64,000 nt of DNA from Thermococcus pacificus (GTDB lineage Archaea; Methanobacteriota_B; Thermococci; Thermococcales; Thermococcaceae). This document shows, piece after piece, positions 1 to 64,000 of the stretch. The stretch lies in NCBI RefSeq assembly GCF_002214485.1, contig NZ_CP015102.1, positions 1,612,001 to 1,676,000 of the forward strand. The letters run 5' to 3'. The position numbers and the translations under genes were made by a program. Each line of letters starts with the position of its first letter. Position 1 is the stretch's first letter. The notes under the pieces were generated by a model. That model saw nothing but the letters and a program-made list of their open reading frames with translations, was not told the DNA's origin and made no database searches.

Positions 1-20
1 CAACTTTTTTTCGAGGAAAT

Positions 21-30
21 GTTTATAAGG
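21..30 (+). promoter_or_regulatory. TATA box of the stomatin/NfeD operon
   Basis: The sequence GTTTATAAGG lies about 45 bases upstream of the preferred stomatin ATG, which fits an archaeal TATA box with a short leader. It is judged by sequence and position only. Confidence 0.5.
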
Positions 31-73
31 AAAAATATTAACAGGACATGAAAATTTCCTGGTGGTGATGGTA

Positions 74-1000
74 ATGAGCTTTGCTGCTGCGGCTCTGGTT
101 ATCGTCGGCGTTTTTCTGTTGATACTGCTCCTGCTGAGCGTCAAGGTGATAAGGCCCTACCAGAAGGGACTGGTGGAGAGGCTCGGAAAGTTCAACAGAA
201 TCCTGGAACCGGGAATACACTTCATAGTGCCGTTCATGGAGCGCGTTAGAGTTGTGGACATGCGCGAGCACGTCGTCGATGTCCCGCCCCAGGAGGTCAT
301 CTGTAAGGACAACGTCGTCGTAACCGTCGATGCCGTCGTCTACTACCAGATAATGGATCCCGTGAAGGCCGTCTACAATGTCAGCAACTTCCTGATGGCG
401 ATTGTGAAGCTCGCCCAGACGAACCTCCGTGCCATAATCGGTGAGATGGAGCTCGACGAGACCCTCTCAGGGAGGGACATAATCAACGCCCGCTTAAGAG
501 AAGAACTCGACAAGATAACCGACCGCTGGGGTGTCAAGATAACGCGCGTCGAGATACAGCGCATAGACCCGCCGAAGGACATCCAGGAGGCGATGGCCAA
601 GCAGATGACGGCAGAGCGTGAGAAGAGGGCCATGATCCTCCTCGCGGAGGGTAAGAAGGAGAGCGCCATCAAGGAAGCTGAGGGTCAGAAGCAGGCCGCT
701 ATACTCAAGGCCGAGGGTGAGAAGCAGAGGCAGATACTCGTTGCCGAGGGCCAGGCAGAGGCCATAAGAAAGGTTCTTGAGGCCCTCCGGATGGCGGACG
801 AGAAGTATCTGACCCTTCAGTACATTGAAAAGCTTCCGGACCTTGCCAAGTACGGCAACCTCATCGTCCCCTACGACACGGAATCACTCATCGGCCTGCT
901 GAGGATACTCCAGAAGGTCAAAGAGACACCGCTCCCGGAGCCCAGGCCACCGGAGGATGGAAACTCCGGCGAGAACCCTGCGGGGGCGGAAAAGGCTTAA
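74..1000 (+). CDS. Stomatin-like SPFH/band 7 membrane protein
   Basis: Prohibitin/stomatin (SPFH) family protein of 308 aa, expected to sit in the cytoplasmic membrane as oligomeric scaffolds. One N-terminal membrane segment (about residues 5-25) is followed by the SPFH domain opening with VIRPYQKGLVERLGKF, then an alanine/glutamate/glycine-rich coiled coil with repeated AEGQK/AEGEK units (about 195-240) and a proline-rich tail. GTG codons lie upstream at 62, but the ATG at 74 has GGTGGTGA at the right distance and is preferred. The NfeD-type gene follows 34 bases later, the usual stomatin/NfeD operon. Pyrococcus homologues of this pair are known to associate; the cellular role is still unclear. 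Confidence 0.9.
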   Translation: MSFAAAALVIVGVFLLILLLLSVKVIRPYQKGLVERLGKFNRILEPGIHFIVPFMERVRVVDMREHVVDVPPQEVICKDNVVVTVDAVVYYQIMDPVKAVYNVSNFLMAIVKLAQTNLRAIIGEMELDETLSGRDIINARLREELDKITDRWGVKITRVEIQRIDPPKDIQEAMAKQMTAEREKRAMILLAEGKKESAIKEAEGQKQAAILKAEGEKQRQILVAEGQAEAIRKVLEALRMADEKYLTLQYIEKLPDLAKYGNLIVPYDTESLIGLLRILQKVKETPLPEPRPPEDGNSGENPAGAEKA

Positions 1001-1034
1001 AGCCCTCTCAACCAATTTTTAAAAGGTGATGGGC

Positions 1035-1460
1035 ATGGACCCCCTCCCCATCTCCCTTCTTATTCTCGGCCTCCTGATAATAGTCCTCGACATGATGGTG
1101 GCCGCCTTCATAACGCCGATAGGCGTGGCCTTCGCTACCCTTGGAATCCTGCTTGGCTTCGGAATCGAGTTCACGGAGAGCTTCGTTCTTTCCCTGATAG
1201 CCGCGGTCCTGGCCTACTTTGCGGTGGGCCGCTATATCAGGAGGGACGTGCAGGACATCGGCGCGAGGGAGAAAAAGTACACTTTCGAGCTTAAGGGCAA
1301 GAGGGGAAAGGTTGTGGAGATTGGAAAGGAACACTACATCGTGGAGCTTGAGGGCGATAAGTGGATAGCGCTGCCCGAGGGCGATGAAAAGCTGAAGATA
1401 GATGACGTCGTCGAGGTCGTCGACGTCGATGGCGTGAAGCTTATAGTAAGAAAGGTCTGA
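1035..1460 (+). CDS. NfeD-family membrane protein, short form
   Basis: NfeD-like protein of 141 aa, the membrane partner of the preceding stomatin. Three hydrophobic segments (about residues 4-25, 30-48 and 52-70) are followed by a basic linker and a C-terminal beta-rich OB-fold (about 85-141, beginning [10 protein letters not shown]). It lacks the serine-protease domain of long NfeD proteins, so it is the short class. The ATG at 1035 has AGGTGAT five bases upstream; GTG at 1026 and ATG at 1029 overlap that ribosome site and are less likely. It ends three bases before the stop of the convergent deaminase gene. Confidence 0.85.
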
Positions 1461-1463
1461 GGA

Positions 1464-2729
1464 TTAGGTGGCCAAGTTTTTCTCCGTCTCTCCCCACAGC
1501 TCCCCCAGAGTTTTTCCAATCTTTGTTAACAGGCCGTTTCTGTAAACCACTTCCCCGTTCACCATGACCATCTCCACGTCGCTCCCTCTCGCGGAGTAAA
1601 CGACGTGGGAGTAGGGGTTCTCCCCCGGAAGGAACTGCGGTTTTCTGGCGTCTATGAGGATCAGGTCCGCGAGGTAGCCAGGTTTTACCAGCCCCGCCCT
1701 CAGCCCCAGCGCCTTTGCGCCACCGACAGTTGCCCAGCGGAAAACCTCTCTGGCGCTTGCAACGTCTGTCCTCTTCCTCCAAACCTTGTTAAGGACCGCG
1801 GCGAAGCGCATCTCCTCGAACATGTCCATCAGTCCAACCGGGTTTGGAGAGTCGTTGCCGAGGGCTATGTTGGTTCCTCGCTCCGCCAGCTCGATTATAG
1901 GGGCTATCCTTCCTTCGAGCTTCGCCATACTGAGCGAGCAGTGGACAAGCGTAGCACCACTCCGGGAGTAAAGTTCAACCTCACTATCGCCCAAGTAGAT
2001 GCCGTGGACGCCGATGAGCCTTTCGTTCAGAACGCCGGCCCTTTTGAGATACTCCACTGGAGTAAGGCCGTAGCGGCGCTTCACAGTTTCAACCTCACCC
2101 CGGCTCTGGGAGAGGTGGACGTGGATTAAAGCATCCCTCTCGCGGGCGAACTCTCCGATTTCCTTCATAAGCTCAAGTGAGACGGTGTTGGTGGCGTGGG
2201 GGGCTAACGTGGGCCTAACGAGGTCGTCCTTCCCGTCCCAGCGTTTGAAGAAGCGGAAGCCCTCTTCTGGAGAGGCTATCGGAAAATCAACCTCGTCCAT
2301 GATGGTCTGGCCTATGAAGGCGCGGATTCCCAGCTTCTGGGCGACTTCCGCTATCTCATTAGCGAAGAAGTAGTGGTCGTTTATCGTTGTCGAGCCGTTT
2401 GCCAGGGCCTCGGCCATTCCAAGCAACGCCCAGCGACGGATTTCTTTGGGATCCCACTCAAGCTCCGCCGGCCATATGATCTCGTTGAGCCACCGCTCTA
2501 TTGGGACGTCCTCGCCGAGCCCTCTAAAGCGGGCCATCGCGACGTGGGTGTGGGCGTTCACGAGGCCGGGCAGGATCAGATAACCCCTACCCCCGTAGAC
2601 TTTGTCAACGCCATATTCCCTCAGCTCATCGGCCGGCACAACCGCCCGGATTATGCCGGACTCAACGATAACCGCAACGTCGCGGAGCGTCCTCTGGGCA
2701 TCCACCAAGGTGCCTGTGAGCGCAATCAT
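1464..2729 (-). CDS. mtaD: 5'-methylthioadenosine/S-adenosylhomocysteine deaminase (amidohydrolase)
   Basis: Amidohydrolase-superfamily metalloenzyme of 421 aa. The family deaminates S-adenosylhomocysteine, methylthioadenosine or related adenosines for methyl-donor salvage. Metal and catalytic motifs occur in order: NAHTHVAM near residue 60, HATNT and HVHLSQS in the middle, HGIYLG, and GNDSPNP carrying the late Asp. RGLGEDVPIERWL matches the MTA/SAH deaminase subgroup. The ATG at 2729 has GTGATG at normal spacing; GTG at 2738 is an alternative. The gene is monocistronic and divergent from asnS. Substrate preference cannot be read from sequence; guanine or other adenosine analogues are possible. 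Confidence 0.8.
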   Translation of the reverse strand: MIALTGTLVDAQRTLRDVAVIVESGIIRAVVPADELREYGVDKVYGGRGYLILPGLVNAHTHVAMARFRGLGEDVPIERWLNEIIWPAELEWDPKEIRRWALLGMAEALANGSTTINDHYFFANEIAEVAQKLGIRAFIGQTIMDEVDFPIASPEEGFRFFKRWDGKDDLVRPTLAPHATNTVSLELMKEIGEFARERDALIHVHLSQSRGEVETVKRRYGLTPVEYLKRAGVLNERLIGVHGIYLGDSEVELYSRSGATLVHCSLSMAKLEGRIAPIIELAERGTNIALGNDSPNPVGLMDMFEEMRFAAVLNKVWRKRTDVASAREVFRWATVGGAKALGLRAGLVKPGYLADLILIDARKPQFLPGENPYSHVVYSARGSDVEMVMVNGEVVYRNGLLTKIGKTLGELWGETEKNLAT

Positions 2730-2799
2730 CGACATCACACTTGGAGATCTGGCAGATGGATACTTAAGGGTTTTGACACATCGGCATATAACGACCCAA

Positions 2800-2998
2800 A
2801 GAGTTTAAATTTTAAGCTCGGGAACTAAGAGTATGCCCCCGATAATTGTGATAAAAGCCGGCATACTGGCCATCGAGCCGTGGATGAATTGACTCTTCTC
2901 GGTTAGCTTTGATTGGCCCGGATTACTCGGCGTCCGGTTCCATCCCGGACCATCGCTATCGTTATAAACCCACTCTCAAAGCCTCTGGAGGTGGTAAG
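2800..2998. other. Divergent promoter region mtaD/asnS with an extra TATA and an inverted repeat
   Basis: This gene-free stretch holds GTTATAAACC at about 2959, the likely TATA box of asnS. A second AT-rich box (GTTTAAATTTT, about 2801-2811) lies about 150 bases further up on the same strand. About 20 bases after that comes an inverted repeat, AGTATGCC ... GGCATACT (arms near 2830 and 2854). A short ORF (M-P-P-I-I-V-I-K...) of 18 codons starts in the left arm. A small transcript from the first box is possible, but no known RNA family was recognised. Confidence 0.3.
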
Positions 2999-4294
2999 AT
3001 GATAGATAAGGTTTACTGTGCCGATGTAACCCCTGAAATGGAAGGTAAGCGCGTCAAGCTCGCCGGATGGGTTTACAGGAAGAGAGAGGTAGGAAAGAAG
3101 GTTTTCATAGTCCTCCGCGACTCAAGCGGGATAGTCCAAACGGTATTCAAGAAGGAGCTGAGTGAAGAGGCCTACGCCGAGGCCAAAAAGGTCGGAATCG
3201 AGTCCAGCGTCATCATCGAGGGGACCGTCAAGGCAGACCCCCGCGCCCCGACGGGGGTCGAGGTTCAGGCGGACAGGATAGAGGTCATCCAGAACGTGGA
3301 CTTCTTCCCGATAACGAAGGACGCGAGCGAGGAGTTCCTGCTCGACGTCAGGCACCTGCACCTGCACTCACCGAAGGTCGCCGCGGTGATGAAGGTCAAA
3401 GCCACACTGATGCAGGCCGCCAGAGAGTGGCTGACCCAGGACGGCTGGTACGAGGTCTTCCCGCCGATACTGGTTACTGGAGCGGTCGAAGGCGGCGCGA
3501 CCCTCTTCAAGCTCAAGTACTTCGACAAGACCGCTTACCTAAGCCAGTCAGCCCAGCTCTACCTTGAGGCGGCAATCTTCGGCCTTGAGAAGGTCTGGTC
3601 TCTCACGCCGAGCTTTAGGGCAGAGAAGAGCAGGACGAGGAGACATTTGACAGAGTTCTGGCACTTGGAGCTTGAGGCCGCCTGGATGGACCTCTGGGAC
3701 ATCATGAAGGTCGAGGAAGAGCTGGTAAGTTACATGGTGCAGAGGACGCTTGAACTCAGGAAGAAGGAGATCGAGCTCTACCGCAAGGACGACATCAAAA
3801 CTCTCAAGAACGCTGTCCCGCCGTTCCCGAGGATAAGCTACGATGAAGCCATCGACATACTCCAGAGCAAGGGCGTCCAGATAGAGTGGGGCGAGGACAT
3901 GGGAGCCGACGAGGAGAGGATCCTCACCCAGGAGTTTGAGGCCCCGTTCTTCGTCTACGGTTATCCCAAGCATATCAAGGCCTTCTACATGAAGGAAGAC
4001 CCCAGCGACCCGAGAAAAGTCCTCGCCGCAGACATGCTCGCGCCAGAGGGATACGGCGAAATCATCGGCGGAAGCCAGCGTGAGGACAGCTACGACAAGC
4101 TCGTGCAGAGAATCCTTGAGGAGGGCATGAAACCGGAGGACTACGAGTGGTACCTCGACCTCAGGAAGTACGGTTCAGTCCCGCACAGTGGCTTCGGTCT
4201 CGGCTTGGAAAGGCTCGTAGCATGGGTTCTCAAGCTTGACCACGTGAGGTGGGCGACCCTCTTCCCGAGGACGCCAAGCAGGCTCTACCCGTGA
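2999..4294 (+). CDS. asnS: Asparaginyl-tRNA synthetase
   Basis: Class IIb aminoacyl-tRNA synthetase of 431 aa that charges tRNA-Asn with asparagine. The N-terminal OB-fold anticodon-binding domain (LAGWVYRKREVGKKVFIVLRD) is followed by the class II core: motif 2 region FRAEKSRTRRHLTEFWHLELE and motif 3 GLGLERLVAWVL near the C-terminus. The core sequence YLSQSAQLYLEAAIFGLEKV is AsnRS-like, and the N-terminus differs from archaeal AspRS as I recall it. The ATG at 2999 follows GGAGGTGGTAAG; the reading frame extends 30 codons upstream but that part runs through the promoter. tRNA-Arg follows. Confidence 0.9.
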   Translation: MIDKVYCADVTPEMEGKRVKLAGWVYRKREVGKKVFIVLRDSSGIVQTVFKKELSEEAYAEAKKVGIESSVIIEGTVKADPRAPTGVEVQADRIEVIQNVDFFPITKDASEEFLLDVRHLHLHSPKVAAVMKVKATLMQAAREWLTQDGWYEVFPPILVTGAVEGGATLFKLKYFDKTAYLSQSAQLYLEAAIFGLEKVWSLTPSFRAEKSRTRRHLTEFWHLELEAAWMDLWDIMKVEEELVSYMVQRTLELRKKEIELYRKDDIKTLKNAVPPFPRISYDEAIDILQSKGVQIEWGEDMGADEERILTQEFEAPFFVYGYPKHIKAFYMKEDPSDPRKVLAADMLAPEGYGEIIGGSQREDSYDKLVQRILEEGMKPEDYEWYLDLRKYGSVPHSGFGLGLERLVAWVLKLDHVRWATLFPRTPSRLYP

Positions 4295-4346
4295 GCCTGC
4301 CCCCACCACAACTTTTATAAGACTCTTCCTGAGAGCTTTAGCCCGA

Positions 4347-4424
<78 letters not shown>

Positions 4425-4427
4425 AGA

Positions 4428-4458
4428 AACTTTGCCTTCGCAAAGCTTCATCAAAGTT
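4428..4458. repeat. Hairpin repeat downstream of tRNA-Arg, related to the one beside tRNA-Met
   Basis: AACTTTGC and GCAAAG form a small hairpin around CTTC, followed by TTCATCAAAGTT. Read on the minus strand it opens AACTTTGATGAA, the same 12 bases that open the repeat at 53709-53720. In both places this motif points at the 3' end of the neighbouring tRNA gene. Confidence 0.6.
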
Positions 4459-4582
4459 CGCATGTCGTTTTTGGAAATTCTCGATTTTAAGGAGGGTTTG
4501 CTCTTTCACTTGCGGGTTTTGCAGTGTTTCACTGTGAAAATAACTCTTCATTATTTAAAATACAAAAAGAGGAGACATTGAA

Positions 4583-5722
4583 TCACTTCCTCCTTCTGAG
4601 CAGAACCGGCAGGAGGGCGAGACCGACGATGATTCCCGGTCCGCAGATTCCACCATTGCCCTCGGATTCTGTGATGGTGCTCGTCTTCCCAAGTATCTCG
4701 TCCGGACTCTTACCCTCGACCATAAGTGCAGTCCACTGCTTGAGCCAGGTGTCGTAGTTCTCCTCTATGTCTTTGGGGTCGACGGTAACAGGCTTGTCCA
4801 CCTCGACCGCGTACTTGAAGACGTCAGGGATCTGGACGTTCTTGTTCACGGGGTACATCCACTGGTTGAGAGGGAGCTTCTCCTGGGCCTCCTCGCTTAT
4901 GAGGAACTCGATGAACTTCTTGGCCAGCTCGGGATGCCTGGCGCCTTTGACCACTCCAGCGCCCTCAATCTGGAGGTAGTTGCCCTCCTCGAAGGCAACC
5001 GCGCCGACGTTGGTATTGTTCTCGTAGTAAACTGTGGCTGCCGGGGAGGTCGCGTAGCTCAGTACAAGTGGGTACTCCCCCTCGCTGAAGGCCCCCCAGG
5101 CCTCGCTCCAGCCCTTGACGATCTGGACGTCGTTCTCCTTGAGCTTCTGCCAGTACTCCAGCCAGTCGTCGCCGTAGACAGCTATCGTCCAGAGGAGGAA
5201 GGCCATCCCTGGAGAACTGGTGCGTGGGTCCTCGATTATCAGCTTGCCTTTCCACTCGGGTTTGGTAAGATCCTCAAGGCTCTTGGGCGGGTTCTGAACC
5301 ATGTCCTTGCGATAGTTGATGGCTATGTAGCCGTAGTCGTAGGGCGTGAGGTGGAAGGTCGGATCGAACTTCTCAACTATCCAGTCGGGGATAACGTCCG
5401 CGTTGGTCGGCCTGTAGGGCTCCAGAACGCCCGCGTGTATCGCCTTCGCCAGGTAGCTGTTGTCTATCCCGACGACAACGTCGGCCTGTGGGTTGTCCTT
5501 CTCAAGGATGAGCCTGTTGAGAACTTGGCCGGCATCTCCTATGAGGACAAGGTTTACCTTGACTCCGTACTTCTCCTCGAACAGGGGGATTATCTCCTTC
5601 ATCCACCACTCGATGCTGTCATAAGAGTAGACAGTCAGTGTCTCCTCGGCCGTGACCGGTTTTATAGCTCCAAGCGGCCCCATGAGAAGGAACACGAGCA
5701 TTACGGTGGTGAGCTTTCTCAT
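4583..5722 (-). CDS. Thiamine-type ABC transporter substrate-binding protein with CGP-CTERM tail
   Basis: Secreted solute-binding protein of 379 aa, ThiB/TbpA-like. After a signal peptide (residues 1-25, ending KPVTAEE) come TVYSYDSIEWW, the DPRTSSPGMAFLLW segment, KGWSEAWGAF and LSYATSPA, which align with E. coli TbpA as I recall it. The C-terminus has a short acidic linker, then GGICGPG, a hydrophobic stretch and LLRRRK: the CGP-CTERM anchor of Thermococcaceae. The start follows GGAGGGTGAT. No permease or ATPase gene is adjacent, so it must use a transporter encoded elsewhere. A truncated exchanger gene lies directly upstream. Thiamine as ligand is inferred. Confidence 0.8.
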   Translation of the reverse strand: MRKLTTVMLVFLLMGPLGAIKPVTAEETLTVYSYDSIEWWMKEIIPLFEEKYGVKVNLVLIGDAGQVLNRLILEKDNPQADVVVGIDNSYLAKAIHAGVLEPYRPTNADVIPDWIVEKFDPTFHLTPYDYGYIAINYRKDMVQNPPKSLEDLTKPEWKGKLIIEDPRTSSPGMAFLLWTIAVYGDDWLEYWQKLKENDVQIVKGWSEAWGAFSEGEYPLVLSYATSPAATVYYENNTNVGAVAFEEGNYLQIEGAGVVKGARHPELAKKFIEFLISEEAQEKLPLNQWMYPVNKNVQIPDVFKYAVEVDKPVTVDPKDIEENYDTWLKQWTALMVEGKSPDEILGKTSTITESEGNGGICGPGIIVGLALLPVLLRRRK

Positions 5723-5737
5723 GTCATCACCCTCCAA

Positions 5738-5878
5738 TTAGTCGGTTTTGAGCTTCAATAATGCTGTAATACATGCGATTAAAAAGATTTGCTCCCCAGA
5801 AGCGGCCTCAACAAAGAAGTCGCTCCCCTTGATGAGCAGGACGAGTCCAACGATGAAGAGGATTAGGTCGACTATCAC
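5738..5878 (-). pseudogene. Truncated N-terminus of a CaCA-family Na+/Ca2+ exchanger-like protein
   Basis: The minus strand encodes (V)IVDLILFIVGLVLLIKGSDF followed by FVEAA. This matches the first membrane helix and the GSDxFVE motif at the start of YrbG/CaCA cation exchangers. The match stops after about 26 codons; the frame continues 20 unrelated codons to a stop. An ATG is lacking where it would be expected: ATA follows AAGGTG. It is best read as a gene cut by rearrangement, with the downstream part replaced by the promoter and start of the binding-protein gene. Identification is by motif memory only. Confidence 0.6.
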
Positions 5879-5918
5879 CTTATCCCACTGGGGCGGGAAT
5901 GGGAGAGAGGTTTAAAAG

Positions 5919-6422
5919 TCATTCTCTCTCTTCGCCCTTTCCTTCCATCTTAATGACGTAATCTGCAGCGTTCTGGAGCGCCACGGAGAAGCCCGGCTCG
6001 ACGCCTATGACTATGGTCTCCTTGCCCTTCCTCTTGGCCTCGTTGATTATCGGGAGGAAGTCGGCGTCGCGCGTGGCGAGGGCTATGACCTCCACGTCGG
6101 AGTTGTATATGAGCTCCATCGCCTCTATCGCTATCCTGACGTCGGTGTCGCCGGCCACAATTATCGGCTCGAGCCCCTGGTTCACCACCGCCTCAATGAG
6201 CCCTTGTGGCGCGTACTGGTTGAGGACTACCTTGGCGACGCGTATCTTCCCTATTCTCTCAAGGACCTCTATGATGTCTTCGAGCTTTATTCCGAACTCC
6301 TTGCGGAGAATGTTCGGACCGTCTATGATGAGCCCGATGCTCTTCCCCTTCACAGATTTCACAGGTTCCTCACTGACCTCCCTGCCGCCCCTGCGGAGAA
6401 CCTTGAAGAGCGTCTCCTTCAT
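5919..6422 (-). CDS. NYN-domain (PIN-like) putative ribonuclease, second of a tandem pair
   Basis: Protein of 167 aa with a LabA/TIGR00288-type NYN domain over nearly its whole length. Visible features are the acidic motif [14 protein letters not shown] near residue 33, [12 protein letters not shown], the [12 protein letters not shown] segment and [13 protein letters not shown], whose aspartates belong to the PIN-like metal site. The family is linked to RNA cleavage, though substrates are unknown in archaea. The start overlaps the stop of the upstream paralogue by four bases (ATGA), so the two are co-translated. The N-terminal 30 residues differ between the copies while the domain is strongly conserved. 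Confidence 0.8.
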
Positions 6423-6931
6423 TTCTCATCCCCCTCTGGGTTCAAGATTATCGTGTAGTCCGCGGCGTGCTTTAGAGCCGCGGAGAACCCGGGTTCTACA
6501 CCAAGGACTATGGTCTCCTTGCCCTTCTCCTTTGCCTTCAGGATTACCGGGAGGAACTCCGCGTTTCGCGTGGCAAGAGCTATCGCGTCGATGTTTGGGT
6601 TGTATATCTCGCGCATAGCCTCGACGGCGAGCTTAACGCCTGTCTCACCCGAGACAACGATAACGTCAAATCCCTGGTTTGAGACGGCCTCTATGAGGCC
6701 CTGCGGCGCGTACTGGTTGAGTATGACCTTCGCAACCCTCAGATCACCCAGCCCCTCAAGGGCCTCGACTATGTCCTCGAGCTTTATTCCGAACTCCTTG
6801 CGGAGGATGTTGGGGCCGTCTATGAGAAGCGCTATCCTCTTTCCTCTGCTTATTTTGCGTCGCATCATCCCAATACTCCTCATTCCGTCCTTCGTCATCG
6901 AAATTATACGCTCCCAGTTGCTGCCCGCCAT
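6419..6931 (-). CDS. NYN-domain (PIN-like) putative ribonuclease, first of a tandem pair
   Basis: Paralogue of the next gene, 170 aa, with the same layout: [43 protein letters not shown] and [16 protein letters not shown]. The late metal-site segment reads RNAEF where the sister has RDADF, so one aspartate is replaced by asparagine and another by glutamate. This copy may therefore be catalytically weaker and the pair may act as a heteromer. The start follows GGTGATTCCCT. The promoter lies just upstream with a perfect palindrome at the expected start of transcription. Confidence 0.8.
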
Positions 6932-6964
6932 AGGGAATCACCGTTGGGATTGTTGAAAGGAATC

Positions 6965-6975
6965 GGTGTGACACC
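6965..6975. promoter_or_regulatory. Palindrome at the transcription start of the NYN pair
   Basis: GGTGTGACACC is a perfect 11-base palindrome about 25 bases downstream of the minus-strand TATA box CTTTTTATAGG (about 6994-7004). A site at that place could bind a repressor of the NYN operon. The regulator is unknown. Confidence 0.35.
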
Positions 6976-7100
6976 ACACTACCTACGGGGTAATCCTATA
7001 AAAAGGTTGATTCCCCAGGATGCAGAAAATTTTAAACCGAGTAATAACAAAATACCAACCACCTGCAAAAGGTACAGGACCCTCTTATGGGTGAACGGCC

Positions 7101-7505
7101 GTGTCCAGAGCTTGGGTGTACACCCGGGAGGAAAATTCCTGGAAGGGGAAGCTGACGGGCCTGCTAATCGCCCTGCTCACAGCGATCTTGGCGGTTTTGA
7201 TTGTTTATCCGTTCACCGGCGGCGTTAGCGACGGAGGACTAACTGGGGCTGTGGCCGGTATAAGCGCCGCGGACCTCCTAAGCAAAACCCTCAAAAGGTT
7301 GAAGAAGCACGCATTTAAGCTTTACATCGGACTCGTCTTCCTTAACACGTTTGCTTCCGCTTTCGCCGTCCTGCGCTTCGGGCTTCACCCTGAGAACACC
7401 GCGGAATTCATGGTAATGTTCCTGGCGGTTTATACTCCGCTGGCATTGTTGGACTACGGCGTGATAAAAATCGTGGAGAAAAGATACAGGACGAAAACCC
7501 CTTAG
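7101..7505 (+). CDS. Small integral membrane protein, unknown function
   Basis: Unrecognised protein of about 134 aa. Hydrophobic segments are visible at about residues 18-42 (LTGLLIALLTAILAVLIVYP), a glycine/alanine-rich stretch to 60, 73-92 (LYIGLVFLNTFASAFAVL) and 105-122, with a basic C-terminus (EKRYRTKTP). GTG at 7101 is the longest start and GTG at 7116 is equally possible; neither has a clear ribosome site. It ends four bases inside the tail of the convergent tmcA gene. No function is proposed. Confidence 0.6.
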   Translation: MSRAWVYTREENSWKGKLTGLLIALLTAILAVLIVYPFTGGVSDGGLTGAVAGISAADLLSKTLKRLKKHAFKLYIGLVFLNTFASAFAVLRFGLHPENTAEFMVMFLAVYTPLALLDYGVIKIVEKRYRTKTP

Positions 7506-9934
7506 AGAAGCCGCTTGTAGTAGTACCAGAGGCCCCTGATTATGTCCCTGACCTCAATCATGGTAAACATCTCTGTCCTGTCTATGAGCTTCGCCGTTTC
7601 CTCCCAGCTGTGGGCCTGCAGAACCCTGTAAATCAGCAGCTTTATCTGCCTCTCATCGAGGTAGGGCTTCATCCAGCCGTCGAGGAAGTAGAGCTTGACT
7701 ACCGGCTTTACCGCGTCGACGACGGTGTCGTAGGTGAGAACCTTGCCTGTGAAGGCATCGAGGCGCTTCTTCTGGACATCCGTCAGGTGGACGGGGTATT
7801 CAACGGCCTCTCCAAATGGCGTCTCAAAGAGCCAGCGCGCGATTTCCGGCTCAAGCTCGCGGTGTGTGTCGCCCAACCACTCTGTAAGTCTAATCCTGAA
7901 CTCGTCGTTGGCCTGCTTTATGAGCTTCTTCGCCTTCTCGCTTATCGGCTTGAGGACTATCGCGGTGAACTCGCCGCTGACCGGGTTTCTCGCTGGGCTG
8001 AGGTGAACAACAGCGAAGCCGTTCTTCACCCAGAAGCGAGCAAGCTCCTCGCTGGCACCAAAGCCGGAACCTATCCAGTCGAGGCCCTTCTCGCGAGCTT
8101 CCTTCTCAAGGAGCTCAAGCGCCTTGCTTCCAAGGCCCATGTCCATTGCGTCCGGGTGCGTAGCTATCCTCACGATGCGGTAGCCCTTGAGCTTGGCGAA
8201 CTCCTTCAGCATGTGGTGCTTGACCATCATGTCCGGGATTATGTTTCCGCGCGGCTTGTAGCCCTTGGCCATCTTCTCTATGACGTTCTTGGGGATGTTG
8301 CCCTCTTTCGCTATCTGCACGGCGGTAACTATCTTGCCGTTCTTGAGCCTCAAAACCCTCGCCTCGTGGTGGGGCGCGTCTGCCAAAAGCGCTACGTCGC
8401 TCGGCCTGTTGCGGTAGTGCGCCAGGATGTAGATTCCAACGAAGTGTCTCAGGTCTTCCCTGTCGTGCTCGAACCAGTCGTCGAGGTCAGGCTCCTCGAA
8501 GTAGACCTCCTTTCTCTTTATCAGCTCGTAGTCCTCCTCTGTGAGCTCAACAGGTTCCGCATCGAGGAGGAGGACATCAAAGAGCCACTTCTCAATGGGA
8601 TCGTGGTCGGCGTATCTAATCGGCTCGTCCATGTGAAGCTCCCTAAACTCGCGCTTCTCGCGGGCCTTCTTGAGGAACTTGACCGAGAAGCCCCTGCCTG
8701 CTCCCTCATAGCCGTGCACAGTTGAGGAGTAAACGACGCGGGGCTTGTTAAGGTACTTGTGGAGTATCGGCACGTGGATTCCCGCCGCCTCGTCGAGTAT
8801 GTAAAGGTCGGCGCTCTTCTTGTAGCCTTCGGCCGGCGGATAATAACGCAGGCCTATCTTCCTCGCGTAGAGCTCTTTTATAAGGCCCTTTTCTTCCACA
8901 ACGTAGGGCTTGAAGCCGAGCCTCTCCAAAGCCCTCTTTGCGAAGCGGAAAAGCGATTGGACGTTCTCAGGCTCGGGGGCGGTTACAACTATGCGCGTGC
9001 GCTTTTTCAGAGCGAGGGCCAGGCCAACAGCCGCTATTCCGACGGAAACGCTCTTACCCCTTCCCCTGTCGGCCGTCAGAACGAGCATGCCCTCGTTCTC
9101 AACAAGGTCTTCAAAGGCTTTGAGAACTTCAACCTGCCCTTCCGTGAGGGCCATCTCGTAGAGTTCTCTGGGAAAGAGGGTTTCCTCCGGGATTGGAACA
9201 CCTTTCCTGCCCTTTATCTTCGCTTGGCTCTTTGAGCGCTTCGGCTTCTTCCGTATCTTGCCGTTCTCGGTGATTATGTAGATCTCGCCGTACTCGGTGA
9301 ACTTACGGATGAGCCTCCTGTTGAAGCGCTTCTTCACGTCGTCTATAGTGTAGGGAGGGGTTACCAGGCTCTTGTGGAAGCCCGTCCACATGTCCTTCCA
9401 CTTCTTGAATGGGTGAGCGAGGATGAATATCAGCCCGCCGCCCCTAACCGTTTCAATAATCCTACCGAGGTCGTTAGGAGAGTAGTCGTAGCTCATGTCC
9501 AGAATTAGAAGGTCGTAAGTCCTTCCGAGTATGTCGCGGGTGTGTTTAAAGGTAACCGCCTGGACATTAGCCTCCGAACCCGCTAAGACGTCGAAGTGCT
9601 TTCTGAAAGCTTCGTAGCGCTTTCTACCGAAGGTGTCCTCACCCAGAGCATCGGTGGCGTAGAGAACCTCTATCGCGCTCTCGCTTTCATCTCTCAGGCG
9701 TTTCTTCATAAGCTCGTCGAGAACCTCACTCAAAACCCTAGCCGAGGCCCCGGCCAAAATTCCAGCCAGTTCGGCCTTCCTTTCGGTGTCGCCTTCAATA
9801 ACTATCATTCTCCTGTGGAACTTCTCAAGTGCTTGAGCAAGGGCGGTCTCGGTGAGCTTGAGTACCTCGTCCTTAACCTTCTCGCCTTTGGCGTACTCTC
9901 TCACGTCCTTATCAAAGCGGACCTTGACGGTCAC
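7502..9934 (-). CDS. tmcA: tRNA(Met)/rRNA cytidine acetyltransferase TmcA (Nat10 family)
   Basis: Multidomain RNA N4-cytidine acetyltransferase of 810 aa. It contains an N-terminal TmcA/DUF1726 domain (about 100-230), a RecD-like ATPase with Walker A LTADRGRGKS (about 280) and a DEAA Walker B (YILDEAAGIH), then a GNAT domain with the acetyl-CoA loop ATHPDAMDMGLGSKALELL (about 600) and a C-terminal tRNA-binding region. It uses ATP and acetyl-CoA to make ac4C; in Thermococcus kodakarensis the homologue acetylates CCG sites in many RNAs and supports growth at high temperature. GTG at 9934 after GGGAGGTGA is preferred over GTG at 9943. Confidence 0.92.
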   Translation of the reverse strand: MTVKVRFDKDVREYAKGEKVKDEVLKLTETALAQALEKFHRRMIVIEGDTERKAELAGILAGASARVLSEVLDELMKKRLRDESESAIEVLYATDALGEDTFGRKRYEAFRKHFDVLAGSEANVQAVTFKHTRDILGRTYDLLILDMSYDYSPNDLGRIIETVRGGGLIFILAHPFKKWKDMWTGFHKSLVTPPYTIDDVKKRFNRRLIRKFTEYGEIYIITENGKIRKKPKRSKSQAKIKGRKGVPIPEETLFPRELYEMALTEGQVEVLKAFEDLVENEGMLVLTADRGRGKSVSVGIAAVGLALALKKRTRIVVTAPEPENVQSLFRFAKRALERLGFKPYVVEEKGLIKELYARKIGLRYYPPAEGYKKSADLYILDEAAGIHVPILHKYLNKPRVVYSSTVHGYEGAGRGFSVKFLKKAREKREFRELHMDEPIRYADHDPIEKWLFDVLLLDAEPVELTEEDYELIKRKEVYFEEPDLDDWFEHDREDLRHFVGIYILAHYRNRPSDVALLADAPHHEARVLRLKNGKIVTAVQIAKEGNIPKNVIEKMAKGYKPRGNIIPDMMVKHHMLKEFAKLKGYRIVRIATHPDAMDMGLGSKALELLEKEAREKGLDWIGSGFGASEELARFWVKNGFAVVHLSPARNPVSGEFTAIVLKPISEKAKKLIKQANDEFRIRLTEWLGDTHRELEPEIARWLFETPFGEAVEYPVHLTDVQKKRLDAFTGKVLTYDTVVDAVKPVVKLYFLDGWMKPYLDERQIKLLIYRVLQAHSWEETAKLIDRTEMFTMIEVRDIIRGLWYYYKRLL

Positions 9935-9983
9935 GGCCGTCACCTCCCTGGTAAAAGGGAGAGGAGGGATTTAAAAAGGTAGC

Positions 9984-10889
9984 TCAGGGGTACGCTACTC
10001 CAAGGGCCTCTTCCAACCGCCCCATCTCCTGGGCGTCGAGCCTGTCCCTGAGATAATCCAGGGTTTCGCAGGTGGCGGCACTGTCCATATGGTCAAACGC
10101 CTCATTGAACAGAAGCGAGTAGCAGTCCATAGTGTGCCAGACGTCGCACTCCTGTGAACTGGGTGATTTCCCATCGTCCATTCCACTTGACAGCAAGCTG
10201 TTCAACGCGAAAATCATCGAACCAAAGAAGAGTATCAGGAGAACAAAAGCCACCATCACCCGAAGATGCCCCCTAAGCGAAAGCTTCGAGACCAAAAAGA
10301 GCCAGAGCCAGAAGAGCGCCGAGATTAGAAATGCCACTGAAAGGGCAAGGAGTGACGCGCTAAAGTCCGGCGATCCGGCGAGTTTTCCAGCGGAGGATTT
10401 CATGGACAGGAGCCATTTCAGGGGAGGCGAGGGCCGGAAAACCACCGCAGTCAGGTTCTTCCGGCAGTATTCTTTCTCAAGCCTGAGCATGAGGTAGTAT
10501 CTCTTAACAACCTGAAACGCCATTTGCACTTCCTCGTCGCTGCCGTTGTCAAGAAAATCCCGGAGAGATGATACGGAGTCGTTTAGTTTCCATGAGAGGA
10601 GCCAGGTGAGGTGTTTGTAACTGGGGTCCATACTTCCAATCTTTTCCGGAACCAGAATCTCAAGTTCCCCATCGTTGTAGCGGTGACCGACCGCCCTATC
10701 AAGCAGCTCTTCCGGGGGGAGGAAGGACTCGACCTCCAGCCGGTAAGGTGCCGGCGAGAGGTTGCAAGGGAGCGCGCTAGCCTTTGTCCGGGCGTTTTCG
10801 TACGCTATCCATTGAATTGTAGAGGCGGAAAGCACGAGAATCAAAGCTACTAAGAGTCCCGTGAGGAGTTTTATTCTCGAGAGTTTCAT
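9984..10889 (-). CDS. Membrane-anchored protein of unknown function
   Basis: Unrecognised protein of 301 aa. A signal-anchor helix (residues 7-27) leads into an extracellular domain of about 145 residues, then two close membrane helices (about 180-204 and 215-235). A cysteine-containing C-terminal domain follows (ECDVWHTMDC, CETLDYLRDRL). The ATG at 10889 has GGTTGTGGTG upstream; the first ATG at 10901 is less well placed. It is divergent from the acylpeptide hydrolase gene, and both promoters sit in the 117 bases between them. Four cysteines in the last 55 residues could form disulphides outside the cell. Confidence 0.6.
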   Translation of the reverse strand: MKLSRIKLLTGLLVALILVLSASTIQWIAYENARTKASALPCNLSPAPYRLEVESFLPPEELLDRAVGHRYNDGELEILVPEKIGSMDPSYKHLTWLLSWKLNDSVSSLRDFLDNGSDEEVQMAFQVVKRYYLMLRLEKEYCRKNLTAVVFRPSPPLKWLLSMKSSAGKLAGSPDFSASLLALSVAFLISALFWLWLFLVSKLSLRGHLRVMVAFVLLILFFGSMIFALNSLLSSGMDDGKSPSSQECDVWHTMDCYSLLFNEAFDHMDSAATCETLDYLRDRLDAQEMGRLEEALGVAYP

Positions 10890-11006
10890 CACCACAACCA
10901 TAGTTAATGTCCTTAAATACCTTTCGAGATTGCAAAGACTTGTGAGACAACCATCGAAACGCTAAGCTTTTATACGAAAAAGACCGAATTAATCCGGTGA
11001 TTCTAA

Positions 11007-12902
11007 ATGGCGAAAGGCCTAACCGAGAAAGACCTCGGAAAGTTCAAGCTCGTAGGAAACATCGACGCCTTCAAGAGGAAACTCGTCTTCCAGGTGACGG
11101 AGATAAGTGTTGAGAAAGACGACTACTTCTCAAGGCTCTACCTCTACGACGGCAGGAAGGTCAAGCCCTTCACCTCTGGCAAAAAAGATGGAAACCCGCG
11201 CTTTTCACCGGACGGAAAGCTCGTGGCCTTCACCTCCAAGCGCGACAAGGAGAGCAAGGAGGCCGAGCTTTACGTTATTCCCACTGACGGAGGCGAGGCG
11301 AGGCTCTTAGCGAAGTTCAAGTACGGGATAAGAAATCTCCGCTTCACGGAGGACGGTAAGAGCATAGCCGTTGTGACGCCAATAGACGTCGAGAAGAAGC
11401 CGAAGGATGACGTCCACGTCATCAAGGAGATACCCTTCTGGTTCAACGGCGTTGGCTGGGTCTATGGAAGGAGGAGCGTTGTCTATCTGGTGGACGTCGA
11501 AACCGGACGGAAGAAGCGCCTGACGCCAAAGAACCTCGACGTAAGCCAGATCCGCTTCCACAACGGCAGGTTCTACTTTACCGCCCAAGAGGACCGCGAG
11601 AGGAAGCCGATGGTCAGCGACCTCTACGTCCTTGAGGGGAGGAAGGCAAAGCGCCTAACGCCCGGAAAGTGGAGTGTGAGCGACTTCATCCCGCTCGACG
11701 ACGGAACCTTTATCCTCAAGGCTAACACGAGGGAAAGGGGAATCCCGACCAACACGCACATCTACCACTACGACCCCCAGACCGGCGAGATGAGGAAGCT
11801 CACGAAAAACCTCGACCGCTCCGCTTACAACTCGCTCAACTGCGACGTTAGGGGAAGCCAGAGGGCAGAGCTCGTCTTTAAGGACGGCTGGGTTTACTAC
11901 GTCGCCACCGACGGCCCGAGGGCGAACCTCTTCAGGGTAAACCTCGACGGGAAGATCGAGCGCGTTGTCGGCGGCGATAGGAGCGTCGAGAGCTTTGCCA
12001 TAGGCGACTACATAGCCTTCACCGCCCAGGACGCGGTAACTCCAACGGAGCTTTACGTCATGAGGGACGGGAAGGAGAAGCGCGTTACAGACTTCAACGG
12101 CTGGATTAAGGATTACAACCTCTCACAGCCCGAACACTTTAAGGTTAAGGCCAGCGATGGCGCTGAGATAGACGCGTGGGTTATGAGGCCCCTTGGCTTC
12201 GAGCCGGGCAAGAAGTATCCCGCGGTTCTTGAAATCCACGGCGGGCCTAAAACAGCTTACGGCTACTCCTTCATGCACGAGTTCCACGTCTTGACTGCCA
12301 AGGGCTTCGTTGTGATATTCTCCAATCCAAGGGGAAGCGACGGTTATGGAGAAGAGTTCGCCGACATAAGGGGGCACTACGGGGAGAGGGATTATCAGGA
12401 CCTGATGGAGGTCGTTGATGAGGCCCTAAAGCGCTTCGACTTCATTGACCCGGAGAGGATAGGTGTCACCGGGGGTTCATACGGCGGCTTCATGACGAAC
12501 TGGATAGTGGGCCACACGAACCGCTTTAAGGCCGCGGTAACCCAGCGCTCCATCTCCAACTGGACGAGCTTCTTTGGGACGACGGACATAGGCTACTACT
12601 TCGCTCCCGACCAGATAGGCGGCGACCCGTGGAGCAACACAGAGGGCTACTGGGAGAAGAGCCCGCTGAAGTACGCGCCGAACGTGGAGACGCCGCTCCT
12701 CATAATCCACTCGATGGAAGACTACCGCTGCTGGCTTCCGGAGGCCCTTCAGTTCTTCACGGCCTTGAAGTACCTCGGCAAGACAGTAGAGCTGGCGCTC
12801 TTCCCGGGCGAGAACCACGACTTAAGCAGGGGCGGAAAGCCGAAGCACCGTGTGAGAAGGCTTGAGCTTATTGCCGGGTGGATGGAGAGGTGGCTTAAGT
12901 AA
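11007..12902 (+). CDS. Acylaminoacyl-peptidase / prolyl oligopeptidase family S9C
   Basis: Serine peptidase of 631 aa that in this family removes N-acylated or short N-terminal residues from peptides. The first 370 or so residues form a beta-propeller with WD40-like PD40 strands (FSPDGKLVAFTSKRD, FTEDGKSIAVVT). The alpha/beta-hydrolase domain follows: oxyanion region HGGPKTAYG, nucleophile motif GGSYGGF, acid in HSMEDYRCW and catalytic His in PGENHDLSR. No signal peptide is seen, so it is cytoplasmic. The start follows CCGGTGATTCTAA, with TATA box CTTTTATACG about 35 bases upstream. Length and motifs match Pyrococcus acylpeptide hydrolase. Confidence 0.9.
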   Translation: MAKGLTEKDLGKFKLVGNIDAFKRKLVFQVTEISVEKDDYFSRLYLYDGRKVKPFTSGKKDGNPRFSPDGKLVAFTSKRDKESKEAELYVIPTDGGEARLLAKFKYGIRNLRFTEDGKSIAVVTPIDVEKKPKDDVHVIKEIPFWFNGVGWVYGRRSVVYLVDVETGRKKRLTPKNLDVSQIRFHNGRFYFTAQEDRERKPMVSDLYVLEGRKAKRLTPGKWSVSDFIPLDDGTFILKANTRERGIPTNTHIYHYDPQTGEMRKLTKNLDRSAYNSLNCDVRGSQRAELVFKDGWVYYVATDGPRANLFRVNLDGKIERVVGGDRSVESFAIGDYIAFTAQDAVTPTELYVMRDGKEKRVTDFNGWIKDYNLSQPEHFKVKASDGAEIDAWVMRPLGFEPGKKYPAVLEIHGGPKTAYGYSFMHEFHVLTAKGFVVIFSNPRGSDGYGEEFADIRGHYGERDYQDLMEVVDEALKRFDFIDPERIGVTGGSYGGFMTNWIVGHTNRFKAAVTQRSISNWTSFFGTTDIGYYFAPDQIGGDPWSNTEGYWEKSPLKYAPNVETPLLIIHSMEDYRCWLPEALQFFTALKYLGKTVELALFPGENHDLSRGGKPKHRVRRLELIAGWMERWLK

Positions 12903-12944
12903 GCCCAAAATCTTTTATTTTTTCGCCCCCGAAAGTTCCTAGGT

Positions 12945-13151
12945 ATGAATGTCATCGAAGTCGAAAACCTGACCAAGTACTACGGGAAGCTGAGGGCCCT
13001 CGACTCCGTTTCATTTTCCGTCCCCGAAGGAGTTATCTTAGGAGTAATCGGGCCCAACGGTGCCGGGAAAACCACCCTTATCAAGATTTTGAGCTGTCTG
13101 CTGACCTATGACGAAGGAACCGTCAGGCTCTTCGGGAAGGCCAGCCGCTGA
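12945..13151 (+). pseudogene. Truncated ABC transporter ATP-binding protein
   Basis: The frame gives the first 68 residues of an ABC ATPase: VIEVENLTKYYGKLRALDSV, Walker A GPNGAGKTTLIK and CLLTYDEGTVRLFG. It then stops (KASR, stop) just after strand 3. The Q-loop, signature and Walker B are all missing, and the remainder (about 200 residues) is not found downstream in any frame. It keeps a plausible promoter (TCTTTTATTTT) but cannot make a working ATPase. It opens a 600-base zone of gene fragments. Confidence 0.8.
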
Positions 13152-13176
13152 GGTGGAGGACGGAAAGATTACATAA

Positions 13177-13269
13177 AACTCAATCTGGAGGGCCGCGGAG
13201 ATCGTTGAGAGGAGCGACGTCATCAAGGGGGTCCTAGCTGAACGCTTCAACTTCCACATTTCGGGGTGA
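13177..13269 (+). pseudogene. Coding remnant, C-terminal piece of an unidentified protein
   Basis: After a TAA at 13174 the frame stays open for 30 codons and reads NSIWRAAEIVERSDVIKGVL, then AERFNFHISG and a stop. The residue mix is like a real protein end, but there is no start codon or ribosome site and the parent family was not recognised. Confidence 0.35.
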
Positions 13270-13277
13270 ACAGAAAC

Positions 13278-13394
13278 TTAAAGTGCTCCCTTAATGTTGT
13301 CTTCCTTGAGGGCTCTGAGCTCGGCCTCAAGGTTTTGGAGCCTCTCAAGGCATGGCTTAAGCGACCAAGACCCGATTCTCACAAGGGCCACCAT
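13278..13394 (-). pseudogene. Short ORF or remnant with a helical C-terminus
   Basis: Thirty-eight codons from ATG 13394: MVALVRIGSWSLKPCLERLQ, then NLEAELRALKEDNIKGAL. The end looks like an amphipathic helix, as found at the tails of small regulators or nuclease-associated proteins. An in-frame stop immediately precedes the ATG and there is no ribosome site. It may be a displaced gene end rather than a working gene. Confidence 0.3.
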
Positions 13395-13416
13395 CTAGCT
13401 TAGGGTTTCATTATAT

Positions 13417-13536
13417 TCAACCGTACTTCCAATGCAAAGATGCGTGTTTTAATTCCTTGGTAATACCATTGATGAGTCTTAAGGCCGTTTTCTCATCGGT
13501 GGGTTTGGGATAAGCATTAAGAGTTCTATGAATCAA
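13417..13536 (-). pseudogene. Remnant resembling the C-terminus of a transposase
   Basis: The minus strand encodes HRTLNAYPKPTDEKTALRLI followed by NGITKELKHASLHWKYG and a stop. The pattern of a basic lead, Y/F-P-x-x-E-x-A-x-R-L-I and a long helix recalls the tail of mutator/IS256-type transposases. There is no start, no terminal inverted repeat and no catalytic region. The assignment is from pattern memory and uncertain; that it is coding debris is more secure. Confidence 0.35.
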
Positions 13537-13554
13537 AAAGAAAAAAAGAAAAAC

Positions 13555-15381
13555 TCACCTTTTCCTCCTCAAGAGAACGGGAATCACTGAAAGGCCTATT
13601 ATAGCGGCCGGGCCGCAGATACCACCTGTGCCTTGGTGTGTATTAGTTGTCGTGTGCTTTGTGTTTGAGGTTAGGGTTGCCTCAATTTTCGTCGTTTTCC
13701 CCAGTTCTATTGTTATTTCCCTCACGTAATCCGCATAGTTTTCCTTGACGAGCTTTATGGTGTGTTCTCCTGTCGAGAGCTTGTAGTTTTCAATGGGAGT
13801 GTCCCCAATGTAAGAACCATCAACGTAGACTTTAGCACCACTTGGGTCAGAGTAAACCGTTAGGAAACCGAAGGTCGGAGTTAGCGTGATATTTAGGACT
13901 TTGCTCTCTCCTGGGATGAGGGTTATTGTCGTCGTGTAGTTCTCATAATCCTGCTTGGTGAGTTTTATCGTATGAGTGCCCGAATAGAGTTGTACAGCTA
14001 ATGGGGTAGTCCCCTTGTATTCTCCATCGATGTAAACTTCAGCCCCGGACGGGGTTGAGTTGATTGTGAGTGTTGCCGACCCGTAAAAGGTTCTAACCGT
14101 CAGCTCCACGGGATTAGAATAAGCTTGCGAGTCCTGGGGGGTTACGCTGGAGTTTACGATTTCGGCTTGAGAGTCCATCACCCCGGGATTGGGGATGGTT
14201 ATTTTCGCGTTCGTATCCCCGGAGAAGCCGGGCAGGTCACCATCCGGCGGAAGCCGGAGAACCAACGCACCCCCGGCTACTATAATATCTCCAGTGGGAG
14301 CGAGAGCAACCGCGTGAGGGTCACTGCGGTAAGCCTTCTGCCATTTTATGTCCCCATTCTCGTCAAGCCTGAGAACCCAACCACCAACGCTTACAGTAGA
14401 GCCGGCCACTATAATGTCCCCGTTATCCGCTAACGCAACCGCGTAAGCCACATCCTCATTTTCTCCTCCGTAAGTTTTCTGCCATTTTACGTTACCATTA
14501 GTGTCAAGCCTAAGAACCCAAAAATCCCCTTCACCAGCGCCGAAACTGTAAGTATAGCTGGCCACGATAATGTCTCCATTATCCGCTATGGCAACCGCGT
14601 GAGCATGGTCATTACTGCGTCCTCCATAGGTCTTCTGCCATTTGATATTACCATTAGCGTCAAGTCTCAGAACCCAAACGTTTGAGTAATGTGGAGTTTC
14701 AGTGCCAAAGCTTTCAGTAGAGCTGGCCACTATAATGTCCCCGTTATCAGCTATGGCAAGATTAACACCCCAGAACCCATCTCTTCCGCTTCCTCCGTAA
14801 GTCTTCTGCCATTTAACGTTTCCATTCTCATCAAGCCTAAGAACCCAAACGTCCGCTCTACCAGCGCCGAAGCTCCAAGTGCGGCCAGCCACGATAATGT
14901 CCCCGTTATCCGCTATGGCAACCGCGCGAGCATCGTCATGATCTCTCCCACCGTAAGTCTTCTGCCATTTTATGTTACCATTAGCGTCAAGCCTAAGAAC
15001 CCAAGCATCATCATAACCAGCGCCGAAGCTTTCAGTCCATCCGGCCACAATAATGTCCCCGTTATCCGCTACCGCAACCGCGGTAGCCCTATCATAAATA
15101 TCGCATCTATATGTTCTTGCCCATGCTATGCTTCCGTCAGGGTTTAACTTTATCACGAGGGCATCATTACCACCTGGACCGAAGCTGGAAGTGTAACCCA
15201 CTGCGATGATGCTCCCGTCCGAGAGGACTTTAACGTCGTTGATGGCATCAGTTCCCTCGTAACTCTTCGCCCAGTAGTTGAAGCTGTCCGCTTTAATGCC
15301 CGGTGCCTGAACCAGCACTGCCGAAAAAACGAGCAAAAACACCAGGACGATCGTGGGGACGCGCGCTTTCATTTGACTCAT
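13555..15381 (-). CDS. Secreted seven-repeat beta-propeller and PEGA protein with CGP-CTERM tail
   Basis: Exported protein of 608 aa, predicted to be held at the cell surface. After a signal peptide (1-32) come seven blade-like repeats of 40-55 residues with the core NGDIIVAG...WVLRLDxNGNxKWQKTYGG (about 33-380); repeats 6 and 7 are shortened. Two PEGA domains follow (about 430-565: STPSGAEVYIDGEYKGTTP and SDPSGAKVYVDGSYIGDTP), then a threonine-rich linker and GGICGPA with a hydrophobic segment and RRKR. PEGA domains commonly bind surface layers or partner proteins; no enzyme motif is seen. Start ATG 15381 follows AAGGAGG and overlaps a 22-codon leader ORF by ATGA. Confidence 0.8.
   Translation of the reverse strand: MSQMKARVPTIVLVFLLVFSAVLVQAPGIKADSFNYWAKSYEGTDAINDVKVLSDGSIIAVGYTSSFGPGGNDALVIKLNPDGSIAWARTYRCDIYDRATAVAVADNGDIIVAGWTESFGAGYDDAWVLRLDANGNIKWQKTYGGRDHDDARAVAIADNGDIIVAGRTWSFGAGRADVWVLRLDENGNVKWQKTYGGSGRDGFWGVNLAIADNGDIIVASSTESFGTETPHYSNVWVLRLDANGNIKWQKTYGGRSNDHAHAVAIADNGDIIVASYTYSFGAGEGDFWVLRLDTNGNVKWQKTYGGENEDVAYAVALADNGDIIVAGSTVSVGGWVLRLDENGDIKWQKAYRSDPHAVALAPTGDIIVAGGALVLRLPPDGDLPGFSGDTNAKITIPNPGVMDSQAEIVNSSVTPQDSQAYSNPVELTVRTFYGSATLTINSTPSGAEVYIDGEYKGTTPLAVQLYSGTHTIKLTKQDYENYTTTITLIPGESKVLNITLTPTFGFLTVYSDPSGAKVYVDGSYIGDTPIENYKLSTGEHTIKLVKENYADYVREITIELGKTTKIEATLTSNTKHTTTNTHQGTGGICGPAAIIGLSVIPVLLRRKR
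14400..15080 (-). repeat. Tandem DNA repeats inside the propeller gene, unit 156-165 bases
   Basis: The 14-mer-like core ATAATGTCcCCgTTATC recurs with its plus-strand start at 14411, 14567, 14732, 14894 and 15050, i.e. every 52 to 55 codons. The units are conserved at DNA level, including synonymous positions, so blade number could change by recombination or slippage. Confidence 0.8.
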
Positions 15382-15446
15382 ACCACTGCCTCCTTGTAGG
15401 ACATCAGTGAGCCCGTAACGGGTGGAAAAACCTCTCCATTTTTCAT
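15378..15446 (-). CDS. Leader peptide ORF coupled to the propeller/PEGA gene
   Basis: Twenty-two codons beginning MKNGEVFPPVTGSLMSYKEA and ending VV. The ATG is preceded by GAGGTGAACTCA, a strong ribosome site. Its stop overlaps the start of the propeller gene as ATGA. A minus-strand TATA-like box (AATTATAAATG, about 15482-15492) lies 36 to 46 bases upstream, so a transcript would carry this ORF but not the longer frame that extends upstream of it. It shows no homology to known leader peptides. Its role is inferred: translational coupling or attenuation of the downstream secreted protein. Confidence 0.5.
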   Translation of the reverse strand: MKNGEVFPPVTGSLMSYKEAVV

Positions 15447-15481
15447 TGAGTTCACCTCATTTAGTTTATAGGAGTTCGGAA

Positions 15482-15492
15482 CATTTATAATT
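15482..15492 (-). promoter_or_regulatory. TATA box for the leader ORF and propeller gene
   Basis: On the minus strand the sequence reads AATTATAAATG, 36 bases or more ahead of the leader ORF start. It is the best AT-rich box in the region and sets the short leader ORF as the first translated frame. Confidence 0.45.
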
Positions 15493-15583
15493 ATCTGTTT
15501 TAAGGGAGAACTCCTTAGAATCCGGAGCCCGTTACGGATAACTTTCCGGGTTTGGGTTTGACAAATCAAAAAAGCAAAAAAAC

Positions 15584-15628
15584 TCACCTTCTTCTCAGGA
15601 GGCTGAGCACCACCACCGCTTCAACTTT
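15584..15628 (-). pseudogene. Tail remnant of another CGP-CTERM-like protein
   Basis: Fourteen codons, KVEAVVVLSLLRRR and a stop, give the hydrophobic segment and arginine cluster typical of CGP-CTERM ends, without the Cys-Gly-Pro. The sequence after the stop (GGTGAGTTTTT...TTTGATT on the minus strand) resembles what follows the intact propeller gene. A second surface-protein gene may have stood here and been lost by deletion or recombination between tails. Confidence 0.4.
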
Positions 15629-15866
15629 TTAACTTGATCTTCTCGGGTTTCCCTTTTACCCGTAATCGGGGTTCTGCAACCCGTCTATTTTAAATAAGAC
15701 ATAACTATGTCATCAAAAGGCTGAAGGCCTGAGACCGAAAAACGGCTTTCTCTGGCTTCTTCCAAAACCCCTATAAGATGAAGACATAACCAAGACGTGG
15801 GCGTCCATATCAGTTTCCCAGAAGAAACCCCATTAGACCACTAGGAAACTTAAAAGAGAAAGGGCA
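15629..15866. other. Gene-free stretch with a 10-base inverted repeat
   Basis: No coding signal was found. Near the end of the DUF1931 gene, AGTTTCCCAG (15812-15821) and CTAGGAAACT (15841-15850) form an inverted repeat with one mismatch around 19 bases. It could be a terminator hairpin for the minus-strand gene, or the scar of a short element. It was checked as a CRISPR repeat and is single-copy here. Confidence 0.35.
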
Positions 15867-16328
15867 TCAAAGCGTGTAATCCAGCACCTTCTCAGCCTCT
15901 TCAATGTGCTCAGGATAAACGTTCTTGATCTCCGGGTGGAGGGCCTTGATGACCCTACCGACGAGCACGAAGAGGGTTCCGGCTATGGTGGGAAGCTCGT
16001 TTACGACCTCCTCCTCGAGCGGTATGTCGCCGGGTATCTTCTTGAGGACGAACTTTCTGATGGGCTCCATCTGGACCTTCTCGTCCTCTATGACTGCCCT
16101 GAAGAGGTTCATGCTGTTTTTGAAGCCCTTGGTAATGGGTATGTGCCTGAGCTTTATCGTCTCGCTCCCCTCGGCCATGGCGTTCTCATAGGCAACCTCA
16201 AAGAGGTCGGCGAGCTTCTTCTCGACGATGTCCATCATTTCCTCGGCGCGTGGCTTGATTACCGCGAGCTCACACGTCCTCTCCAGTATCTTCTGGAGCT
16301 GCGGGTAGGGGATTATCATCTCCGCCAT
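15867..16328 (-). CDS. DUF1931 family protein with tandem histone-like folds
   Basis: Protein of 153 aa. It opens [18 protein letters not shown] and carries two histone-fold-like halves: about 8-70 ([20 protein letters not shown], then [12 protein letters not shown]) and about 80-150 ([20 protein letters not shown]). The family is known from an Aquifex structure with paired histone folds; DNA binding has been suggested but not settled. Two ATG codons lie close; the one at 16328 has GGAGGTGAT at proper distance, while that at 16334 touches the ribosome site. It is unlinked to canonical histone genes. Confidence 0.8.
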
Positions 16329-16390
16329 GGCCATCACCTCCGTGTTTTTGCCAGGATATTTTAGTAACATAAGGTATATAAAAATTTCGC

Positions 16391-16711
16391 TCAGAACAGA
16401 AGAACGAGGATCAAAAGAAGGGCAAAAATCAGCGGGCCGAGGAGGAAAACGGCTATAGCGCTCTCGTCCGTTGGCTTTTCGGGGCCATACTTCTGGACGA
16501 GTTGGAGGCCTACAAAGAAGCCCGCGGAGATGCCAATGAACCATCCAAGGAGGTTCCCTTGGAAACGGTAAGGGGTGAAGAGAACAATAGCCCCAAAGAG
16601 TACGAGGACGCCAAGTAGGGCCCTTGCAACGCTTCTCTGCTTCAAAACGAGGACGTAGGACAGGGCCCACACAATGGTGAAGATAAAGCCCATAACGAGC
16701 TCCGGGAGCAT
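16391..16711 (-). CDS. Small four-helix membrane protein, unknown function
   Basis: Unrecognised protein of 106 aa, nearly all hydrophobic. Helices are at about residues 4-22, 30-46, 53-70 and 85-106, the last ending in [10 protein letters not shown] charged loop ([11 protein letters not shown]) separates the third and fourth. The start follows GAGGTGGTACA. It lies upstream of, and in the same direction as, the DUF1931 gene with 62 bases between them; that gap contains its own AT-rich box, so co-transcription is uncertain. Confidence 0.6.
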
Positions 16712-16999
16712 TGTACCACCTCGTTTAATCTTGTGGAGAATAATAAAAGGTTAACGCTAACCTAAGAACCTCATGCCTAGCCTCCAACTATGATGGCCTC
16801 GTCAATTCTCCTTCATCGCAGGGAACTGGCGAAGAAGGGTGTAAAACGTCGTCAAAATGCTGGGTGCTCACCAATCTTGTATCATTTAGACCATTATTCC
16901 ATGGAAAGACAAGATAAAGTTTAAGTTTTCGAGGAAATTCTGGATATATGACAACCACGTTAAAAAAGGTTTTTAAGGACGAATGGAGACCCCGTCCTC
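16712..16999. other. Gene-free stretch upstream of the nucleotidyltransferase gene
   Basis: The end holds AAGGTTTTTAAGG (about 16967-16979), the TATA region for the next gene. The first half has a minus-strand open run ending TTFYTLLRQFPAMKEN and a stop, perhaps gene debris. Nothing else was recognised. Confidence 0.3.
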
Positions 17000-17596
17000 A
17001 TGCGGGCAGTGGTCATGGCGTTTCCAGAGAAGAGATGGGAGAACTACACAATCCCAATCAACGACGAGCCGGTAGTGAAGCTCACCGAGAAAAGACTTTT
17101 GATGAGCAAGAGGATTGACGAGGTCTTCACCATCGTCAGAAAGGACAAGCTGAAGACTTACTCCCTCCACGTCTCGAACCCAGTTCCCGTCTCGGCGAGG
17201 AGCAAGATGGAGGCCCTCCTTAAGGCTCTCCCAGATGAGCCCTTCTTCCTCGTTGAGGGCAACATGCCCCTTGTGATGCCGTTCCTCGTGAACTACCTGA
17301 TTGGCCTCTTCTACGAGAACGAACCGGAGGCGCTGATACCCGTCTGGAAGGATGGGACGGCGGAGGTAACTCACGCGGTCTACGAGCCTGACGCGCTGAC
17401 GGACGCAATAGAGGCGGCTTTAGCCGAGGGACACCGGAGCATGAGCAAGATAACCGAGTTCCTCGACTACGAGTCGGTTTCCATAGAGGAGCTCTCCAAG
17501 AGGAACCCCAAGGTGACGCTGAGCTTCTTCAGGGTCAAAAGCTCTCTCGACGTCCGCTTTGCAGAGCAGGCACTTAAGGACTCTGTTAGAGTGTAA
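17000..17596 (+). CDS. MobA-like NTP transferase family protein
   Basis: Protein of 198 aa resembling small archaeal nucleotidyltransferases of the MobA/CobY type, which join a nucleotide to a phosphorylated cofactor precursor. The N-terminus reads MRAVVMAFPEKRWENYTIPI, lacking the usual GGxS/TRxG loop, while VKLTEKRLLMSKRIDEVFTI and FFLVEGNMPLVMPFLVNYLI match the second part of the fold. The altered nucleotide loop makes the precise reaction uncertain. An ATG about 25 bases after AAGGTTTTTAAGG suggests a leaderless or very short-leader transcript. The gene is isolated from other cofactor genes. Confidence 0.55.
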   Translation: MRAVVMAFPEKRWENYTIPINDEPVVKLTEKRLLMSKRIDEVFTIVRKDKLKTYSLHVSNPVPVSARSKMEALLKALPDEPFFLVEGNMPLVMPFLVNYLIGLFYENEPEALIPVWKDGTAEVTHAVYEPDALTDAIEAALAEGHRSMSKITEFLDYESVSIEELSKRNPKVTLSFFRVKSSLDVRFAEQALKDSVRV

Positions 17597-17706
17597 ATCT
17601 GCCGGTGATCTTCAGTCTGATGGCCGCCGCAGGGCGGCCGGTTTCTGCCCCAAAAGTGTGCAGAGTGTTGATTCTAAAAAATAGAAACTCCTGGGGCCTC
17701 TGGCCC

Positions 17707-18228
17707 TCACGCCACTTCCACCATTTTTCTCACTGTTTTTGCAACCCCAACGGCTATGCCTGCCTTCAGGACGTCAAACGGCACGAAGGGAAGCACGCCG
17801 AGTTTGAACGCTTTTCCAAAGTCGCCGGCCATGAAGAGGCACAGGCGGAGCCAGCCGAGGGCGTAGATTACCACCACACCGAACAGCGAGCCAGCGGTCA
17901 TGCCCCAGACGCTTTCACCTGTTTTCTCGGTGATGTAGCCTGCCAGAAACGCCGCTATGGGGAACGCGAGCAGGTAGCCCCCGGTCGGGCCATAGATGTG
18001 GGCAAAGCCGCCCGAGAACTCCGCGAAGACTGGAAAACCGACCGCACCCGCCACCAAGTAGACCAGCTGACTCACGAGGCCGAGCCTTGAGCCGAGGACA
18101 AGACCGCTCAGCAACACCAGGAGAACCTGGAGGGTGAAGGGCACAGGCCCAATGGGAACCGCTATTTGAGCGCCAACGGCCGTTAGCGCGGCGAAGAGAC
18201 CAGCAAAAGCAACGTCCCTCGCGTTCAT
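17707..18228 (-). CDS. bioY: BioY, substrate-binding (S) component of the biotin ECF transporter
   Basis: Membrane protein of 173 aa that binds biotin for an energy-coupling-factor importer. Six hydrophobic helices are visible, with the N-terminal AALTAVGAQIAVPIGPVPFTLQ and the GPTGGYLLAFPIAAFLAGY segment typical of BioY. The start follows GGTGGTGAC. It is divergent from birA-ecfA-ecfT, with only about 60 bases between starts. A candidate operator and a shared AT-rich box sit there, which supports joint control by biotin. Confidence 0.93.
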   Translation of the reverse strand: MNARDVAFAGLFAALTAVGAQIAVPIGPVPFTLQVLLVLLSGLVLGSRLGLVSQLVYLVAGAVGFPVFAEFSGGFAHIYGPTGGYLLAFPIAAFLAGYITEKTGESVWGMTAGSLFGVVVIYALGWLRLCLFMAGDFGKAFKLGVLPFVPFDVLKAGIAVGVAKTVRKMVEVA

Positions 18229-18249
18229 GTCACCACCCGGGGGGGAGTA

Positions 18250-18280
18250 ACGTTAAGTTTTAAAATAGTTTGGTTAACGA
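18250..18280. promoter_or_regulatory. Candidate BirA operator between bioY and birA
   Basis: Arms aCGTTAAgt (18250-18258) and gGTTAACGa (18272-18280) are inverted repeats sharing CGTTAA/TTAACG. Thirteen bases lie between them, close to the spacing in bacterial BirA operators. The AT-rich centre TTTTAAAATA is readable as a TATA box in both directions, so binding would block both promoters. BirA here has the N-terminal helix-turn-helix needed for this. Confidence 0.5.
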
Positions 18281-18287
18281 AATTTCG

Positions 18288-19031
18288 ATGAGGGGGTTGG
18301 TGCGCGACAGCAGGATAAAAAGGGCAATCCTGAGGGAACTCAGGGAGAAGGAATGCGTTTCTGGAGAATTCCTGGCCGAGAGCCTCGGCGTATCGAGGGT
18401 AGCTGTCTGGAAGAACATCAGAGAGCTTATCTCTCTTGGCTACGAAATAAGGGCCTCTCGAAAGGGGTACTCGCTTGTTTCCAGCCCTGAAAAGCCCTAT
18501 CCCTGGGAGCTGGATGTTCGGGCTTACTACCTTTTGGAAACAACTTCAACAATGGATATTGCATGGAAACTCGCCGAAGCCGAGGAACCTGCAGGGACAT
18601 TTGTAATAGCGGAGAGGCAGACACGGGGCAGGGGCAGGCGGGGAAGGCGCTGGCGTTCCGAAAAGGGAGGTCTTTACTTCTCGGTAATACTGAAACCTGC
18701 CCTGCCCCTCTCCAGGGCTGACGTCCTGCTTGATGAAACCCTCGATTCAATCCTTGACTCCCTGCGGCGATACGGGGTCGATGGGTACATCGAGGATAAC
18801 GGGGTCTATGTTGACGGGAAGAAAATCGCAGGGGTGCTGGTCGAGGTCATGGGGGAGCTCGGTGAGGTCCGCCTTGCCGTCGTGGGGGCAGGGATCAACG
18901 TCTCGAACGAGGTGCCTGAGGGAGCAACTTCACTCTCACTGGAGCTGGGTCGAGCTCCATCCCTCCTGGAGGTGGGGAAGACCCTGTTTCCCACCGTCAA
19001 AGGAAGGCTTTTAAGCGTGAGCCTGGAGTGA
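18288..19031 (+). CDS. birA: Bifunctional biotin--protein ligase and biotin operon repressor BirA
   Basis: Protein of 247 aa. The N-terminal winged helix-turn-helix (about 5-60: AILRELREKECVSGEFLAES, then LGVSRVAVWKNIREL) is the DNA-binding module of repressor-type BirA. The ligase domain follows with TSTMDIAW, the biotinyl-AMP loop QTRGRGRRGRRW and KIAGVLVEVMG. It attaches biotin to the carrier protein of biotin enzymes, in Thermococcales the methylmalonyl-CoA decarboxylase. ATG 18288 fits a leaderless transcript; GTG 18300 after AGGGGGT is an alternative. The C-terminal domain of large BirA proteins is short here. Confidence 0.9.
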   Translation: MRGLVRDSRIKRAILRELREKECVSGEFLAESLGVSRVAVWKNIRELISLGYEIRASRKGYSLVSSPEKPYPWELDVRAYYLLETTSTMDIAWKLAEAEEPAGTFVIAERQTRGRGRRGRRWRSEKGGLYFSVILKPALPLSRADVLLDETLDSILDSLRRYGVDGYIEDNGVYVDGKKIAGVLVEVMGELGEVRLAVVGAGINVSNEVPEGATSLSLELGRAPSLLEVGKTLFPTVKGRLLSVSLE

Positions 19032-19037
19032 GGTTCG

Positions 19038-19829
19038 ATGATCCGGGTTAAAAACCTCTGGCACGTCTACGAGAATGGCAGAGAAGCGCTGAAGGGCGTT
19101 GACTTTGAGATGGGGAGCGAGATAGTCGCCCTAGTCGGCCAGAACGGGAGCGGGAAGACCACGTTTGCGAAGCACCTGAACGGTCTGCTTAAGCCGACGA
19201 AAGGAACGGTGGAGGTAGATGGGCTCGACACGAGGGAGCACACGGTTGCAGAGCTTAGCAGGCTGGTCGGCTACGTCTTCCAGAACCCGGAGCACATGTT
19301 CTTCGAGGAGAGCGTCTTTAGGGAAGTGGCCTTTGGCCCGAGGAACCTCGGGTTAAGCGAGGGCGAGATTGAGGAGCGCGTGAGGTGGGCTTTGAGGGCC
19401 GTCAACCTCGAGGGCTACGAGGAGAGGACGCCGTATTCACTGAGCGGTGGCGAGAAGCAGAGGCTCGCTATAGCCTGCGTCCTGGCGATGAGGCCGAAGT
19501 ACCTGATCCTCGACGAGCCAACCACGGGGCTGGACGGAAGGAGCTCGGCGAGCGTCGTCGAGGCCATACGGAAGCTCCACTCGGAAGGGCACGGCATCCT
19601 CCTGATAACCCACGATATGGAGCTCGTCCTGGAGCTTGCCGAGAGGGTAGTTCTGCTCCACAGGGGAGAGAAGGCCTTTGACGGGCCGGTCGAGGAGTTC
19701 TTCTCACTTGAGCTTCATGATTACGGGCTTGAGAAGCCCGAGTTGCTCAGGATAAGCGAGAAAGTTGGGGTGGGCTTTGTGAAAAGCGTCCCGGAGCTGG
19801 TAGAGGTTCTCGTGGGTGGTGAGAGATGA
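19038..19829 (+). CDS. ECF transporter ATP-binding protein (biotin module)
   Basis: ABC ATPase of 263 aa, the energy subunit of an ECF importer (EcfA/BioM type). It has Walker A GQNGSGKTT, Q-loop VFQNPEHMFFEES with the FQNP signature typical of EcfA proteins, signature SLSGGEKQR, Walker B YLILDEPTTGLD and the H-loop LITHDMELV. It begins six bases after birA and ends overlapping ecfT by ATGA, so birA-ecfA-ecfT form one operon. A dedicated biotin role is inferred from birA and bioY next door; some archaeal ECF modules serve several S components. Confidence 0.9.
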   Translation: MIRVKNLWHVYENGREALKGVDFEMGSEIVALVGQNGSGKTTFAKHLNGLLKPTKGTVEVDGLDTREHTVAELSRLVGYVFQNPEHMFFEESVFREVAFGPRNLGLSEGEIEERVRWALRAVNLEGYEERTPYSLSGGEKQRLAIACVLAMRPKYLILDEPTTGLDGRSSASVVEAIRKLHSEGHGILLITHDMELVLELAERVVLLHRGEKAFDGPVEEFFSLELHDYGLEKPELLRISEKVGVGFVKSVPELVEVLVGGER

Positions 19830-20587
19830 TATACCTGTTCTACTCGGAGAGGGACTCGCTCCTCCACTCCCTTGACCCAAGGGTCAAGATAATCGGAACC
19901 GCTGCTGGGATAGCCGCGATAATGCTCTACAACGACCCCAAGATACTGATACCGCTGTTCTTCGTCTTCCTCGTCATCGGAAGGTTCCTCGGAAAAGTGG
20001 GGATAGGTGAGCAGCTCAGGCTCCTGAAGCCCCTCCTGCCGATAGTCATCATAACGATAGTTGTGTGGCCGTTTATTTACCGGCCGAGGCTTATGGGGCT
20101 CCTCTTCGGAGTTTCGTTCGCCATGAGGCTGCTCACCTTTGCCCTCATCACGTTCCTGCTGCTGATGACGACGAGCCAGAGGGATCTGATCCTCGGCTTC
20201 GTCAGGCTGGGCATGCCCTATGAGTTCGGGCTGACGATATCGATAGCCCTCCGCTACATCCCGACCCTATACATCCTCTCCAGGAACATAATGGACGCCC
20301 AGAGGAGCCGCGGCTGGGAGGTTGAGAAGGGCAACTTCATAGTGAGGGCCAGGAAGATGACGGCGGTTCTAATACCGCTCCTCGTTGCTTCCCTCAAGAC
20401 CGCCCACGAGCTGAGCATAGCCCTCGAGAGCAGGGCCCTCGGGGCATCTGAGAAGAGGACGTTCCTCTACGACATCAGGATGGGGAGGAAGGACTACGCC
20501 GCGGTGGTTCTCATCCTGGCCCTCTTCGCCCTGACCATCTACGTGAGGTACGGCCTCGGGATAGGGCACGTGAGGATATACTCCTGA
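19826..20587 (+). CDS. ECF transporter transmembrane protein EcfT (biotin module)
   Basis: Membrane protein of 253 aa that couples the ATPase to the S component. Four to six hydrophobic helices are visible, the first pair at about residues 25-60. The two cytoplasmic coupling helices carry Ala-Arg-Gly-like motifs: AQRSRGWE (about 156) and ALESRALG (about 195). The N-terminus HSLDPRVKIIG is typical of the CbiQ/EcfT family. Translation is coupled to ecfA by a four-base overlap. The last helix ends close to the C-terminus (YVRYGLGIGHVRIYS). Confidence 0.9.
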   Translation: MIYLFYSERDSLLHSLDPRVKIIGTAAGIAAIMLYNDPKILIPLFFVFLVIGRFLGKVGIGEQLRLLKPLLPIVIITIVVWPFIYRPRLMGLLFGVSFAMRLLTFALITFLLLMTTSQRDLILGFVRLGMPYEFGLTISIALRYIPTLYILSRNIMDAQRSRGWEVEKGNFIVRARKMTAVLIPLLVASLKTAHELSIALESRALGASEKRTFLYDIRMGRKDYAAVVLILALFALTIYVRYGLGIGHVRIYS

Positions 20588-20589
20588 GC

Positions 20590-21225
20590 TCAGAGAAACG
20601 GCCTCACCAGCGAGTCTATCGGTATCGAGTGGTCGCCGACGCTCGCCACGTGTTCGGCGGGCGCGCGGAGAACCGTCAGGTTCATCCTGTAGTGGCCGCG
20701 GTAGGAGCTCGTCCTCAGAACGAGGAGTGCTTCAAAGAGCTCCGGAAGGTCGTAGAGGCGGCGGAACTCTCCGGGCAGGTCAAGCTCGTTGAGCTCCATC
20801 GTGGAGTGGCCGAGAACAAGGGTGATGCCCTTCTTATCGACCAGCCTCCTTATCTCCACGAGCTTCTCCGCGGAGCGGTTCAGAAGTGCCGGGAAGCGGG
20901 AGACGATGACGAGAGAGCCGTCATCAACGATTTTAAGTGCCTCAAGCAGCTCGTCCACAGAATAGACGTTGCCCGCGTAGAGGTTGGAGAGGTCTTCGAC
21001 CAGGTTCCTGAGGGACTTGAGCGAAAGGGAGCTGCCGGGGCCCACGTGGTAGACGGGGCCGTTTTCAAGGGATGAAGCTATGAGGTGGTGCAGAAAAACC
21101 GTCTCGGCAAGCTCGTCGGTGGAGACAATCCCGGATAGGCTTCCCTCGGCAAACGCCAGGGGAAAGGCATCGAAGGGCTTGACCTCCCGCGGTTCGAGCT
21201 CGGCCGGTTTAAAGAACATGGCCAT
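20590..21225 (-). CDS. RecA/RadB-like protein with a degenerate ATP site, function unknown
   Basis: Protein of 211 aa (ATG 21225; ATG 21219 also possible). The strand and helix pattern recalls the RecA/RadB fold: FAEGSLSGIVSTDELAETVF, VYHVGPGSSLSLKSLRNLVE where Walker A would lie, LLEALKIVDDGSLVIVSRFP like a Walker B strand, and GITLVLGHSTMELNEL. There is no GKT/GKS, so ATP binding is doubtful. The transcript seems nearly leaderless (TATA-like ATTATAAATAC about 25 bases upstream). It is convergent with ecfT with two bases between stops. Fold assignment is inference only. Confidence 0.45.
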   Translation of the reverse strand: MAMFFKPAELEPREVKPFDAFPLAFAEGSLSGIVSTDELAETVFLHHLIASSLENGPVYHVGPGSSLSLKSLRNLVEDLSNLYAGNVYSVDELLEALKIVDDGSLVIVSRFPALLNRSAEKLVEIRRLVDKKGITLVLGHSTMELNELDLPGEFRRLYDLPELFEALLVLRTSSYRGHYRMNLTVLRAPAEHVASVGDHSIPIDSLVRPFL

Positions 21226-21286
21226 CGGGGAATTTTGGTTCAAGATGTATTTATAATTTTCCTAGGTCTGCCACAAAAAAGAAGGG

Positions 21287-21682
21287 TCAGAGGGCCGAGA
21301 GGGCCCCTATGGTGAAGAGGCCGAAGGCCGCCAGGAGCATCATTATAACGGCCGCCATCACCGCGGAGAGCAGCCATGCCAGGAAAGCCCTGAGCCAGCC
21401 GGTTTCGAAGACTGTCTTTATGACCCACAGGTTGGCGAGGAAACCCAGGAGCGGCGCCAGGGGCGCGAACACTAGGGCAACAAGGAGCGTCACGATCCCG
21501 CCGAGTATTCCGCCGCCGAGTATGGCTATCATGGACCTTCCGATCGATGCCTTCTCAATGCCGACGAGCTTGCCCGCGAGCGAGAGGAATATGGCCGCTA
21601 TGAACAGTGCGATCAGGAATGAGAGCACCCCCATGACACCCATGGCAGCAAAAAGGGCGGCCCCATGCATGGCTCCAACCAT
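21287..21682 (-). CDS. Small membrane protein, unknown function
   Basis: Unrecognised protein of 131 aa with four hydrophobic helices (about 6-34, 50-70, 72-92 and 98-131) and few charged residues. The arrangement loosely recalls Yip1-like proteins but no motif confirms it. The start follows GAGGTGATGTT, a strong ribosome site. It is in the same direction as the RecA-like gene, with 61 bases between them. Confidence 0.6.
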   Translation of the reverse strand: MVGAMHGAALFAAMGVMGVLSFLIALFIAAIFLSLAGKLVGIEKASIGRSMIAILGGGILGGIVTLLVALVFAPLAPLLGFLANLWVIKTVFETGWLRAFLAWLLSAVMAAVIMMLLAAFGLFTIGALSAL

Positions 21683-21805
21683 AACATCACCTCGGTTTCA
21701 GTAGGCGGAGGGGTTTAATTAGCGTTTCGGGTGGAGCCCTTAGAAAGGTGTTCCCGCCCCCAAAAGGGTTTTAAGCCAACCCTTCAACTCTCGGTGGGTG
21801 TAAAG

Positions 21806-22612
21806 ATGCTGGAATCGGTGTGGCATGAAATATGGTGGTTCTTCCACACTTACTTCTGGGAGCCGATGTTCACGAGGAGCGGCTACAATCCGGTGAACAC
21901 GTTCGTCTACGCGTTCCTCTTGGGACTTGGTGTGATCTACAGCTATCGTTACATAATCAAGCCGCTGAAGATACCCGTCGATGAGAGGCTCTTCTGGGCG
22001 GTAACCCCGATGGTGGTCTTTGGAGCAACGGTTAGGGCGCTTGTGGACGGCGGAGTCCTGCCGAAGAACCCCTTGATTCTCACCCCAGGTGTGTTCTTTA
22101 CGGCCTTCTTCCTCATCGTGCCCGCGATAGCACTGGACGCCAAACTCAAGAGCTATCCCAAGGTAACGATAGCATGGGGCACGATCCTTGCCCTATGGGC
22201 AAACTACCTCCTCGTAACCCACGCAAAGAACTGGGAACCCTACGAGCTGACACTGGTTCACACGGCCGTTAGCTGGGCCGTGATTCTGGCGTTCTACAGG
22301 TGGAGGCCCTTCGATAAGCTCTACCTCTACGCCGTCCTGGCCCACTTCTACGACATGGGCTCGACGGTCGTGGCCATACAATTCTACGGCTACCGCGAGG
22401 TTCACTGGCTGGAGAACATACTCGTCAACCACTTCGGGGCCTACTTCTACTACCCCTGGATAACCATCATACTGGTGGTTGTCTACTACGGCCTGAAATA
22501 CCTGGTGCCGGAAGAGGAGGAGAGGCGCTTCTGGTACCTCGCGATATACATCCTCGGCCTCGGCCCGGCGATAAGGGACCCGGCGCAGCTCGTACTGCAA
22601 ATTCCGGGCTGA
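21806..22612 (+). CDS. DUF63 family membrane protein (first copy)
   Basis: Polytopic membrane protein of 268 aa, conserved in archaea as DUF63. Diagnostic stretches are SGYNPVNTFVYAFLLGLGVI, VDERLFWAVTPMVVFGATVR, the HFYDMGSTVVAIQFYGYREVHWLE segment and the end ILGLGPAIRDPAQL. About eight hydrophobic helices are visible. ATG 21806 follows GGTGGGTG; the frame extends 25 codons further up but without a ribosome site. A paralogue lies at about 55.5 kb with the same motifs. Function is unknown; conserved His, Asp and Glu residues in or near membrane helices could suggest an enzyme. Confidence 0.85.
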   Translation: MLESVWHEIWWFFHTYFWEPMFTRSGYNPVNTFVYAFLLGLGVIYSYRYIIKPLKIPVDERLFWAVTPMVVFGATVRALVDGGVLPKNPLILTPGVFFTAFFLIVPAIALDAKLKSYPKVTIAWGTILALWANYLLVTHAKNWEPYELTLVHTAVSWAVILAFYRWRPFDKLYLYAVLAHFYDMGSTVVAIQFYGYREVHWLENILVNHFGAYFYYPWITIILVVVYYGLKYLVPEEEERRFWYLAIYILGLGPAIRDPAQLVLQIPG

Positions 22613-22621
22613 TGCTCAACC

Positions 22622-25240
22622 TCACACGTCCCTTCGCTTTTCCCAGTTTTTTCGCCCCTTTCCTTTCCAGTTCTGCAGACTCTGACCCCTCTGATTCCTC
22701 AGATCCTGATGTCCCGGATGGTTCCTTCTTTCTCCACCTTCCCTTCGTATCGTCCTGCCCTCCTCAATCTCCCTCTTCAGGATCTTCGCCTCTTCCTCAG
22801 CATCCCTAACGCGGAAGACCCTCGCTATTCTCTCTATTGCCTCAAGCTTCCTTACTATACCATCGAGCCACGTGAAGACGTCGCCGGGATAGACTATCAG
22901 CCCGTAGACCTTCCTGAAGTGCTCGGCTATTTGAGTGGGATGTTTCCCGCTCCTCCTCAGCTCGATTATCATGTTGCTTACCCGCTCCATCGCGTAGTCG
23001 GTGCAGTCATCCTCTGGGCACATGAAGAACTCCTGGTAGAGCGTGAAGAGTCTCTCGGCGGCGTTTGGACTCAGCTCCGGAATCACCTTGTCGAGCTCGT
23101 CCAGGATGGAGGCGAAGCTCGGGGAGAAGACGTTGGCGCTGAGGCGGCCCCTAACTGCGCTCTCAAGCTCCCTCTGGAGGACGCTGCTCAGGTAGAGGTT
23201 CTCGAAGGGGAGCAGTTTTACCGCTATCCACTGGGCCGGTTTCTCGCCAAGGTTCTCGCGGATGAATGTGGCTTCCTTCGGCAGCAAAAAGCTCATGCTC
23301 ACGGCCCTTCCGTAGTGGGTGACCTCAACGAGAGAACCATTAAGCCGGACGAAGTCGAACTCCTCCAGCTTCTCCAGGACCTTCTCCGCGCTCTGGTTCG
23401 CCCCGAGGCACCTTGACTGGACTTCTTCAATGACGTCGAGCCTGTTGAAGACGCACGAGTGGGCCAGAACGTTGTCCTGCTCGAGCTCGTCGCTCCATTC
23501 GACTACGACAGGCTCTATCGGTGCAGTCAAGAGCTTGAAGGCAACTTCATCTTCACTGCCTTCCATCTGGGCCGAGTACTTTCTCCCTGGCTCGACTATG
23601 AGGTAGACCCTCCCCTTCTCGTGGTAGAGCGGCCTCCCAGCACGGCCGAGCATCTGGTGGAACTCCCTCACGCTTAGCCACTTGTTGCCCATCGCGAGGC
23701 TCTCAAAGATCACCTGGGAAGCCGGAAAGTCCACTCCAGCCCCGAGGGCCGCGGTGGTAACAACAACGTCGAGCATCTGAGCCAGAAACTCCATCTCGGT
23801 GAGCTTTCTCTGCTTGTAAGGCAGGCCGGAGTGATAGGGCTTCGCCCTCAGTCCCTTGCTCGTGAGGTAAGCGGCAAGCTCATGCGTCCTCTTCCTTGAG
23901 AAGGTGAAGACTATCGTCTGCCCTTTATAACCCTGTTTAGACTTCCTGTTTGCCTCAGCTTTACAGAGGTTCGCTATATGCCGCCACTTCTCGCCCTCGT
24001 TTCTCGCTATGATGATGTGCCTCTCAAGGTCAACGGGCCTCTCGTCGTAGAGGACCAGTTTTAACCCGAGTTCCTTGGCCAGTTCCTCCGGATTCCCAAC
24101 GGTTGCGCTTAAACCTATGAACTGGGCCTTGGGATAGAGCTTTCTCAGCCTTGCGATGAGGCCGTCTAAACGGGATCCCCTCTCCTCATCGTCCAACGTG
24201 TGGATCTCGTCTATGACTATAGTCCCGACGTTGCCAATTTTTCTTCCAGCCCTGAGGAGATAGTCAATCCCTTCGTAGGTTCCCACTATGATGTCGGCGT
24301 CTATGCCCGTGTCGACAACAACGAGCTCGTCTTTGGTCTTAATCCTGCTCATTCCAACGCGGATGGCAACACGGAGGCCGAGTTTGGAATACCTCCTCTT
24401 GAAGTCCTCGTACTTCTGGTTTGCAAGGGCAACGAGCGGAACGAGGAAGAGCATCTTCTGGCCTTTCATAGCCTTTGGAACTCCAGCAAGCTCGCCTATC
24501 AGCGTCTTTCCGCTCGCCGTTGCCGAAACAACGAGGAGGTTCTCGCCTTCAAGGAGGCCGTTCTTAACGGCCAAGCTCTGAACCGGGAGGAGTTCGTTTA
24601 CGCCCTCTGCCTTTAGGACGGATTTGAACTTCTCTGGAACGGGAAGCTCATCGACTTTGACTTTATCCACCTTCACGTGCTTCGCCTTCAGCTCGTCCCA
24701 CTTGGTTACTTCAGGATGCCTCGTCGGGTCAAAGCGCGGGTCGAAGGCGTAGAGGACCTTGTCCAGATCGCGGAAGCGCTCAAGGAGCTTCTTCGCCTGA
24801 TCGAACATTGCCACGCTCTTGAAGCGGAAGCGAAGCTCCCTCTTAAGCTCGTCCTCGGCGCAGCGCTCGCAGATGTACTCGTTGTGATACTTAACGCGGT
24901 TCCCCTCGGTGAGAACGGTTATCCTTCCCTCCATGAGGCAGAGGCGACAGAGTTCGGCCCTCTCAACGCGCTTGTTCTGAAGGCGTCTCTTAAAGTAGTC
25001 CTCCCACTCGTCGGCGTTCACGAGGACTATTCTGGCCTGTCTTAATAGTTTCTCCATCTCCTTTGGGTTCCTGTACTGGCTCCCCTCAAGGACCTTGAAG
25101 AGCCTTCCCTCGCGCATTATGAAGCGGTAAATCGCATCAGCTTTTAGATTCCTCATTTGAGCCAGCTTCTCGGGCTCGTTCTCGATGAAAAAGGCCTCAA
25201 GCTCGTTCTTTTTCCTGCCAGGTCTCACAACGAAGAGCAT
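22622..25240 (-). CDS. ASH-Ski2-like superfamily 2 RNA helicase
   Basis: Helicase of 872 aa. An N-terminal module with a zinc-binding cysteine set (ELCRLCLMEG and YICERCAED, about 140-175) precedes the helicase core: Walker A VSATASGKT (about 240), DEIH box IVIDEIHTLDD, motif III LSATVGNP, and motif VI region QMLGRAGRP. The C-terminal region ends in a charged arginine-rich tail. The layout matches the Thermococcales ASH-Ski2 helicase reported to associate with the aRNase J RNA-decay machinery. ATG 25240 follows GGTGA. It is convergent with the DUF63 gene, nine bases apart. Confidence 0.8.
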   Translation of the reverse strand: MLFVVRPGRKKNELEAFFIENEPEKLAQMRNLKADAIYRFIMREGRLFKVLEGSQYRNPKEMEKLLRQARIVLVNADEWEDYFKRRLQNKRVERAELCRLCLMEGRITVLTEGNRVKYHNEYICERCAEDELKRELRFRFKSVAMFDQAKKLLERFRDLDKVLYAFDPRFDPTRHPEVTKWDELKAKHVKVDKVKVDELPVPEKFKSVLKAEGVNELLPVQSLAVKNGLLEGENLLVVSATASGKTLIGELAGVPKAMKGQKMLFLVPLVALANQKYEDFKRRYSKLGLRVAIRVGMSRIKTKDELVVVDTGIDADIIVGTYEGIDYLLRAGRKIGNVGTIVIDEIHTLDDEERGSRLDGLIARLRKLYPKAQFIGLSATVGNPEELAKELGLKLVLYDERPVDLERHIIIARNEGEKWRHIANLCKAEANRKSKQGYKGQTIVFTFSRKRTHELAAYLTSKGLRAKPYHSGLPYKQRKLTEMEFLAQMLDVVVTTAALGAGVDFPASQVIFESLAMGNKWLSVREFHQMLGRAGRPLYHEKGRVYLIVEPGRKYSAQMEGSEDEVAFKLLTAPIEPVVVEWSDELEQDNVLAHSCVFNRLDVIEEVQSRCLGANQSAEKVLEKLEEFDFVRLNGSLVEVTHYGRAVSMSFLLPKEATFIRENLGEKPAQWIAVKLLPFENLYLSSVLQRELESAVRGRLSANVFSPSFASILDELDKVIPELSPNAAERLFTLYQEFFMCPEDDCTDYAMERVSNMIIELRRSGKHPTQIAEHFRKVYGLIVYPGDVFTWLDGIVRKLEAIERIARVFRVRDAEEEAKILKREIEEGRTIRREGGERRNHPGHQDLRNQRGQSLQNWKGKGRKNWEKRRDV

Positions 25241-25276
25241 TCTCACCGCCCCTGTAAATCATTACTAATTCATGGA

Positions 25277-25750
25277 TCAGCGGGTTTTTCTTTCCAGATC
25301 GATCCAGGATTCTTTGAACGTATCTATGACGAGCGTGGCCTCAACCCGTTCCAGGTTCCTGCCGAAGAGGCGCTTTAACTTTCCGGCGAAGGCCTTGACC
25401 TCGTCGGTATCCTGGAAGTGGGCCTTCACCAGTATCTGCCTCTCGCCGCTTCTCCTATAGACTGCCTCGACGTTCTCCATCCCGGCTACCTTTCTCAGTA
25501 TGGGGTCGACCGTGTGGTCGTCTATCGCCAGCTTAAGCTCAAGGAAGACCGAGACGTACTCCCCAAGGAATGTGGGGTTTACAACGGCGGAGTAGCCCCT
25601 GATGGCACCGAGCTTTTCAAGCTTCTCAACCCGGTTTTTAACGCTCGCCGGGGAGAGGTTCACCCTCTTGCCCAGCTCCGTTAGGGTAATCCTGCCTTCC
25701 TTCCGCAGAATACGCAGTATCTCCCTGTCTTTCTCGTCCACTCCAGGCAT
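25277..25750 (-). CDS. Lrp/AsnC family transcription regulator
   Basis: Protein of 157 aa. The N-terminal helix-turn-helix (about 3-60: VDEKDREILRILRKEGRITL, then LSPASVKNRVEKLEKLGAIRGY) is followed by the RAM ligand-binding domain (YVSVFLELKLA, then GERQILVKAHFQDTDEVKAF). It likely binds an amino acid and controls amino-acid or central metabolism genes, possibly its own. ATG 25750 follows GGTGAAGGCC. It is flanked by tyrS upstream and the helicase downstream, all on the same strand; the target cannot be told from context. Confidence 0.9.
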   Translation of the reverse strand: MPGVDEKDREILRILRKEGRITLTELGKRVNLSPASVKNRVEKLEKLGAIRGYSAVVNPTFLGEYVSVFLELKLAIDDHTVDPILRKVAGMENVEAVYRRSGERQILVKAHFQDTDEVKAFAGKLKRLFGRNLERVEATLVIDTFKESWIDLERKTR

Positions 25751-25788
25751 GGCCTTCACCGGATTGGGAAATGGGAAGAAAAACGAAA

Positions 25789-26916
25789 TCAGCGGGTTAT
25801 CTTCACCTGGTTCATCAGCTCAAGCGGCTCCGGGTGCCTCTCAAAGTAGTCCCTGATCGGCTTGAGCAACTCAATGAGGTATTCCGCAACCGCGTTCTTG
25901 AGGTCGAGCGGGTGGAGCTTTCCTTCCGCGAAGTCCCTCTTGAGCTCCTCGAAGGTGGTGTAGGTGATATCTCCACCGAACTTGGCCGGCCTGTGGATGG
26001 TGAACTCTGTCGGCTCCTCGCGGAAGATTATGTGCTCGGCCCAGTCGAGGACCGGGTTGTAGTTGACCTCCTTTGCCGGGCAGAATGCCTTCCTGAGCTT
26101 CTGCCTTATCTCCTCCGGAGTGTCGTGGATAAACACAGCGGAGTAGGGCTTGCTCTTGCTCATCTTCATCTGGGTCTTGAGCTCTTTGAACTGCTCCTCG
26201 CTCTCGATCGGCCAGACCGGCGGCTCCTGCAGGCCGAGGAGGAGGTGGTGGTGTAAAGCCACCGGTTTGAGCTTCTCGCCGTTCCACTCGAGGGCGTGGT
26301 ACTTGAGCTTCTGAGCCACTTCAATCGCTATAACGTGGGCCTTCCTCTGGTCCATTCCGGCGTGGGCAATGGTAACGCCCTGGTAGAATATGTCCGCCAC
26401 CTGCATGGCCGGGTAGATGAGCTTGGCGAAGTCTATCGCTTCGCCCATCTGCCTTCCCATAATCGTGATGGAGCGCATCATTCTTGCCAGGGTAACGTTC
26501 TTGGAGATATCTATGACGGTCTGCCAGTAGTCGCCCTTCTCAAGTATCTCGCTCGCTAAAACGAACTCCACCTTGTCAGGGTCGCCGCCCATGACCTTTA
26601 TGCTCTGCTTCATGCCCTCCTTGAAGTAGGTTAGTGCAACCTTCTGGATGACGTCCAAATCTCCACCGAGCTTGTCGTTGATCCAGCTGTGCCAGTCGGC
26701 CAGGAAAATCCTCGTTTTAACGCCAGCCTTCTGGAGGTCGGCTATCTTCGCTCCCGCCATGAGACCGGTTCCGAGGTGAATGTAACCGCTTATTTCGAAG
26801 CCGATGTAGTGCTGCATCGGGATTCCGACTTCGAGGAGATGCCTGAGGTTCTCTTCCGTAAGGAGTTCCTCCGTGGGCTTCTTCTTTATGAGTTCTATCC
26901 TGCTCTCAATGTCCAT
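25789..26916 (-). CDS. tyrS: Tyrosyl-tRNA synthetase, archaeal type
   Basis: Class I aminoacyl-tRNA synthetase of 375 aa that charges tRNA-Tyr. The HIGH-like motif HLGTG occurs in IGFEISGYIHLGTGLM (about 45), tyrosine-site residues in AGMDQRKAHVIAIEVA, and the KMSKS motif in MKMSKSKPYSAVF (about 205). The short C-terminal anticodon domain is the archaeal/eukaryal type. ATG 26916 follows AGGTGGTGAGT. The gene is preceded by about 150 bases that also hold the promoter of the divergent secreted-protein gene. Confidence 0.93.
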   Translation of the reverse strand: MDIESRIELIKKKPTEELLTEENLRHLLEVGIPMQHYIGFEISGYIHLGTGLMAGAKIADLQKAGVKTRIFLADWHSWINDKLGGDLDVIQKVALTYFKEGMKQSIKVMGGDPDKVEFVLASEILEKGDYWQTVIDISKNVTLARMMRSITIMGRQMGEAIDFAKLIYPAMQVADIFYQGVTIAHAGMDQRKAHVIAIEVAQKLKYHALEWNGEKLKPVALHHHLLLGLQEPPVWPIESEEQFKELKTQMKMSKSKPYSAVFIHDTPEEIRQKLRKAFCPAKEVNYNPVLDWAEHIIFREEPTEFTIHRPAKFGGDITYTTFEELKRDFAEGKLHPLDLKNAVAEYLIELLKPIRDYFERHPEPLELMNQVKITR

Positions 26917-27067
26917 ACTCACCACCTAGTGGCGAAACGGTGCAAGCCTTTAAGGATTTTGCCCCAAGGTGGGGTTCCCTCAGAATGGCCAAAAGTTTAA
27001 CAGAGGCGAAAAACTTCCCATTCATAAGATTTATAACTTCCTAATTCTTAAATAGGCCGGTGATACC

Positions 27068-28123
27068 ATGAAGAAGGCTGCAATAATACTTGCGGTGTTT
27101 GTACTCTTTGGTGTTTTTGGTTTTGCGGCGGCAAGTGCCACCACCATAGGAGTTGACCTCGCCCACGGCGAGAACGACAAGGGATTGACAGTTCTGACGG
27201 ACAAGGATGGTAACGTTGTAGCGGACGGAATGATAAAGACCATCAGCGATGTTACTTGGGCTTACATCGGCCCGGCCGACAAGGCCGACACCCTCGGAAT
27301 CCAGCAGGTTGGCGAGCAGATCACCTACGATGCCATAAAGGACATTGACTTCCTCATCATAGGCCAGCCGGCCCAGGCCTTTACACCTGACGAGATCAAC
27401 GCCCTCAAGCAGTGGTGGGACGACGGCAACAGAATCCTCTGGATCGCCGGTGACAGCGACTACGGAAGCGGCGTCCAGACAATAGACAACGTTAATGCTG
27501 TTCTCGACGCCCTCGGTGTTAACCTCAGGCTCGACCAGTGTTCAGTCGAGGACTCCCAGAGCAACGCTGGAGCCGGCTACCGTGTCGTTGGAATCGTCAA
27601 CCCGGACGACAAGACCCCCAACAAGGAGGACATCACCAAGGACCTCCAGAACGGCGGAAAGGTCCTCTTCCACGGGCCTGGCGTCGTAGCTTACGTTGAC
27701 GACAGCGGCAACTGGCAGACCATCCAGCCGAACGCCGGCCTTGAGAACGTTTACGTTATCGTCACCAGCAGCGAGAACGGGCAGATCGTCGAGAACAGCG
27801 ACCCGGCTGCCAACGCTTACACTGTAGGTGATACTGGGAAGTTCCCGCTTCTGGCCGTTCAGGTCTTCCCGGACAAGAAGAACGTCCTCATCGTCAGCGG
27901 TGAGACTCCCTACGGTGGCTATGAACCCATGTGGGCCCCGGAGTACAGTGAGGTCAAGCTCGACGGGCCGACCTTCGTCACCAACTTCATCCACTGGGCC
28001 GTGAGCACCCAGCAGAGCCTTGGTGAGGAAGAGGGTAGCGAGGGCAGCGGAAGCACCTGCGGTCCGGCCGCTCTCGTCGGTCTCGCCCTCATACCACTCG
28101 CCCTCTACAGGAAGAGGGAGTGA
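27068..28123 (+). CDS. Secreted GATase/ThuA-like fold protein with CGP-CTERM tail
   Basis: Exported protein of 351 aa. A signal peptide (1-24) is followed by an alpha/beta domain that reads like the class I glutamine-amidotransferase-like fold: DIDFLIIGQPAQAFTPDEIN, then WWDDGNRILWIAGDSDYGSG and VNAVLDALGVNL (about 95-160). The nucleophile cysteine is not at the usual elbow. A second half (VLFHGPGVVAYV, PLLAVQVFPDKKNVLIVSG) precedes the linker and STCGPAALVG, a hydrophobic segment and YRKRE. It lies just upstream of the iron-type ABC transporter in the same direction. TATA box AGATTTATAAC is near 27027. A ligand-capture role is inferred. Confidence 0.65.
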   Translation: MKKAAIILAVFVLFGVFGFAAASATTIGVDLAHGENDKGLTVLTDKDGNVVADGMIKTISDVTWAYIGPADKADTLGIQQVGEQITYDAIKDIDFLIIGQPAQAFTPDEINALKQWWDDGNRILWIAGDSDYGSGVQTIDNVNAVLDALGVNLRLDQCSVEDSQSNAGAGYRVVGIVNPDDKTPNKEDITKDLQNGGKVLFHGPGVVAYVDDSGNWQTIQPNAGLENVYVIVTSSENGQIVENSDPAANAYTVGDTGKFPLLAVQVFPDKKNVLIVSGETPYGGYEPMWAPEYSEVKLDGPTFVTNFIHWAVSTQQSLGEEEGSEGSGSTCGPAALVGLALIPLALYRKRE

Positions 28124-28213
28124 TTCTTCTTCCTTCTTTCTTTGCCCGTTGAACCATTAATTTTTTATTGAGTTTCTCGAACTTTCCTCGATTGGCATAA
28201 CCGGGTGATAAAC

Positions 28214-29656
28214 ATGAAGAAGCTCGCGTCAATTGGGGTTATTCTCCTGCTTGCCCTCAGCGTCGTGGCCAGTGGTTGCGTCAGTAGCGGTGGCGGCGAC
28301 GAAACGAGTGGCATAACCCTCGTCGTCGTCACGAGACATGACGCAACCATCCAGTATATGGCAAAGCAGCTCTTCCTCCAGAGCGACATAGCAAAGGAGT
28401 ACAACATCGAAGACATCAAGTTCATCAAGGTTCCTGAGAGCCTCTGGCCAAGCTACATCGAGAAAGGAGCGGACGTCGGCTGGGGTGGAGGCCCGACCCT
28501 CTTCGACGACCTCTACAAAGCCGGCCACCTTGCCCCAATAACTGACGAGAGGGTTCTCAAGCTCATAGGCAACCCGCTACCGACAGAGCTTGCGGGAATG
28601 CCCATGATAAGGAAGGACGGCGACAAGGTCTACTGGATAGCGGCGGCGCTCTCGTCCTTTGGATTCACGGTCAACAAGAAGAAGCTCGCCGAGTGGAACC
28701 TCCCGATACCCCAGAAGTGGGAGGACATAGCCAGCGAGCAGTGGGCTCTCAACCCGCCCCAGTACGGTCTGGCCGACCCGACGAGGAGCACCTCCAACAC
28801 GAGGATATACCAGATCATCCTCCAGGCCTTTGGCTGGGATCAGGGATGGCGCATCATGACCCTTATAGCGGCCAACTCCAAGATATACATGCAGAGTGAC
28901 GCGGTTAGGGATGCAGTCATAAACGGTGAGATAGCGGCTGGAAACACCATAGACTTCTACGGTTACACCGCGATGCAGCAGAACCCCGACTGTCTCTACG
29001 TCGTCCCGAAGGGGGAGAGCATCATAAACGGTGACCCGATAGCGCTTCTCGCCAAGGCCCAGCACCCAGAGGCGGCGCAGGCCTTCATATACTGGGTGCT
29101 CACTGAGGGCCAGACCATCTGGATGAGCCCAGACATCAACAGGCTCCCCATCAACCCGCAGGTCTTTGATATGAAGGTTACCAAGGAGTACGCTGACGTA
29201 GTCTTCAAGGGCGAGCACGTTGGCGAGACCTACGGTGAGGCGAGGCCTGCCCTCAAGAAGGCCTACGAGGACGCCATACACGCCGAGGGAATACCCTTCG
29301 ACGACAAGCGCGCCCTCGAGACTATCAACGCGCTCCAGTACTACTTCAAGGCCACCCTCGTCGACCCGAATCAGAAGCTCCACGACGCATGGGTTGCCAT
29401 AGTCCAGGCCTACAAGGATGGAAAGATAAGTGAGGAGCAGTTCAACCAGCTCAAGGACGAGCTCACCGCTCCGATAGAGTTCAAGGACCCTGACACCGGC
29501 AAGACCGTCACCTTGACCGAAGACTACGCCAAGAGCATAAACGAAAGGATCATGAAGGACAGGAACTTCCAGGACCAGCTCGTTCAGGAGTGGCGCCAGG
29601 CCGCTAGCGACAAGTACGACAAGGTACTCCAAGACCTCAAGGCCATAACCGGCTGA
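28214..29656 (+). CDS. ABC transporter substrate-binding lipoprotein, iron(III)-type
   Basis: Extracytoplasmic solute-binding protein of 480 aa. The lipobox SVVASGCVSSGGG gives a lipid-anchored mature N-terminus. The core (TLVVVTRHDATIQYMAKQLF; VGWGGGPTLFDDLYKAGHLA; YGLADPTRSTSNTRIYQIIL; GDPIALLAKAQHPEAAQAF) is typical of family 6/8 binding proteins that carry iron or other small ligands. An extra C-terminal helical region of about 130 residues is longer than in bacterial FbpA. ATG 28214 follows GGGTGATAAAC. A permease and an ATPase gene follow, forming a complete importer. Iron as substrate is inferred from family. Confidence 0.8.
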   Translation: MKKLASIGVILLLALSVVASGCVSSGGGDETSGITLVVVTRHDATIQYMAKQLFLQSDIAKEYNIEDIKFIKVPESLWPSYIEKGADVGWGGGPTLFDDLYKAGHLAPITDERVLKLIGNPLPTELAGMPMIRKDGDKVYWIAAALSSFGFTVNKKKLAEWNLPIPQKWEDIASEQWALNPPQYGLADPTRSTSNTRIYQIILQAFGWDQGWRIMTLIAANSKIYMQSDAVRDAVINGEIAAGNTIDFYGYTAMQQNPDCLYVVPKGESIINGDPIALLAKAQHPEAAQAFIYWVLTEGQTIWMSPDINRLPINPQVFDMKVTKEYADVVFKGEHVGETYGEARPALKKAYEDAIHAEGIPFDDKRALETINALQYYFKATLVDPNQKLHDAWVAIVQAYKDGKISEEQFNQLKDELTAPIEFKDPDTGKTVTLTEDYAKSINERIMKDRNFQDQLVQEWRQAASDKYDKVLQDLKAITG

Positions 29657-29809
29657 AACCTTTGATAATTTCCTGCACATTTCTTCAATTTTCTTGCACT
29701 TTTTCACTGTGTGCGAATCAACAAATTTTTGGAAATATTTAAATAGACCCCGGCTCGACCAACTCAGAGTGACGTGTACGGTCTGAATCGGAGCGGAGGT
29801 TGATGCTCA
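29657..29809 (+). promoter_or_regulatory. Separate promoter of the ABC permease/ATPase genes
   Basis: After a T-rich stretch that probably ends the binding-protein transcript, GAAATATTTAAATAG (about 29733-29747) is a good TATA region. It lies about 65 bases ahead of the permease ATG. This would let the permease and ATPase be expressed apart from the abundant binding protein. Confidence 0.45.
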
Positions 29810-31648
29810 ATGAAGGTTAGCAAGTGGAGCGAGAGACTCTTCGGAACACCTATATTTGACCCCGTCGTGACGACGTCGTTCCTGTTCCCCCTCCTGTATC
29901 TGATAGCGTTTCTAATAATACCAGTGCTGGCGATGCTGACAATAGCCTTCGTCTACAACGGCCATATCTCACTGCACTGGTTCAGCAACATTCTGAAGTC
30001 TGACTACTACATAAGCCGGCCGACCGGCGAGTTCTACAGGCTTATCACGATGCCCAGCGGGGAGAAGATATACTACGTCCAGGGCGTTGACTTTGGGGTC
30101 ATACTCAACTCGATAATAGTGTCGATCAGCGTCATGATACTGACCACCATCCTCGGAACGGTGTTCGCCTTCGTGATGGCCCGCTACGACTTCCCGGGTA
30201 AGAACATCGTCAGGATACTCCTCTTCGTGCCGCTTCTCGTCACGCCCTTCGTTAACGTCTTCATCGTCAAGAAGATGTTCCTTCCGGACGGCATCATCAA
30301 CTGGCTCTTCTATGACCTCCTGCACCTATTCCCGCACAGAATCGTCATAGACGGCCTCGTCGGCGTCATAGTCGCCCAGTCCCTGACATACTACCCCATC
30401 GTTTACCTCAACGCCTACGCGAGCTTCATCAACATTGATCCGACGCTTGAGGAGCAGGCCGAGAACCTTGGGAGCGGCGGCTTCCACCTCTTCAGGACGG
30501 TCACGTTCCCGCTTGCCCTCCCCGGAATAGCGGCGGGGGCTACTCTCGTTGGAATATTCAGCCTTGAAGACCTGGCCGCCCCCATCGTCTTCCAGGGCAA
30601 CCCGCTCGCCAGGAAGCTCATGTCCTTCCAGATCTACAGCGCATTCACCAGCGGCTTCAACGTTGGAAGCCCGCAGCTCGCGGCCCTGGCAATCATCATG
30701 CTCACCATAGCGATTCTGATGTTCCTTGGAATAAGGAAGTACGTTAGCATGAGGCAGTACGCCATGCTCAGCAAGGGAGGAAGGTGGAAGCCGAGGGTTG
30801 CGAAGCCCAAGGGCTGGCAGGCGGCTCTCATTTACCTCGTCGTCCTCCCGTTGCTCCTCCTGTCAATATTCCCACAGGTCGGTGTCGTCCTGCTGGCATT
30901 CAGCGAGAGCTGGTCCGGAACCTGGCCAGATGGCTTCACGACCCAGCACATAATGAGCATAATCACCCAGCCGGACATCGAGCGTGTCATCATGAACAGC
31001 GTCATGTACTCGACCGTGGCCATTGTGGTCATCATTCTGCTGTCCCTCACGGCTTCCTACGCCTCCAGCAGGTTCAAGAAGAGCCAGCTCGGCCCGGTCC
31101 TCGATAGCCTAGCCACGATTCCGATAGCCGTTCCCGGTATCGTCATAGCGATGGGCTATTTCTTCTTCTTCGCCAAGGTCTTCCCGAACACTCCCCTCGA
31201 CCCGACCAACCTGCTCGGCTTCAACCCCGCGATGGTGCTCGTGCTGGCATACTCCATAAGGCGTCTGCCCTTCGCGGCGCGCTCCATCTCAGCGGGAATC
31301 CAGCAGGTTCACGTCTCGCTCGAGGAGGCGGCACTTAACCTCGGTGCGAGCAGGTGGAAGGCCCTCACTGGAATCCTGATACCGCTGATACTCCTGAACC
31401 TCCTCGGTGGAGCCATGCTCAGCTTCGTCTACTGTATGAGCGAGACCAGCGTCGGCATCACCTTGGGTTCAATCAACCCTGACTACTACCCGATAACCGC
31501 CAGGATGGTCGAGCTGATGACGAGCGCCGTTGGAAGCGCCAACCTCGCCGCTGCGCTCGGTGTCTTCCTTATGACGGTTCAGATAATCGCCATAGTCCTT
31601 GCGAACGTGATAACCAAGCAGAGGTACTCCTTCATAGGTCTCACATGA
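29810..31648 (+). CDS. ABC transporter permease, fused two-domain (FbpB-like)
   Basis: Inner-membrane permease of 612 aa made of two fused permease domains. Each half has a binding-protein-dependent transport motif: [20 protein letters not shown] near residue 220 and [20 protein letters not shown] near residue 510, both containing the EAAxxLG loop that contacts the ATPase. About twelve hydrophobic helices are visible. One fused chain replaces the usual two permease subunits, as in FbpB-type iron importers. The start follows GGAGGTTGATGCTCA. The ATPase gene starts ten bases after the stop. Confidence 0.88.
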
Positions 31649-31658
31649 GGTGGTTGGA

Positions 31659-32723
31659 ATGGTTGATGTCAAGCTCGAGAACATAGTCAAAACCTTTGGA
31701 GAAACCGTTGCCCTCAAGGGAATAAACCTCCACATCAAGGCTGGTGAGCTCTTCACCCTGCTCGGCCCGAGCGGGTGCGGAAAGTCAACAACGCTGAGGA
31801 TAATAGCGGGCCTCGACTTCCCTGACAGCGGAACCATCTACTTCGGCGACGAGGAGGTCACATACCTCCCGTCCAGCAAGCGCGGCGCAGTGCTCGTCTT
31901 CCAGAACTACGCCCTCTGGCCCCACATGACGGTCTTCGACAACGTCGCCTACGGCCTGAAGCTGAGGAAGGTCCCGAAGGCCGAGATAGAGAAGAGGGTC
32001 AAGTGGGCCCTTGAGCTGGTCAAGCTCCAGGGGTTTGAGGACCGCTACCCGACCCAGCTGAGCGGTGGTCAGCAGCAGCGTGTGGCAATAGCCAGGGCCC
32101 TCGTCGTTGAGCCGAAAGTTCTCCTCCTCGACGAGCCGCTGAGCAACCTCGACGCCAAGCTAAGGCTTGAGATGCGCTCGGAAATAAGGAGAATACAGAG
32201 GGAGCTCGGAATCACCGTCATCTACGTCACCCACGACCAGGAGGAGGCAATGGCCATAAGCGACAGGATAGCCGTCATGAACGTCGGAACCGTCGAGCAG
32301 GTAGGGACCCCGAAGGAAATATACGAGACGCCCAAGACTGAGTTCGTTGCCAGCTTCATGGGCAAGACCAACGTCATTCCAGCGAAGGTCGTCGAGAGGA
32401 ACGGGGATCGCGTCACCGTCGAGTTCGAGGGTATAAGGCTGGACGGCCTCCACTACACGGAGAAGAGCGATGACGTGGTTGTCGTCATAAGGCCGGAGAG
32501 GATAAAGCTCAAACCCGTTGAAAACGCGGTCTCGTTCACCGGAACGGTTGACCTCGTCGAGTACTACGGGTTCTTCATAGAGGTCGTCGGCCTCTTCGGC
32601 GACACGAGGATCATAGCAAGGACCATCAGCGACAGGGACGTTGCCGGCCTCAGGCCGACCCAGCCGGTGACCTTCTACGTGGAGAGGGACGACATCATAG
32701 TCCTCCCGAAGCAGCATCTTTAA
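31659..32723 (+). CDS. ABC transporter ATP-binding protein (FbpC/PotA-like)
   Basis: ATPase of 354 aa that powers the importer encoded by the two genes before it. It shows Walker [12 protein letters not shown]-loop [20 protein letters not shown], signature [15 protein letters not shown], Walker [17 protein letters not shown] and the H-loop [14 protein letters not shown]. The C-terminal TOBE domain (about 240-354) is the regulatory module common to sugar, polyamine and iron ATPases. ATG 31659 follows GAGGTGG. It ends about 30 bases before the DUF447 gene, which may be co-transcribed. Confidence 0.9.
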
Positions 32724-32755
32724 ATCCCCCTTTTCTATTCCCTTTAGGTGGTCCC

Positions 32756-33352
32756 ATGGAACTGCTGGAACTCCTCAACGAGGGCCAGGTCTACGAGGTT
32801 CTTCTGGTAACAGAGTCGAACGTAACCCCCGTTGGGGTTGTTAGGAGGGGACACTCGCTCTTCTTCAAGCTCTTCGGCGGTAAGAGTGCGGTTGAGATAA
32901 AAAGGCGCCCCCTAGCATCGATACAAATAACCAACGACGTGGAGCTTCTGGTGAGGCTCGCCCTCAACCTTGAGATTACTCTGGAGTTTGAGGAGAAGGA
33001 CGGACACAGGTGGATAAAGGGGCTTCCGGGCGTTTACGGGCGTGTTGAGTTCGGAGAGGAGCATCATGAGGATGAACTTGGTTCAACGGTAGTTCTTAAG
33101 TGCTCTCTCGTTCCGGAAGGAGAGATTAGGGGGAACCAGCCCCCAAGGCCGGTAAGCCGCGCCGACAACTACCTCCTCGAGATGGCGGTGAACCTGACGA
33201 GACTCCTCGTGGCGGTGAGGAACGGGAAGAGGGAAGAGGCGGAGAGGCTTTACCTGGAGGTCGTCCGCGACTATGACATGTACAAAAAGTTTGGAGGCGG
33301 CTCGGAAACAGCCGAGAGAATGTTAGAAATTGCCATGGGCACTTTTGACTGA
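32756..33352 (+). CDS. DUF447 family protein, FMN-binding split-barrel-like
   Basis: Protein of 198 aa matching DUF447, an archaeal and methanogen family with a flavin-reductase-like split barrel. Marker stretches are GQVYEVLLVTESNVTPVGVV at the N-terminus, VELLVRLALNLEI, and the C-terminal helical part RADNYLLEMAVNLTRLLVAV. Flavin binding is expected from related folds but unproven. The start follows AGGTGGTCCC. It may be the last gene of the transporter operon. A hairpin resembling the end of an IS200/IS605 element follows eight bases after the stop. Confidence 0.65.
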   Translation: MELLELLNEGQVYEVLLVTESNVTPVGVVRRGHSLFFKLFGGKSAVEIKRRPLASIQITNDVELLVRLALNLEITLEFEEKDGHRWIKGLPGVYGRVEFGEEHHEDELGSTVVLKCSLVPEGEIRGNQPPRPVSRADNYLLEMAVNLTRLLVAVRNGKREEAERLYLEVVRDYDMYKKFGGGSETAERMLEIAMGTFD

Positions 33353-33359
33353 CCTCCTC

Positions 33360-33379
33360 CCTCGCCCTAAAGAGCGAGG
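33360..33379 (+). repeat. Hairpin resembling an IS200/IS605 right end
   Basis: CCTCGC and GCGAGG pair around CCTAAAGA, followed by CTTTCAAGAG. TnpB-associated right ends commonly carry a hairpin of this make-up around a CCTAAAGG-like core. There is no T-run, so it is not a typical Thermococcales terminator. No transposase gene is nearby. Confidence 0.4.
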
Positions 33380-33465
33380 CTTTCAAGAGAACAAAGTAAT
33401 GCTCCCATTTCCCAGGCCGAGGGAAAACTTATAACCCGTTCTGGCCGACATAGGACGGTGATACC

Positions 33466-35478
33466 ATGCAGGGCAAAAAGCTTCTGGCCCTTTTAATGGC
33501 CCTTCTCGCAGTAGTAGCAATACCAGTCAGCACAGTTTCAGCAGCTTCAGCATCTCCAGCACCCGGTGAAATCCTCCTCCAGCCGCTGCCCGGTGCCCCC
33601 GTGATAGGAAGTCCAGGAGAAATTGTTGAAATACGTCCCGCCGAGGGGGTCTCGATACAGTCACTCCAGATAGTTTCGATACTCCACGGTCCCTACGATC
33701 TGGAGATCATTGGAACGGATAACGGTGTCCTGAAGGCCAAGATACCAGAGGACGCCGTTCCGGACGTTTACTTCCTCGTCGTCAAGAGCGACGAGGGCGA
33801 GGTAGCGATACCCAACGGCGTCTGGGTGGTGAAGGAGAACCCCAAGCTCCTCAGGATAGCCCACCTCAGCGACATCCACGTCACCAGCGGTGCTAAGATA
33901 GGCTTCGTCTGTGGGGACTACTTCCAGAAGAGCCTCCCGGAGATACTGAAGTACTGCGACCACCCGTACGCGATGCACAGCTACACCGCCCACGTGAGTG
34001 CCATGACCTACTACGCCATGACCGGCCTCCAGGGCCAGGGCGTCGTCAACGTGATAGTCAGCACCGGTGACGACGTGGACACCAGTGGCGACCAGGAAGG
34101 CTACAGGATGTTTGATCACGGCATTCTCATGGGGACTGCCGCAGGAACGCCCTTCATAAGCATAAAGGGCAACCACGACCATCCACCGACCTACTACACC
34201 AAGTACGTGAACCCCAGGTATTTCTACGAGGTCATCGGTGACTTCCTCATAATCGGCCTCGACAGCCGCGGCGAGGAGAGGCACCCGGAGATGGAGCAGC
34301 TCCAGTGGATGGAGGACGTCCTCAAGGCCCACCCGAACAAGACCGTCATCGTCCTCGTCCACCACCCGTTCTGGTACAGCACCCCCGATGGGAAGTGGGG
34401 CGGAACCATAAAGGGCTACACCGCCTTTGATGACGGCGACTGGAGTGCCCTCACCAAGTTCGTCAGCTGGGACTGGGAGGGAAGGAACGGCGAGTACGAC
34501 GACATAGCGAGGTACTTCCTCCAGATGGTTGAGAAGTACAACATCAGGCTCGTCCTTGCAGGACACATTCACAAGGACAAGCCGGTTCTATACGTTGACA
34601 AGAACGGTAACGAGCACTGGTTCTACACGGTAACTACCACCGGCGCCCCGGACAAGACCAGCAACCCGCCGAGCGAAACGGACAAGAAACTGGGCTACAC
34701 CGTGCCAAGCTGGTATGGCTCACAGGTCATCTACGTGTACTCCAACGGCACCGTTGAGTTCCCGCTCACCGGGGACGTTCTCCACGAGGGTATAAGCTCA
34801 CTGCCGATCCCGCAGAAGTTCATCGTTTACAGGCAGAATGGTGAAGACGGAACGGCCATCAAGTTCGTGAATGAACTTGATCAGACCGTCAGCGGGCCGC
34901 TTGTTCTCCAGATACCAGAGGGTGCCAAGATAGACCCGGACCACACCAACATAACCTACACCGTCCTCGGTGAGAGGGAAATAGGTGGGGCGTATTACGT
35001 TCTCATAAACGCCACGGTTCCGGAGGGGATAAGCCAGATAGCGGCGGTTAAGGAGACCGACACCAAGCCGCCGGACGTCAAGGTGGGCTACATCACACCG
35101 AGCAAGCCGAAGCCGGGAAGCCTCTTCAAGGTCTACATCTCCGCGAGCGACAACGTTGGAATAAGGGACATGAAGGTTCAGATAGTAAGCGACGGAAAGG
35201 TCCTCGCCGAGTATCCGGCGTTCTCAATGAAGCCGTCCACGGTCTCGGCGACCTACCTCACCACGGTTCCGGGCGTCAACGCCACAGAGTTCACAATCAA
35301 GGTCATAGCCACAGACTTCTACGACAACACCGCGGAGGCTACCTACGAGGTCGGCGGCACCACCACGACCACAACCGGTAGCTCCCAGAGCACGAGCCAG
35401 AGCTCGGAAAGCACCTGCGGCCCGGGAATACTCGTTGGCCTGGCTCTCCTCCCCGTTCTCCTCAAGAGGAGGGAGTGA
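33466..35478 (+). CDS. Secreted calcineurin-like metallophosphoesterase with CGP-CTERM tail
   Basis: Exported phosphoesterase of 670 aa. A signal peptide (1-28) and an N-terminal beta domain precede the metallophosphoesterase core: IAHLSDIHVTSG (about 131), STGDDVDTSGD (about 205), SIKGNHDHPP (about 233), VLVHHPFW and LAGHIHKDKP (about 366), covering all metal ligands. Two beta-sandwich regions follow (KPPDVKVGYITPSKPKPGS and on), then a serine/threonine linker, STCGPGIL, a hydrophobic segment and KRRE. It would act at the cell surface, perhaps on nucleotides or phosphoesters; the substrate is not known. The start follows GGTGATACC, with TATA AACTTATAACC upstream. Confidence 0.82.
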   Translation: MQGKKLLALLMALLAVVAIPVSTVSAASASPAPGEILLQPLPGAPVIGSPGEIVEIRPAEGVSIQSLQIVSILHGPYDLEIIGTDNGVLKAKIPEDAVPDVYFLVVKSDEGEVAIPNGVWVVKENPKLLRIAHLSDIHVTSGAKIGFVCGDYFQKSLPEILKYCDHPYAMHSYTAHVSAMTYYAMTGLQGQGVVNVIVSTGDDVDTSGDQEGYRMFDHGILMGTAAGTPFISIKGNHDHPPTYYTKYVNPRYFYEVIGDFLIIGLDSRGEERHPEMEQLQWMEDVLKAHPNKTVIVLVHHPFWYSTPDGKWGGTIKGYTAFDDGDWSALTKFVSWDWEGRNGEYDDIARYFLQMVEKYNIRLVLAGHIHKDKPVLYVDKNGNEHWFYTVTTTGAPDKTSNPPSETDKKLGYTVPSWYGSQVIYVYSNGTVEFPLTGDVLHEGISSLPIPQKFIVYRQNGEDGTAIKFVNELDQTVSGPLVLQIPEGAKIDPDHTNITYTVLGEREIGGAYYVLINATVPEGISQIAAVKETDTKPPDVKVGYITPSKPKPGSLFKVYISASDNVGIRDMKVQIVSDGKVLAEYPAFSMKPSTVSATYLTTVPGVNATEFTIKVIATDFYDNTAEATYEVGGTTTTTTGSSQSTSQSSESTCGPGILVGLALLPVLLKRRE

Positions 35479-35572
35479 CCCTTTTCTTCCATTTTATACT
35501 CCGTACGGCTAACCTCACGTTAGTTTGGGGAGGGAAGAGTTTTTAAACCGTCCCCATAAGCCCACCCTGGTG

Positions 35573-36190
35573 ATGAAGGTGAAGTTCAAAGGCAAAGCCT
35601 TCGGCAGTATGGTGAGGATGGAGTTTGACATCCTCACGCTGAGCGAGCTTAAAATAGACGACCTGCGAGACTTTGATGTTGATTCCATCAGGATAGAGCT
35701 CAAGCCGACTTCTTCAGGTATAAAGGTCATCGGGATATGGGAAGGCACCGTTGAGAATGCCGGTGAGGGTATAAAGAAGGCCCTACTCGAGAGCTACAGG
35801 CTCCGCGAGAGGGTTCTCAACAGGATAAAGAGCAAGACCGAGGCGATAAGGGGCACCATGCAGCAGCTCGGCTTTAAGGAAGAGGTGGAAGGCTACGGAA
35901 GTGTCCTCCGCTTCATCAAGAAGGTCGGCCCGTACAGCATCGTTGTGGTCGCCTCAACGACAGACGACATCGTCCGCGTAGAGGTCTACGGCAACGACAA
36001 GAAGATAATCAGTCCCGAGCTGGAGAGCATCTTCGAGGACGTTGAGGTTGAAGAGCTGGAGGTCTACGACTTCGAGGATGGCAAGGAGGAGAGGCTCGTC
36101 ATCAACCTTGAGATACCCAAGAACGAAGAGAAGCCGGAAAAGAAGATAGTGGAAGCCATAAGGATGATAGAGAGCATGCTTATGGCCTAG
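35573..36190 (+). CDS. Conserved hypothetical protein
   Basis: Protein of 205 aa, not recognised. The N-terminal half is beta-rich (MKVKFKGKAFGSMVRMEFDI; IRIELKPTSSGIKVIGIWEG). A basic helix follows (ESYRLRERVLNRIKSKTEAI), then a second beta-rich region that ends in acidic stretches (EDVEVEELEVYDFED) and a C-terminal helix. The ATG at 35573 lies about 30 bases after TTTTTAAACC, so the leader is very short; GGTG abuts the start. The frame is open 16 codons further up without support. It is convergent with the Mrr-like gene. Confidence 0.55.
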   Translation: MKVKFKGKAFGSMVRMEFDILTLSELKIDDLRDFDVDSIRIELKPTSSGIKVIGIWEGTVENAGEGIKKALLESYRLRERVLNRIKSKTEAIRGTMQQLGFKEEVEGYGSVLRFIKKVGPYSIVVVASTTDDIVRVEVYGNDKKIISPELESIFEDVEVEELEVYDFEDGKEERLVINLEIPKNEEKPEKKIVEAIRMIESMLMA

Positions 36191-36212
36191 TCCCTCTCTC
36201 TTATTCCTTCAT

Positions 36213-38360
36213 TCATTTGTACTTGTTCTCGAGCTGGAACTGCTTCAGCTTCGCCGTCAGTCCCTTGGTCGGAGCCACGTCCTCACTTATAACTTTCCCG
36301 CTTTTGAGGTCTATCCTCGCGTAGTACAGGTTCTCTTTCCCCTCGACCTTTATGTGGACGTAGCCCTTCTCCTCGTAGAGGGTCATGCGCTCCACAACGG
36401 GGTTCTCCTCGCCATGCTTCTCCTTCACGTGGGCGAGATAGGCCTCCTTTATAGCCATCTCCGTGAAGCGGACGTCCTTCTCTACGACCTCGCCGGTGGC
36501 CCTGTGAAGGACGAGCTTTCCCGTCTTGGTCCTGCCCGCGAACTCAACCTCCCAGTTCTCGTTGAGGGCCAGGTTCTTGACTACTGCCTCTTCATCAACC
36601 TCCTTTGCGGCCCGCTCGGCCAGCTCTTCCGCCACCTCCCTCCTGAGAACACGGTCGGCCTCCTCGATTAGTTTCCCGTCCCTGCTGACCTTAATTGTGA
36701 CGACGTGTCTGTCGTTCTCTGCCTTAAGGACGTACTCCGTCTCACCGCTCTCCGCGACGGTCACCTCAAAGCCCGCGTACTTCTGGGAAGCCAGCTCCCT
36801 GGCCCTCTCAGGTGTTACCTCTGCCACGTAGTCCAGGATGTCCCCGGTCTGGCCATCCACCTTGACAGCGGCCTTTCCATCGCTGCTTTCCATGTTAAGC
36901 TCAAGGTACTTGTGTTCCAGAACGCGGTAGGATCTAAGTTCCAGATTCCTGAGCGGGAAGTTCTCCTCTATCACCTTCCTAGCGTTCCCAAAGGCAGTCT
37001 CCGGTGAGGGAATCCTCCTAGCTTCCCTGTGCTTCCCGCTCGTCAGGTCGACCTGCATCACTGCTATCCCTTCGGGAATGAGTATGTCTGCCACGGCCAC
37101 CTTCTTGCCCTTCTCAAGGTTGACTACTTGTCCCTCCGGGTAGGCACTCATGAGGAGCTCGTCGAGGGCCTCATCGCTCATGAGGGCCTCCATGCCGAGG
37201 AGCTTCCCGGTGTACTCGTTGAAGGAGAGCTCAAAGGAGAACCTTTCGGTCTTTCCGGACACCTTGACCTTTCCTCCGGCACGCTTGAGGGAATAATCCA
37301 CCACAGCCTCGCCCGTTTGAGCCTCCACAGCAGCGGCGGTTCTCTCGACGAAGTACTCATCGGGAAGTGGACTTATCTCGAACCTAACTTCATCGTTCTC
37401 AAGGTCAACTTCCGCCCGGGCAGTGTTTTCCCCGACCCTGAGGCTCAACTCAGCCTTTTTGGGGATGTACACCTTCTTCCTCTCGTGTATTTTTATCCTC
37501 CCCTCAGGAACGCCGAGCTCCTTCGAGGCGGTTTCCTTGAGTATGAAAACCGCCTCGCTTGGGCTTATTGGAACGTCGATTTCCCTCTCCGTGGCATGGA
37601 TCACGGAACCATCGTTGAGGAGGGCCTTCGTTATCGGCACGCTCAGAACCTTGTCCTGGATCGCCCGAAGAACCATCCTCTCCTTGGAGAAGACGACCGC
37701 CTTGTCCTTCTCCTCAGTCCCATCGTCCCTCTCAACGGACCAGGAGAAAATGTAAGCACTGGAGAGAAGGACGGAAACGGAATCGAGCTTCACCTCGTCG
37801 GACTTTATCGGGTACTTGGATACCGCCGCAGAGGCCACTCTCTTGAGAACCGCCTCTGGGGAGAACTCATGGAGCAGCGGTGCGTCGAGCTCGAACTCCT
37901 TTAGGGAGCTTTCCTCTTTCTCCTCATCAGCCTTAGACTCAAGGGCCTCGATTAGATCCTCAGGGGGCTCGAGGGAGTAGTTGTTGAAGAGCGACGCCAG
38001 CTTCTCGCCGTCCCACGGCACTATCCTGCCGCGGTGCTCCCTGGATATGAGAACCTTGGCGTCTTTCGTGAAGCCGACGGGGGAGATTATTATCCCCTTG
38101 TCTGCCTTGTACTTATCCACGAGATCCGCAAAAACGTTGACATCCTTCGACGAGGCAAGACCCTTGGAGTGGAGAGCCAGAACCACCTTCTCGGTTCCAG
38201 CTATCGGGTCGTCCCGTATTGCAACGACATCTATGCCCCACTCCTTTTTGCCTGAAACTCGCTCGTACTCCCGGAAGCCCATTCTCTTCAGTAACTCAAT
38301 GACGTTCTCAATCAGAGTCTCGTCCGAGGCCAGTCTTATTAAAGCCGGTGTCCACTGCAT
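36213..38360 (-). CDS. Fusion of an Mrr-like nuclease domain with a long PepSY-like repeat region
   Basis: Protein of 715 aa. The N-terminus (about 8-140) is a restriction-endonuclease-like Mrr domain: a lead helix LIENVIELLKRMGFREYERV, GIDVVAIRDD with the metal-binding Asp, VVLALHSKGL with the catalytic Lys, and KGIIISPVGFTKDA. The usual Gln/Glu two residues before that Lys is His. The remaining 550 residues hold at least four alpha/beta units with sequences such as GKAAVKVDGQTGDILDYVAE and YYARIDLKSGKVISEDVAPT, like PepSY repeats. No membrane helix is seen. ATG 38360 follows GGGTGAGACTG. The nuclease call is moderate and the role unknown. Confidence 0.55.
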   Translation of the reverse strand: MQWTPALIRLASDETLIENVIELLKRMGFREYERVSGKKEWGIDVVAIRDDPIAGTEKVVLALHSKGLASSKDVNVFADLVDKYKADKGIIISPVGFTKDAKVLISREHRGRIVPWDGEKLASLFNNYSLEPPEDLIEALESKADEEKEESSLKEFELDAPLLHEFSPEAVLKRVASAAVSKYPIKSDEVKLDSVSVLLSSAYIFSWSVERDDGTEEKDKAVVFSKERMVLRAIQDKVLSVPITKALLNDGSVIHATEREIDVPISPSEAVFILKETASKELGVPEGRIKIHERKKVYIPKKAELSLRVGENTARAEVDLENDEVRFEISPLPDEYFVERTAAAVEAQTGEAVVDYSLKRAGGKVKVSGKTERFSFELSFNEYTGKLLGMEALMSDEALDELLMSAYPEGQVVNLEKGKKVAVADILIPEGIAVMQVDLTSGKHREARRIPSPETAFGNARKVIEENFPLRNLELRSYRVLEHKYLELNMESSDGKAAVKVDGQTGDILDYVAEVTPERARELASQKYAGFEVTVAESGETEYVLKAENDRHVVTIKVSRDGKLIEEADRVLRREVAEELAERAAKEVDEEAVVKNLALNENWEVEFAGRTKTGKLVLHRATGEVVEKDVRFTEMAIKEAYLAHVKEKHGEENPVVERMTLYEEKGYVHIKVEGKENLYYARIDLKSGKVISEDVAPTKGLTAKLKQFQLENKYK

Positions 38361-38438
38361 CAGTCTCACCCATGGAAGTGAAATCCCCTCAAAGTTTCTT
38401 CGCCCCCATTTTATAAATCTCTTTCCCCTCTGGCAACT

Positions 38439-38455
38439 TATCACCAAAGGTGTTC
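38439..38455 (+). promoter_or_regulatory. Thermococcales glycolytic motif (Tgr site) upstream of pgk
   Basis: TATCAC-CAAAG-GTGTTC fits the consensus TATCAC-N5-GTGATA in the left half and in GTG plus one more base of the right half. It lies just upstream of the TATA region (AAGCTTTTAAC, about 38461-38471). In Thermococcus kodakarensis, Tgr activates gluconeogenic genes when the motif is placed upstream of the TATA box. Confidence 0.65.
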
Positions 38456-38502
38456 AAAATAAGCTTTTAACTGCACCGTTTTAACATCAAGACGGTGATG
38501 GA

Positions 38503-39741
38503 ATGTTCAGGCTCACCGACTTCAACTTTCACAACAAAACCGTGTTTCTGAGGGCCGACCTTAACTCCCCTGTTAAGGATGGAAGGATAATCAGCGACGC
38601 AAGGTTCAGGGCGGTTCTCCCGACGGTGAGCTACCTCCTCGAACACGGGGCGAAGGTCATCATCGGCACACACCAGAGCAAGCCCTACAAGGGGGACTAC
38701 ACGACCACCGAGGAGCACGCGGAGATTCTGAGCGAATTGCTCGGTCAGGATGTAGAATACGTCGAGGACATCTTCGGGAGGTACGCCCGCGAGAGGATCA
38801 GGGAGCTGAAGCCCGGTGAAGCTCTAATGCTGGAGAACCTCCGCTTTGCGGCCGAGGAGGTCAAATACAAACCGATTGAAGACTGCGAGAAGACGTTCTT
38901 CGTAAGGAAGCTTGCTCCGCTAATAGACTACGTTGTAAACGATGCCTTCGCCGCCGCCCACAGAAGCCAGCCCTCGCTTGTCGGTTTCGCCCGCTTAAAG
39001 CCGATGATAATGGGCTTCCTGATGGAGAAGGAAGTTGAAGCGCTGGCGAGGGCGTACGACACAGAGGAGCGGCCCCGCGCCTACGTCCTTGGAGGGGCGA
39101 AGGTTGATGATTCCCTCCGCGTTGCGGAGAACGTCCTGAGGAATGGAAGGGCGGATCTCATTCTCACCGGTGGCCTCGTTGGCCAAGTCTTCACGCTCGC
39201 CAAGGGCTTCAACCTCGGCGATGCGAACATCGAGTTTATGGAAAAGAAGGACCTCCTTGAGCTCGTGGATTGGGCCGAGAAAATCCTCGATGACTTCTAC
39301 CCCTACGTCAGAACACCGGTAGATTTCGCCGTGGACAAAGATGGGGAGCGCGTTGAGGTTGACCTCCTGAGCGGCGAGAAATGGCTCTTTGACCGCTACC
39401 CGATCCTCGACATAGGTTCCCGCACGGTCGAGAAGTACCGCGACATCCTCATGAAGGCAAAGGTAATAGTCGCCAACGGCCCGATGGGAGTCTTTGAGAG
39501 GGAGGAGTTCGCCCTTGGAACAGTGGGGGTCTTCAGGGCGATAGGAGAAAGCCCGGCTTTCAGCGTGGTCGGGGGAGGACATTCGATAGCGAGCATTTAC
39601 CAGCACAACATAACCGGGATAAGCCACGTCTCCACCGGTGGCGGGGCGATGCTGAGCTTCTTCGCCGGCGAAAAGCTACCGGTTATTGAGGCGTTCAGGA
39701 TAAGCTACGAACGGTTTAAGGATAAAATCAAGGGGGAGTAG
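38503..39741 (+). CDS. pgk: Phosphoglycerate kinase
   Basis: Enzyme of 412 aa that interconverts 1,3-bisphosphoglycerate and 3-phosphoglycerate with ADP/ATP. N-terminal substrate-site motifs are VFLRADLNSPVKDGRI and VIIGTHQSKPY; the middle has LMLENLRFAAEE, NDAFAAAHRSQPSLVG and YVLGGAKVDDS, and the nucleotide end has NGPMGVFE and STGGGAMLSFFAG. In Thermococcales it serves mainly gluconeogenesis because glycolysis bypasses this step with GAPOR/GAPN. The start follows GGTGATGGA. The glycolytic motif just upstream of the TATA box predicts activation on peptides or pyruvate. Confidence 0.95.
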   Translation: MFRLTDFNFHNKTVFLRADLNSPVKDGRIISDARFRAVLPTVSYLLEHGAKVIIGTHQSKPYKGDYTTTEEHAEILSELLGQDVEYVEDIFGRYARERIRELKPGEALMLENLRFAAEEVKYKPIEDCEKTFFVRKLAPLIDYVVNDAFAAAHRSQPSLVGFARLKPMIMGFLMEKEVEALARAYDTEERPRAYVLGGAKVDDSLRVAENVLRNGRADLILTGGLVGQVFTLAKGFNLGDANIEFMEKKDLLELVDWAEKILDDFYPYVRTPVDFAVDKDGERVEVDLLSGEKWLFDRYPILDIGSRTVEKYRDILMKAKVIVANGPMGVFEREEFALGTVGVFRAIGESPAFSVVGGGHSIASIYQHNITGISHVSTGGGAMLSFFAGEKLPVIEAFRISYERFKDKIKGE

Positions 39742-39886
39742 AGGCAGTCAGCGATGGTGGCTTCCATAACCCAGAACACTCCCAAAGACAAATCAAAAAA
39801 GAAAGGGAACCTCAGTCTATCGTCGCCTTCCTGAACTCGAGGGCCGCTATGCCAGCGAGGCCACACGGGGCTTTGTGGGTTCCTCC
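39742..39886 (-). pseudogene. Decayed tail of a second ABC-2 permease copy
   Basis: Just after the stop of the intact permease, the minus strand repeats its ending: LAGIAALEFRKATID and a stop at 39822-39824, against SALAALEFEKATID in the intact gene. Only about 20 codons remain readable. A possible third trace (VMEATIAD, near 39760) lies closer to pgk. Tandem permease genes appear to have been partly deleted. Confidence 0.5.
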
Positions 39887-40654
39887 TCAGTCAATGGTGG
39901 CTTTTTCAAACTCCAGCGCAGCGAGGGCCGAGAAGGCGAGCGCCAGGAGCGCCAGCACGCCCCACTCGACCACGGGCGAGAACTTCGCTATGGCATCGCC
40001 CACGAGGTAGCGTCTCGCCCCGTCAACGGCGTAGGTGAGGGGATTAACGTAGGCGATTGCCTTCATCCAGCCGGGCATAGCTTCTATGGGGTATATTGCG
40101 CCGCTGAGGAAGGTCATGGGCATCGTTATCATCGCTACCACCATCTGGAAGCCTTCCATGCTGGTCATTTTGAGTGCTATAGCTACTCCCATGCCCGCTA
40201 TAGCAATTCCAACGAGGAAGCCGAGCCCCAGGGCGGGAAGCACGCCCCTCAATTTGAGGTCGGCGAGCGCGAAGCTCAGGGCAAGCAGGATTGTCCCCTG
40301 TATCAGGGCCATTAGAGAACCCCCTGTTATCCTGCCTAGTATCGCCTCCGCCCTGCTGGCCGGGGCCACGAGTATCTCCTTGAGGAAGTCGAACTGCTTG
40401 TCCAATATGAGCGTTACGCCCTGCATGAAGCTCATGTTGAAGACGGTCATTGCGAAGACACCGGGGACGAGGTAGGTCAGGTAATCAACGCCGCCGAAGA
40501 CACTCTTCGCCATTGGGTTGTTGAACACCCCGCTCCAGCCCATTCCGAAGAATATGAGCCAGATGAGCGGGTTTATCAGGCTCCCGACCACCCTTGCGCG
40601 GGAACGGGAAAAACGCTTCAGCTCGCGGTATATCATCGTGGTGAACGTCCTCAT
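39887..40654 (-). CDS. ABC-2 type exporter permease
   Basis: Membrane subunit of 255 aa of an ABC-2 exporter. After the cytoplasmic start MRTFTTMIYRELKRFSRSRA come six hydrophobic helices (about 22-44, 56-78, 107-135, 140-165, 170-188 and 225-245). The conserved segment PMTFLSGAIYPIEAMPGWMK sits before the last extracellular loop. ATG 40654 follows AGGAGGTGA and begins five bases after the ATPase stop, so the two are co-translated. Regulation by the PadR repressor of the same operon is likely. Substrates may be drugs, lipids or peptides. Confidence 0.9.
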   Translation of the reverse strand: MRTFTTMIYRELKRFSRSRARVVGSLINPLIWLIFFGMGWSGVFNNPMAKSVFGGVDYLTYLVPGVFAMTVFNMSFMQGVTLILDKQFDFLKEILVAPASRAEAILGRITGGSLMALIQGTILLALSFALADLKLRGVLPALGLGFLVGIAIAGMGVAIALKMTSMEGFQMVVAMITMPMTFLSGAIYPIEAMPGWMKAIAYVNPLTYAVDGARRYLVGDAIAKFSPVVEWGVLALLALAFSALAALEFEKATID

Positions 40655-40659
40655 CTCCT

Positions 40660-41637
40660 TCACCTCCTCTTAAACGGCATAGGGAACTTCTGCTCTCCAC
40701 CTTCGTCCCTTATCTCCCTGCCCGTCAGGTGCAGGAAGACGTCGTTAAGCGTGGGCCTGTGGTAGGTAACCTCGAGTATTTTCACTCCCCTCTCCTTCGC
40801 GAGCTCAAAGAGCCTCGGCAGTGCCTCGGCGGCGTTCTCAACCTCCAGCGCAACCCTTCCATCGGGGAGGAGCTTGCACCCCCTTATGAAGTCCGCCTTA
40901 AGGCACCTGATCTCTTCAGGACCTTCGAGTTTGAGGTAAACAACGTCGTTGCCGATCAGTTTCTTGAGCTCCTCAGCGGTTCCCTCCGCTATTATTTTCC
41001 CGTGGTCCATTATCGCTATCCTGTCCGCCAGCATCTCGGCCTCGTCCATGTAGTGCGTTGTCAGGAAGATGGTCATGTTGTGCTCCTCCTTCATGACCCT
41101 TATGTAGTCCCATATGTGGGCCCTCGTCTGCGGGTCGAGGCCTACGGTCGGCTCGTCGAGGAACAGAACTTCTGGCTCGTGGAGAAGGGAGCGCGCTAGC
41201 TCAAGCCTCCTCCTCATGCCTCCGCTGAAGGTCTTGACTTGTCTGTCCCTGAAGTCCCAGAGTTCAACGAACTTCAGGAGCTTCTCAATCTTCTCCCTCA
41301 GCTCATTCCCGCCCAGGCCGTATATCCTGCCGTGGAGGTACATGTTCTCGTAGGCCGTCAGCTCCCTGTCGAGGCTCGGGTCCTGGAAGACTATCCCTAT
41401 CTTCCTCCTCACCTCGTTGGGTTCTGCCACAACATCGTGACCGGCAACAAACACTTTCCCAGAGGTCGGCTTTAGGAGCGTGGTGAGCACGTGCACCGTT
41501 GTGGTTTTTCCAGCCCCGTTCGGCCCGAGAAAAGCGAATATCTCTCCCCTCCTAACTTTGAAAGAGATGCCCTTAACGGCCTCGAAATCGCCGTATTTCT
41601 TCACGAGGTTCTCCACCTCTATGGCGTATTCACTCAC
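40660..41637 (-). CDS. ABC-2 exporter ATP-binding protein (DrrA-like)
   Basis: ATPase of 325 aa with Walker A GPNGAGKTTTVH, Q-loop VFQDPSLDRELTAYENM, signature TFSGGMRRRLELARSL, Walker B VLFLDEPTVGLDPQTR and the H-loop TTHYMDEAEMLADR. The C-terminal 90 residues resemble the DUF4162-like extension of drug/daunorubicin exporter ATPases. GTG 41637 follows GGGGTGAGGGA and overlaps the padR stop by eight bases; upstream codons to 41655 are inside padR and less likely. It forms an operon with padR and the permease. Confidence 0.9.
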   Translation of the reverse strand: MSEYAIEVENLVKKYGDFEAVKGISFKVRRGEIFAFLGPNGAGKTTTVHVLTTLLKPTSGKVFVAGHDVVAEPNEVRRKIGIVFQDPSLDRELTAYENMYLHGRIYGLGGNELREKIEKLLKFVELWDFRDRQVKTFSGGMRRRLELARSLLHEPEVLFLDEPTVGLDPQTRAHIWDYIRVMKEEHNMTIFLTTHYMDEAEMLADRIAIMDHGKIIAEGTAEELKKLIGNDVVYLKLEGPEEIRCLKADFIRGCKLLPDGRVALEVENAAEALPRLFELAKERGVKILEVTYHRPTLNDVFLHLTGREIRDEGGEQKFPMPFKRR

Positions 41638-42106
41638 TTCCCTCACCCCTCTCAATCTCGCCGAGGAGGATCAGTCTCACCCTCTTGGTGAACTCCCCAA
41701 ACTCCCTCGCGAGGGCTTTCTTCTGCGCCTCCGTCAGGTCGTCAATAGAGTTGAAGGCTTCCTTCATCACCTCTGCCAGCTCCCTGCCGCCAAGCCTCGC
41801 GAACTCCCTGAACCTATAGGCGAGCTCCTCACCTTCCCTGAGCTCCACCTCATGCTCCCTCAGGTACTCCTTCCCCTTCTCCGTGGCCCTGTAAAGCCTC
41901 TTGTCCCTCTTGCCCTCTCCGACCGTCTCAATGAGCCCGGCCTTCCTTAGAGAGGTCAGTATAGGGTAAACTGTCCCCGGACTGGGGTGCGGAATACCGT
42001 AGGTCCTCTCAAGCTCGGCCATTATGCCGTAGCCGTGCATGGGCCTCTCCGCCAGTATCTTGAGTATGAACAGTTTGAGGTGCCCCTTGAAGTGCGGACG
42101 TTCCAT
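41630..42106 (-). CDS. PadR family transcription repressor
   Basis: Protein of 158 aa. The winged helix domain (about 5-85) has the PadR signature: KGHLKLFILKILAERPMHGY, GIMAELERT, PSPGTVYPILTSLRKAGLIE and RLYRATEKGKEYL. A long C-terminal helical region serves dimerisation. It most likely represses its own operon with the ABC exporter and is released by the exporter's substrates. The start follows TCGGTGATACT. A repeated CGATATGT motif lies between its TATA box (CTTTATAAACC) and start codon. Confidence 0.9.
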   Translation of the reverse strand: MERPHFKGHLKLFILKILAERPMHGYGIMAELERTYGIPHPSPGTVYPILTSLRKAGLIETVGEGKRDKRLYRATEKGKEYLREHEVELREGEELAYRFREFARLGGRELAEVMKEAFNSIDDLTEAQKKALAREFGEFTKRVRLILLGEIERGEGSE

Positions 42107-42114
42107 AGTATCAC

Positions 42115-42136
42115 CGATATGTCGTTCGATATGTTG
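42115..42136. promoter_or_regulatory. Candidate PadR operator
   Basis: CGATATGTCG and CGATATGTTG stand in direct repeat 12 bases apart; the pair also makes an imperfect palindrome centred at 42125/42126 (six of eight positions per side). It overlaps the expected start of transcription of padR, which is where an autorepressor would bind. Confidence 0.4.
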
Positions 42137-42168
42137 GTTTATAAAGGTTTCGAAAGGTCCTACAGTGA

Positions 42169-42822
42169 TTACAGAAACTCCTCGAAAAGTAGATCCTCCT
42201 TCTTTCCGCCCGCCTTTATGAACGCCCTCTCACTCCAGCCCACGTTTCCCACGCTCCGGGGAGTGTGGGCGTCGCTCGCGAAAGTGAGCTTTATCCCACG
42301 TCGTACGCACTCCCTGATGAACTCGACGTCCGGGACTTTGTAGCGGGAGCTTATCTCGAAGGCCTTTCCGTTCGCCTCGGCAAGTTCGAGGATTTCCTCA
42401 AGCTCTTCCGCCCTGGGAAAGCCTATGTACGGAAAGTTGGCCCCGAAGTGGCCGATGACGTCAACGTCCTCGTCCATCAGAGCGATTTTGACGAGCTCCA
42501 GATACTGCTCGGGCGTTTCAAGCCACTCGTGGACGCTCGCTATCACGAAGTCGAGCTTCTCGGCCATGAAAGCCGGAACGTCGACGCCGTTCCCGGTTAT
42601 GTTGCCCTCTATTCCGACCAGAACCATGACCTCCGAATCTTCCGCCCAGCGCCTCACCTCGCGGACGTAGCGGTTTACGGTCTTCGGCCCGAGGTAGCGG
42701 CTGTGGTCGGTTATTGCAAGAACCTTCAGCCCCCTCTCCTCGGCGGCGGCTATGTTGTCCGCTATGGCGCCAGTGCCGTCGGAGTAGACCGTGTGCGTGT
42801 GCGTGTCGTGCGGGAACATCAT
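42169..42822 (-). CDS. PHP-domain phosphoesterase
   Basis: Metal-dependent hydrolase of 217 aa of the PHP (polymerase and histidinol phosphatase) superfamily. Metal ligands appear in order: HDTHTHTVYSDGTG at the N-terminus, LAITDHSRY, VGIEGNI, VIASVHEW, VIGHFGAN and the late SDAHTPRSVG. It resembles histidinol-phosphatase-like and PHP-associated enzymes; the substrate is not determined by sequence. The start is read as ATG 42822 because TTTTTAAT lies about 25 bases upstream, leaving almost no leader; ATG 42819 is equivalent. Confidence 0.82.
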   Translation of the reverse strand: MMFPHDTHTHTVYSDGTGAIADNIAAAEERGLKVLAITDHSRYLGPKTVNRYVREVRRWAEDSEVMVLVGIEGNITGNGVDVPAFMAEKLDFVIASVHEWLETPEQYLELVKIALMDEDVDVIGHFGANFPYIGFPRAEELEEILELAEANGKAFEISSRYKVPDVEFIRECVRRGIKLTFASDAHTPRSVGNVGWSERAFIKAGGKKEDLLFEEFL

Positions 42823-42943
42823 GGTGGGGAATAGGGTTCCCGAATTAAAAAGGCTTCTGGACAAAATATCCAACGTAAAGCCGACCCTTGAACTTTGACA
42901 AAGATTTAAATATCTTCATCTCCAAAAGAGGGCGGTGGTGAAG

Positions 42944-43375
42944 ATGGTCGAGCGCTCCAAGGTTAGGGTTCTCGTTGCAAAGCCGGGACTTGATGGTCAC
43001 GACAGAGGCGCTAAGGTCGTTGCCAGGGCCCTGCGCGACGCCGGTTTTGAGGTCATCTACACCGGCATAAGGCAGACCCCGGAGCAGATAGTTGAGAGCG
43101 TGATTCAGGAGGACGTCGACGTCCTTGGAATAAGCATCCTCTCCGGCGCTCACATGGTTCTCATACCGAAGATACTCAAGCTCCTCGAGGAGAAGGGCCT
43201 CAAGGTCGGTGAGGACGTCCTCGTCATAGCCGGTGGAATAATCCCGCCCGACGACGCCGAGCAGCTTGAAAAGATGGGCGTCGCCAAGGTCTTCGGCCCG
43301 GGAAGCCCGATTGAGGCAATAATACGCTTCATAGATGAGAACGTGCCAAAGCTCAAGAAGTTCCGGGGGAGCTGA
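42944..43375 (+). CDS. Methylmalonyl-CoA mutase, cobalamin-binding subunit
   Basis: B12-binding small subunit of 143 aa that works with a separately encoded catalytic subunit to interconvert methylmalonyl-CoA and succinyl-CoA. The cobalamin motif DGHDRGAKV contains the lower axial His, followed by the ISILSGAH and [10 protein letters not shown] loops that embrace the nucleotide tail. ATG 42944 follows GGTGGTG. MeaB and the epimerase follow in the same direction. The large catalytic subunit is not in this window. Confidence 0.92.
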
Positions 43376-43421
43376 GCAACCTTTATAATTTCTTTCTGGA
43401 TAATTTGTCCGAGTGGTGACG

Positions 43422-44381
43422 ATGATAGACGACCTCATAGAGCGCATGCTCCGCGGCGACAAGCGCGCCGCAGCCAGGCTCATAACCCTCGTCGAGAACG
43501 ACGAGGAGAAGGCCAGAGAGATAATCTCAAAGGTCTACCCCCACACCGGCAACGCATACATCGTTGGAATAACCGGGCCGCCAGGGGCAGGAAAATCGAC
43601 GCTTCTCGACAAGCTCATCAAAGTGGTCCGCGAGGAAGGGAAGGTCGTTGGGGTCATAGCCATCGACCCAACCTCGCCATTCACGGGCGGAGCGCTGCTC
43701 GGCGATAGGATAAGGATGCAGAGGCACTCAACTGACCCCGGCGTTTTCATAAGGAGCATGGCCACCCGCGGCTCACTCGGTGGACTGGCGAAAGCCACCA
43801 ACGACGCCATCAAAGTTCTCGACGCCTATGGTTGCGACGTGATCTTCGTTGAGACAGTAGGAGTCGGCCAGATAGAGATAGACATCGTGAAGACGGCCGA
43901 CACTGTTGTCCTCGTCACCGTCCCCGGCCTGGGCGATGACATACAGGCGATCAAGGCCGGCCTCATGGAGATAGCGGACGTATTCGTGATCAACAAAGCC
44001 GACAAGGAAGGGGCCGATGCCACCTACTTCGAGCTCAACCTCATGCTCGACCTCGAAAAGGAGCGCTGGGAAAAGAGGGGCTGGAGGCCGCCGATAATTG
44101 AGACCGTTGCGACGACGATGAGGGGCATACGCGACCTCTGGAAGGCGATAAACGACCACAGGAAGTCCCTCGAGGAGAGCGGCAGGCTGGCCGAGAAGAG
44201 GAAGTTCCGCGCCGAGGAGGAGGTCAAGACCATCGTCTCTGGAAGGATAGCGAGGGCCGTTGAGGAGAGGCTCGACGATGAGGAGGTTTCGTCTTTGATT
44301 GAGCGGGTCGTTAAGCGCGAAATCGACCCGTACTCTGCCGCTGATACAGTTCTTGAAAAAGCCCTGGGGGTGAAGATATGA
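43422..44381 (+). CDS. meaB: MeaB-like GTPase, methylmalonyl-CoA mutase chaperone
   Basis: G3E-family P-loop GTPase of 319 aa that guards and reloads the B12 cofactor of methylmalonyl-CoA mutase. Visible motifs are Walker [16 protein letters not shown] (about 52), [32 protein letters not shown] and the NKAD base-recognition motif ([11 protein letters not shown], about 192). It was long annotated as an arginine/ornithine transport ATPase. ATG 43422 follows GTGGTGACG. The end overlaps the epimerase start by ATGA, showing translational coupling. Confidence 0.92.
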
Positions 44382-44776
44382 TAAAGAAGATAGACCACGT
44401 TGGTATCGCCGTCAAGAACCTCGACGAGGCAATAAAGGTCTGGGAGGGCCTCGGCCTCAGGGTCGAGGAGATAGAAGAGGTTCCGGACCAGAAAGTTAGA
44501 ACCGCGATAATCCACGTCGGGGAGAGCAGGATAGAGCTCCTTGAGCCAACGGCGGAAGACTCGCCGATCGCCAAGTTCATAGCCAAGCGCGGTGAGGGCA
44601 TACACCACATAGCCCTCGGTGTTGATGACATAGAGAAGCACCTTGAAGAACTCAAGGAGAAGGGCTACAGGCTCATCGACGAGAAGCCGCGCATCGGTGC
44701 CGGCGGTGCGAAGATAGCCTTCGTCCACCCCAAGGCCGTAACCGGTGTCCTTCTCGAACTCTGCCAGAGGGAGTGA
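44378..44776 (+). CDS. mce: Methylmalonyl-CoA epimerase
   Basis: Glyoxalase-fold enzyme of 132 aa that interconverts the R and S forms of methylmalonyl-CoA. Metal ligands are in [13 protein letters not shown] (His near the start), [11 protein letters not shown] and [10 protein letters not shown] (Glu near the end). It is translationally coupled to meaB. With the mutase subunit it links propionyl/methylmalonyl-CoA to succinyl-CoA. The usual neighbour, the biotin-dependent decarboxylase, is not downstream here. Confidence 0.93.
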
Positions 44777-44902
44777 TTATCTGCTCTCCTTTACTCCCCA
44801 ATGTTTATTTCTGTTAAATTTAAATATCTAAATGTGTTCTTTAACCAGTCAAAGGGGAAAATCTTATAAATTTTTGTTACCACTTCACTCCGGTTAAATC
44901 AT

Positions 44903-45367
44903 GTGATTAAATCGAACCCTCCGCCGGCGAGGCGTGTGGCACTGTGGTTCGGCAGGAAGTCATCTGTGTTCTGGAGTTCAGGACTCATCAATGACGAGGA
45001 GCTATGGAGGGTGCTCCGCTCAAACCCATCGAGGCAGAAGATAGTTATAACCCGAAAGAACAACCTCAACGACTTAAGAAACACCAGGACCATCTATCTC
45101 TCCAAGGTGTCCCGTCCCGGATACTTTGACCCCTCAAAGCTCTACGTCCTGGAGCAGAACCTGTGGAGACACCTCCAAAACTCCCCATCGGATGTGATTC
45201 TCGACGCCTTTGAGTACCTTGCCATCGAGAACGGCCTTGAAACAGCGCTCAAATTCACGGGCAAGCTGCGCGACATGGCAGTTCTAACAGGTTCGCGCTT
45301 CTACGTCACTGTTAGCGACGCCCTTGAAGAGAGGACGATCCACCTGCTCCGCAGAATACTCGACTGA
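44903..45367 (+). CDS. DUF835 family protein
   Basis: Protein of 154 aa. The C-terminal half (SDVILDAFEYLAIENGLETA; KFTGKLRDMAVLTGSRFYVT; ALEERTIHLLRRIL) matches DUF835, found in Thermococcales often in membrane or signalling proteins; the fold may resemble KaiC/RecA remnants. No membrane segment is seen in this copy. The start is GTG 44903, about 30 bases after ATCTTATAAATTT, so the transcript has little or no leader. It is followed by the SMC gene 52 bases on, with an own promoter likely in between. Confidence 0.65.
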   Translation: MIKSNPPPARRVALWFGRKSSVFWSSGLINDEELWRVLRSNPSRQKIVITRKNNLNDLRNTRTIYLSKVSRPGYFDPSKLYVLEQNLWRHLQNSPSDVILDAFEYLAIENGLETALKFTGKLRDMAVLTGSRFYVTVSDALEERTIHLLRRILD

Positions 45368-45419
45368 GTCGGATAAAGTTATATAACCTTCCGCACCATT
45401 CTCGTGTTAGGTGTGAGCT

Positions 45420-48400
45420 ATGCCTTACATTGAGAAGATTGAAATGAAGGGCTTCAAATCCTACGGTAATCGAAAGGTCGTCGTTCCGCTTTCTAAGGGG
45501 TTTACAGCGATCGTAGGTGCCAACGGTTCTGGAAAGAGCAACATAGGTGACGCCGTTCTCTTCGTTCTCGGCGGTCTGTCCGCCAAAGCGATGCGTGCGA
45601 CGAGGATAAGCGACCTCATCTTCGCGGGCACCAAGACCGAGCCTCCGGCGAAGTATGCCGAGGTTGCGATGTACTTCAACAACGAGGACAGAGGCTTTCC
45701 GGTTGACGAGGACGAGGTCGTGATAAAGCGCCGCGTTTATCCCGACGGGAGGAGCACCTACTGGCTCAACGGCAAAAGGACGAGCAGGAGCGACATACTG
45801 GACGTCCTCAGTGCGGCAATGATATCGCCTGAGGGCTACAACCTCGTTCTGCAGGGTGACATCACCAAGTTCATCAAGATGAGCCCCACCGAGAGGAGGC
45901 TCCTCATCGACGAGATTTCGGGCATAGCAGAGTACGACGCCAAGAAGGAGAAAGCCCTTCAAGAGCTCAAGCAGGCGGAAGAGAATCTGGCGCGCGTCGA
46001 TCTGCTCATACGCGAGGTTAAGGCCCAGCTCGACAAGCTCGAAAAGGAGCGCAACGATGCGCTTCGCTACCTCGATCTAAAAGACAGGGTCGAGAAGGCC
46101 AAGGTCACGCTCCTTCTGGGAGAGATAAGGAAGCTCCAGAGCCTCATAGAGGAGAGCAACCTCCGGGACAAGGAGATCGAGGCCGAGATAGCGGCTATGG
46201 AAGCTCGCCTGAAGGACATCGCCAGGGAGATAGTCGCCAAGGAGAAGGAGCTGAACGCGGTAGAGAAGGAGCTTGAGGAGAAGAGCGAAGACGGAATCCT
46301 CGAGGTCACGAGGAAGATAAGCGAGGTTCAGTCGAAGATCGAGATGGCCAGGAAGAACATCGAGCTCGCCCACAAGGAGATAGAGGACAGCCAGAGGAGG
46401 CTCGCCAAGGCGAAGGAGGAGCTCAAGAAGGTCTCTGAGGAGATAGAGAAGAGCAAGAGCGCCATAAACCGCTGGAGCAAGAGGCGCGAGAAGCTCAAGG
46501 CGGAGATAAAGGAGAAAGAGGTCGTCAAGAACGAGCTTGTCATCAAGCTCGGTGAGATAGACAGGGACTTCGCGGTTGCCAAAGAGGAGTTTGACAAGGT
46601 CGTGGACGAGCTGGAGGAGGCCAAGAAGGAGCTCTACATGAAGGAGAGCGACATTAAGAAGTTCGAGGAAGAGATAGAGCGAGCAAAGGCCAAGATCGCC
46701 CAGAACAACGCGAAGAAGGTCGCCCTCAAGTCCAAGATAGGTGAGGCGAGGAAGTCCCTGGAGTCGAAGCGCTCCGAGCTGGGTGATATCGACGGCAAGA
46801 TATCAAAGGCCGAAGCGAGACTCAGGAAAGCCGAGAAGGAGCTTGAGGAGAAGACAAAGGCCCTCAGGAAGACAGAGAGCGAACTGGCCAAGGCCAAGGA
46901 GGAGCTCATAAAGGCGGAGGCCCAACGCGAGGTTCGCGGAAACCGCGCCGTTGATTTCCTGAAGGGACAGAACATTCCCGGCCTCTACGGCACACTCGGC
47001 GAGCTGATAACCGTGGCGGACGAGAAGTACGCATTAGCCGTGGAGGTGGCCCTCGGCGGCAACTACGACAACGTTGTCGTTGAGGACGACAGAGTTGCCG
47101 AGAAGGCCATAAAACTCCTTAAGGAGAAGAAGCTCGGGAGGCTCACCTTCCTTCCGCTCAACAAGATAAAGCCCCGCTCGATGCGTGAAAAACCTCCCCT
47201 TGGAGTCCCAGCTATAGACGTCGTCCACTACGATCCGCGCTTTAAGAACGCGGTTGCCTACGCGCTCGGAGATACGCTTATAGTTGAGGACATGGACGAG
47301 GCGAGAACCGTCGGGATAGGGAAGGTCCGCATGGTGACCCTCGGCGGTGAGCTGCTCGAGAGGAGCGGTGCCATAACCGGCGGCCACTACCGCCCAAGGG
47401 GCAAGCTCGGAGTCAACGTCGACGAGATAAGGAAGCGCGTCGAAAAGCTGGAGCGCGAGAAGGAAGCCCTTGAATCGGCCGTCAACGCCCTCAAGCTGGA
47501 GGTCAGGGGGCTGGAGAACGAGCTCTTCAACCTGCGTATGAAGAAGAGCGAGCTGAGCAAGGACCTCCAGGTGGTCCAAAACGAGATGGACAGGCTTCTG
47601 GCCGAGGACAAAGCCCTAGCCGAGGAGATAGAGGAGAACGAGAGGCTCATCGAGGCTCTAGAGAAGAAGATACACGATACTAAGGGCGAGATGGCCAAGC
47701 TCAGGGGAAGAATAGAGCGCCTTGAGAAGAAGCGCGAGAAGCTCAAGAGGGCCCTCGAGAACCCGGAGGCGAGGGAGCTCAACCAGAAGATACGCGAGGT
47801 GGAGGCGGAGATAAGCAAGCTCCGCGAGGAGCTCGGAAAGGTCGAGAGCAAGCTCGAAGGGCTCGAGGTCAGGATAAACGAGGAGCTGCTCCCGAGGAAG
47901 GCCGATCTCGAGGAGGAGATAGAGGGCCTCGTCAACAGGATAAACGCCCTCAGGGCGAACATCGGGGAGAACGAGAAGGCCATAAAGGACTTCGAGGCCG
48001 AGCTCGAGGAGCTCAGGAAGGCCGAGGAGAACGTCAAGGACGAACTCAAGGGGCTCCGCGAGAGGCGCGAGAGGCTCAAGAACGAGATAATTGACCTGAG
48101 AAGCGAGAAGGACGAGCTTTCTTCAAAACTCCAGGAGCTCCGCATAGAGGCCAACACGCTAAAGATAAAGCTCGCCCAGTACGAGGCTACGCTGAAGGAG
48201 AAGCAGGACGAGCTGAAGCACTTTGATCCAAAGCTCATCAAGAGCATCAAGGAGATACCGCTCGAACTTGAGGCCCTCCGCGAGCAGATAGAGAAGATGG
48301 AGGAGGAGATACGCTCCCTCGAGCCGGTCAACATGAAGGCCATAGAGGACTTCGAGGTAGTTGAGCGCCGCTACCTTGAGCTCAAGAGCAAGCGCGAGCA

Positions 48401-48986
48401 GGTTGTCGCCGAGAAGGAGAGCATAGAGGAGTTCATCGAGGAGATAGAGGGCCAGAAGAGGAACGTCTTCATGCAGACCCTCAACGAGATAGCCAAGAAC
48501 TTCTCGGAACTCTTCGCCAAGCTCTCGCCGGGAGGAAGCGCCAGGCTCATCCTCGAGAACCCTGAGGATCCGTTCGCGGGCGGCCTTGAGATAGAGGCAA
48601 AGCCCGCTGGAAAGGACGTCAAGAGGATCGAGGCGATGAGTGGTGGTGAGAAGGCTTTAACTGCCCTCGCCTTCGTCTTCGCGATACAGCGCTACAAGCC
48701 CGCCCCCTTCTACCTCTTCGACGAGATCGATGCACACCTCGACGATGCCAACGTCAAGCGCGTTGCCGACCTCATAAAGGAGGCCTCGCAGAACAGTCAG
48801 TTCATCGTGATAACCCTGAGGGACGTCATGATGGCCAACGCGGACAAGATAATCGGTGTCAGCATGAGGAAGGGCGTCAGCAGGGTCGTCGCCCTAAGCC
48901 TTGAGAAGGCCATGAAGATCCTCGAAGAGGCGAGGAAGAAGAGCGAGGCGGAACACGCCGAGATGTTCGGGCACCTGAGCGGGTGA
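45420..48986 (+). CDS. smc: SMC chromosome condensation ATPase
   Basis: Structural-maintenance-of-chromosomes protein of 1188 aa that compacts and separates DNA as a dimer with ScpA. The N-terminal Walker A is GANGSGKSNIGDAV (about 33). Long coiled coils (about 170-500 and 690-1020) flank the hinge (about 515-680: LGELITVADEKYALAVEVAL). The C-terminal head has MSGGEKALTALAFVFAI and Walker B FYLFDEIDAHLDD. The start follows AGGTGTGAGCT. The scpA gene is directly downstream and likely co-transcribed. Confidence 0.97.
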   Translation: MPYIEKIEMKGFKSYGNRKVVVPLSKGFTAIVGANGSGKSNIGDAVLFVLGGLSAKAMRATRISDLIFAGTKTEPPAKYAEVAMYFNNEDRGFPVDEDEVVIKRRVYPDGRSTYWLNGKRTSRSDILDVLSAAMISPEGYNLVLQGDITKFIKMSPTERRLLIDEISGIAEYDAKKEKALQELKQAEENLARVDLLIREVKAQLDKLEKERNDALRYLDLKDRVEKAKVTLLLGEIRKLQSLIEESNLRDKEIEAEIAAMEARLKDIAREIVAKEKELNAVEKELEEKSEDGILEVTRKISEVQSKIEMARKNIELAHKEIEDSQRRLAKAKEELKKVSEEIEKSKSAINRWSKRREKLKAEIKEKEVVKNELVIKLGEIDRDFAVAKEEFDKVVDELEEAKKELYMKESDIKKFEEEIERAKAKIAQNNAKKVALKSKIGEARKSLESKRSELGDIDGKISKAEARLRKAEKELEEKTKALRKTESELAKAKEELIKAEAQREVRGNRAVDFLKGQNIPGLYGTLGELITVADEKYALAVEVALGGNYDNVVVEDDRVAEKAIKLLKEKKLGRLTFLPLNKIKPRSMREKPPLGVPAIDVVHYDPRFKNAVAYALGDTLIVEDMDEARTVGIGKVRMVTLGGELLERSGAITGGHYRPRGKLGVNVDEIRKRVEKLEREKEALESAVNALKLEVRGLENELFNLRMKKSELSKDLQVVQNEMDRLLAEDKALAEEIEENERLIEALEKKIHDTKGEMAKLRGRIERLEKKREKLKRALENPEARELNQKIREVEAEISKLREELGKVESKLEGLEVRINEELLPRKADLEEEIEGLVNRINALRANIGENEKAIKDFEAELEELRKAEENVKDELKGLRERRERLKNEIIDLRSEKDELSSKLQELRIEANTLKIKLAQYEATLKEKQDELKHFDPKLIKSIKEIPLELEALREQIEKMEEEIRSLEPVNMKAIEDFEVVERRYLELKSKREQVVAEKESIEEFIEEIEGQKRNVFMQTLNEIAKNFSELFAKLSPGGSARLILENPEDPFAGGLEIEAKPAGKDVKRIEAMSGGEKALTALAFVFAIQRYKPAPFYLFDEIDAHLDDANVKRVADLIKEASQNSQFIVITLRDVMMANADKIIGVSMRKGVSRVVALSLEKAMKILEEARKKSEAEHAEMFGHLSG

Positions 48987-48991
48987 GGAAG

Positions 48992-49654
48992 ATGGAATCG
49001 CGCCGTGAAGAGGAGATAACCCCCGTTGACATCCTCCTTCAGCTCGTCACGATGGGCAAGGTAGACCCCTGGAACATAGACATAGTCGATCTGACCGAGA
49101 AGTACATAGAGAGACTGAGGGAGATGAAGGAGCTCGACCTCAGGGTCTCGGCGAGGGCTATCCTGGCAGCCTCAATCCTTGTCAGGATGAAGAGTGAAGC
49201 TTTGCTCCACGCAGATGACGAGGAAGAGGAAGAGAGTCCTGAGGAGAGCTTCCACGTTGATGTTGAGCCGCTGGCGCCGCCGCTCAGAAGGGTGGAGCGC
49301 TACTACACCTTCGACGATCTGCTTGATGCCCTCATGGACGCCCTGGAGGAGGCAGAGAAGAGAAAACCGAGGAAGAAAAAGAAGGTCGAGATAGAAGAGG
49401 AGGTCTTCGTCGTAGATGACTTCAGGGTGGACATCGAGAAGCACGTCTACAGGCTGCACGAGATTGTTGTGGAGATGTACAGGGAGAGCAGGGAGCCGAT
49501 AAGGTTCTGGGACCTCATCTTCGACCCCAGCCCAAAGATAGTGGCAAGGACTTTCCTCTACCTCCTTTTCCTGTCCAACATGGGAAAGGTCGACCTCATC
49601 CAGGAGGAGCCCTTTGGGGAGATACTCGTCGTTCCGGTCGAGGAGAACGCCTAA
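48992..49654 (+). CDS. scpA: Segregation and condensation protein A (kleisin)
   Basis: Kleisin subunit of 220 aa bridging the SMC heads. The N-terminal part has PVDILLQLVTMGKVDPWNID and LRVSARAILAASILVRMKSE, typical of ScpA. An acidic patch (DDEEEEESPEE) and a lysine-rich stretch (RKPRKKKKVE) form a flexible middle, and the C-terminal winged helix holds IVARTFLYLLFLSNMGKVDL. ATG 48992 after GGTGAGG is preferred; GTG 48983 would overlap the smc stop. No scpB is adjacent. Confidence 0.92.
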   Translation: MESRREEEITPVDILLQLVTMGKVDPWNIDIVDLTEKYIERLREMKELDLRVSARAILAASILVRMKSEALLHADDEEEEESPEESFHVDVEPLAPPLRRVERYYTFDDLLDALMDALEEAEKRKPRKKKKVEIEEEVFVVDDFRVDIEKHVYRLHEIVVEMYRESREPIRFWDLIFDPSPKIVARTFLYLLFLSNMGKVDLIQEEPFGEILVVPVEENA

Positions 49655-50076
49655 CCCTCCCTCTCGTTTTTCTTCGCGGGCCTAATCGTGACGACGAGGA
49701 GCGGCGGCTCGCTCCCAATGTAGATGCTCCTCTTCTCACGGTTGATGTAGAAGCAGTAAACACCGTCCGGAACCAGCTCGAGGAACTTCCTCGGAACTGT
49801 CTCCCTCACAAGTCTTTCATCGAAGAAGACACACTTGTAGGGATTCTCAATCCCACCGAGGGCCTCCTCAATCTCTTCCCTGGAGAGCCTCTCGCAGTCT
49901 AGCCTGGCACAGACGAGGCTCTTCCTGCTGTCCGTGAAGATCACGACCTTCTCATTGACGTCGATTCTTCTGGAACGGTCGAGAAAGTCCCACAGCTCGG
50001 CGTAGATGCGTTCGAGCTTCCGCTTCTTCGCCAGCCTTTTGATGAGCCTCTCCCAGGCGTGCCTTGTCAGGAGCAT
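49651..50076 (-). CDS. Conserved hypothetical protein, possible DUF4258/RelE-like fold
   Basis: Protein of 141 aa. MLLTRHAWERLIKRLAKKRK recalls the opening of DUF4258-type small RNase-toxin relatives, followed by beta strands (EKVVIFTDSRKSLVCARLDC; GVYCFYINREKRSIYIGSEP; PLLVVTIRP). No antitoxin gene is adjacent, so a toxin role is not supported. Two cysteines sit in the central part. It converges on scpA with the two stops overlapping by four bases. Its start is close to the hef promoter on the other strand. Confidence 0.45.
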   Translation of the reverse strand: MLLTRHAWERLIKRLAKKRKLERIYAELWDFLDRSRRIDVNEKVVIFTDSRKSLVCARLDCERLSREEIEEALGGIENPYKCVFFDERLVRETVPRKFLELVPDGVYCFYINREKRSIYIGSEPPLLVVTIRPAKKNEREG

Positions 50077-50162
50077 AAAAACCCCTCAGCCCAACCGGCT
50101 AAATTCCTTTCGCCTATGGCCCATTGGGAACCTTTTTATTCTCCCCGCTATAATTTTCCTAT

Positions 50163-52547
50163 ATGCCGTATCTCCGCAGGGATATAATAGAGCCACGCGT
50201 TTACCAGGAGGTCATCTACGCCCGGTGCAAAGAGACGAACTGCTTAGTCGTTCTCCCAACTGGCCTCGGAAAGACGCTCATAGCGATGCTCATAGCTGAT
50301 TACAGGCTTTCCACCTACGGCGGTAAAGTCCTCATGCTCGCCCCGACGAAGCCCCTGGCAGTCCAACATGCGGAGAGCTTCAAGCGGCTCTTCAACCTCT
50401 CCCCGGAGCAGATAAACGTCCTTACCGGTGAGCTCCCCCCAAACAAACGGCAGGAGATATGGGAGAAGAGCACAATCATAACCGCCACCCCCCAGACGGT
50501 CGAGAACGACGTGATAACCGGGAAGATATCCCTCGAGGACGTTGTCCTGTTAGTGATAGACGAGGCCCACAGGGCCGTTGGCGGCTACTCCTACGTCTTC
50601 ATCGCGAAGGAGTACCTGAAGACCGCCAGGCACCCTCTCGTTCTCGGTCTGACGGCTTCACCGGGAAGCGACGAGGAGAAGATCCGCGAGATAGTGGAGA
50701 ACCTTGGGATAGAGCACATCGAGGTTAGAACTGAGAGCTCGCCGGATGTTAAGCCCTACGTCCAGAGGATAGCCTTCGAATGGGTTAAAGTAGAACTACC
50801 GGAGATCTACAAGGAAGTTCGCTCTCTCCTGAGGGAGATGCTGAAGGAGAGCCTTAAGCCCCTGGCCCAGTTCAAGCTCGTCTCAACTTACTCACCGGAC
50901 ATACCGAAGAGGGAAGTCCTCCAGGCGGGCTCCAGGATAAACAGGGAGGTGGCGCAGGGCAACTACGAGCTTGGAAGGCTGAGGGTGTATCAGGCGAAGG
51001 CAGTGAAGCTCCAGCACGCCATTGAGCTCCTTGAGACCCAGGGGCTGACGGCTTTGAGGGCCTACCTGAAGAAGCTCCGTGAGGATAAACGGACGAAATC
51101 GAGCAGGCAGCTCATGGAAGACCCCCGTATGAGGAAGGTTATATACCTCCTCGTCCAGGCGAAGGAGCTGGGGATAGACCACCCGAAGATGGAGAGGCTC
51201 CTGGAGCTCGTGGGGAAGCAGCTGGGGCGGAAGCCCGATTCCAAGATAATAGTCTTCACGAACTACCGCGACACGGGGAAGAAGATAGTGGAGGAGCTTA
51301 CGAAGAGGGGGATTTCCTCCGAGCGCTTCATCGGCCAGGCCAGTAGGGGCGAGGATAAGGGTATGAGCCAGAAGAAGCAGAAGGAAACGCTGGAGCGCTT
51401 CTCAAGGGCCGAATTCAACGTTCTGGTGGCTACAAGCGTTGGTGAGGAAGGCCTCGACGTGCCGGAGGTCGACCTCGTGGTCTTCTACGAGCCTGTGCCT
51501 TCCGCCATAAGGAGCATCCAGAGGCGTGGCAGAACGGGCAGGCACAGGCCTGGGAGGGTCGTCATCCTGATGGCGAAGGGAACCAGGGACGAGGCTTACT
51601 ACTGGAGCTCAAAGCGGAAGGAGAAGGGGATGTTCGACGCGATAAAGAGGATAGCGAGGGAGCTTGAGAGGGAGAAACCGAAGCGGGCTGAAATAAGGGA
51701 GAAAGTCCCGGAGCGTGCCGAGATGAGTAGGGGAAAGGTCACTTCCCTGGATGCATTCCTGAAGCCCAAGAAGAGCGAGGAAAAGAAGTCGGAGAAAGTT
51801 GAGGAAGACTCCAAGGCGGAAAAGGTCGAAGAACCCAAAAAGATGGAAAAGGACTCCGTGGAGGATCTTCCAATAAAGCCAATCTTCGTCAGGAAACCGA
51901 AGGGAATAGTCGTTTACGTCGACAACCGCGAGCTGAGGAGCGGCGTCCCGAAGCACCTGAAGGAGCTCGGTGCCGATGTTGAGGTGAGGACGCTGGACGT
52001 GGCCGACTACGTTGTCAGCGAGGACGTTGGCATAGAGCGCAAGAGCGCCAACGACTTCATACAGTCCATAATAGACGGCCGCCTCTTTGACCAGGTGGAG
52101 CGCTTAAAGCGGGCCTACGAGAAGCCGGTCATAATCATCGAGGGCGAGCTCTACGGCATAAGGAACGTCCACCCCAACGCCATCCGCGGCGCTATAACCG
52201 CGGTGACCCTTGACTGGGGCGTGCCGATACTCTTCTCCTCTGGAGTCAAGGAGACCGCCCAGTTTATCTACTTGATGGCGAAGCGCGAGCAGGAGGAAAG
52301 GAAGAAGGAAGTAAGGCTGAGGAGCGAGAAGAAGGCCCTAACGCTAGCCGAGAGGCAGCGTTTGATAGTTGAGGGCCTGCCCAACGTCTCGGCGACCCTG
52401 GCGAAGAGACTTTTGAAGCACTTTGGCAACGTGGAGCGCGTTTTCACTGCGACTGAGGAGGAGCTGAAAGAGGTCGAGGGGATAGGCCCCAAGAAGGCGA
52501 GGGAGATAAGGAGGGTCATAACGGCACCCTATGTTGAGGAGGAATGA
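50163..52547 (+). CDS. hef: Hef helicase-nuclease (FANCM/XPF type)
   Basis: Stalled-fork repair enzyme of 794 aa. The N-terminal superfamily 2 helicase has Walker A VLPTGLGKTLIAM (about 34), DEAH box LVIDEAHRAVGG, GLTASPG and motif VI SIQRRGRTGRH. A charged linker (about 520-590, rich in Lys/Glu) leads to an XPF-type nuclease: VYVDNRELRSGVPKHLK, GIERKSANDFIQSIIDGRL (the ERKxxxD motif), then two helix-hairpin-helix units (LIVEGLPNVSATLAKRLLKH; EVEGIGPKKAREIRR). Pyrococcus Hef cuts and unwinds fork structures. TATA-like CCTTTTTATTC lies about 30 bases upstream, so the transcript is nearly leaderless. Its 3' end overlaps the convergent gene by 19 bases. Confidence 0.95.
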   Translation: MPYLRRDIIEPRVYQEVIYARCKETNCLVVLPTGLGKTLIAMLIADYRLSTYGGKVLMLAPTKPLAVQHAESFKRLFNLSPEQINVLTGELPPNKRQEIWEKSTIITATPQTVENDVITGKISLEDVVLLVIDEAHRAVGGYSYVFIAKEYLKTARHPLVLGLTASPGSDEEKIREIVENLGIEHIEVRTESSPDVKPYVQRIAFEWVKVELPEIYKEVRSLLREMLKESLKPLAQFKLVSTYSPDIPKREVLQAGSRINREVAQGNYELGRLRVYQAKAVKLQHAIELLETQGLTALRAYLKKLREDKRTKSSRQLMEDPRMRKVIYLLVQAKELGIDHPKMERLLELVGKQLGRKPDSKIIVFTNYRDTGKKIVEELTKRGISSERFIGQASRGEDKGMSQKKQKETLERFSRAEFNVLVATSVGEEGLDVPEVDLVVFYEPVPSAIRSIQRRGRTGRHRPGRVVILMAKGTRDEAYYWSSKRKEKGMFDAIKRIARELEREKPKRAEIREKVPERAEMSRGKVTSLDAFLKPKKSEEKKSEKVEEDSKAEKVEEPKKMEKDSVEDLPIKPIFVRKPKGIVVYVDNRELRSGVPKHLKELGADVEVRTLDVADYVVSEDVGIERKSANDFIQSIIDGRLFDQVERLKRAYEKPVIIIEGELYGIRNVHPNAIRGAITAVTLDWGVPILFSSGVKETAQFIYLMAKREQEERKKEVRLRSEKKALTLAERQRLIVEGLPNVSATLAKRLLKHFGNVERVFTATEEELKEVEGIGPKKAREIRRVITAPYVEEE

Positions 52548-53239
52548 ACTAGCCGATAGGTGTCCCCGTTCACGGTGACCTCTAGATCCAAAGGATCCAG
52601 CACACCGCCGGTGCTGAAGGCTAGAACCACGTAGTTGTTCCTTTTCGTACTAGAGAACCTCACGCGGAGCACGGTTCCGGGCAGAAGGTCTCCCGTTCCT
52701 CCGTAGTACTCGAGCTTCCATCCCTCCGGCACGGTGAGGTAAAGCTCCTCAACCTCATTCATCCCCCCGAAGTCATAGAGGCTCACAAAGATAACCGCCC
52801 ACCGGGAGGCTATTATTCCGGCCCCGTCTACCCTCTGACTCATGCCCGGAGCGGGGCTCGCGAACTCAAACCTAGGGGGCGTTTCGTTGGTGAGTGTGAA
52901 TTTGCCGTAGGAGAGAGTGTCATTTGAGAAAATGTATGATAGCCCAAGGAATTCCTTCCTCCCTGGAACGTCACGGTACATCTCCCTGAACAGCTCAAGG
53001 GGATAGTTGGGGCTACGTTGCTCAAGGTATGCACTTTCAACTGCCTTAGCCGTCGCCTCTCCGCCGGCCGTCGGGCTGGCCCTCACCAGATACTCCATCA
53101 ATACCTCATGATTGACTATAGGACATGTACGAACCTCGGGGGAGGGGCCGGAATCATGGATGAAGGCGTAAGAGGTAAGGATTCCGAGGATCATCCCTGC
53201 CAGAAACACAACCACCAGACCTTTTGAGGTTCTTTCCAT
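52529..53239 (-). CDS. Membrane-anchored extracellular protein, unknown function
   Basis: Unrecognised protein of 236 aa. A signal-anchor helix (about 9-25: GLVVVFLAGMILGILTSYAF) is followed by an extracellular domain. Its C-terminal part is beta-rich (VEELYLTVPEGWKLEYYGG; GTVLRVRFSSTKRNNYVVLA), like an immunoglobulin-type or sortase-neighbour domain. The first half carries an acidic helical part. ATG 53239 follows GGTGGTCAAG. Its end overlaps the hef stop. No CGP-CTERM tail is present. Confidence 0.55.
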   Translation of the reverse strand: MERTSKGLVVVFLAGMILGILTSYAFIHDSGPSPEVRTCPIVNHEVLMEYLVRASPTAGGEATAKAVESAYLEQRSPNYPLELFREMYRDVPGRKEFLGLSYIFSNDTLSYGKFTLTNETPPRFEFASPAPGMSQRVDGAGIIASRWAVIFVSLYDFGGMNEVEELYLTVPEGWKLEYYGGTGDLLPGTVLRVRFSSTKRNNYVVLAFSTGGVLDPLDLEVTVNGDTYRLVHSSST

Positions 53240-53468
53240 CTTGACCACCGAGGAGTTTTACGAATTGAAAAATTAAATAGGTTTTGCCTGCTCAAACTTT
53301 GAAACGCCACATTTCAAGAATCCTCCACCGCCCGCCAATTCCTTGAAGGTGGCAAAGACCACGAGAGCTCAAAGTATGAGCCAACACCCCCTGAAAATTT
53401 TGGAGTTTCGGAGTTGGAGCTCTCCTCCGCGTCGCGAATGTGAGCAAGCTTTGGAAAAAGCTTGACTA

Positions 53469-53714
53469 AAAGTTTGTAGCTCCTCTTTGAGAAGGCGTGC
53501 TGTAGGTTTTATCCTCTCACAGTTCACTCCCAAAATGAGGGAACATTCAAGTGAGCCATTGGCGGGGGTTTGCTCTTCCTTTGACGCCCTGCGGGCGTCG
53601 ATTTTAGAGTTGACCCTTTTTACAAGGAGCTCTTGAGAGTGTTCTCACTCAAAACAATTGATTTCAAGTAGAAAACCTTCACGAGCGGCACTTCAAGAAG
53701 GAGCTACAAACTTT
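53469..53714. repeat. Inverted repeat with 16-base perfect arms, 246 bases overall
   Basis: AAAGTTTGTAGCTCCT (53469-53484) and AGGAGCTACAAACTTT (53699-53714) are exact reverse complements. Similarity extends weakly inward (TTTGAGAAGG against CTTCAAGAAGG). The interior is non-coding. The form resembles a short non-autonomous element, but no target duplication was identified. Confidence 0.5.
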
Positions 53715-53766
53715 GATGAAACTTTTGCCTGGCAGGCAAACTTTGCTCTGCAAAGTTTGATCAAAG
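53709..53766. repeat. Triple hairpin repeat related to the one beside tRNA-Arg
   Basis: It begins AACTTTGATGAA, followed by TTTGCCTG-G-CAGGCAAA, then AACTTTGC-TCT-GCAAAGTT, then TTTGATCAAA. The first 12 bases equal those of the element after tRNA-Arg, and both copies point toward the 3' end of the tRNA. Confidence 0.6.
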
Positions 53767-54009
53767 AGTACCCTTCTCATCAAAAGAGCAAAAATCAGTG
53801 TGCACTACTCAAGTGCAATGTTAAATGTGGGTTTAATCCACCAGATTAGCTCTTCAGACAGTTTCAACTTTAATCAGCGCCCGAAGGGCGCCTTTAGAGA
53901 GCGAAACACTCGTCAAAGGAGCAAGCGAGTTAAAAAACCCCTTTCAGAATTCAAACATTACAGAAAAGGCACTTGTTTTCCGCCAGCGCTTGCTTTGCAA
54001 GGGCTGATA

Positions 54010-54117
54010 TGGTGCCGGGGCGGGGCTTTGAACCCCGGACCTCTCGGTTTCTCAGGCTCCCCCGAAGGGGAGCAGCCCTATGAGCCGAGCGCTCTGACCA
54101 GGCTAAGCTACCCCGGC
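54010..54117 (-). tRNA. tRNA-Met (elongator, CAT) with a 30-base intron, CCA encoded
   Basis: Acceptor stem GCCGGGG/CCCCGGC, D-arm GCT...AGC, anticodon stem CTCGG/CCGAG, T-arm CGGGGTTCAAAGCCCCG and discriminator A are all present, with CCA encoded. The anticodon loop CTCATA...A gives CAT. Overall features fit the elongator Met tRNA of Thermococcales, which carries an intron at this place; tRNA-Ile2 (CAT) is a less likely reading. Confidence 0.9.
54049..54078 (-). other. tRNA-Met intron with bulge-helix-bulge splice motif
   Basis: The 30-base intron sits after the base 3' of the anticodon. The splice motif is canonical: four-pair helix CTCA/TGAG between three-base bulges TAG and AAA, with predicted cuts TA^G and AA^A. 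The intron body folds as GGCT...CTCCCC-TTC-GGGGGAG...AGCC. The archaeal tRNA endonuclease should remove it. Confidence 0.85.
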
Positions 54118-54176
54118 ACAACCCGAGCGCTCGACCTATACCTCCAGAGGGGCATTTTTAAATCTTTCGGCGCCCC

Positions 54177-54788
54177 TCAGTAGTAGCCGTATCCGTAGGC
54201 GAGGACCATACGTCTCCGGATCTTCTTGCCATAGTAATAGCCGATGACCATACCAACGAGCAAGCCGCCGAGGTGGGCGTATGGGTTGACCCCCGGCAGG
54301 ATGCTGTTTATCAGGAAGAGCACGAAGGCGTTCACCAGGGCCCCCTGCATGTTGCCGCCGATGACACCCATCATGACTATCAGAGTTCCCGCTATTCCGA
54401 AGAGCGCTCCGCTCGCACCGGCGCTGACGGTGTTCGGCGGCAGCAGGACGAGCGTCAATAGGTTTCCCATGAGGCCCGAGACGATGTAGACCATCACCAG
54501 CCTCTTCGGCCCCAATATGTGCTCCAGCTGTCTGCCCATCATGAGGAGGAAGTACATGTTGAAGCCTATGTGGAGTATCCCGACGTGGACGAACATGGCT
54601 GTGAAGAGCTGCCACCATGCTCCGTTGAGCACTGCGTAGTTCCACTGGCCGAGCAAGAGCAGGACGTTTGAGCCTATACTTATTGGATTGCCGCTCAGAA
54701 CGGCCTCCACCACGTAGACCGCGGCGTTTATCAGGAAGAGGCTGAAGGTCGCCTTTCCATAGCGGTAGAAATAGCGCTCAAGGCCCAT
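54177..54788 (-). CDS. Rhomboid family intramembrane serine protease
   Basis: Six-helix membrane protease of 203 aa that cleaves membrane proteins within or beside their helices. The catalytic serine is in SAGASGALFGIAGT (about 121), the catalytic histidine in PYAHLGGLLVG (about 171), and the family motif HVGILHIGFNMYFLLMMGRQLE is at about 69. Its start overlaps the end of the IMPase/FBPase gene by 11 bases, so the two are co-translated. Natural substrates are unknown; C-terminally anchored surface proteins are possible candidates. Confidence 0.9.
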   Translation of the reverse strand: MGLERYFYRYGKATFSLFLINAAVYVVEAVLSGNPISIGSNVLLLLGQWNYAVLNGAWWQLFTAMFVHVGILHIGFNMYFLLMMGRQLEHILGPKRLVMVYIVSGLMGNLLTLVLLPPNTVSAGASGALFGIAGTLIVMMGVIGGNMQGALVNAFVLFLINSILPGVNPYAHLGGLLVGMVIGYYYGKKIRRRMVLAYGYGYY

Positions 54789-55548
54789 TTTCCAGCTCCT
54801 CCAGGATGATTTTCAGAAGGTATTCGTCGTTAACCGCTATCACGTTGGTCTGCTCTGTGGCGCTCAGGTGGACCTCAAGCTCCTTTCCCCGCTCGTCCGT
54901 CACAATGGCCCCGGCTTCCCTCGCTATGAGAACGCCAGCCGCTATATCCGTCGGCCTCACGTAGTTCCTTATGTCTAAGACTCCGTCCAAAGCCCCCTTC
55001 GCGAGGTAGGTGAGCTCCACCGCTATAGCTCCAAGAACGCGAACGCGCTTGACCCTCTTTATAAGCCCGGTGCACCTTCCGCGCGTGTAGAAGCTGAGGG
55101 CTTCCTTTCCACGCTCCGGCTTCCTCACGTAAATCCTCTCCCCGTCCATGAAGGCACCTTCGCCCGGAACCGCCTCGTAGAAGTGCCTCGGCACGAACTC
55201 GTGTATCGAGCCGTAGACCGGCTTCTTTCCCTTGAAGACGGCGAAGCTGAAGGCGAAGATGGGAATCCCCGCGGCGAAGTTGTAGGAGCCGTCTATCGGG
55301 TCGACGACGACGGTGTAGTCGCTCCCGTTGTCTATGAAGCCTATCTCCTCGCTGACTATGTTGACCCCGAGGGGTTTGAGCCTCTCGATGACAAGGTCTT
55401 CAGCCACCTTGTCGACGTACTTGGTGACGTCGCCGCTCACGTTCATCCCCACTGTCTCTCCAGCCCGGGACGTTCCGAAGAGCGGCATAACGACCTTCTC
55501 AACGTCCAAAGCCAAGCTCCTCGCTATTTCGTTCCACGCTATCTCCAT
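54778..55548 (-). CDS. Inositol monophosphatase/fructose-1,6-bisphosphatase family enzyme
   Basis: Metal-dependent phosphatase of 256 aa of the archaeal dual-activity IMPase/FBPase type. Metal motifs are IVSEEIG (about 66), VVDPIDGSYNFAAGIPIFAF (about 80) and the late PTDIAAGVLIAREAGA (about 200). It can remove phosphate from inositol phosphate for solute or lipid synthesis and from fructose bisphosphate; in Thermococcales the main gluconeogenic FBPase is a separate family. ATG 55548 begins two bases after the DUF63 stop and follows GGTGGTGGTTGAT; it is in an operon with DUF63 and rhomboid. Confidence 0.88.
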   Translation of the reverse strand: MEIAWNEIARSLALDVEKVVMPLFGTSRAGETVGMNVSGDVTKYVDKVAEDLVIERLKPLGVNIVSEEIGFIDNGSDYTVVVDPIDGSYNFAAGIPIFAFSFAVFKGKKPVYGSIHEFVPRHFYEAVPGEGAFMDGERIYVRKPERGKEALSFYTRGRCTGLIKRVKRVRVLGAIAVELTYLAKGALDGVLDIRNYVRPTDIAAGVLIAREAGAIVTDERGKELEVHLSATEQTNVIAVNDEYLLKIILEELENGP

Positions 55549-55549
55549 A

Positions 55550-56365
55550 TCAACCACCACCCATGAGCATTATCAGCAGGTTCCTCGTCCCCGGTCCAAA
55601 GCCGAGGATGAACACGGTAAGCTTCACGAAGTTGATTAAATCGGGGTCTTCATCCTTCATTTCCCTATCGAGTATCCAGACCACCGGCAGGAGGATGAAG
55701 AACTTCTCAAGGTACATCACCGCGGGAGTTCCCAGCGTATCCATCAGCCATCTCGCAAGAACGTGCTGCTCCCAGAAGCCGAAGAACTGGATTCCGACGA
55801 AGGTCGTCGTCGCGTCGTAGAAATGTGTGTAGAAGAGTGTCTTGTTGTCCGCGATGAGCGGGGCCTTCTTCGCAATGAGCCAGATGAACGCTTCCGCTAT
55901 GATGAGGAAAGGAACGAAGTACCCCAGAGCCTTCCAGTTGAAGCTTACCCTGTCAAGGTTTATCACCAGCACGAAGAGCAGACCACCAACGAGAATCCAT
56001 CCAAAGTCCCTGTAGAGGGGATAGAGCTTCTCGCCCGGCCCGATGTGCTTCCACACGACGTAGAGGGACGCTATCGCGAAGGCCGCTATGACGAAGTAGC
56101 CACCGGGGCTGACCGTTAAGTATGTCCTCGGCAGGATTCCAACGTCAGTCATGCCCCTCATAAGCGGGCCGAGGATTATGTAGGGGATTAATGCCTTGAA
56201 GAAGCGGTCGTCGACCCTGATGCCCATGCGCTTGAGCATCTTGTAGAGCAGTATGACTGCTATGCCCAGAATTATCGCGTAGGTTACCGTGTTCACTGGG
56301 TTGTAACCCTGGTTCTCCTTGATTGGGAGCACGAAGTACTTGTAAAAGAACTCGTAGAGCCCCAT
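55550..56365 (-). CDS. DUF63 family membrane protein (second copy)
   Basis: Polytopic membrane protein of 271 aa, paralogue of the one at about 21.8 kb. The same markers appear: QGYNPVNTVTYAIILGIAVI, VDDRFFKALIPYIILGPLMR, THFYDATTTFVGIQFFGFWEQH and ILGFGPGTRNLLIML. About eight hydrophobic helices are visible. It starts the operon DUF63-IMPase/FBPase-rhomboid, divergent from egsA. The conserved HFYDxxxT pattern within a helix could be an active site; the function is not known. Confidence 0.85.
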   Translation of the reverse strand: MGLYEFFYKYFVLPIKENQGYNPVNTVTYAIILGIAVILLYKMLKRMGIRVDDRFFKALIPYIILGPLMRGMTDVGILPRTYLTVSPGGYFVIAAFAIASLYVVWKHIGPGEKLYPLYRDFGWILVGGLLFVLVINLDRVSFNWKALGYFVPFLIIAEAFIWLIAKKAPLIADNKTLFYTHFYDATTTFVGIQFFGFWEQHVLARWLMDTLGTPAVMYLEKFFILLPVVWILDREMKDEDPDLINFVKLTVFILGFGPGTRNLLIMLMGGG

Positions 56366-56437
56366 TTGACCACCGTAGGGAGTCCATCCGATAGCCTTAA
56401 AGCTTTTCCCACCTTAATGTCAAGGGTGGTGAGAGAA

Positions 56438-57478
56438 GTGCACCTGATGCAGCTCCCGCGAGAAGTGCTTCTGGGCGAGAACCTGGTCGGGGAGGTCGTC
56501 AACGTTGCGAATAGACTTGGACTTGGAAGGAAAGCTCTCGTGCTCTACGGCCCGAGGACGAAGAAGATAGCTGGGAAAGATGTTGAGGACGTCCTCCGGG
56601 AGGAGTATGAAGTTGAGGGCGTGACCGTTAAGGGCGCGACGATGGAAGAGGTGGAGAGGGTCCTTTCGATAATCGGTGACCACGGCTCTGACTGGCTCAT
56701 CGCCGTTGGCGGAGGGAGCATAATCGACGTGGCGAAGTTGGCTTCCTTCAAAGCGGGGGTTCCCTTCATCAGCTTCCCAACAACGGCTTCCCATGACGGC
56801 ATAGCGAGTGCCAACGCCTCAATAAAGGACCTGGGCTCGAAGACCTCCGTTAAGGCAGTCCCTCCCATAGCGGTCATAGCGGACGTGAAGGTGATAAAGA
56901 CCGCCCCCTACCGCTATTTGGCGGCGGGAGTCGGTGACATGATAAGCAACCTGACGGCAGTAAGGGACTGGCAGCTGGCCCACAGGATAAAGGGTGAGTA
57001 CTACAGTGAGTATGCTGCTTCGCTGAGCTTGATGAGCGCCAAGATGGTGATAAAGAACGCCGACATCATAAGGCTCGGCAATGAGGAGAGCGTTAGAAAG
57101 GTCGTCAAGGGCCTGATCTCCTGCGGCGTCGCCATGAGCATAGCGGGTTCCTCAAGACCTGCCAGCGGTGCGGAGCACCTCTTCAGCCACGCTCTCGACA
57201 TGATAGCCCCGAAACCAGCGCTGCACGGCGAGCAGGTCGGCGTCGGGACGATAATAATGGCCTACCTCCACGGCCTCAAGTGGGAGCGCGTTAGGGAAAC
57301 CTTAAAGAGGGTTGGTGCGCCAACTAACGCATACGAGTTGGGAATCGAGCCCGAGCTTGTAATCGAGGCCCTTACCATAGCCCACACCATACGGCCCGAG
57401 CGCTATACAATCCTCGGGAAGGACGGTTTGACGAGAGAAGCAGCCGAAAAGGCCGCTAAAATCACAGGGGTCATCTGA
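56438..57478 (+). CDS. egsA: sn-Glycerol-1-phosphate dehydrogenase
   Basis: Enzyme of 346 aa that reduces dihydroxyacetone phosphate to sn-glycerol-1-phosphate, the first step toward archaeal ether lipids. The NAD(P) motif is AVGGGSIIDVAKLASF (about 92), with FPTTASHDGIASANASIKD, AAGVGDMISNLTAVRDW and HGEQVGVGTIIMAYLHG holding metal-site residues. The start is taken as GTG 56438, preceded by GGTGGTGA; the ATG nine bases further is an alternative. It ends 30 bases before the UPF0179 gene. Confidence 0.93.
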   Translation: MHLMQLPREVLLGENLVGEVVNVANRLGLGRKALVLYGPRTKKIAGKDVEDVLREEYEVEGVTVKGATMEEVERVLSIIGDHGSDWLIAVGGGSIIDVAKLASFKAGVPFISFPTTASHDGIASANASIKDLGSKTSVKAVPPIAVIADVKVIKTAPYRYLAAGVGDMISNLTAVRDWQLAHRIKGEYYSEYAASLSLMSAKMVIKNADIIRLGNEESVRKVVKGLISCGVAMSIAGSSRPASGAEHLFSHALDMIAPKPALHGEQVGVGTIIMAYLHGLKWERVRETLKRVGAPTNAYELGIEPELVIEALTIAHTIRPERYTILGKDGLTREAAEKAAKITGVI

Positions 57479-57508
57479 CTGTCATCACTCATGACGGAGG
57501 TGTTTGGA

Positions 57509-57943
57509 ATGGCAATAATCACGTTAGTTGGGGAAAAGCTGGCAAGGCCTGGGGTTGAGTTCATATTCTACGGCCCTGCTGAGCCGTGCAAGACGTGCAA
57601 GCTTGCTGGAGTCTGCGTTGGAAACCTCGAGCCCGGACGGAGGTATAAAATCCTCCGCGTAAGGAGCATGCCCTCCCACTCATGCCCCCTCCACGAGGGC
57701 AAGGTGAGGGTCGTCGAGGTAGTGGAGCCGAGCATCGAGGTGGCAATAGAGCCGAGGCTCGCTATAGCGGGCTCGGTGATAAAGCTCCAGTTCGCGGACT
57801 GCAGCGATAAGGAGAAGGCAGACCTCTTCCGGCCCGAGGGCCTCCTTGAGGGCGACCAGGTGAAGATAATCGAGGTAACCGGGGAAGTAGAGTGCGACGG
57901 GAAGACCTACAAGGTCGCCAAGGTCATGCGCAAGAAGGATTAA
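57509..57943 (+). CDS. UPF0179 family protein
   Basis: Conserved archaeal protein of 144 aa. A cysteine cluster ([16 protein letters not shown], about 25) with later cysteines ([18 protein letters not shown] and VECDG) suggests a metal or Fe-S site. The remainder is beta-rich ([20 protein letters not shown]), ending in basic residues. ATG 57509 follows GGAGGTGTTTGGA. It may share a transcript with egsA. The function is unknown. The stop overlaps the convergent pxpC stop by four bases. Confidence 0.78.
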
Positions 57944-58953
57944 CCTCCTTTTTCCACTTTTGTGAAGGCTATTTTCTCTTCCCCAAAGGTTCTGATCCTG
58001 TAGGATTTCATTTTTCCCGCAAGGAACTCTTCTATTGCCCTCAGTGTTTTCTCGCACCTTCTCAGGATTTCCTGGGCCTCTTCAACGTTTACTGCTTTAA
58101 AGCGCACCCTTGTTCCTGGCCTGCTCTGAGCCAAGAGGTGCAAATCGGCGCTTATCACCGTCGCTATCTTCGCGTAGCCGCCGGTTGTCTGAGCGTCACG
58201 CATCATCACTATCGGCTTTCCGTTCGCGGGAACCTGAACGGCCCCGGGCACAAGCGGCTCGGTTACGATATCGGCTCCAAGGGAGGAGTGCCCTATTGCC
58301 GGCCCGTCAAACCTGTAGCCCATCCTGTCAGATTCAGGAGTTACGGTGTAGGTCTCGCTTATGAACGTCCCGACGCCTTCCTCGGTAAAGTGCTCCAGGT
58401 TCGGCCCGAGGAGGACCCTTATTTCTCTCTCGTTGCCTGAGTAGTCGGGCCTGAGGTCTCTATGCAGAGAGCGCCCTTCCTTACCGGCCAGGATGGCGTA
58501 GCCCAGGGTGAGTCTATCCCCAGCCTTTAGCGGCCTTCCAAGGTTCGCCCTTGAGTATGTTGAACAGCTTCCAAGTAATTTTTCACACTTTATTCCACCC
58601 GCGAAGGCGATGTAGCCGTAGAGCCCGCTCCTAAGAGTCCCCACTTCAAGAACGTCGCCCCTCTTCGCCCAGTGGCTCTCCCAGGGTTCAATGGGAAGGC
58701 CGTTAAGTTTCAAATCAACGTCCCCTGCAACGGCAAAGACTGCTGAAGCGTTGAATCTCAGCGTCGGCCCAGCGAGGAGGAACTCCAGGAGAGGTGCATC
58801 ACCGGGGTTTCCGACGAGGTAGTTGGCTATCCTCGCTGAGTAATCGTCCATGTAACCAGAGACGGGGACGCCGAGTTTTCTGTAGCCTTTCCTGCCAGAA
58901 TCCTGCACCGTCAGAAGGGAGGGAACTTTAAGAAGCTCAATCAACGCCTTCAC
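57940..58953 (-). CDS. pxpC: 5-Oxoprolinase subunit C (biotin-dependent carboxyltransferase-like, KipA/PxpC)
   Basis: Protein of 337 aa, one of three subunits that hydrolyse 5-oxoproline to glutamate with ATP. Family marks are [20 protein letters not shown] near the start, [20 protein letters not shown], and late [17 protein letters not shown] and [17 protein letters not shown]. The name reflects homology to urea carboxylase; no biotin carrier is involved. GTG 58953 (or TTG 58944) overlaps the end of pxpB. It is the last gene of the pxpA-pxpB-pxpC operon. Its role is to remove pyroglutamate formed from glutamine at high temperature. Confidence 0.88.
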
Positions 58954-59632
58954 CCCATTCCTTCTCGTACAGCTCCCTGAACTCCTCCTCATCTATCGGC
59001 ACGAACTTCACCCTATCACCGGGCTGGAGAAGGGTTGGCGGTTCTTTTGCAGGGTTGAACAGCCTCAAAGGTGTCCTCCCTATTAGCCGCCAGCCGCCGG
59101 GGCTTTCGAGGGGGTAAATTCCAGTTTGCTTTCCCGCTATGCCAACCGAACCGGCCGGAACTTTCAGGCGAGGCTTTTCCAGGCGGGGCGTTGCTATGCG
59201 CTCATCCATTCCGCCGAGGTAAGCAAAGCCGGGAAGGAAGCCGAGGAAGTAGACGCGGTAAACAGGCCTGGAGTGAATCTCGATAACGTCATCAACGGTG
59301 AGGCCGTTGTGCTCCGCCACGAACTCGATGTCCGGCCCGTATTTACCGCCGTAAACCACAGGTATTTTAACGAGCCTGCCCTCAACGGTACACCCCTCGG
59401 CATTCAGCAGGGGCTTTATTGAAGCTTCGACTTCGGTGTAGGTGACTTTAAGGGGGTCGTAAATCACCAAGAGCGAGGAGTAAGCCGGAACCGTCTCGAC
59501 CAGCCACTCAAAGCCCGCCTTTTCTATTGCCCTCGCTATTGCGTGAACTCTCTCGTTTATCCCCTCGTCTATGGTCTCACCAAAGGAGATCAGAAGAGTG
59601 GAGTCCCCGGCAGGATTTATTACAGGTTGCAT
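58937..59632 (-). CDS. pxpB: 5-Oxoprolinase subunit B (KipI/PxpB)
   Basis: Protein of 231 aa of the cyclophilin-like KipI family. Markers are NPAGDSTLLISFGETIDEGI at the N-terminus, the central RVYFLGFLPGFAYLGGMDER and IAGKQTGIYPLESPGGWRLI near the C-terminal third. It joins PxpC to form the part of the 5-oxoprolinase complex that handles the activated substrate. ATG 59632 follows GGTGAGCCCC and begins five bases after the pxpA stop; the end overlaps pxpC, so translation is coupled across the operon. Confidence 0.9.
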   Translation of the reverse strand: MQPVINPAGDSTLLISFGETIDEGINERVHAIARAIEKAGFEWLVETVPAYSSLLVIYDPLKVTYTEVEASIKPLLNAEGCTVEGRLVKIPVVYGGKYGPDIEFVAEHNGLTVDDVIEIHSRPVYRVYFLGFLPGFAYLGGMDERIATPRLEKPRLKVPAGSVGIAGKQTGIYPLESPGGWRLIGRTPLRLFNPAKEPPTLLQPGDRVKFVPIDEEEFRELYEKEWGEGVD

Positions 59633-59637
59633 GGGGC

Positions 59638-60405
59638 TCACCGAACGATTTCTTTCATCGGCACTATCTTAACGCCTTCCCTTTCAAGGACATCTCTGAT
59701 GTACTTTGCAATCTCCACAGCCTTCGGGTTGTCCCCGTGGACGCAGATGGTGTCGGCTTTAAGTTCCACCCACTCGCCGTTTATGGCTCTAACCCCGCCG
59801 TCCTTGACCATCGAAACCACGCGCTCCGCTATCTCGTCCTTATCGTGTATCACGGCACCGGGTTTCGAGCGGGGGACGAGCGTACCATCCGGGTTGTAGG
59901 CCCTATCGGCGAAGACCTCGTGGGCAACCTTAACGCCCATCTCCTCCGCTATTTCAGCAGGCCTTGAGCCTGAGAGGGTCACGAAGATTAGCTTTCTGTC
60001 AAAATCCGCTATTCCCTCGATGACGGCCCTCGCAAGCTCTTCCTCCTTCACGAGGGCGTTGTAGAGGGCACCGTGAGGCTTAACGTGCTGTAGCTCAAGG
60101 CCTTCTGCTCTGGCAAAGGCGTAAAGTGCACCCACCTGATAAAGGATGTAGTTTCTCGCTTCCTCTGGAGAAAGCTTCATGTATCTCCTTCCAAATCCGA
60201 GCAGGTCTGGGTAGCCCGGATGCGCGCCAACGGCTACGCTGTTCTCTTTCGCGAGCCTCACCGTCTTTCTCATGACGATTGGATCGCCGGCGTGCCAGCC
60301 GGTCGCGATGTTGGCCGAGCTTATATACTTCATAACCTCCTCATCGAGGCCGAGCTTGTACCTTCCAAAGCTCTCGCCAAGGTCGGAGTTTAGGTCAACC
60401 TTCAT
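59638..60405 (-). CDS. pxpA: 5-Oxoprolinase subunit A (LamB/YcsF family, PxpA)
   Basis: Protein of 255 aa, first gene of the 5-oxoprolinase operon. Typical stretches are [20 protein letters not shown] at the N-terminus, [58 protein letters not shown] and [17 protein letters not shown]. It provides the ring-opening and ATP-handling part of the reaction. ATG 60405 follows GTGGTGGGAAT; the frame extends a further 80 codons into the nob1 promoter without support. Divergent from nob1 by about 58 bases. Confidence 0.92.
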
Positions 60406-60463
60406 ATTCCCACCACTTCCCTTTCGACGGAAATCTAAAAAAGTGTTTCTCCGAGTTAAGGCC

Positions 60464-60964
60464 ATGAGGGAAGACGGAAAAGTCCGGGTAATCGATGCGG
60501 CGATATTCATCCAGGGCGTTGACGTAGAAGGCGTAACCACTCCCAAGGTCGTCGAAGAGGTAAAGGATCCTGAATCGAGGCTTTTCTTGGAGAGCCTGAT
60601 AAGCGCGGGCAAGGTCAGGGTTCTGGTTCCCTCGAAGGAGAGCATCGAGGCCGTTAAAGACGCCGCGAGGAGGACGGGCGAGCTGAATGAGCTGAGCGAG
60701 GCCGATTTGGAAATCCTCGCGTTGGCCTACGAGCTTAACGGTGTTCTCTTCACCGACGACTACAACCTCCAGAACATAGCCAGAACTCTCGGCACAGAGT
60801 TCAAAACGCTAAAGCGCGGTATAAAGCGCGTCATCCGCTGGAACTACGTCTGCATCGGTTGCGGGAGAAAATTTGAGGAGATGCCCCCGGATGGAGTCTG
60901 CCCCGACTGCGGAAGTCCCGTGAGGCTGATCCCGAGGAAAAAGAGGCGTCAAAGGCGTAGGTAG
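60464..60964 (+). CDS. nob1: Endoribonuclease Nob1 (rRNA 3' maturation)
   Basis: PIN-domain endonuclease of 166 aa that matures the 3' end of 16S rRNA. Acidic PIN residues are in [10 protein letters not shown] (near 13), [13 protein letters not shown] (about 83) and [13 protein letters not shown] (about 98). The C-terminal zinc ribbon has two CxxC pairs, CIGCGRKF and CPDCGSPV, followed by a basic tail (RKKRRQRRR) suited to RNA binding. ATG 60464 gives this length; codons upstream overlap pxpA. It converges on the AK6-family gene with 16 bases shared, placing two small-subunit maturation factors side by side. Confidence 0.9.
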
Positions 60965-61482
60965 GGGACAACCTCATCGTAAACTCCGCTCCAGTCAACG
61001 ACGCCGACCCTTCTCTTAACTCCTTTCTCAAGGAGACCCAGTATCTCCTCAACAACTTCCTCCGGCGTCTTTCCGGTCGTGTCAACCTCGATTACGTTCT
61101 CGTTTTCTTCGAGGGCCTCCACAAGGATAACATCGACCAGCTCCGCCTCAACGTTTTCCCCAACTTTCTCCTTCGAATAGCCTCTCGCTTTCAGTCTTTC
61201 CCCTACAAGCCTCGGATGGGCCCTCAGGACGACCACGATATCGGCGGGCATGTAGTGGGCGAGGTGGCTGTCAACGACAACGTCCTTACCGCTGAAGTCC
61301 CTGGCGAAGTTCTCGGCCAGCTCATCAACGTCCAGCTCCAGCTCGTCCCCTTTCATCTCTCCAAGACCCTTCTCAAGGGCGTAGTCCCTGAGGTTCACAT
61401 AGCCATATTTCAACCTCTCCGCGAGGAGCTTCGAAACCGTGGTTTTTCCCACTCCTGGAGTCCCGGTTACCGCTATGATCAC
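60949..61482 (-). CDS. AK6/Fap7-family adenylate kinase-like NTPase
   Basis: P-loop kinase of 177 aa. Walker A is [16 protein letters not shown] (about 6), with [12 protein letters not shown], the hydrophobic [20 protein letters not shown] and a lid region [20 protein letters not shown]. Eukaryotic Fap7 and its archaeal relatives are tied to small-subunit rRNA maturation via uS11. The neighbouring Nob1 gene supports that role here. GTG 61482 follows GGGGTGATAAAC; upstream sequence to 61539 is unlikely to be translated. A strong three-part inverted repeat lies in the leader. Confidence 0.85.
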
Positions 61483-61502
61483 GTTTATCACCCCTTTCTT
61501 TA

Positions 61503-61586
61503 CGTCCCGGACGGGCTCGGCGCTCATAGGGTACGTCATCGCCTTTGCTCAGCCCGTCTTGGAATCGTCACGGCCCGTCCGGGACG
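61503..61586 (-). promoter_or_regulatory. Leader with alternative inverted repeats ahead of the AK6 gene
   Basis: Arms CGTCCCGGACGGGC (61503-61516, plus strand) and GCCCGTCCGGGACG (61573-61586) are a perfect 14-base inverted repeat 56 bases apart. A third element between them, AGCCCGTC (about 61551-61558), can pair with the arm next to the gene instead. The site lies just upstream of the ribosome site. It could act as an RNA switch, terminator or operator; no TATA box is evident in it. Confidence 0.45.
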
Positions 61587-61645
61587 GCGTCAGAGTGTGC
61601 TTCTCTTCACCGATCCGCGCAATTCGCTCTCATCATCCGCGTGGG

Positions 61646-62050
61646 CTATTTCATATAATAGGATATAAGCTTTCTCAGCTCGGGGTTCCCCTTCAGGGGG
61701 AGCCTTAAGAAGCGCCTCAGCTGGTTGTTTTCCGCTATCAGGCCAGAAAGCTCGATGGCGAGGATTTTGTTATCTTCGCTGATGCCGTAGGCCTTGAAGC
61801 GGAGCGGTGCATACTCTCTCTCAAGCTCCCAGGTCCTCTCCTCGAGCTCTTTGACCTTATTCTCAAGCTCTTCAATCTCCCCCGCGGATTCTCTAAACTC
61901 GCCGGTGAGGGCTATCTCAATTACCCTCTCGGCCGGGACGCCGTACCTCTCGCTTAGCCGGTTTATCTCTCCAGTGAGTTCATCATCGAGCTCGACCTCG
62001 ATCTTCCCCAAGCCCTTCTCTGGCCTGATGATGAGCTTCATTTCGTTCAC
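61646..62050 (-). CDS. Ribbon-helix-helix protein with C-terminal coiled coil
   Basis: Protein of 134 aa from GTG 62050 (131 aa from ATG 62041). The N-terminal segment KIEVELDDELTGEINRLSER, then YGVPAERVIEIAL, has the strand-helix-helix pattern of CopG/Arc DNA-binding proteins. A coiled coil follows (about 58-82: GEIEELENKVKELEERTWEL), then a helical end (ELRKLISYYMK). It is the last gene of an operon with AlkA-like, vapB, vapC and a coiled-coil protein. Two tandem palindromes overlap its start, suggesting self-control. It could be an extra antitoxin or operon regulator. Confidence 0.6.
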   Translation of the reverse strand: MNEMKLIIRPEKGLGKIEVELDDELTGEINRLSERYGVPAERVIEIALTGEFRESAGEIEELENKVKELEERTWELEREYAPLRFKAYGISEDNKILAIELSGLIAENNQLRRFLRLPLKGNPELRKLISYYMK

Positions 62051-62083
62051 GCTCCATGAACGACTCGTTCACGTTTTGTGAAC
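62045..62083. promoter_or_regulatory. Two tandem 17-base palindromes at the start of the RHH gene
   Basis: GTTCAC-N5-ATGAAC (62045-62061) and GTTCAC-N5-GTGAAC (62067-62083) repeat with a period of 22 bases, two turns of DNA, as expected for sites bound by cooperating RHH dimers. On the minus-strand mRNA the inner copy also makes a hairpin whose loop carries GGAG and whose stem carries the GTG start, so control of translation is another reading. Confidence 0.6.
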
Positions 62084-62398
62084 CTTCTCCAGCCCACTTT
62101 TCTTCTCCTCGAACTTCGCCCTCAGCTCAGCGTTTTCCTTTCTGAGCCTGTCGCGCTCCGCCATCATTAGCTCCTTATCCCTCAAGGCTTTCTCGTAGAA
62201 CTCCCTGAGCTCTTCAATCTCGCTTTCCATCTCGCGGAGCTTTTCCTCGAGTTTTCCAATCTTCTCGCAGAGGAACTCCTCCCGGTCGGCCTTTAGTGTC
62301 TCCTCCGCCTTCGGCAGGTTTTCTCTGAGGAGGGCGTTTATATCTTTGCCCTTGATGGCTTTGAACCTCTCACGAGGAATAATGAGTTCTATCTTCAT
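62069..62398 (-). CDS. Coiled-coil protein in the VapBC operon
   Basis: Unrecognised protein of 109 aa. A short N-terminal strand (MKIELIIPRERF) and helix lead into one long coiled coil from about residue 40 to 105, with heptad Leu/Glu/Lys repeats (IGKLEEKLREMESEIEELRE; AERDRLRKENAELRAKFEEK). ATG 62398 overlaps the vapC stop by ATGA, so it is co-translated with the toxin. No helix-turn-helix is apparent. It may be a structural partner of VapC or of the following RHH protein. Confidence 0.5.
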   Translation of the reverse strand: MKIELIIPRERFKAIKGKDINALLRENLPKAEETLKADREEFLCEKIGKLEEKLREMESEIEELREFYEKALRDKELMMAERDRLRKENAELRAKFEEKKSGLEKVHKT

Positions 62399-62850
62399 AG
62401 ACCTCCACTCGCCGCAATCCATTCAAGGAATTCTTCAGGGCTCAAGATCATTATCTGATTCTCCGCCTTCTTTCTAAAGTCTTCGTCTCGCGTTATCAGG
62501 ACATCACACCCCGACGCCAGTGCGGATGCCAGCGCCACAGAATCGTAAGGGTCAGTGCCGAGTTTCAACTGAAAAGAGAACGCATCAATCAGAGTCAGTT
62601 CGTTGGGAATGTAAACCTCAATACCAACGTCCTCAATCTCTTTGACCCTTTCGGGATTCAACTTGTTTCTTTTGAACACGTGGGCACTTTCCATCAGCGT
62701 GAATATCGAAACGACACCTTCAATCTTTCCGTTTTCGATAAGTTTTAAAATCTGAAGGGAGGCTTCCCACAGCTTCTCTCCAGTTTTGGGGTTCTCCTCC
62801 TTGAACCAGACGTTCAGGAGGACGTTTGTGTCGAGATAGACCCTAATCAT
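62395..62850 (-). CDS. PIN-domain ribonuclease, VapC-type toxin
   Basis: PIN domain of 151 aa. Acidic residues of the metal site are in RVYLDTNVLLNVWF (Asp 6), IFTLMESAHVF (Glu, about 54), LGTDPYDSVALASAL (Asp, about 103) and VLITRDEDFRKKA (Asp, about 121), the full set for RNA cleavage. VapC enzymes usually cut tRNA or rRNA when free of VapB. The start overlaps the antitoxin stop by eight bases, the standard VapBC arrangement. The toxic activity and target are inferred. Confidence 0.82.
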   Translation of the reverse strand: MIRVYLDTNVLLNVWFKEENPKTGEKLWEASLQILKLIENGKIEGVVSIFTLMESAHVFKRNKLNPERVKEIEDVGIEVYIPNELTLIDAFSFQLKLGTDPYDSVALASALASGCDVLITRDEDFRKKAENQIMILSPEEFLEWIAASGGL

Positions 62851-63010
62851 ACTCCTCCTCCCGCATCCTTCTGAGAAGTTCTACGCTGGTCATTCCCTTG
62901 GGGAGCTTTCCTTCCAGCATGCCGAGCATCCTCTCAGCGGACCCTTTTTTACCTCCCCTTTTGGACCTGATCTCCATCAGCGCGGAGAGGGTTTTCATAT
63001 CAATGAGCAT
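62843..63010 (-). CDS. Small VapB-like antitoxin
   Basis: Protein of 55 aa, too short for most gene finders: MLIDMKTLSALMEIRSKRGG in its first part, later GKLPKGMTSVELLRRMREEE, ending YD. The basic N-terminal part and the acidic helical C-terminus fit small antitoxins that wrap around PIN toxins. ATG 63010 follows GGGTGGTGAA and starts two bases before the end of the glycosylase stop. The stop overlaps the vapC start. Antitoxin identity is inferred from place, size and charge pattern. Confidence 0.7.
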   Translation of the reverse strand: MLIDMKTLSALMEIRSKRGGKKGSAERMLGMLEGKLPKGMTSVELLRRMREEEYD

Positions 63011-63011
63011 T

Positions 63012-63887
63012 TCACCACCCAGAATTTTTTCGTCGGTTTTGTATTTTAACTTTCCTCTCCAGCTCCGTCTTCCTGTCGTAGCAGGTTACATAAAAGGCCA
63101 GCAAACTCTTCCACTTCCCGTAGGGCTCGATTACTTCCCGCACGTCCCGCTCCTTCACTTCCTTCACTCTCTTCCCAAAAATCTTCGCCATTCCCCTTCT
63201 AAGTCCGAGGTCGCCAGCCGGATAGACGTTCTTCCTCAGGCCGTAGGCCAAAAAGAGCTCGGCCGTCCACTTTCCTATTCCTCTGAACTTCGTCAGGTAC
63301 TTTATGGCATCTTCCACACCCCAGCCCCACAGGTCGAGGCCGAGCTTCCCTTCGAGGTAGAGTGCCGTCAGGTTCTTTATGTATTGGGCGCGGTAGCCGA
63401 GCTTCGCCTCCCTGAGCTTTTCCTCACCCAGTTGGGCTATTTCTTCTGGCCTTGGAAAGGCGTAGACCTCTCCAACCCGCTTTCCAGCGAGCATCACGAG
63501 GTTTGCAATCGTCCTCTGGGCGAAGTCGAAGCTCACCTGCTGCTGCGCTATGGCCTCCATCAGCGCCTGGTACGGGCTTGGGGCGGCAGGGACAGTTAAA
63601 CCCCGGAACTCCTCGGCAAGGAATGCAAAGGGCGAATCGCTTATCTCTGCGTAGAAGGAGTCCAGGTCAGTGCCGAGGCCGAGGATGAAGAAGAGTCTTT
63701 CCTCGATGAGCCTTTTATCGCCATCATCGAGGTCCTCGGGGATTATGAAGTCCTCCCCATTGTAACCTGCCACAACCGCTTTTCCACCCGGAAGGCGGAG
63801 GGCCTGGTAAAATATCCCTCCTTCGAACTTCCAGGTGCCGTTGCGTATCATCTCATGGGCCGTCTTCTGGATGTCAACCTCAACCAT
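63012..63887 (-). CDS. AlkA-like DNA glycosylase (HhH-GPD family)
   Basis: Base-excision DNA glycosylase of 291 aa. The N-terminal AlkA_N-like part (about 8-90) precedes the HhH-GPD domain: PSPYQALMEAIAQQQVSFDF and the helix-hairpin-helix KFRGIGKWTAELFLAYGLRK (about 205-224). The catalytic aspartate follows in YPAGDLGLRRG (about 230). It removes alkylated or otherwise damaged purines. It is the first full gene of the operon with VapBC; the vapB start overlaps its stop signal. Its own start overlaps the end of the next upstream gene. The lesion specificity is not readable from sequence. Confidence 0.88.
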   Translation of the reverse strand: MVEVDIQKTAHEMIRNGTWKFEGGIFYQALRLPGGKAVVAGYNGEDFIIPEDLDDGDKRLIEERLFFILGLGTDLDSFYAEISDSPFAFLAEEFRGLTVPAAPSPYQALMEAIAQQQVSFDFAQRTIANLVMLAGKRVGEVYAFPRPEEIAQLGEEKLREAKLGYRAQYIKNLTALYLEGKLGLDLWGWGVEDAIKYLTKFRGIGKWTAELFLAYGLRKNVYPAGDLGLRRGMAKIFGKRVKEVKERDVREVIEPYGKWKSLLAFYVTCYDRKTELERKVKIQNRRKNSGW

Positions 63888-64000
63888 CGGTCGAGCCTAA
63901 CGGGGTTCTCCCTTATATCCTTTAGGGTTGAGACGTAGAGGCGCTTTCCGTCGATGGAGCGCTTGATTTGGAGTTCCCCCCTCCCCTCAAGGAACCTGAG
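63848..64000 (-). CDS. Partial gene, C-terminal end of an unidentified protein
   Basis: The frame is open from the window edge for 50 codons: LRFLEGRGELQIKRSIDGKR, then LYVSTLKDIRENPVRLDRWL and a basic tail (RLTSRRRPMR). It overlaps the glycosylase start by 40 bases. The basic residues suggest nucleic-acid binding, but the family cannot be named from this piece. The 5' part lies outside the window. Confidence 0.5.
   Translation of the reverse strand, partial: LRFLEGRGELQIKRSIDGKRLYVSTLKDIRENPVRLDRWLRLTSRRRPMR

Follow-up and report, generated by a model that had tools for sequence, protein, structure and literature searches.

A degenerate Mrr-type nuclease-fold domain fused to an array of PepSY-type units in a Thermococcaceae protein that may act by binding

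PepSY domains (PF03413) are mainly extracytoplasmic. In the closest described proteins, YpeB and the propeptides of M4 peptidases, they form tandem alpha-beta(4) units of about 60 residues, few to a chain, that lie outside the cell or in propeptides. The domain is best known for the regulation of peptidases (Yeats et al. 2004, as cited in PMC6393860), and a PepSY protein found in DPANN archaea has been predicted to inhibit proteases (PMC6393860). Type IV restriction enzymes of the Mrr type (Mrr_cat, PF04471) have a restriction-endonuclease fold with a catalytic D...(Q/E)xK site. MspJI and AspBHI, modification-dependent enzymes with an SRA-like domain that reads DNA, have the site D...QxK. The fold also occurs in proteins that do not cut. 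The jaw domain of RPB5 in RNA polymerases uses it for binding, and NA-iREase1 (PF22722), the NACHT-associated inactive restriction endonuclease domain, is described as inactive. Here we describe an archaeal protein that joins a degenerate Mrr-type nuclease-fold domain to a long PepSY array.

The window, a stretch of 64,000 nucleotides from the 1.79-Mb complete genome of Thermococcus pacificus, contains the gene at 36213-38360 on the minus strand, where the first-pass annotation had placed it, and all features of the gene given below are on that strand. The open reading frame encodes 715 amino acids plus the stop codon. We prefer the ATG at 38360 as the start because a Shine-Dalgarno sequence, GGTGAG (38365-38370), stands 4 bases ahead of it and a putative TATA-box-like element, TTTATAAAAT (about 38408-38417), lies farther upstream, between the gene and the divergent pgk. 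An in-frame TTG upstream would give a protein of 744 amino acids; that start was discarded, as the Shine-Dalgarno sequence fits the ATG. The phosphoglycerate kinase gene pgk (38503-39741, plus strand; Pfam PGK, 1.2e-112) flanks the site on one side. On the other side is a convergent, conserved core gene of 215 to 221 codons, depending on the start chosen (35525-36190, plus strand).

The N-terminal domain (residues 1-130; 37971-38360) matches Mrr_cat over residues 18 to 124 with an E value of 1.8e-15 and 57.5 bits, against a curated cut-off of 21. The second Pfam match is to NA-iREase1 (E=6.6e-7), and this domain is likewise the second match in all 32 orthologues scanned, with a best E value of 8.2e-9. 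Residues 1 to 135 modelled alone gave a restriction-endonuclease fold at a pLDDT of 92.6, and the PDB folds matching this model include those of MspJI, AF1548 from Archaeoglobus, EndoMS, FokI, and RPB5. In Foldseek, the modification-dependent enzymes MspJI (E=8e-5) and AspBHI are among the nearest. The full-length model has a pLDDT of 89.4, and viral restriction endonucleases match it over about 125 residues at 2.1 to 2.4 A; its pTM of 0.51 leaves the relative placement of the domains uncertain. The first-pass annotation had read an Mrr pattern at the N terminus, with a histidine where a glutamine or glutamate is usual. Both parts of that reading hold, as does the fold on which it depended: the GID motif is residues 42 to 44, LHSKG is residues 63 to 67, and His64 occupies the place of the Mrr Gln/Glu.

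With the Mrr type IV enzymes the domain shares the fold, the order of the core elements, the GxD motif, and the GxxxSxxGFTKDA region. It differs from them in having HxK, or in relatives KxG, HxD, KxE, and the like, instead of (Q/E)xK, in the PepSY array fused to it, and in that no Mrr N-terminal winged helix was seen ahead of it. The match to NA-iREase1 is weaker than that to Mrr_cat, and the NACHT ATPase is absent from the 715-residue protein. RPB5 is close in fold, but no sequence relation was shown and its partner domain differs. MspJI and AspBHI are the closest solved nuclease folds, but their SRA-like DNA-reading domain is absent here.

The C-terminal 550 or so residues consist of about eight alpha-beta(4) units of the PepSY type. 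In the model, two larger units spanning residues 168 to 329 precede six regular units, each a helix followed by four antiparallel strands, at residues 334-394, 396-451, 453-515, 517-572, 574-632, and 634-697, with a period of 55 to 65 residues. Laid out along the gene, unit 1, an enlarged alpha/beta unit placed in the array by the model only and showing no clear likeness in sequence to the other units, covers residues 163-266 (37563-37874). It is followed by unit 2 (residues 267-332; 37365-37562), unit 3 (333-394; 37179-37364), unit 4 (395-451; 37008-37178), unit 5 (452-515; 36816-37007), unit 6 (516-572; 36645-36815), unit 7 (573-632; 36465-36644), and unit 8 (633-700; 36261-36464). The chain ends in a highly conserved helix (residues 701-715; 36216-36260), residues 698 to 715 of relatives having 71% mean identity to the 715-residue protein. 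The repeat was also found independently of the model by profile self-comparison, in which residues 310 to 409 matched residues 429 to 530 with an E value of 2.4e-7. Units 2 to 4 were assigned from the model together with profile comparison. Profile matches between individual units were weak except for units 4 to 6, 5 to 7, and 3 to 7 and 8, so that the assignment of unit 1, and in part of unit 2, depends on the model. The likeness, highest between units 4 and 6 and among units 3, 5, and 7, suggests that the array may have grown by doublets of about 120 residues.

The first-pass annotation had described this part of the chain as PepSY-like repeats. The repeats are real by both model and self-comparison, but the PepSY name comes from the relatives, as the 715-residue protein searched alone gave no Pfam match to PepSY at an E value of 10 or below. 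Among orthologues, 28 of 32 matched PepSY, with the matches falling within units 5, 6, 7, and 8 of different members. The best was in unit 7 of L042 (7.8e-9), and further matches were in unit 6 of L078, in unit 8 of L034 and L038, and, weakly (E=0.007), in unit 5 of L056. The curated cut-off of 24 bits was exceeded in L042 (36.2 bits) and L078 (27.8 bits), though not in the 715-residue protein itself. Seven of nine paralogues also matched. Searches of PDB sequences with the protein and its profiles returned chance matches only, and a likeness to beta-propellers in a fold search with the full-length model (TM about 0.07) was set aside as an artefact of the repeated sheets. In contrast to YpeB and the M4 propeptides, the array is in a leaderless chain with a nuclease fold fused to it and no peptidase domain. 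No membrane segment or signal peptide was found in the 715 residues (maximum 19-residue hydropathy, 1.54), in keeping with the earlier remark that the chain lacks a membrane segment.

Residue conservation was followed in 60 proteins, 51 orthologues and 9 paralogues, over the D...(E/Q/H)xK positions that the first-pass annotation had singled out. The equivalent of the catalytic aspartate, D44 (38229-38231), is Asp in 49 orthologues and Glu in 2, and is Asp in none of the paralogues. At position 64, within the H64-x-K66 stretch (38163-38171), 40 orthologues have His and 11 have Lys, the paralogues have Leu, Ala, or Val, and Gln, Glu, or Asp occurs in 0 of the 60. Lys66 is kept in 28 of 51 orthologues and is otherwise Gly, Arg, Asp, or Glu; it too is missing from every paralogue, so that all three catalytic positions are lost in 9 of 9. 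Canonical Mrr proteins of the same phylum found by the same search (L096, L097, and L098) keep GVD...QVK or QCK. On a maximum-likelihood tree the 15 catalytic residue states required 17 changes, with position 66 changing several times. D44-H64-x-K66 is invariant in all 20 sequences of the clade to which the 715-residue protein belongs, which is weak evidence because 78 of the 130 positions of the domain (60%) are invariant in that clade.

A beta-hairpin of the domain, RxDPxxGxEK (R49-K58; 38187-38216), does not share this drift. It has the pattern R49-x-D/N-P52-x-x-G55-x-E57, and its Arg, Pro, Gly, and Glu are each kept in at least 58 of the 60 proteins, in both paralogue groups. The N-terminal domain as a whole is the best conserved large domain, with 66% mean identity to the 715-residue protein compared with 48 to 61% for the array units. 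The gene is under purifying selection, with a dN/dS of about 0.1 in close pairs. Because the hairpin and the domain stay conserved while D44, H64, and K66 drift, the surface that selection preserves is a different one from the catalytic site. A group of paralogues (L043 to L051) with about 30 to 36% identity keeps the architecture, although Pfam no longer gives a match for its Mrr domain. The genes of this group lie next to one for an alpha/beta hydrolase and, in the majority of genomes, to a gene resembling that for adenylosuccinate synthetase.

The family occurs in 64 of 94 Thermococcaceae species (54 of 74 good genomes) and in five of the six genera, and it was absent from the other genera of the phylum that were sampled. 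A search of genome contigs with the single protein sequence gave no match, and one with the alignment gave 16 loci, all from Thermococcales, the named relatives among them being Thermococcus and other MAGs of that order. Because the collection-wide contig search was keyed on three peptide patterns only, distant relatives may exist outside the Thermococcaceae. The usual locus of the main group is between pgk and the 215- to 221-residue gene, or beside pgk. In 7 of 10 examined genomes lacking the gene, these two flanking genes are directly adjacent. Deletion scars were seen in two genomes: residues 618-651 and 697-715 remain in G059, and residues 1-28 are joined to 703-715 in G034, the latter with a weak E value but exactly in place. 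Broken copies were found in four others (G020, G028, G041, and G056). From the fixed site, the purifying selection, the scars, and the broken copies, we conclude that the gene is old at the pgk site and useful enough for selection to keep it, yet often dispensable. The 215- to 221-residue neighbour is present in 91 of 94 Thermococcaceae genomes, is about 80 to 93% identical within much of the genus, and matches no Pfam family above cut-off. Functional coupling between the two genes was discarded, given that the neighbour occurs in 91 genomes and the PepSY-fusion gene in 64.

We consider the protein to be probably, if far from surely, a Thermococcaceae-specific accessory protein that acts by binding rather than cutting. 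This reading is favoured because the catalytic positions drift or vanish while no other large part of the chain is as well conserved as the N-terminal domain. Inactive members of the fold are also known to serve in binding, and the RPB5 fold match and the NA-iREase1 matches in 32 of 32 orthologues agree with this. Of the two functions that the first-pass annotation had offered, an inactive fold used for binding is thus the better one. The protein would be cytosolic, judging by the absence of a signal. Its array may wrap or hold one or more client proteins, just as PepSY domains outside cells do with peptidases and wall hydrolases, and the nuclease-fold domain may contact DNA, RNA, or a protein partner through the RxDPxxGxE hairpin. 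The whole protein would then tether, mask, or regulate its client inside the cell. Against this stand the neighbours, which give no functional link, the flanking 215- to 221-residue gene being core and the PepSY-fusion gene not, and the 20-sequence clade, which keeps D44-H64-x-K66 without exception. Because that clade keeps the site intact, some room for activity is left. A module best known from the propeptides of secreted proteases and from regulators of wall enzymes is here part of a seemingly cytosolic archaeal protein, in an array that is unusually long and joined to a nuclease fold whose stepwise decay can be followed from species to species. With an intact D-HxK at one end and no site at all at the other, the family offers a natural series for asking when a nuclease fold turns into a binding domain. 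The name "restriction endonuclease" that the Pfam match suggests is probably wrong for these genes.

The alternative that survives best, though we think it rather unlikely, is that the protein serves one particular peptidase or other hydrolase inside the cell as its regulator, inhibitor, or chaperone, the PepSY units working as in protease propeptides and the nuclease fold serving only for dimerisation or solubility. Both the regulatory role for which PepSY is best known and the inhibition predicted for the DPANN protein fit this, as does an array that accounts for three quarters of the protein and ends in a highly conserved C terminus. However, the loci viewed showed no recognisable peptidase gene as a constant neighbour, and conservation is higher in the nuclease-fold domain than in the array, which does not suit a mere solubility tag.

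Somewhat less likely again is that the protein is a nuclease that cuts DNA with D44-H64-x-K66, perhaps as a defence enzyme of a type IV-like kind, with His in place of Gln/Glu and at least the 20-sequence clade active, while the array senses or restrains. The significant Mrr_cat match, the nearness of MspJI and AspBHI in fold, weak PADLOC matches of the protein to mREase_IV and PDC-S02, the invariant D, H, and K of the clade, and a patchy distribution with repeated loss are what such an enzyme might show. Yet the lysine is replaced in 23 of 51 orthologues despite purifying selection on the domain, and no acid or Gln stands at position 64 in any of the 60 proteins. The suggestion of a defence enzyme with a large sensor also gained little from the genomic neighbourhood. 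In the loci viewed, both in the window and in relatives, the genes around it have mainly housekeeping roles (pgk, ABC transporters, a metallophosphoesterase, and an HD-domain protein), and the chromosomal site is fixed in most lineages. PADLOC found no defence gene beside the gene, its only hits there being cross-matches on the ATPase of an ABC transporter and on a MeaB GTPase, and plasmids, phages, and viral contigs gave no match to the family. In a published survey of restriction systems in archaea, 44 Thermococcales genomes are reported to have no type IV enzymes (PMC10609329), so that the PepSY-fusion proteins do not figure among the type IV enzymes of that survey. A mixed reading, in which the proteins of the 20-sequence clade cut DNA through an altered D...HxK site and are restrained inside the cell by the array, while those of the sister clades have become pure binding proteins on the same scaffold, strikes us as improbable; if true, it would mean that an inhibitor fold of the propeptide type is used intracellularly to control a DNA-cutting enzyme. 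Export to the cell surface by a route without a recognisable signal would fit the usual extracytoplasmic setting of PepSY domains but is very improbable for a chain that has no signal peptide or membrane segment and opens directly with the nuclease-fold domain from an ATG backed by a Shine-Dalgarno sequence.

An Mrr-PepSY fusion is nowhere described in the open-access literature searched, and this silence is weak evidence of novelty. Nothing of use came up in the literature for the T. kodakarensis locus numbers near pgk. Several other genes were noted along the way. At 33466-35478 in the window, beside ABC transporter genes, is a calcineurin-like phosphoesterase predicted to be secreted and membrane anchored, with a leader and a C-terminal hydrophobic tail by eye. 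In an HTH_3 regulator (L060:4167-5120), the N-terminal part also looks, by eye, like a decayed restriction-endonuclease fold, and regulators of this type sit two genes from the PepSY-fusion gene in some genomes. Unrelated Thermococcaceae proteins of about 300 amino acids, zinc-ribbon-like and represented by L073:1249-2142, contain a weak PepSY-like stretch and have a similar paralogue adjacent.
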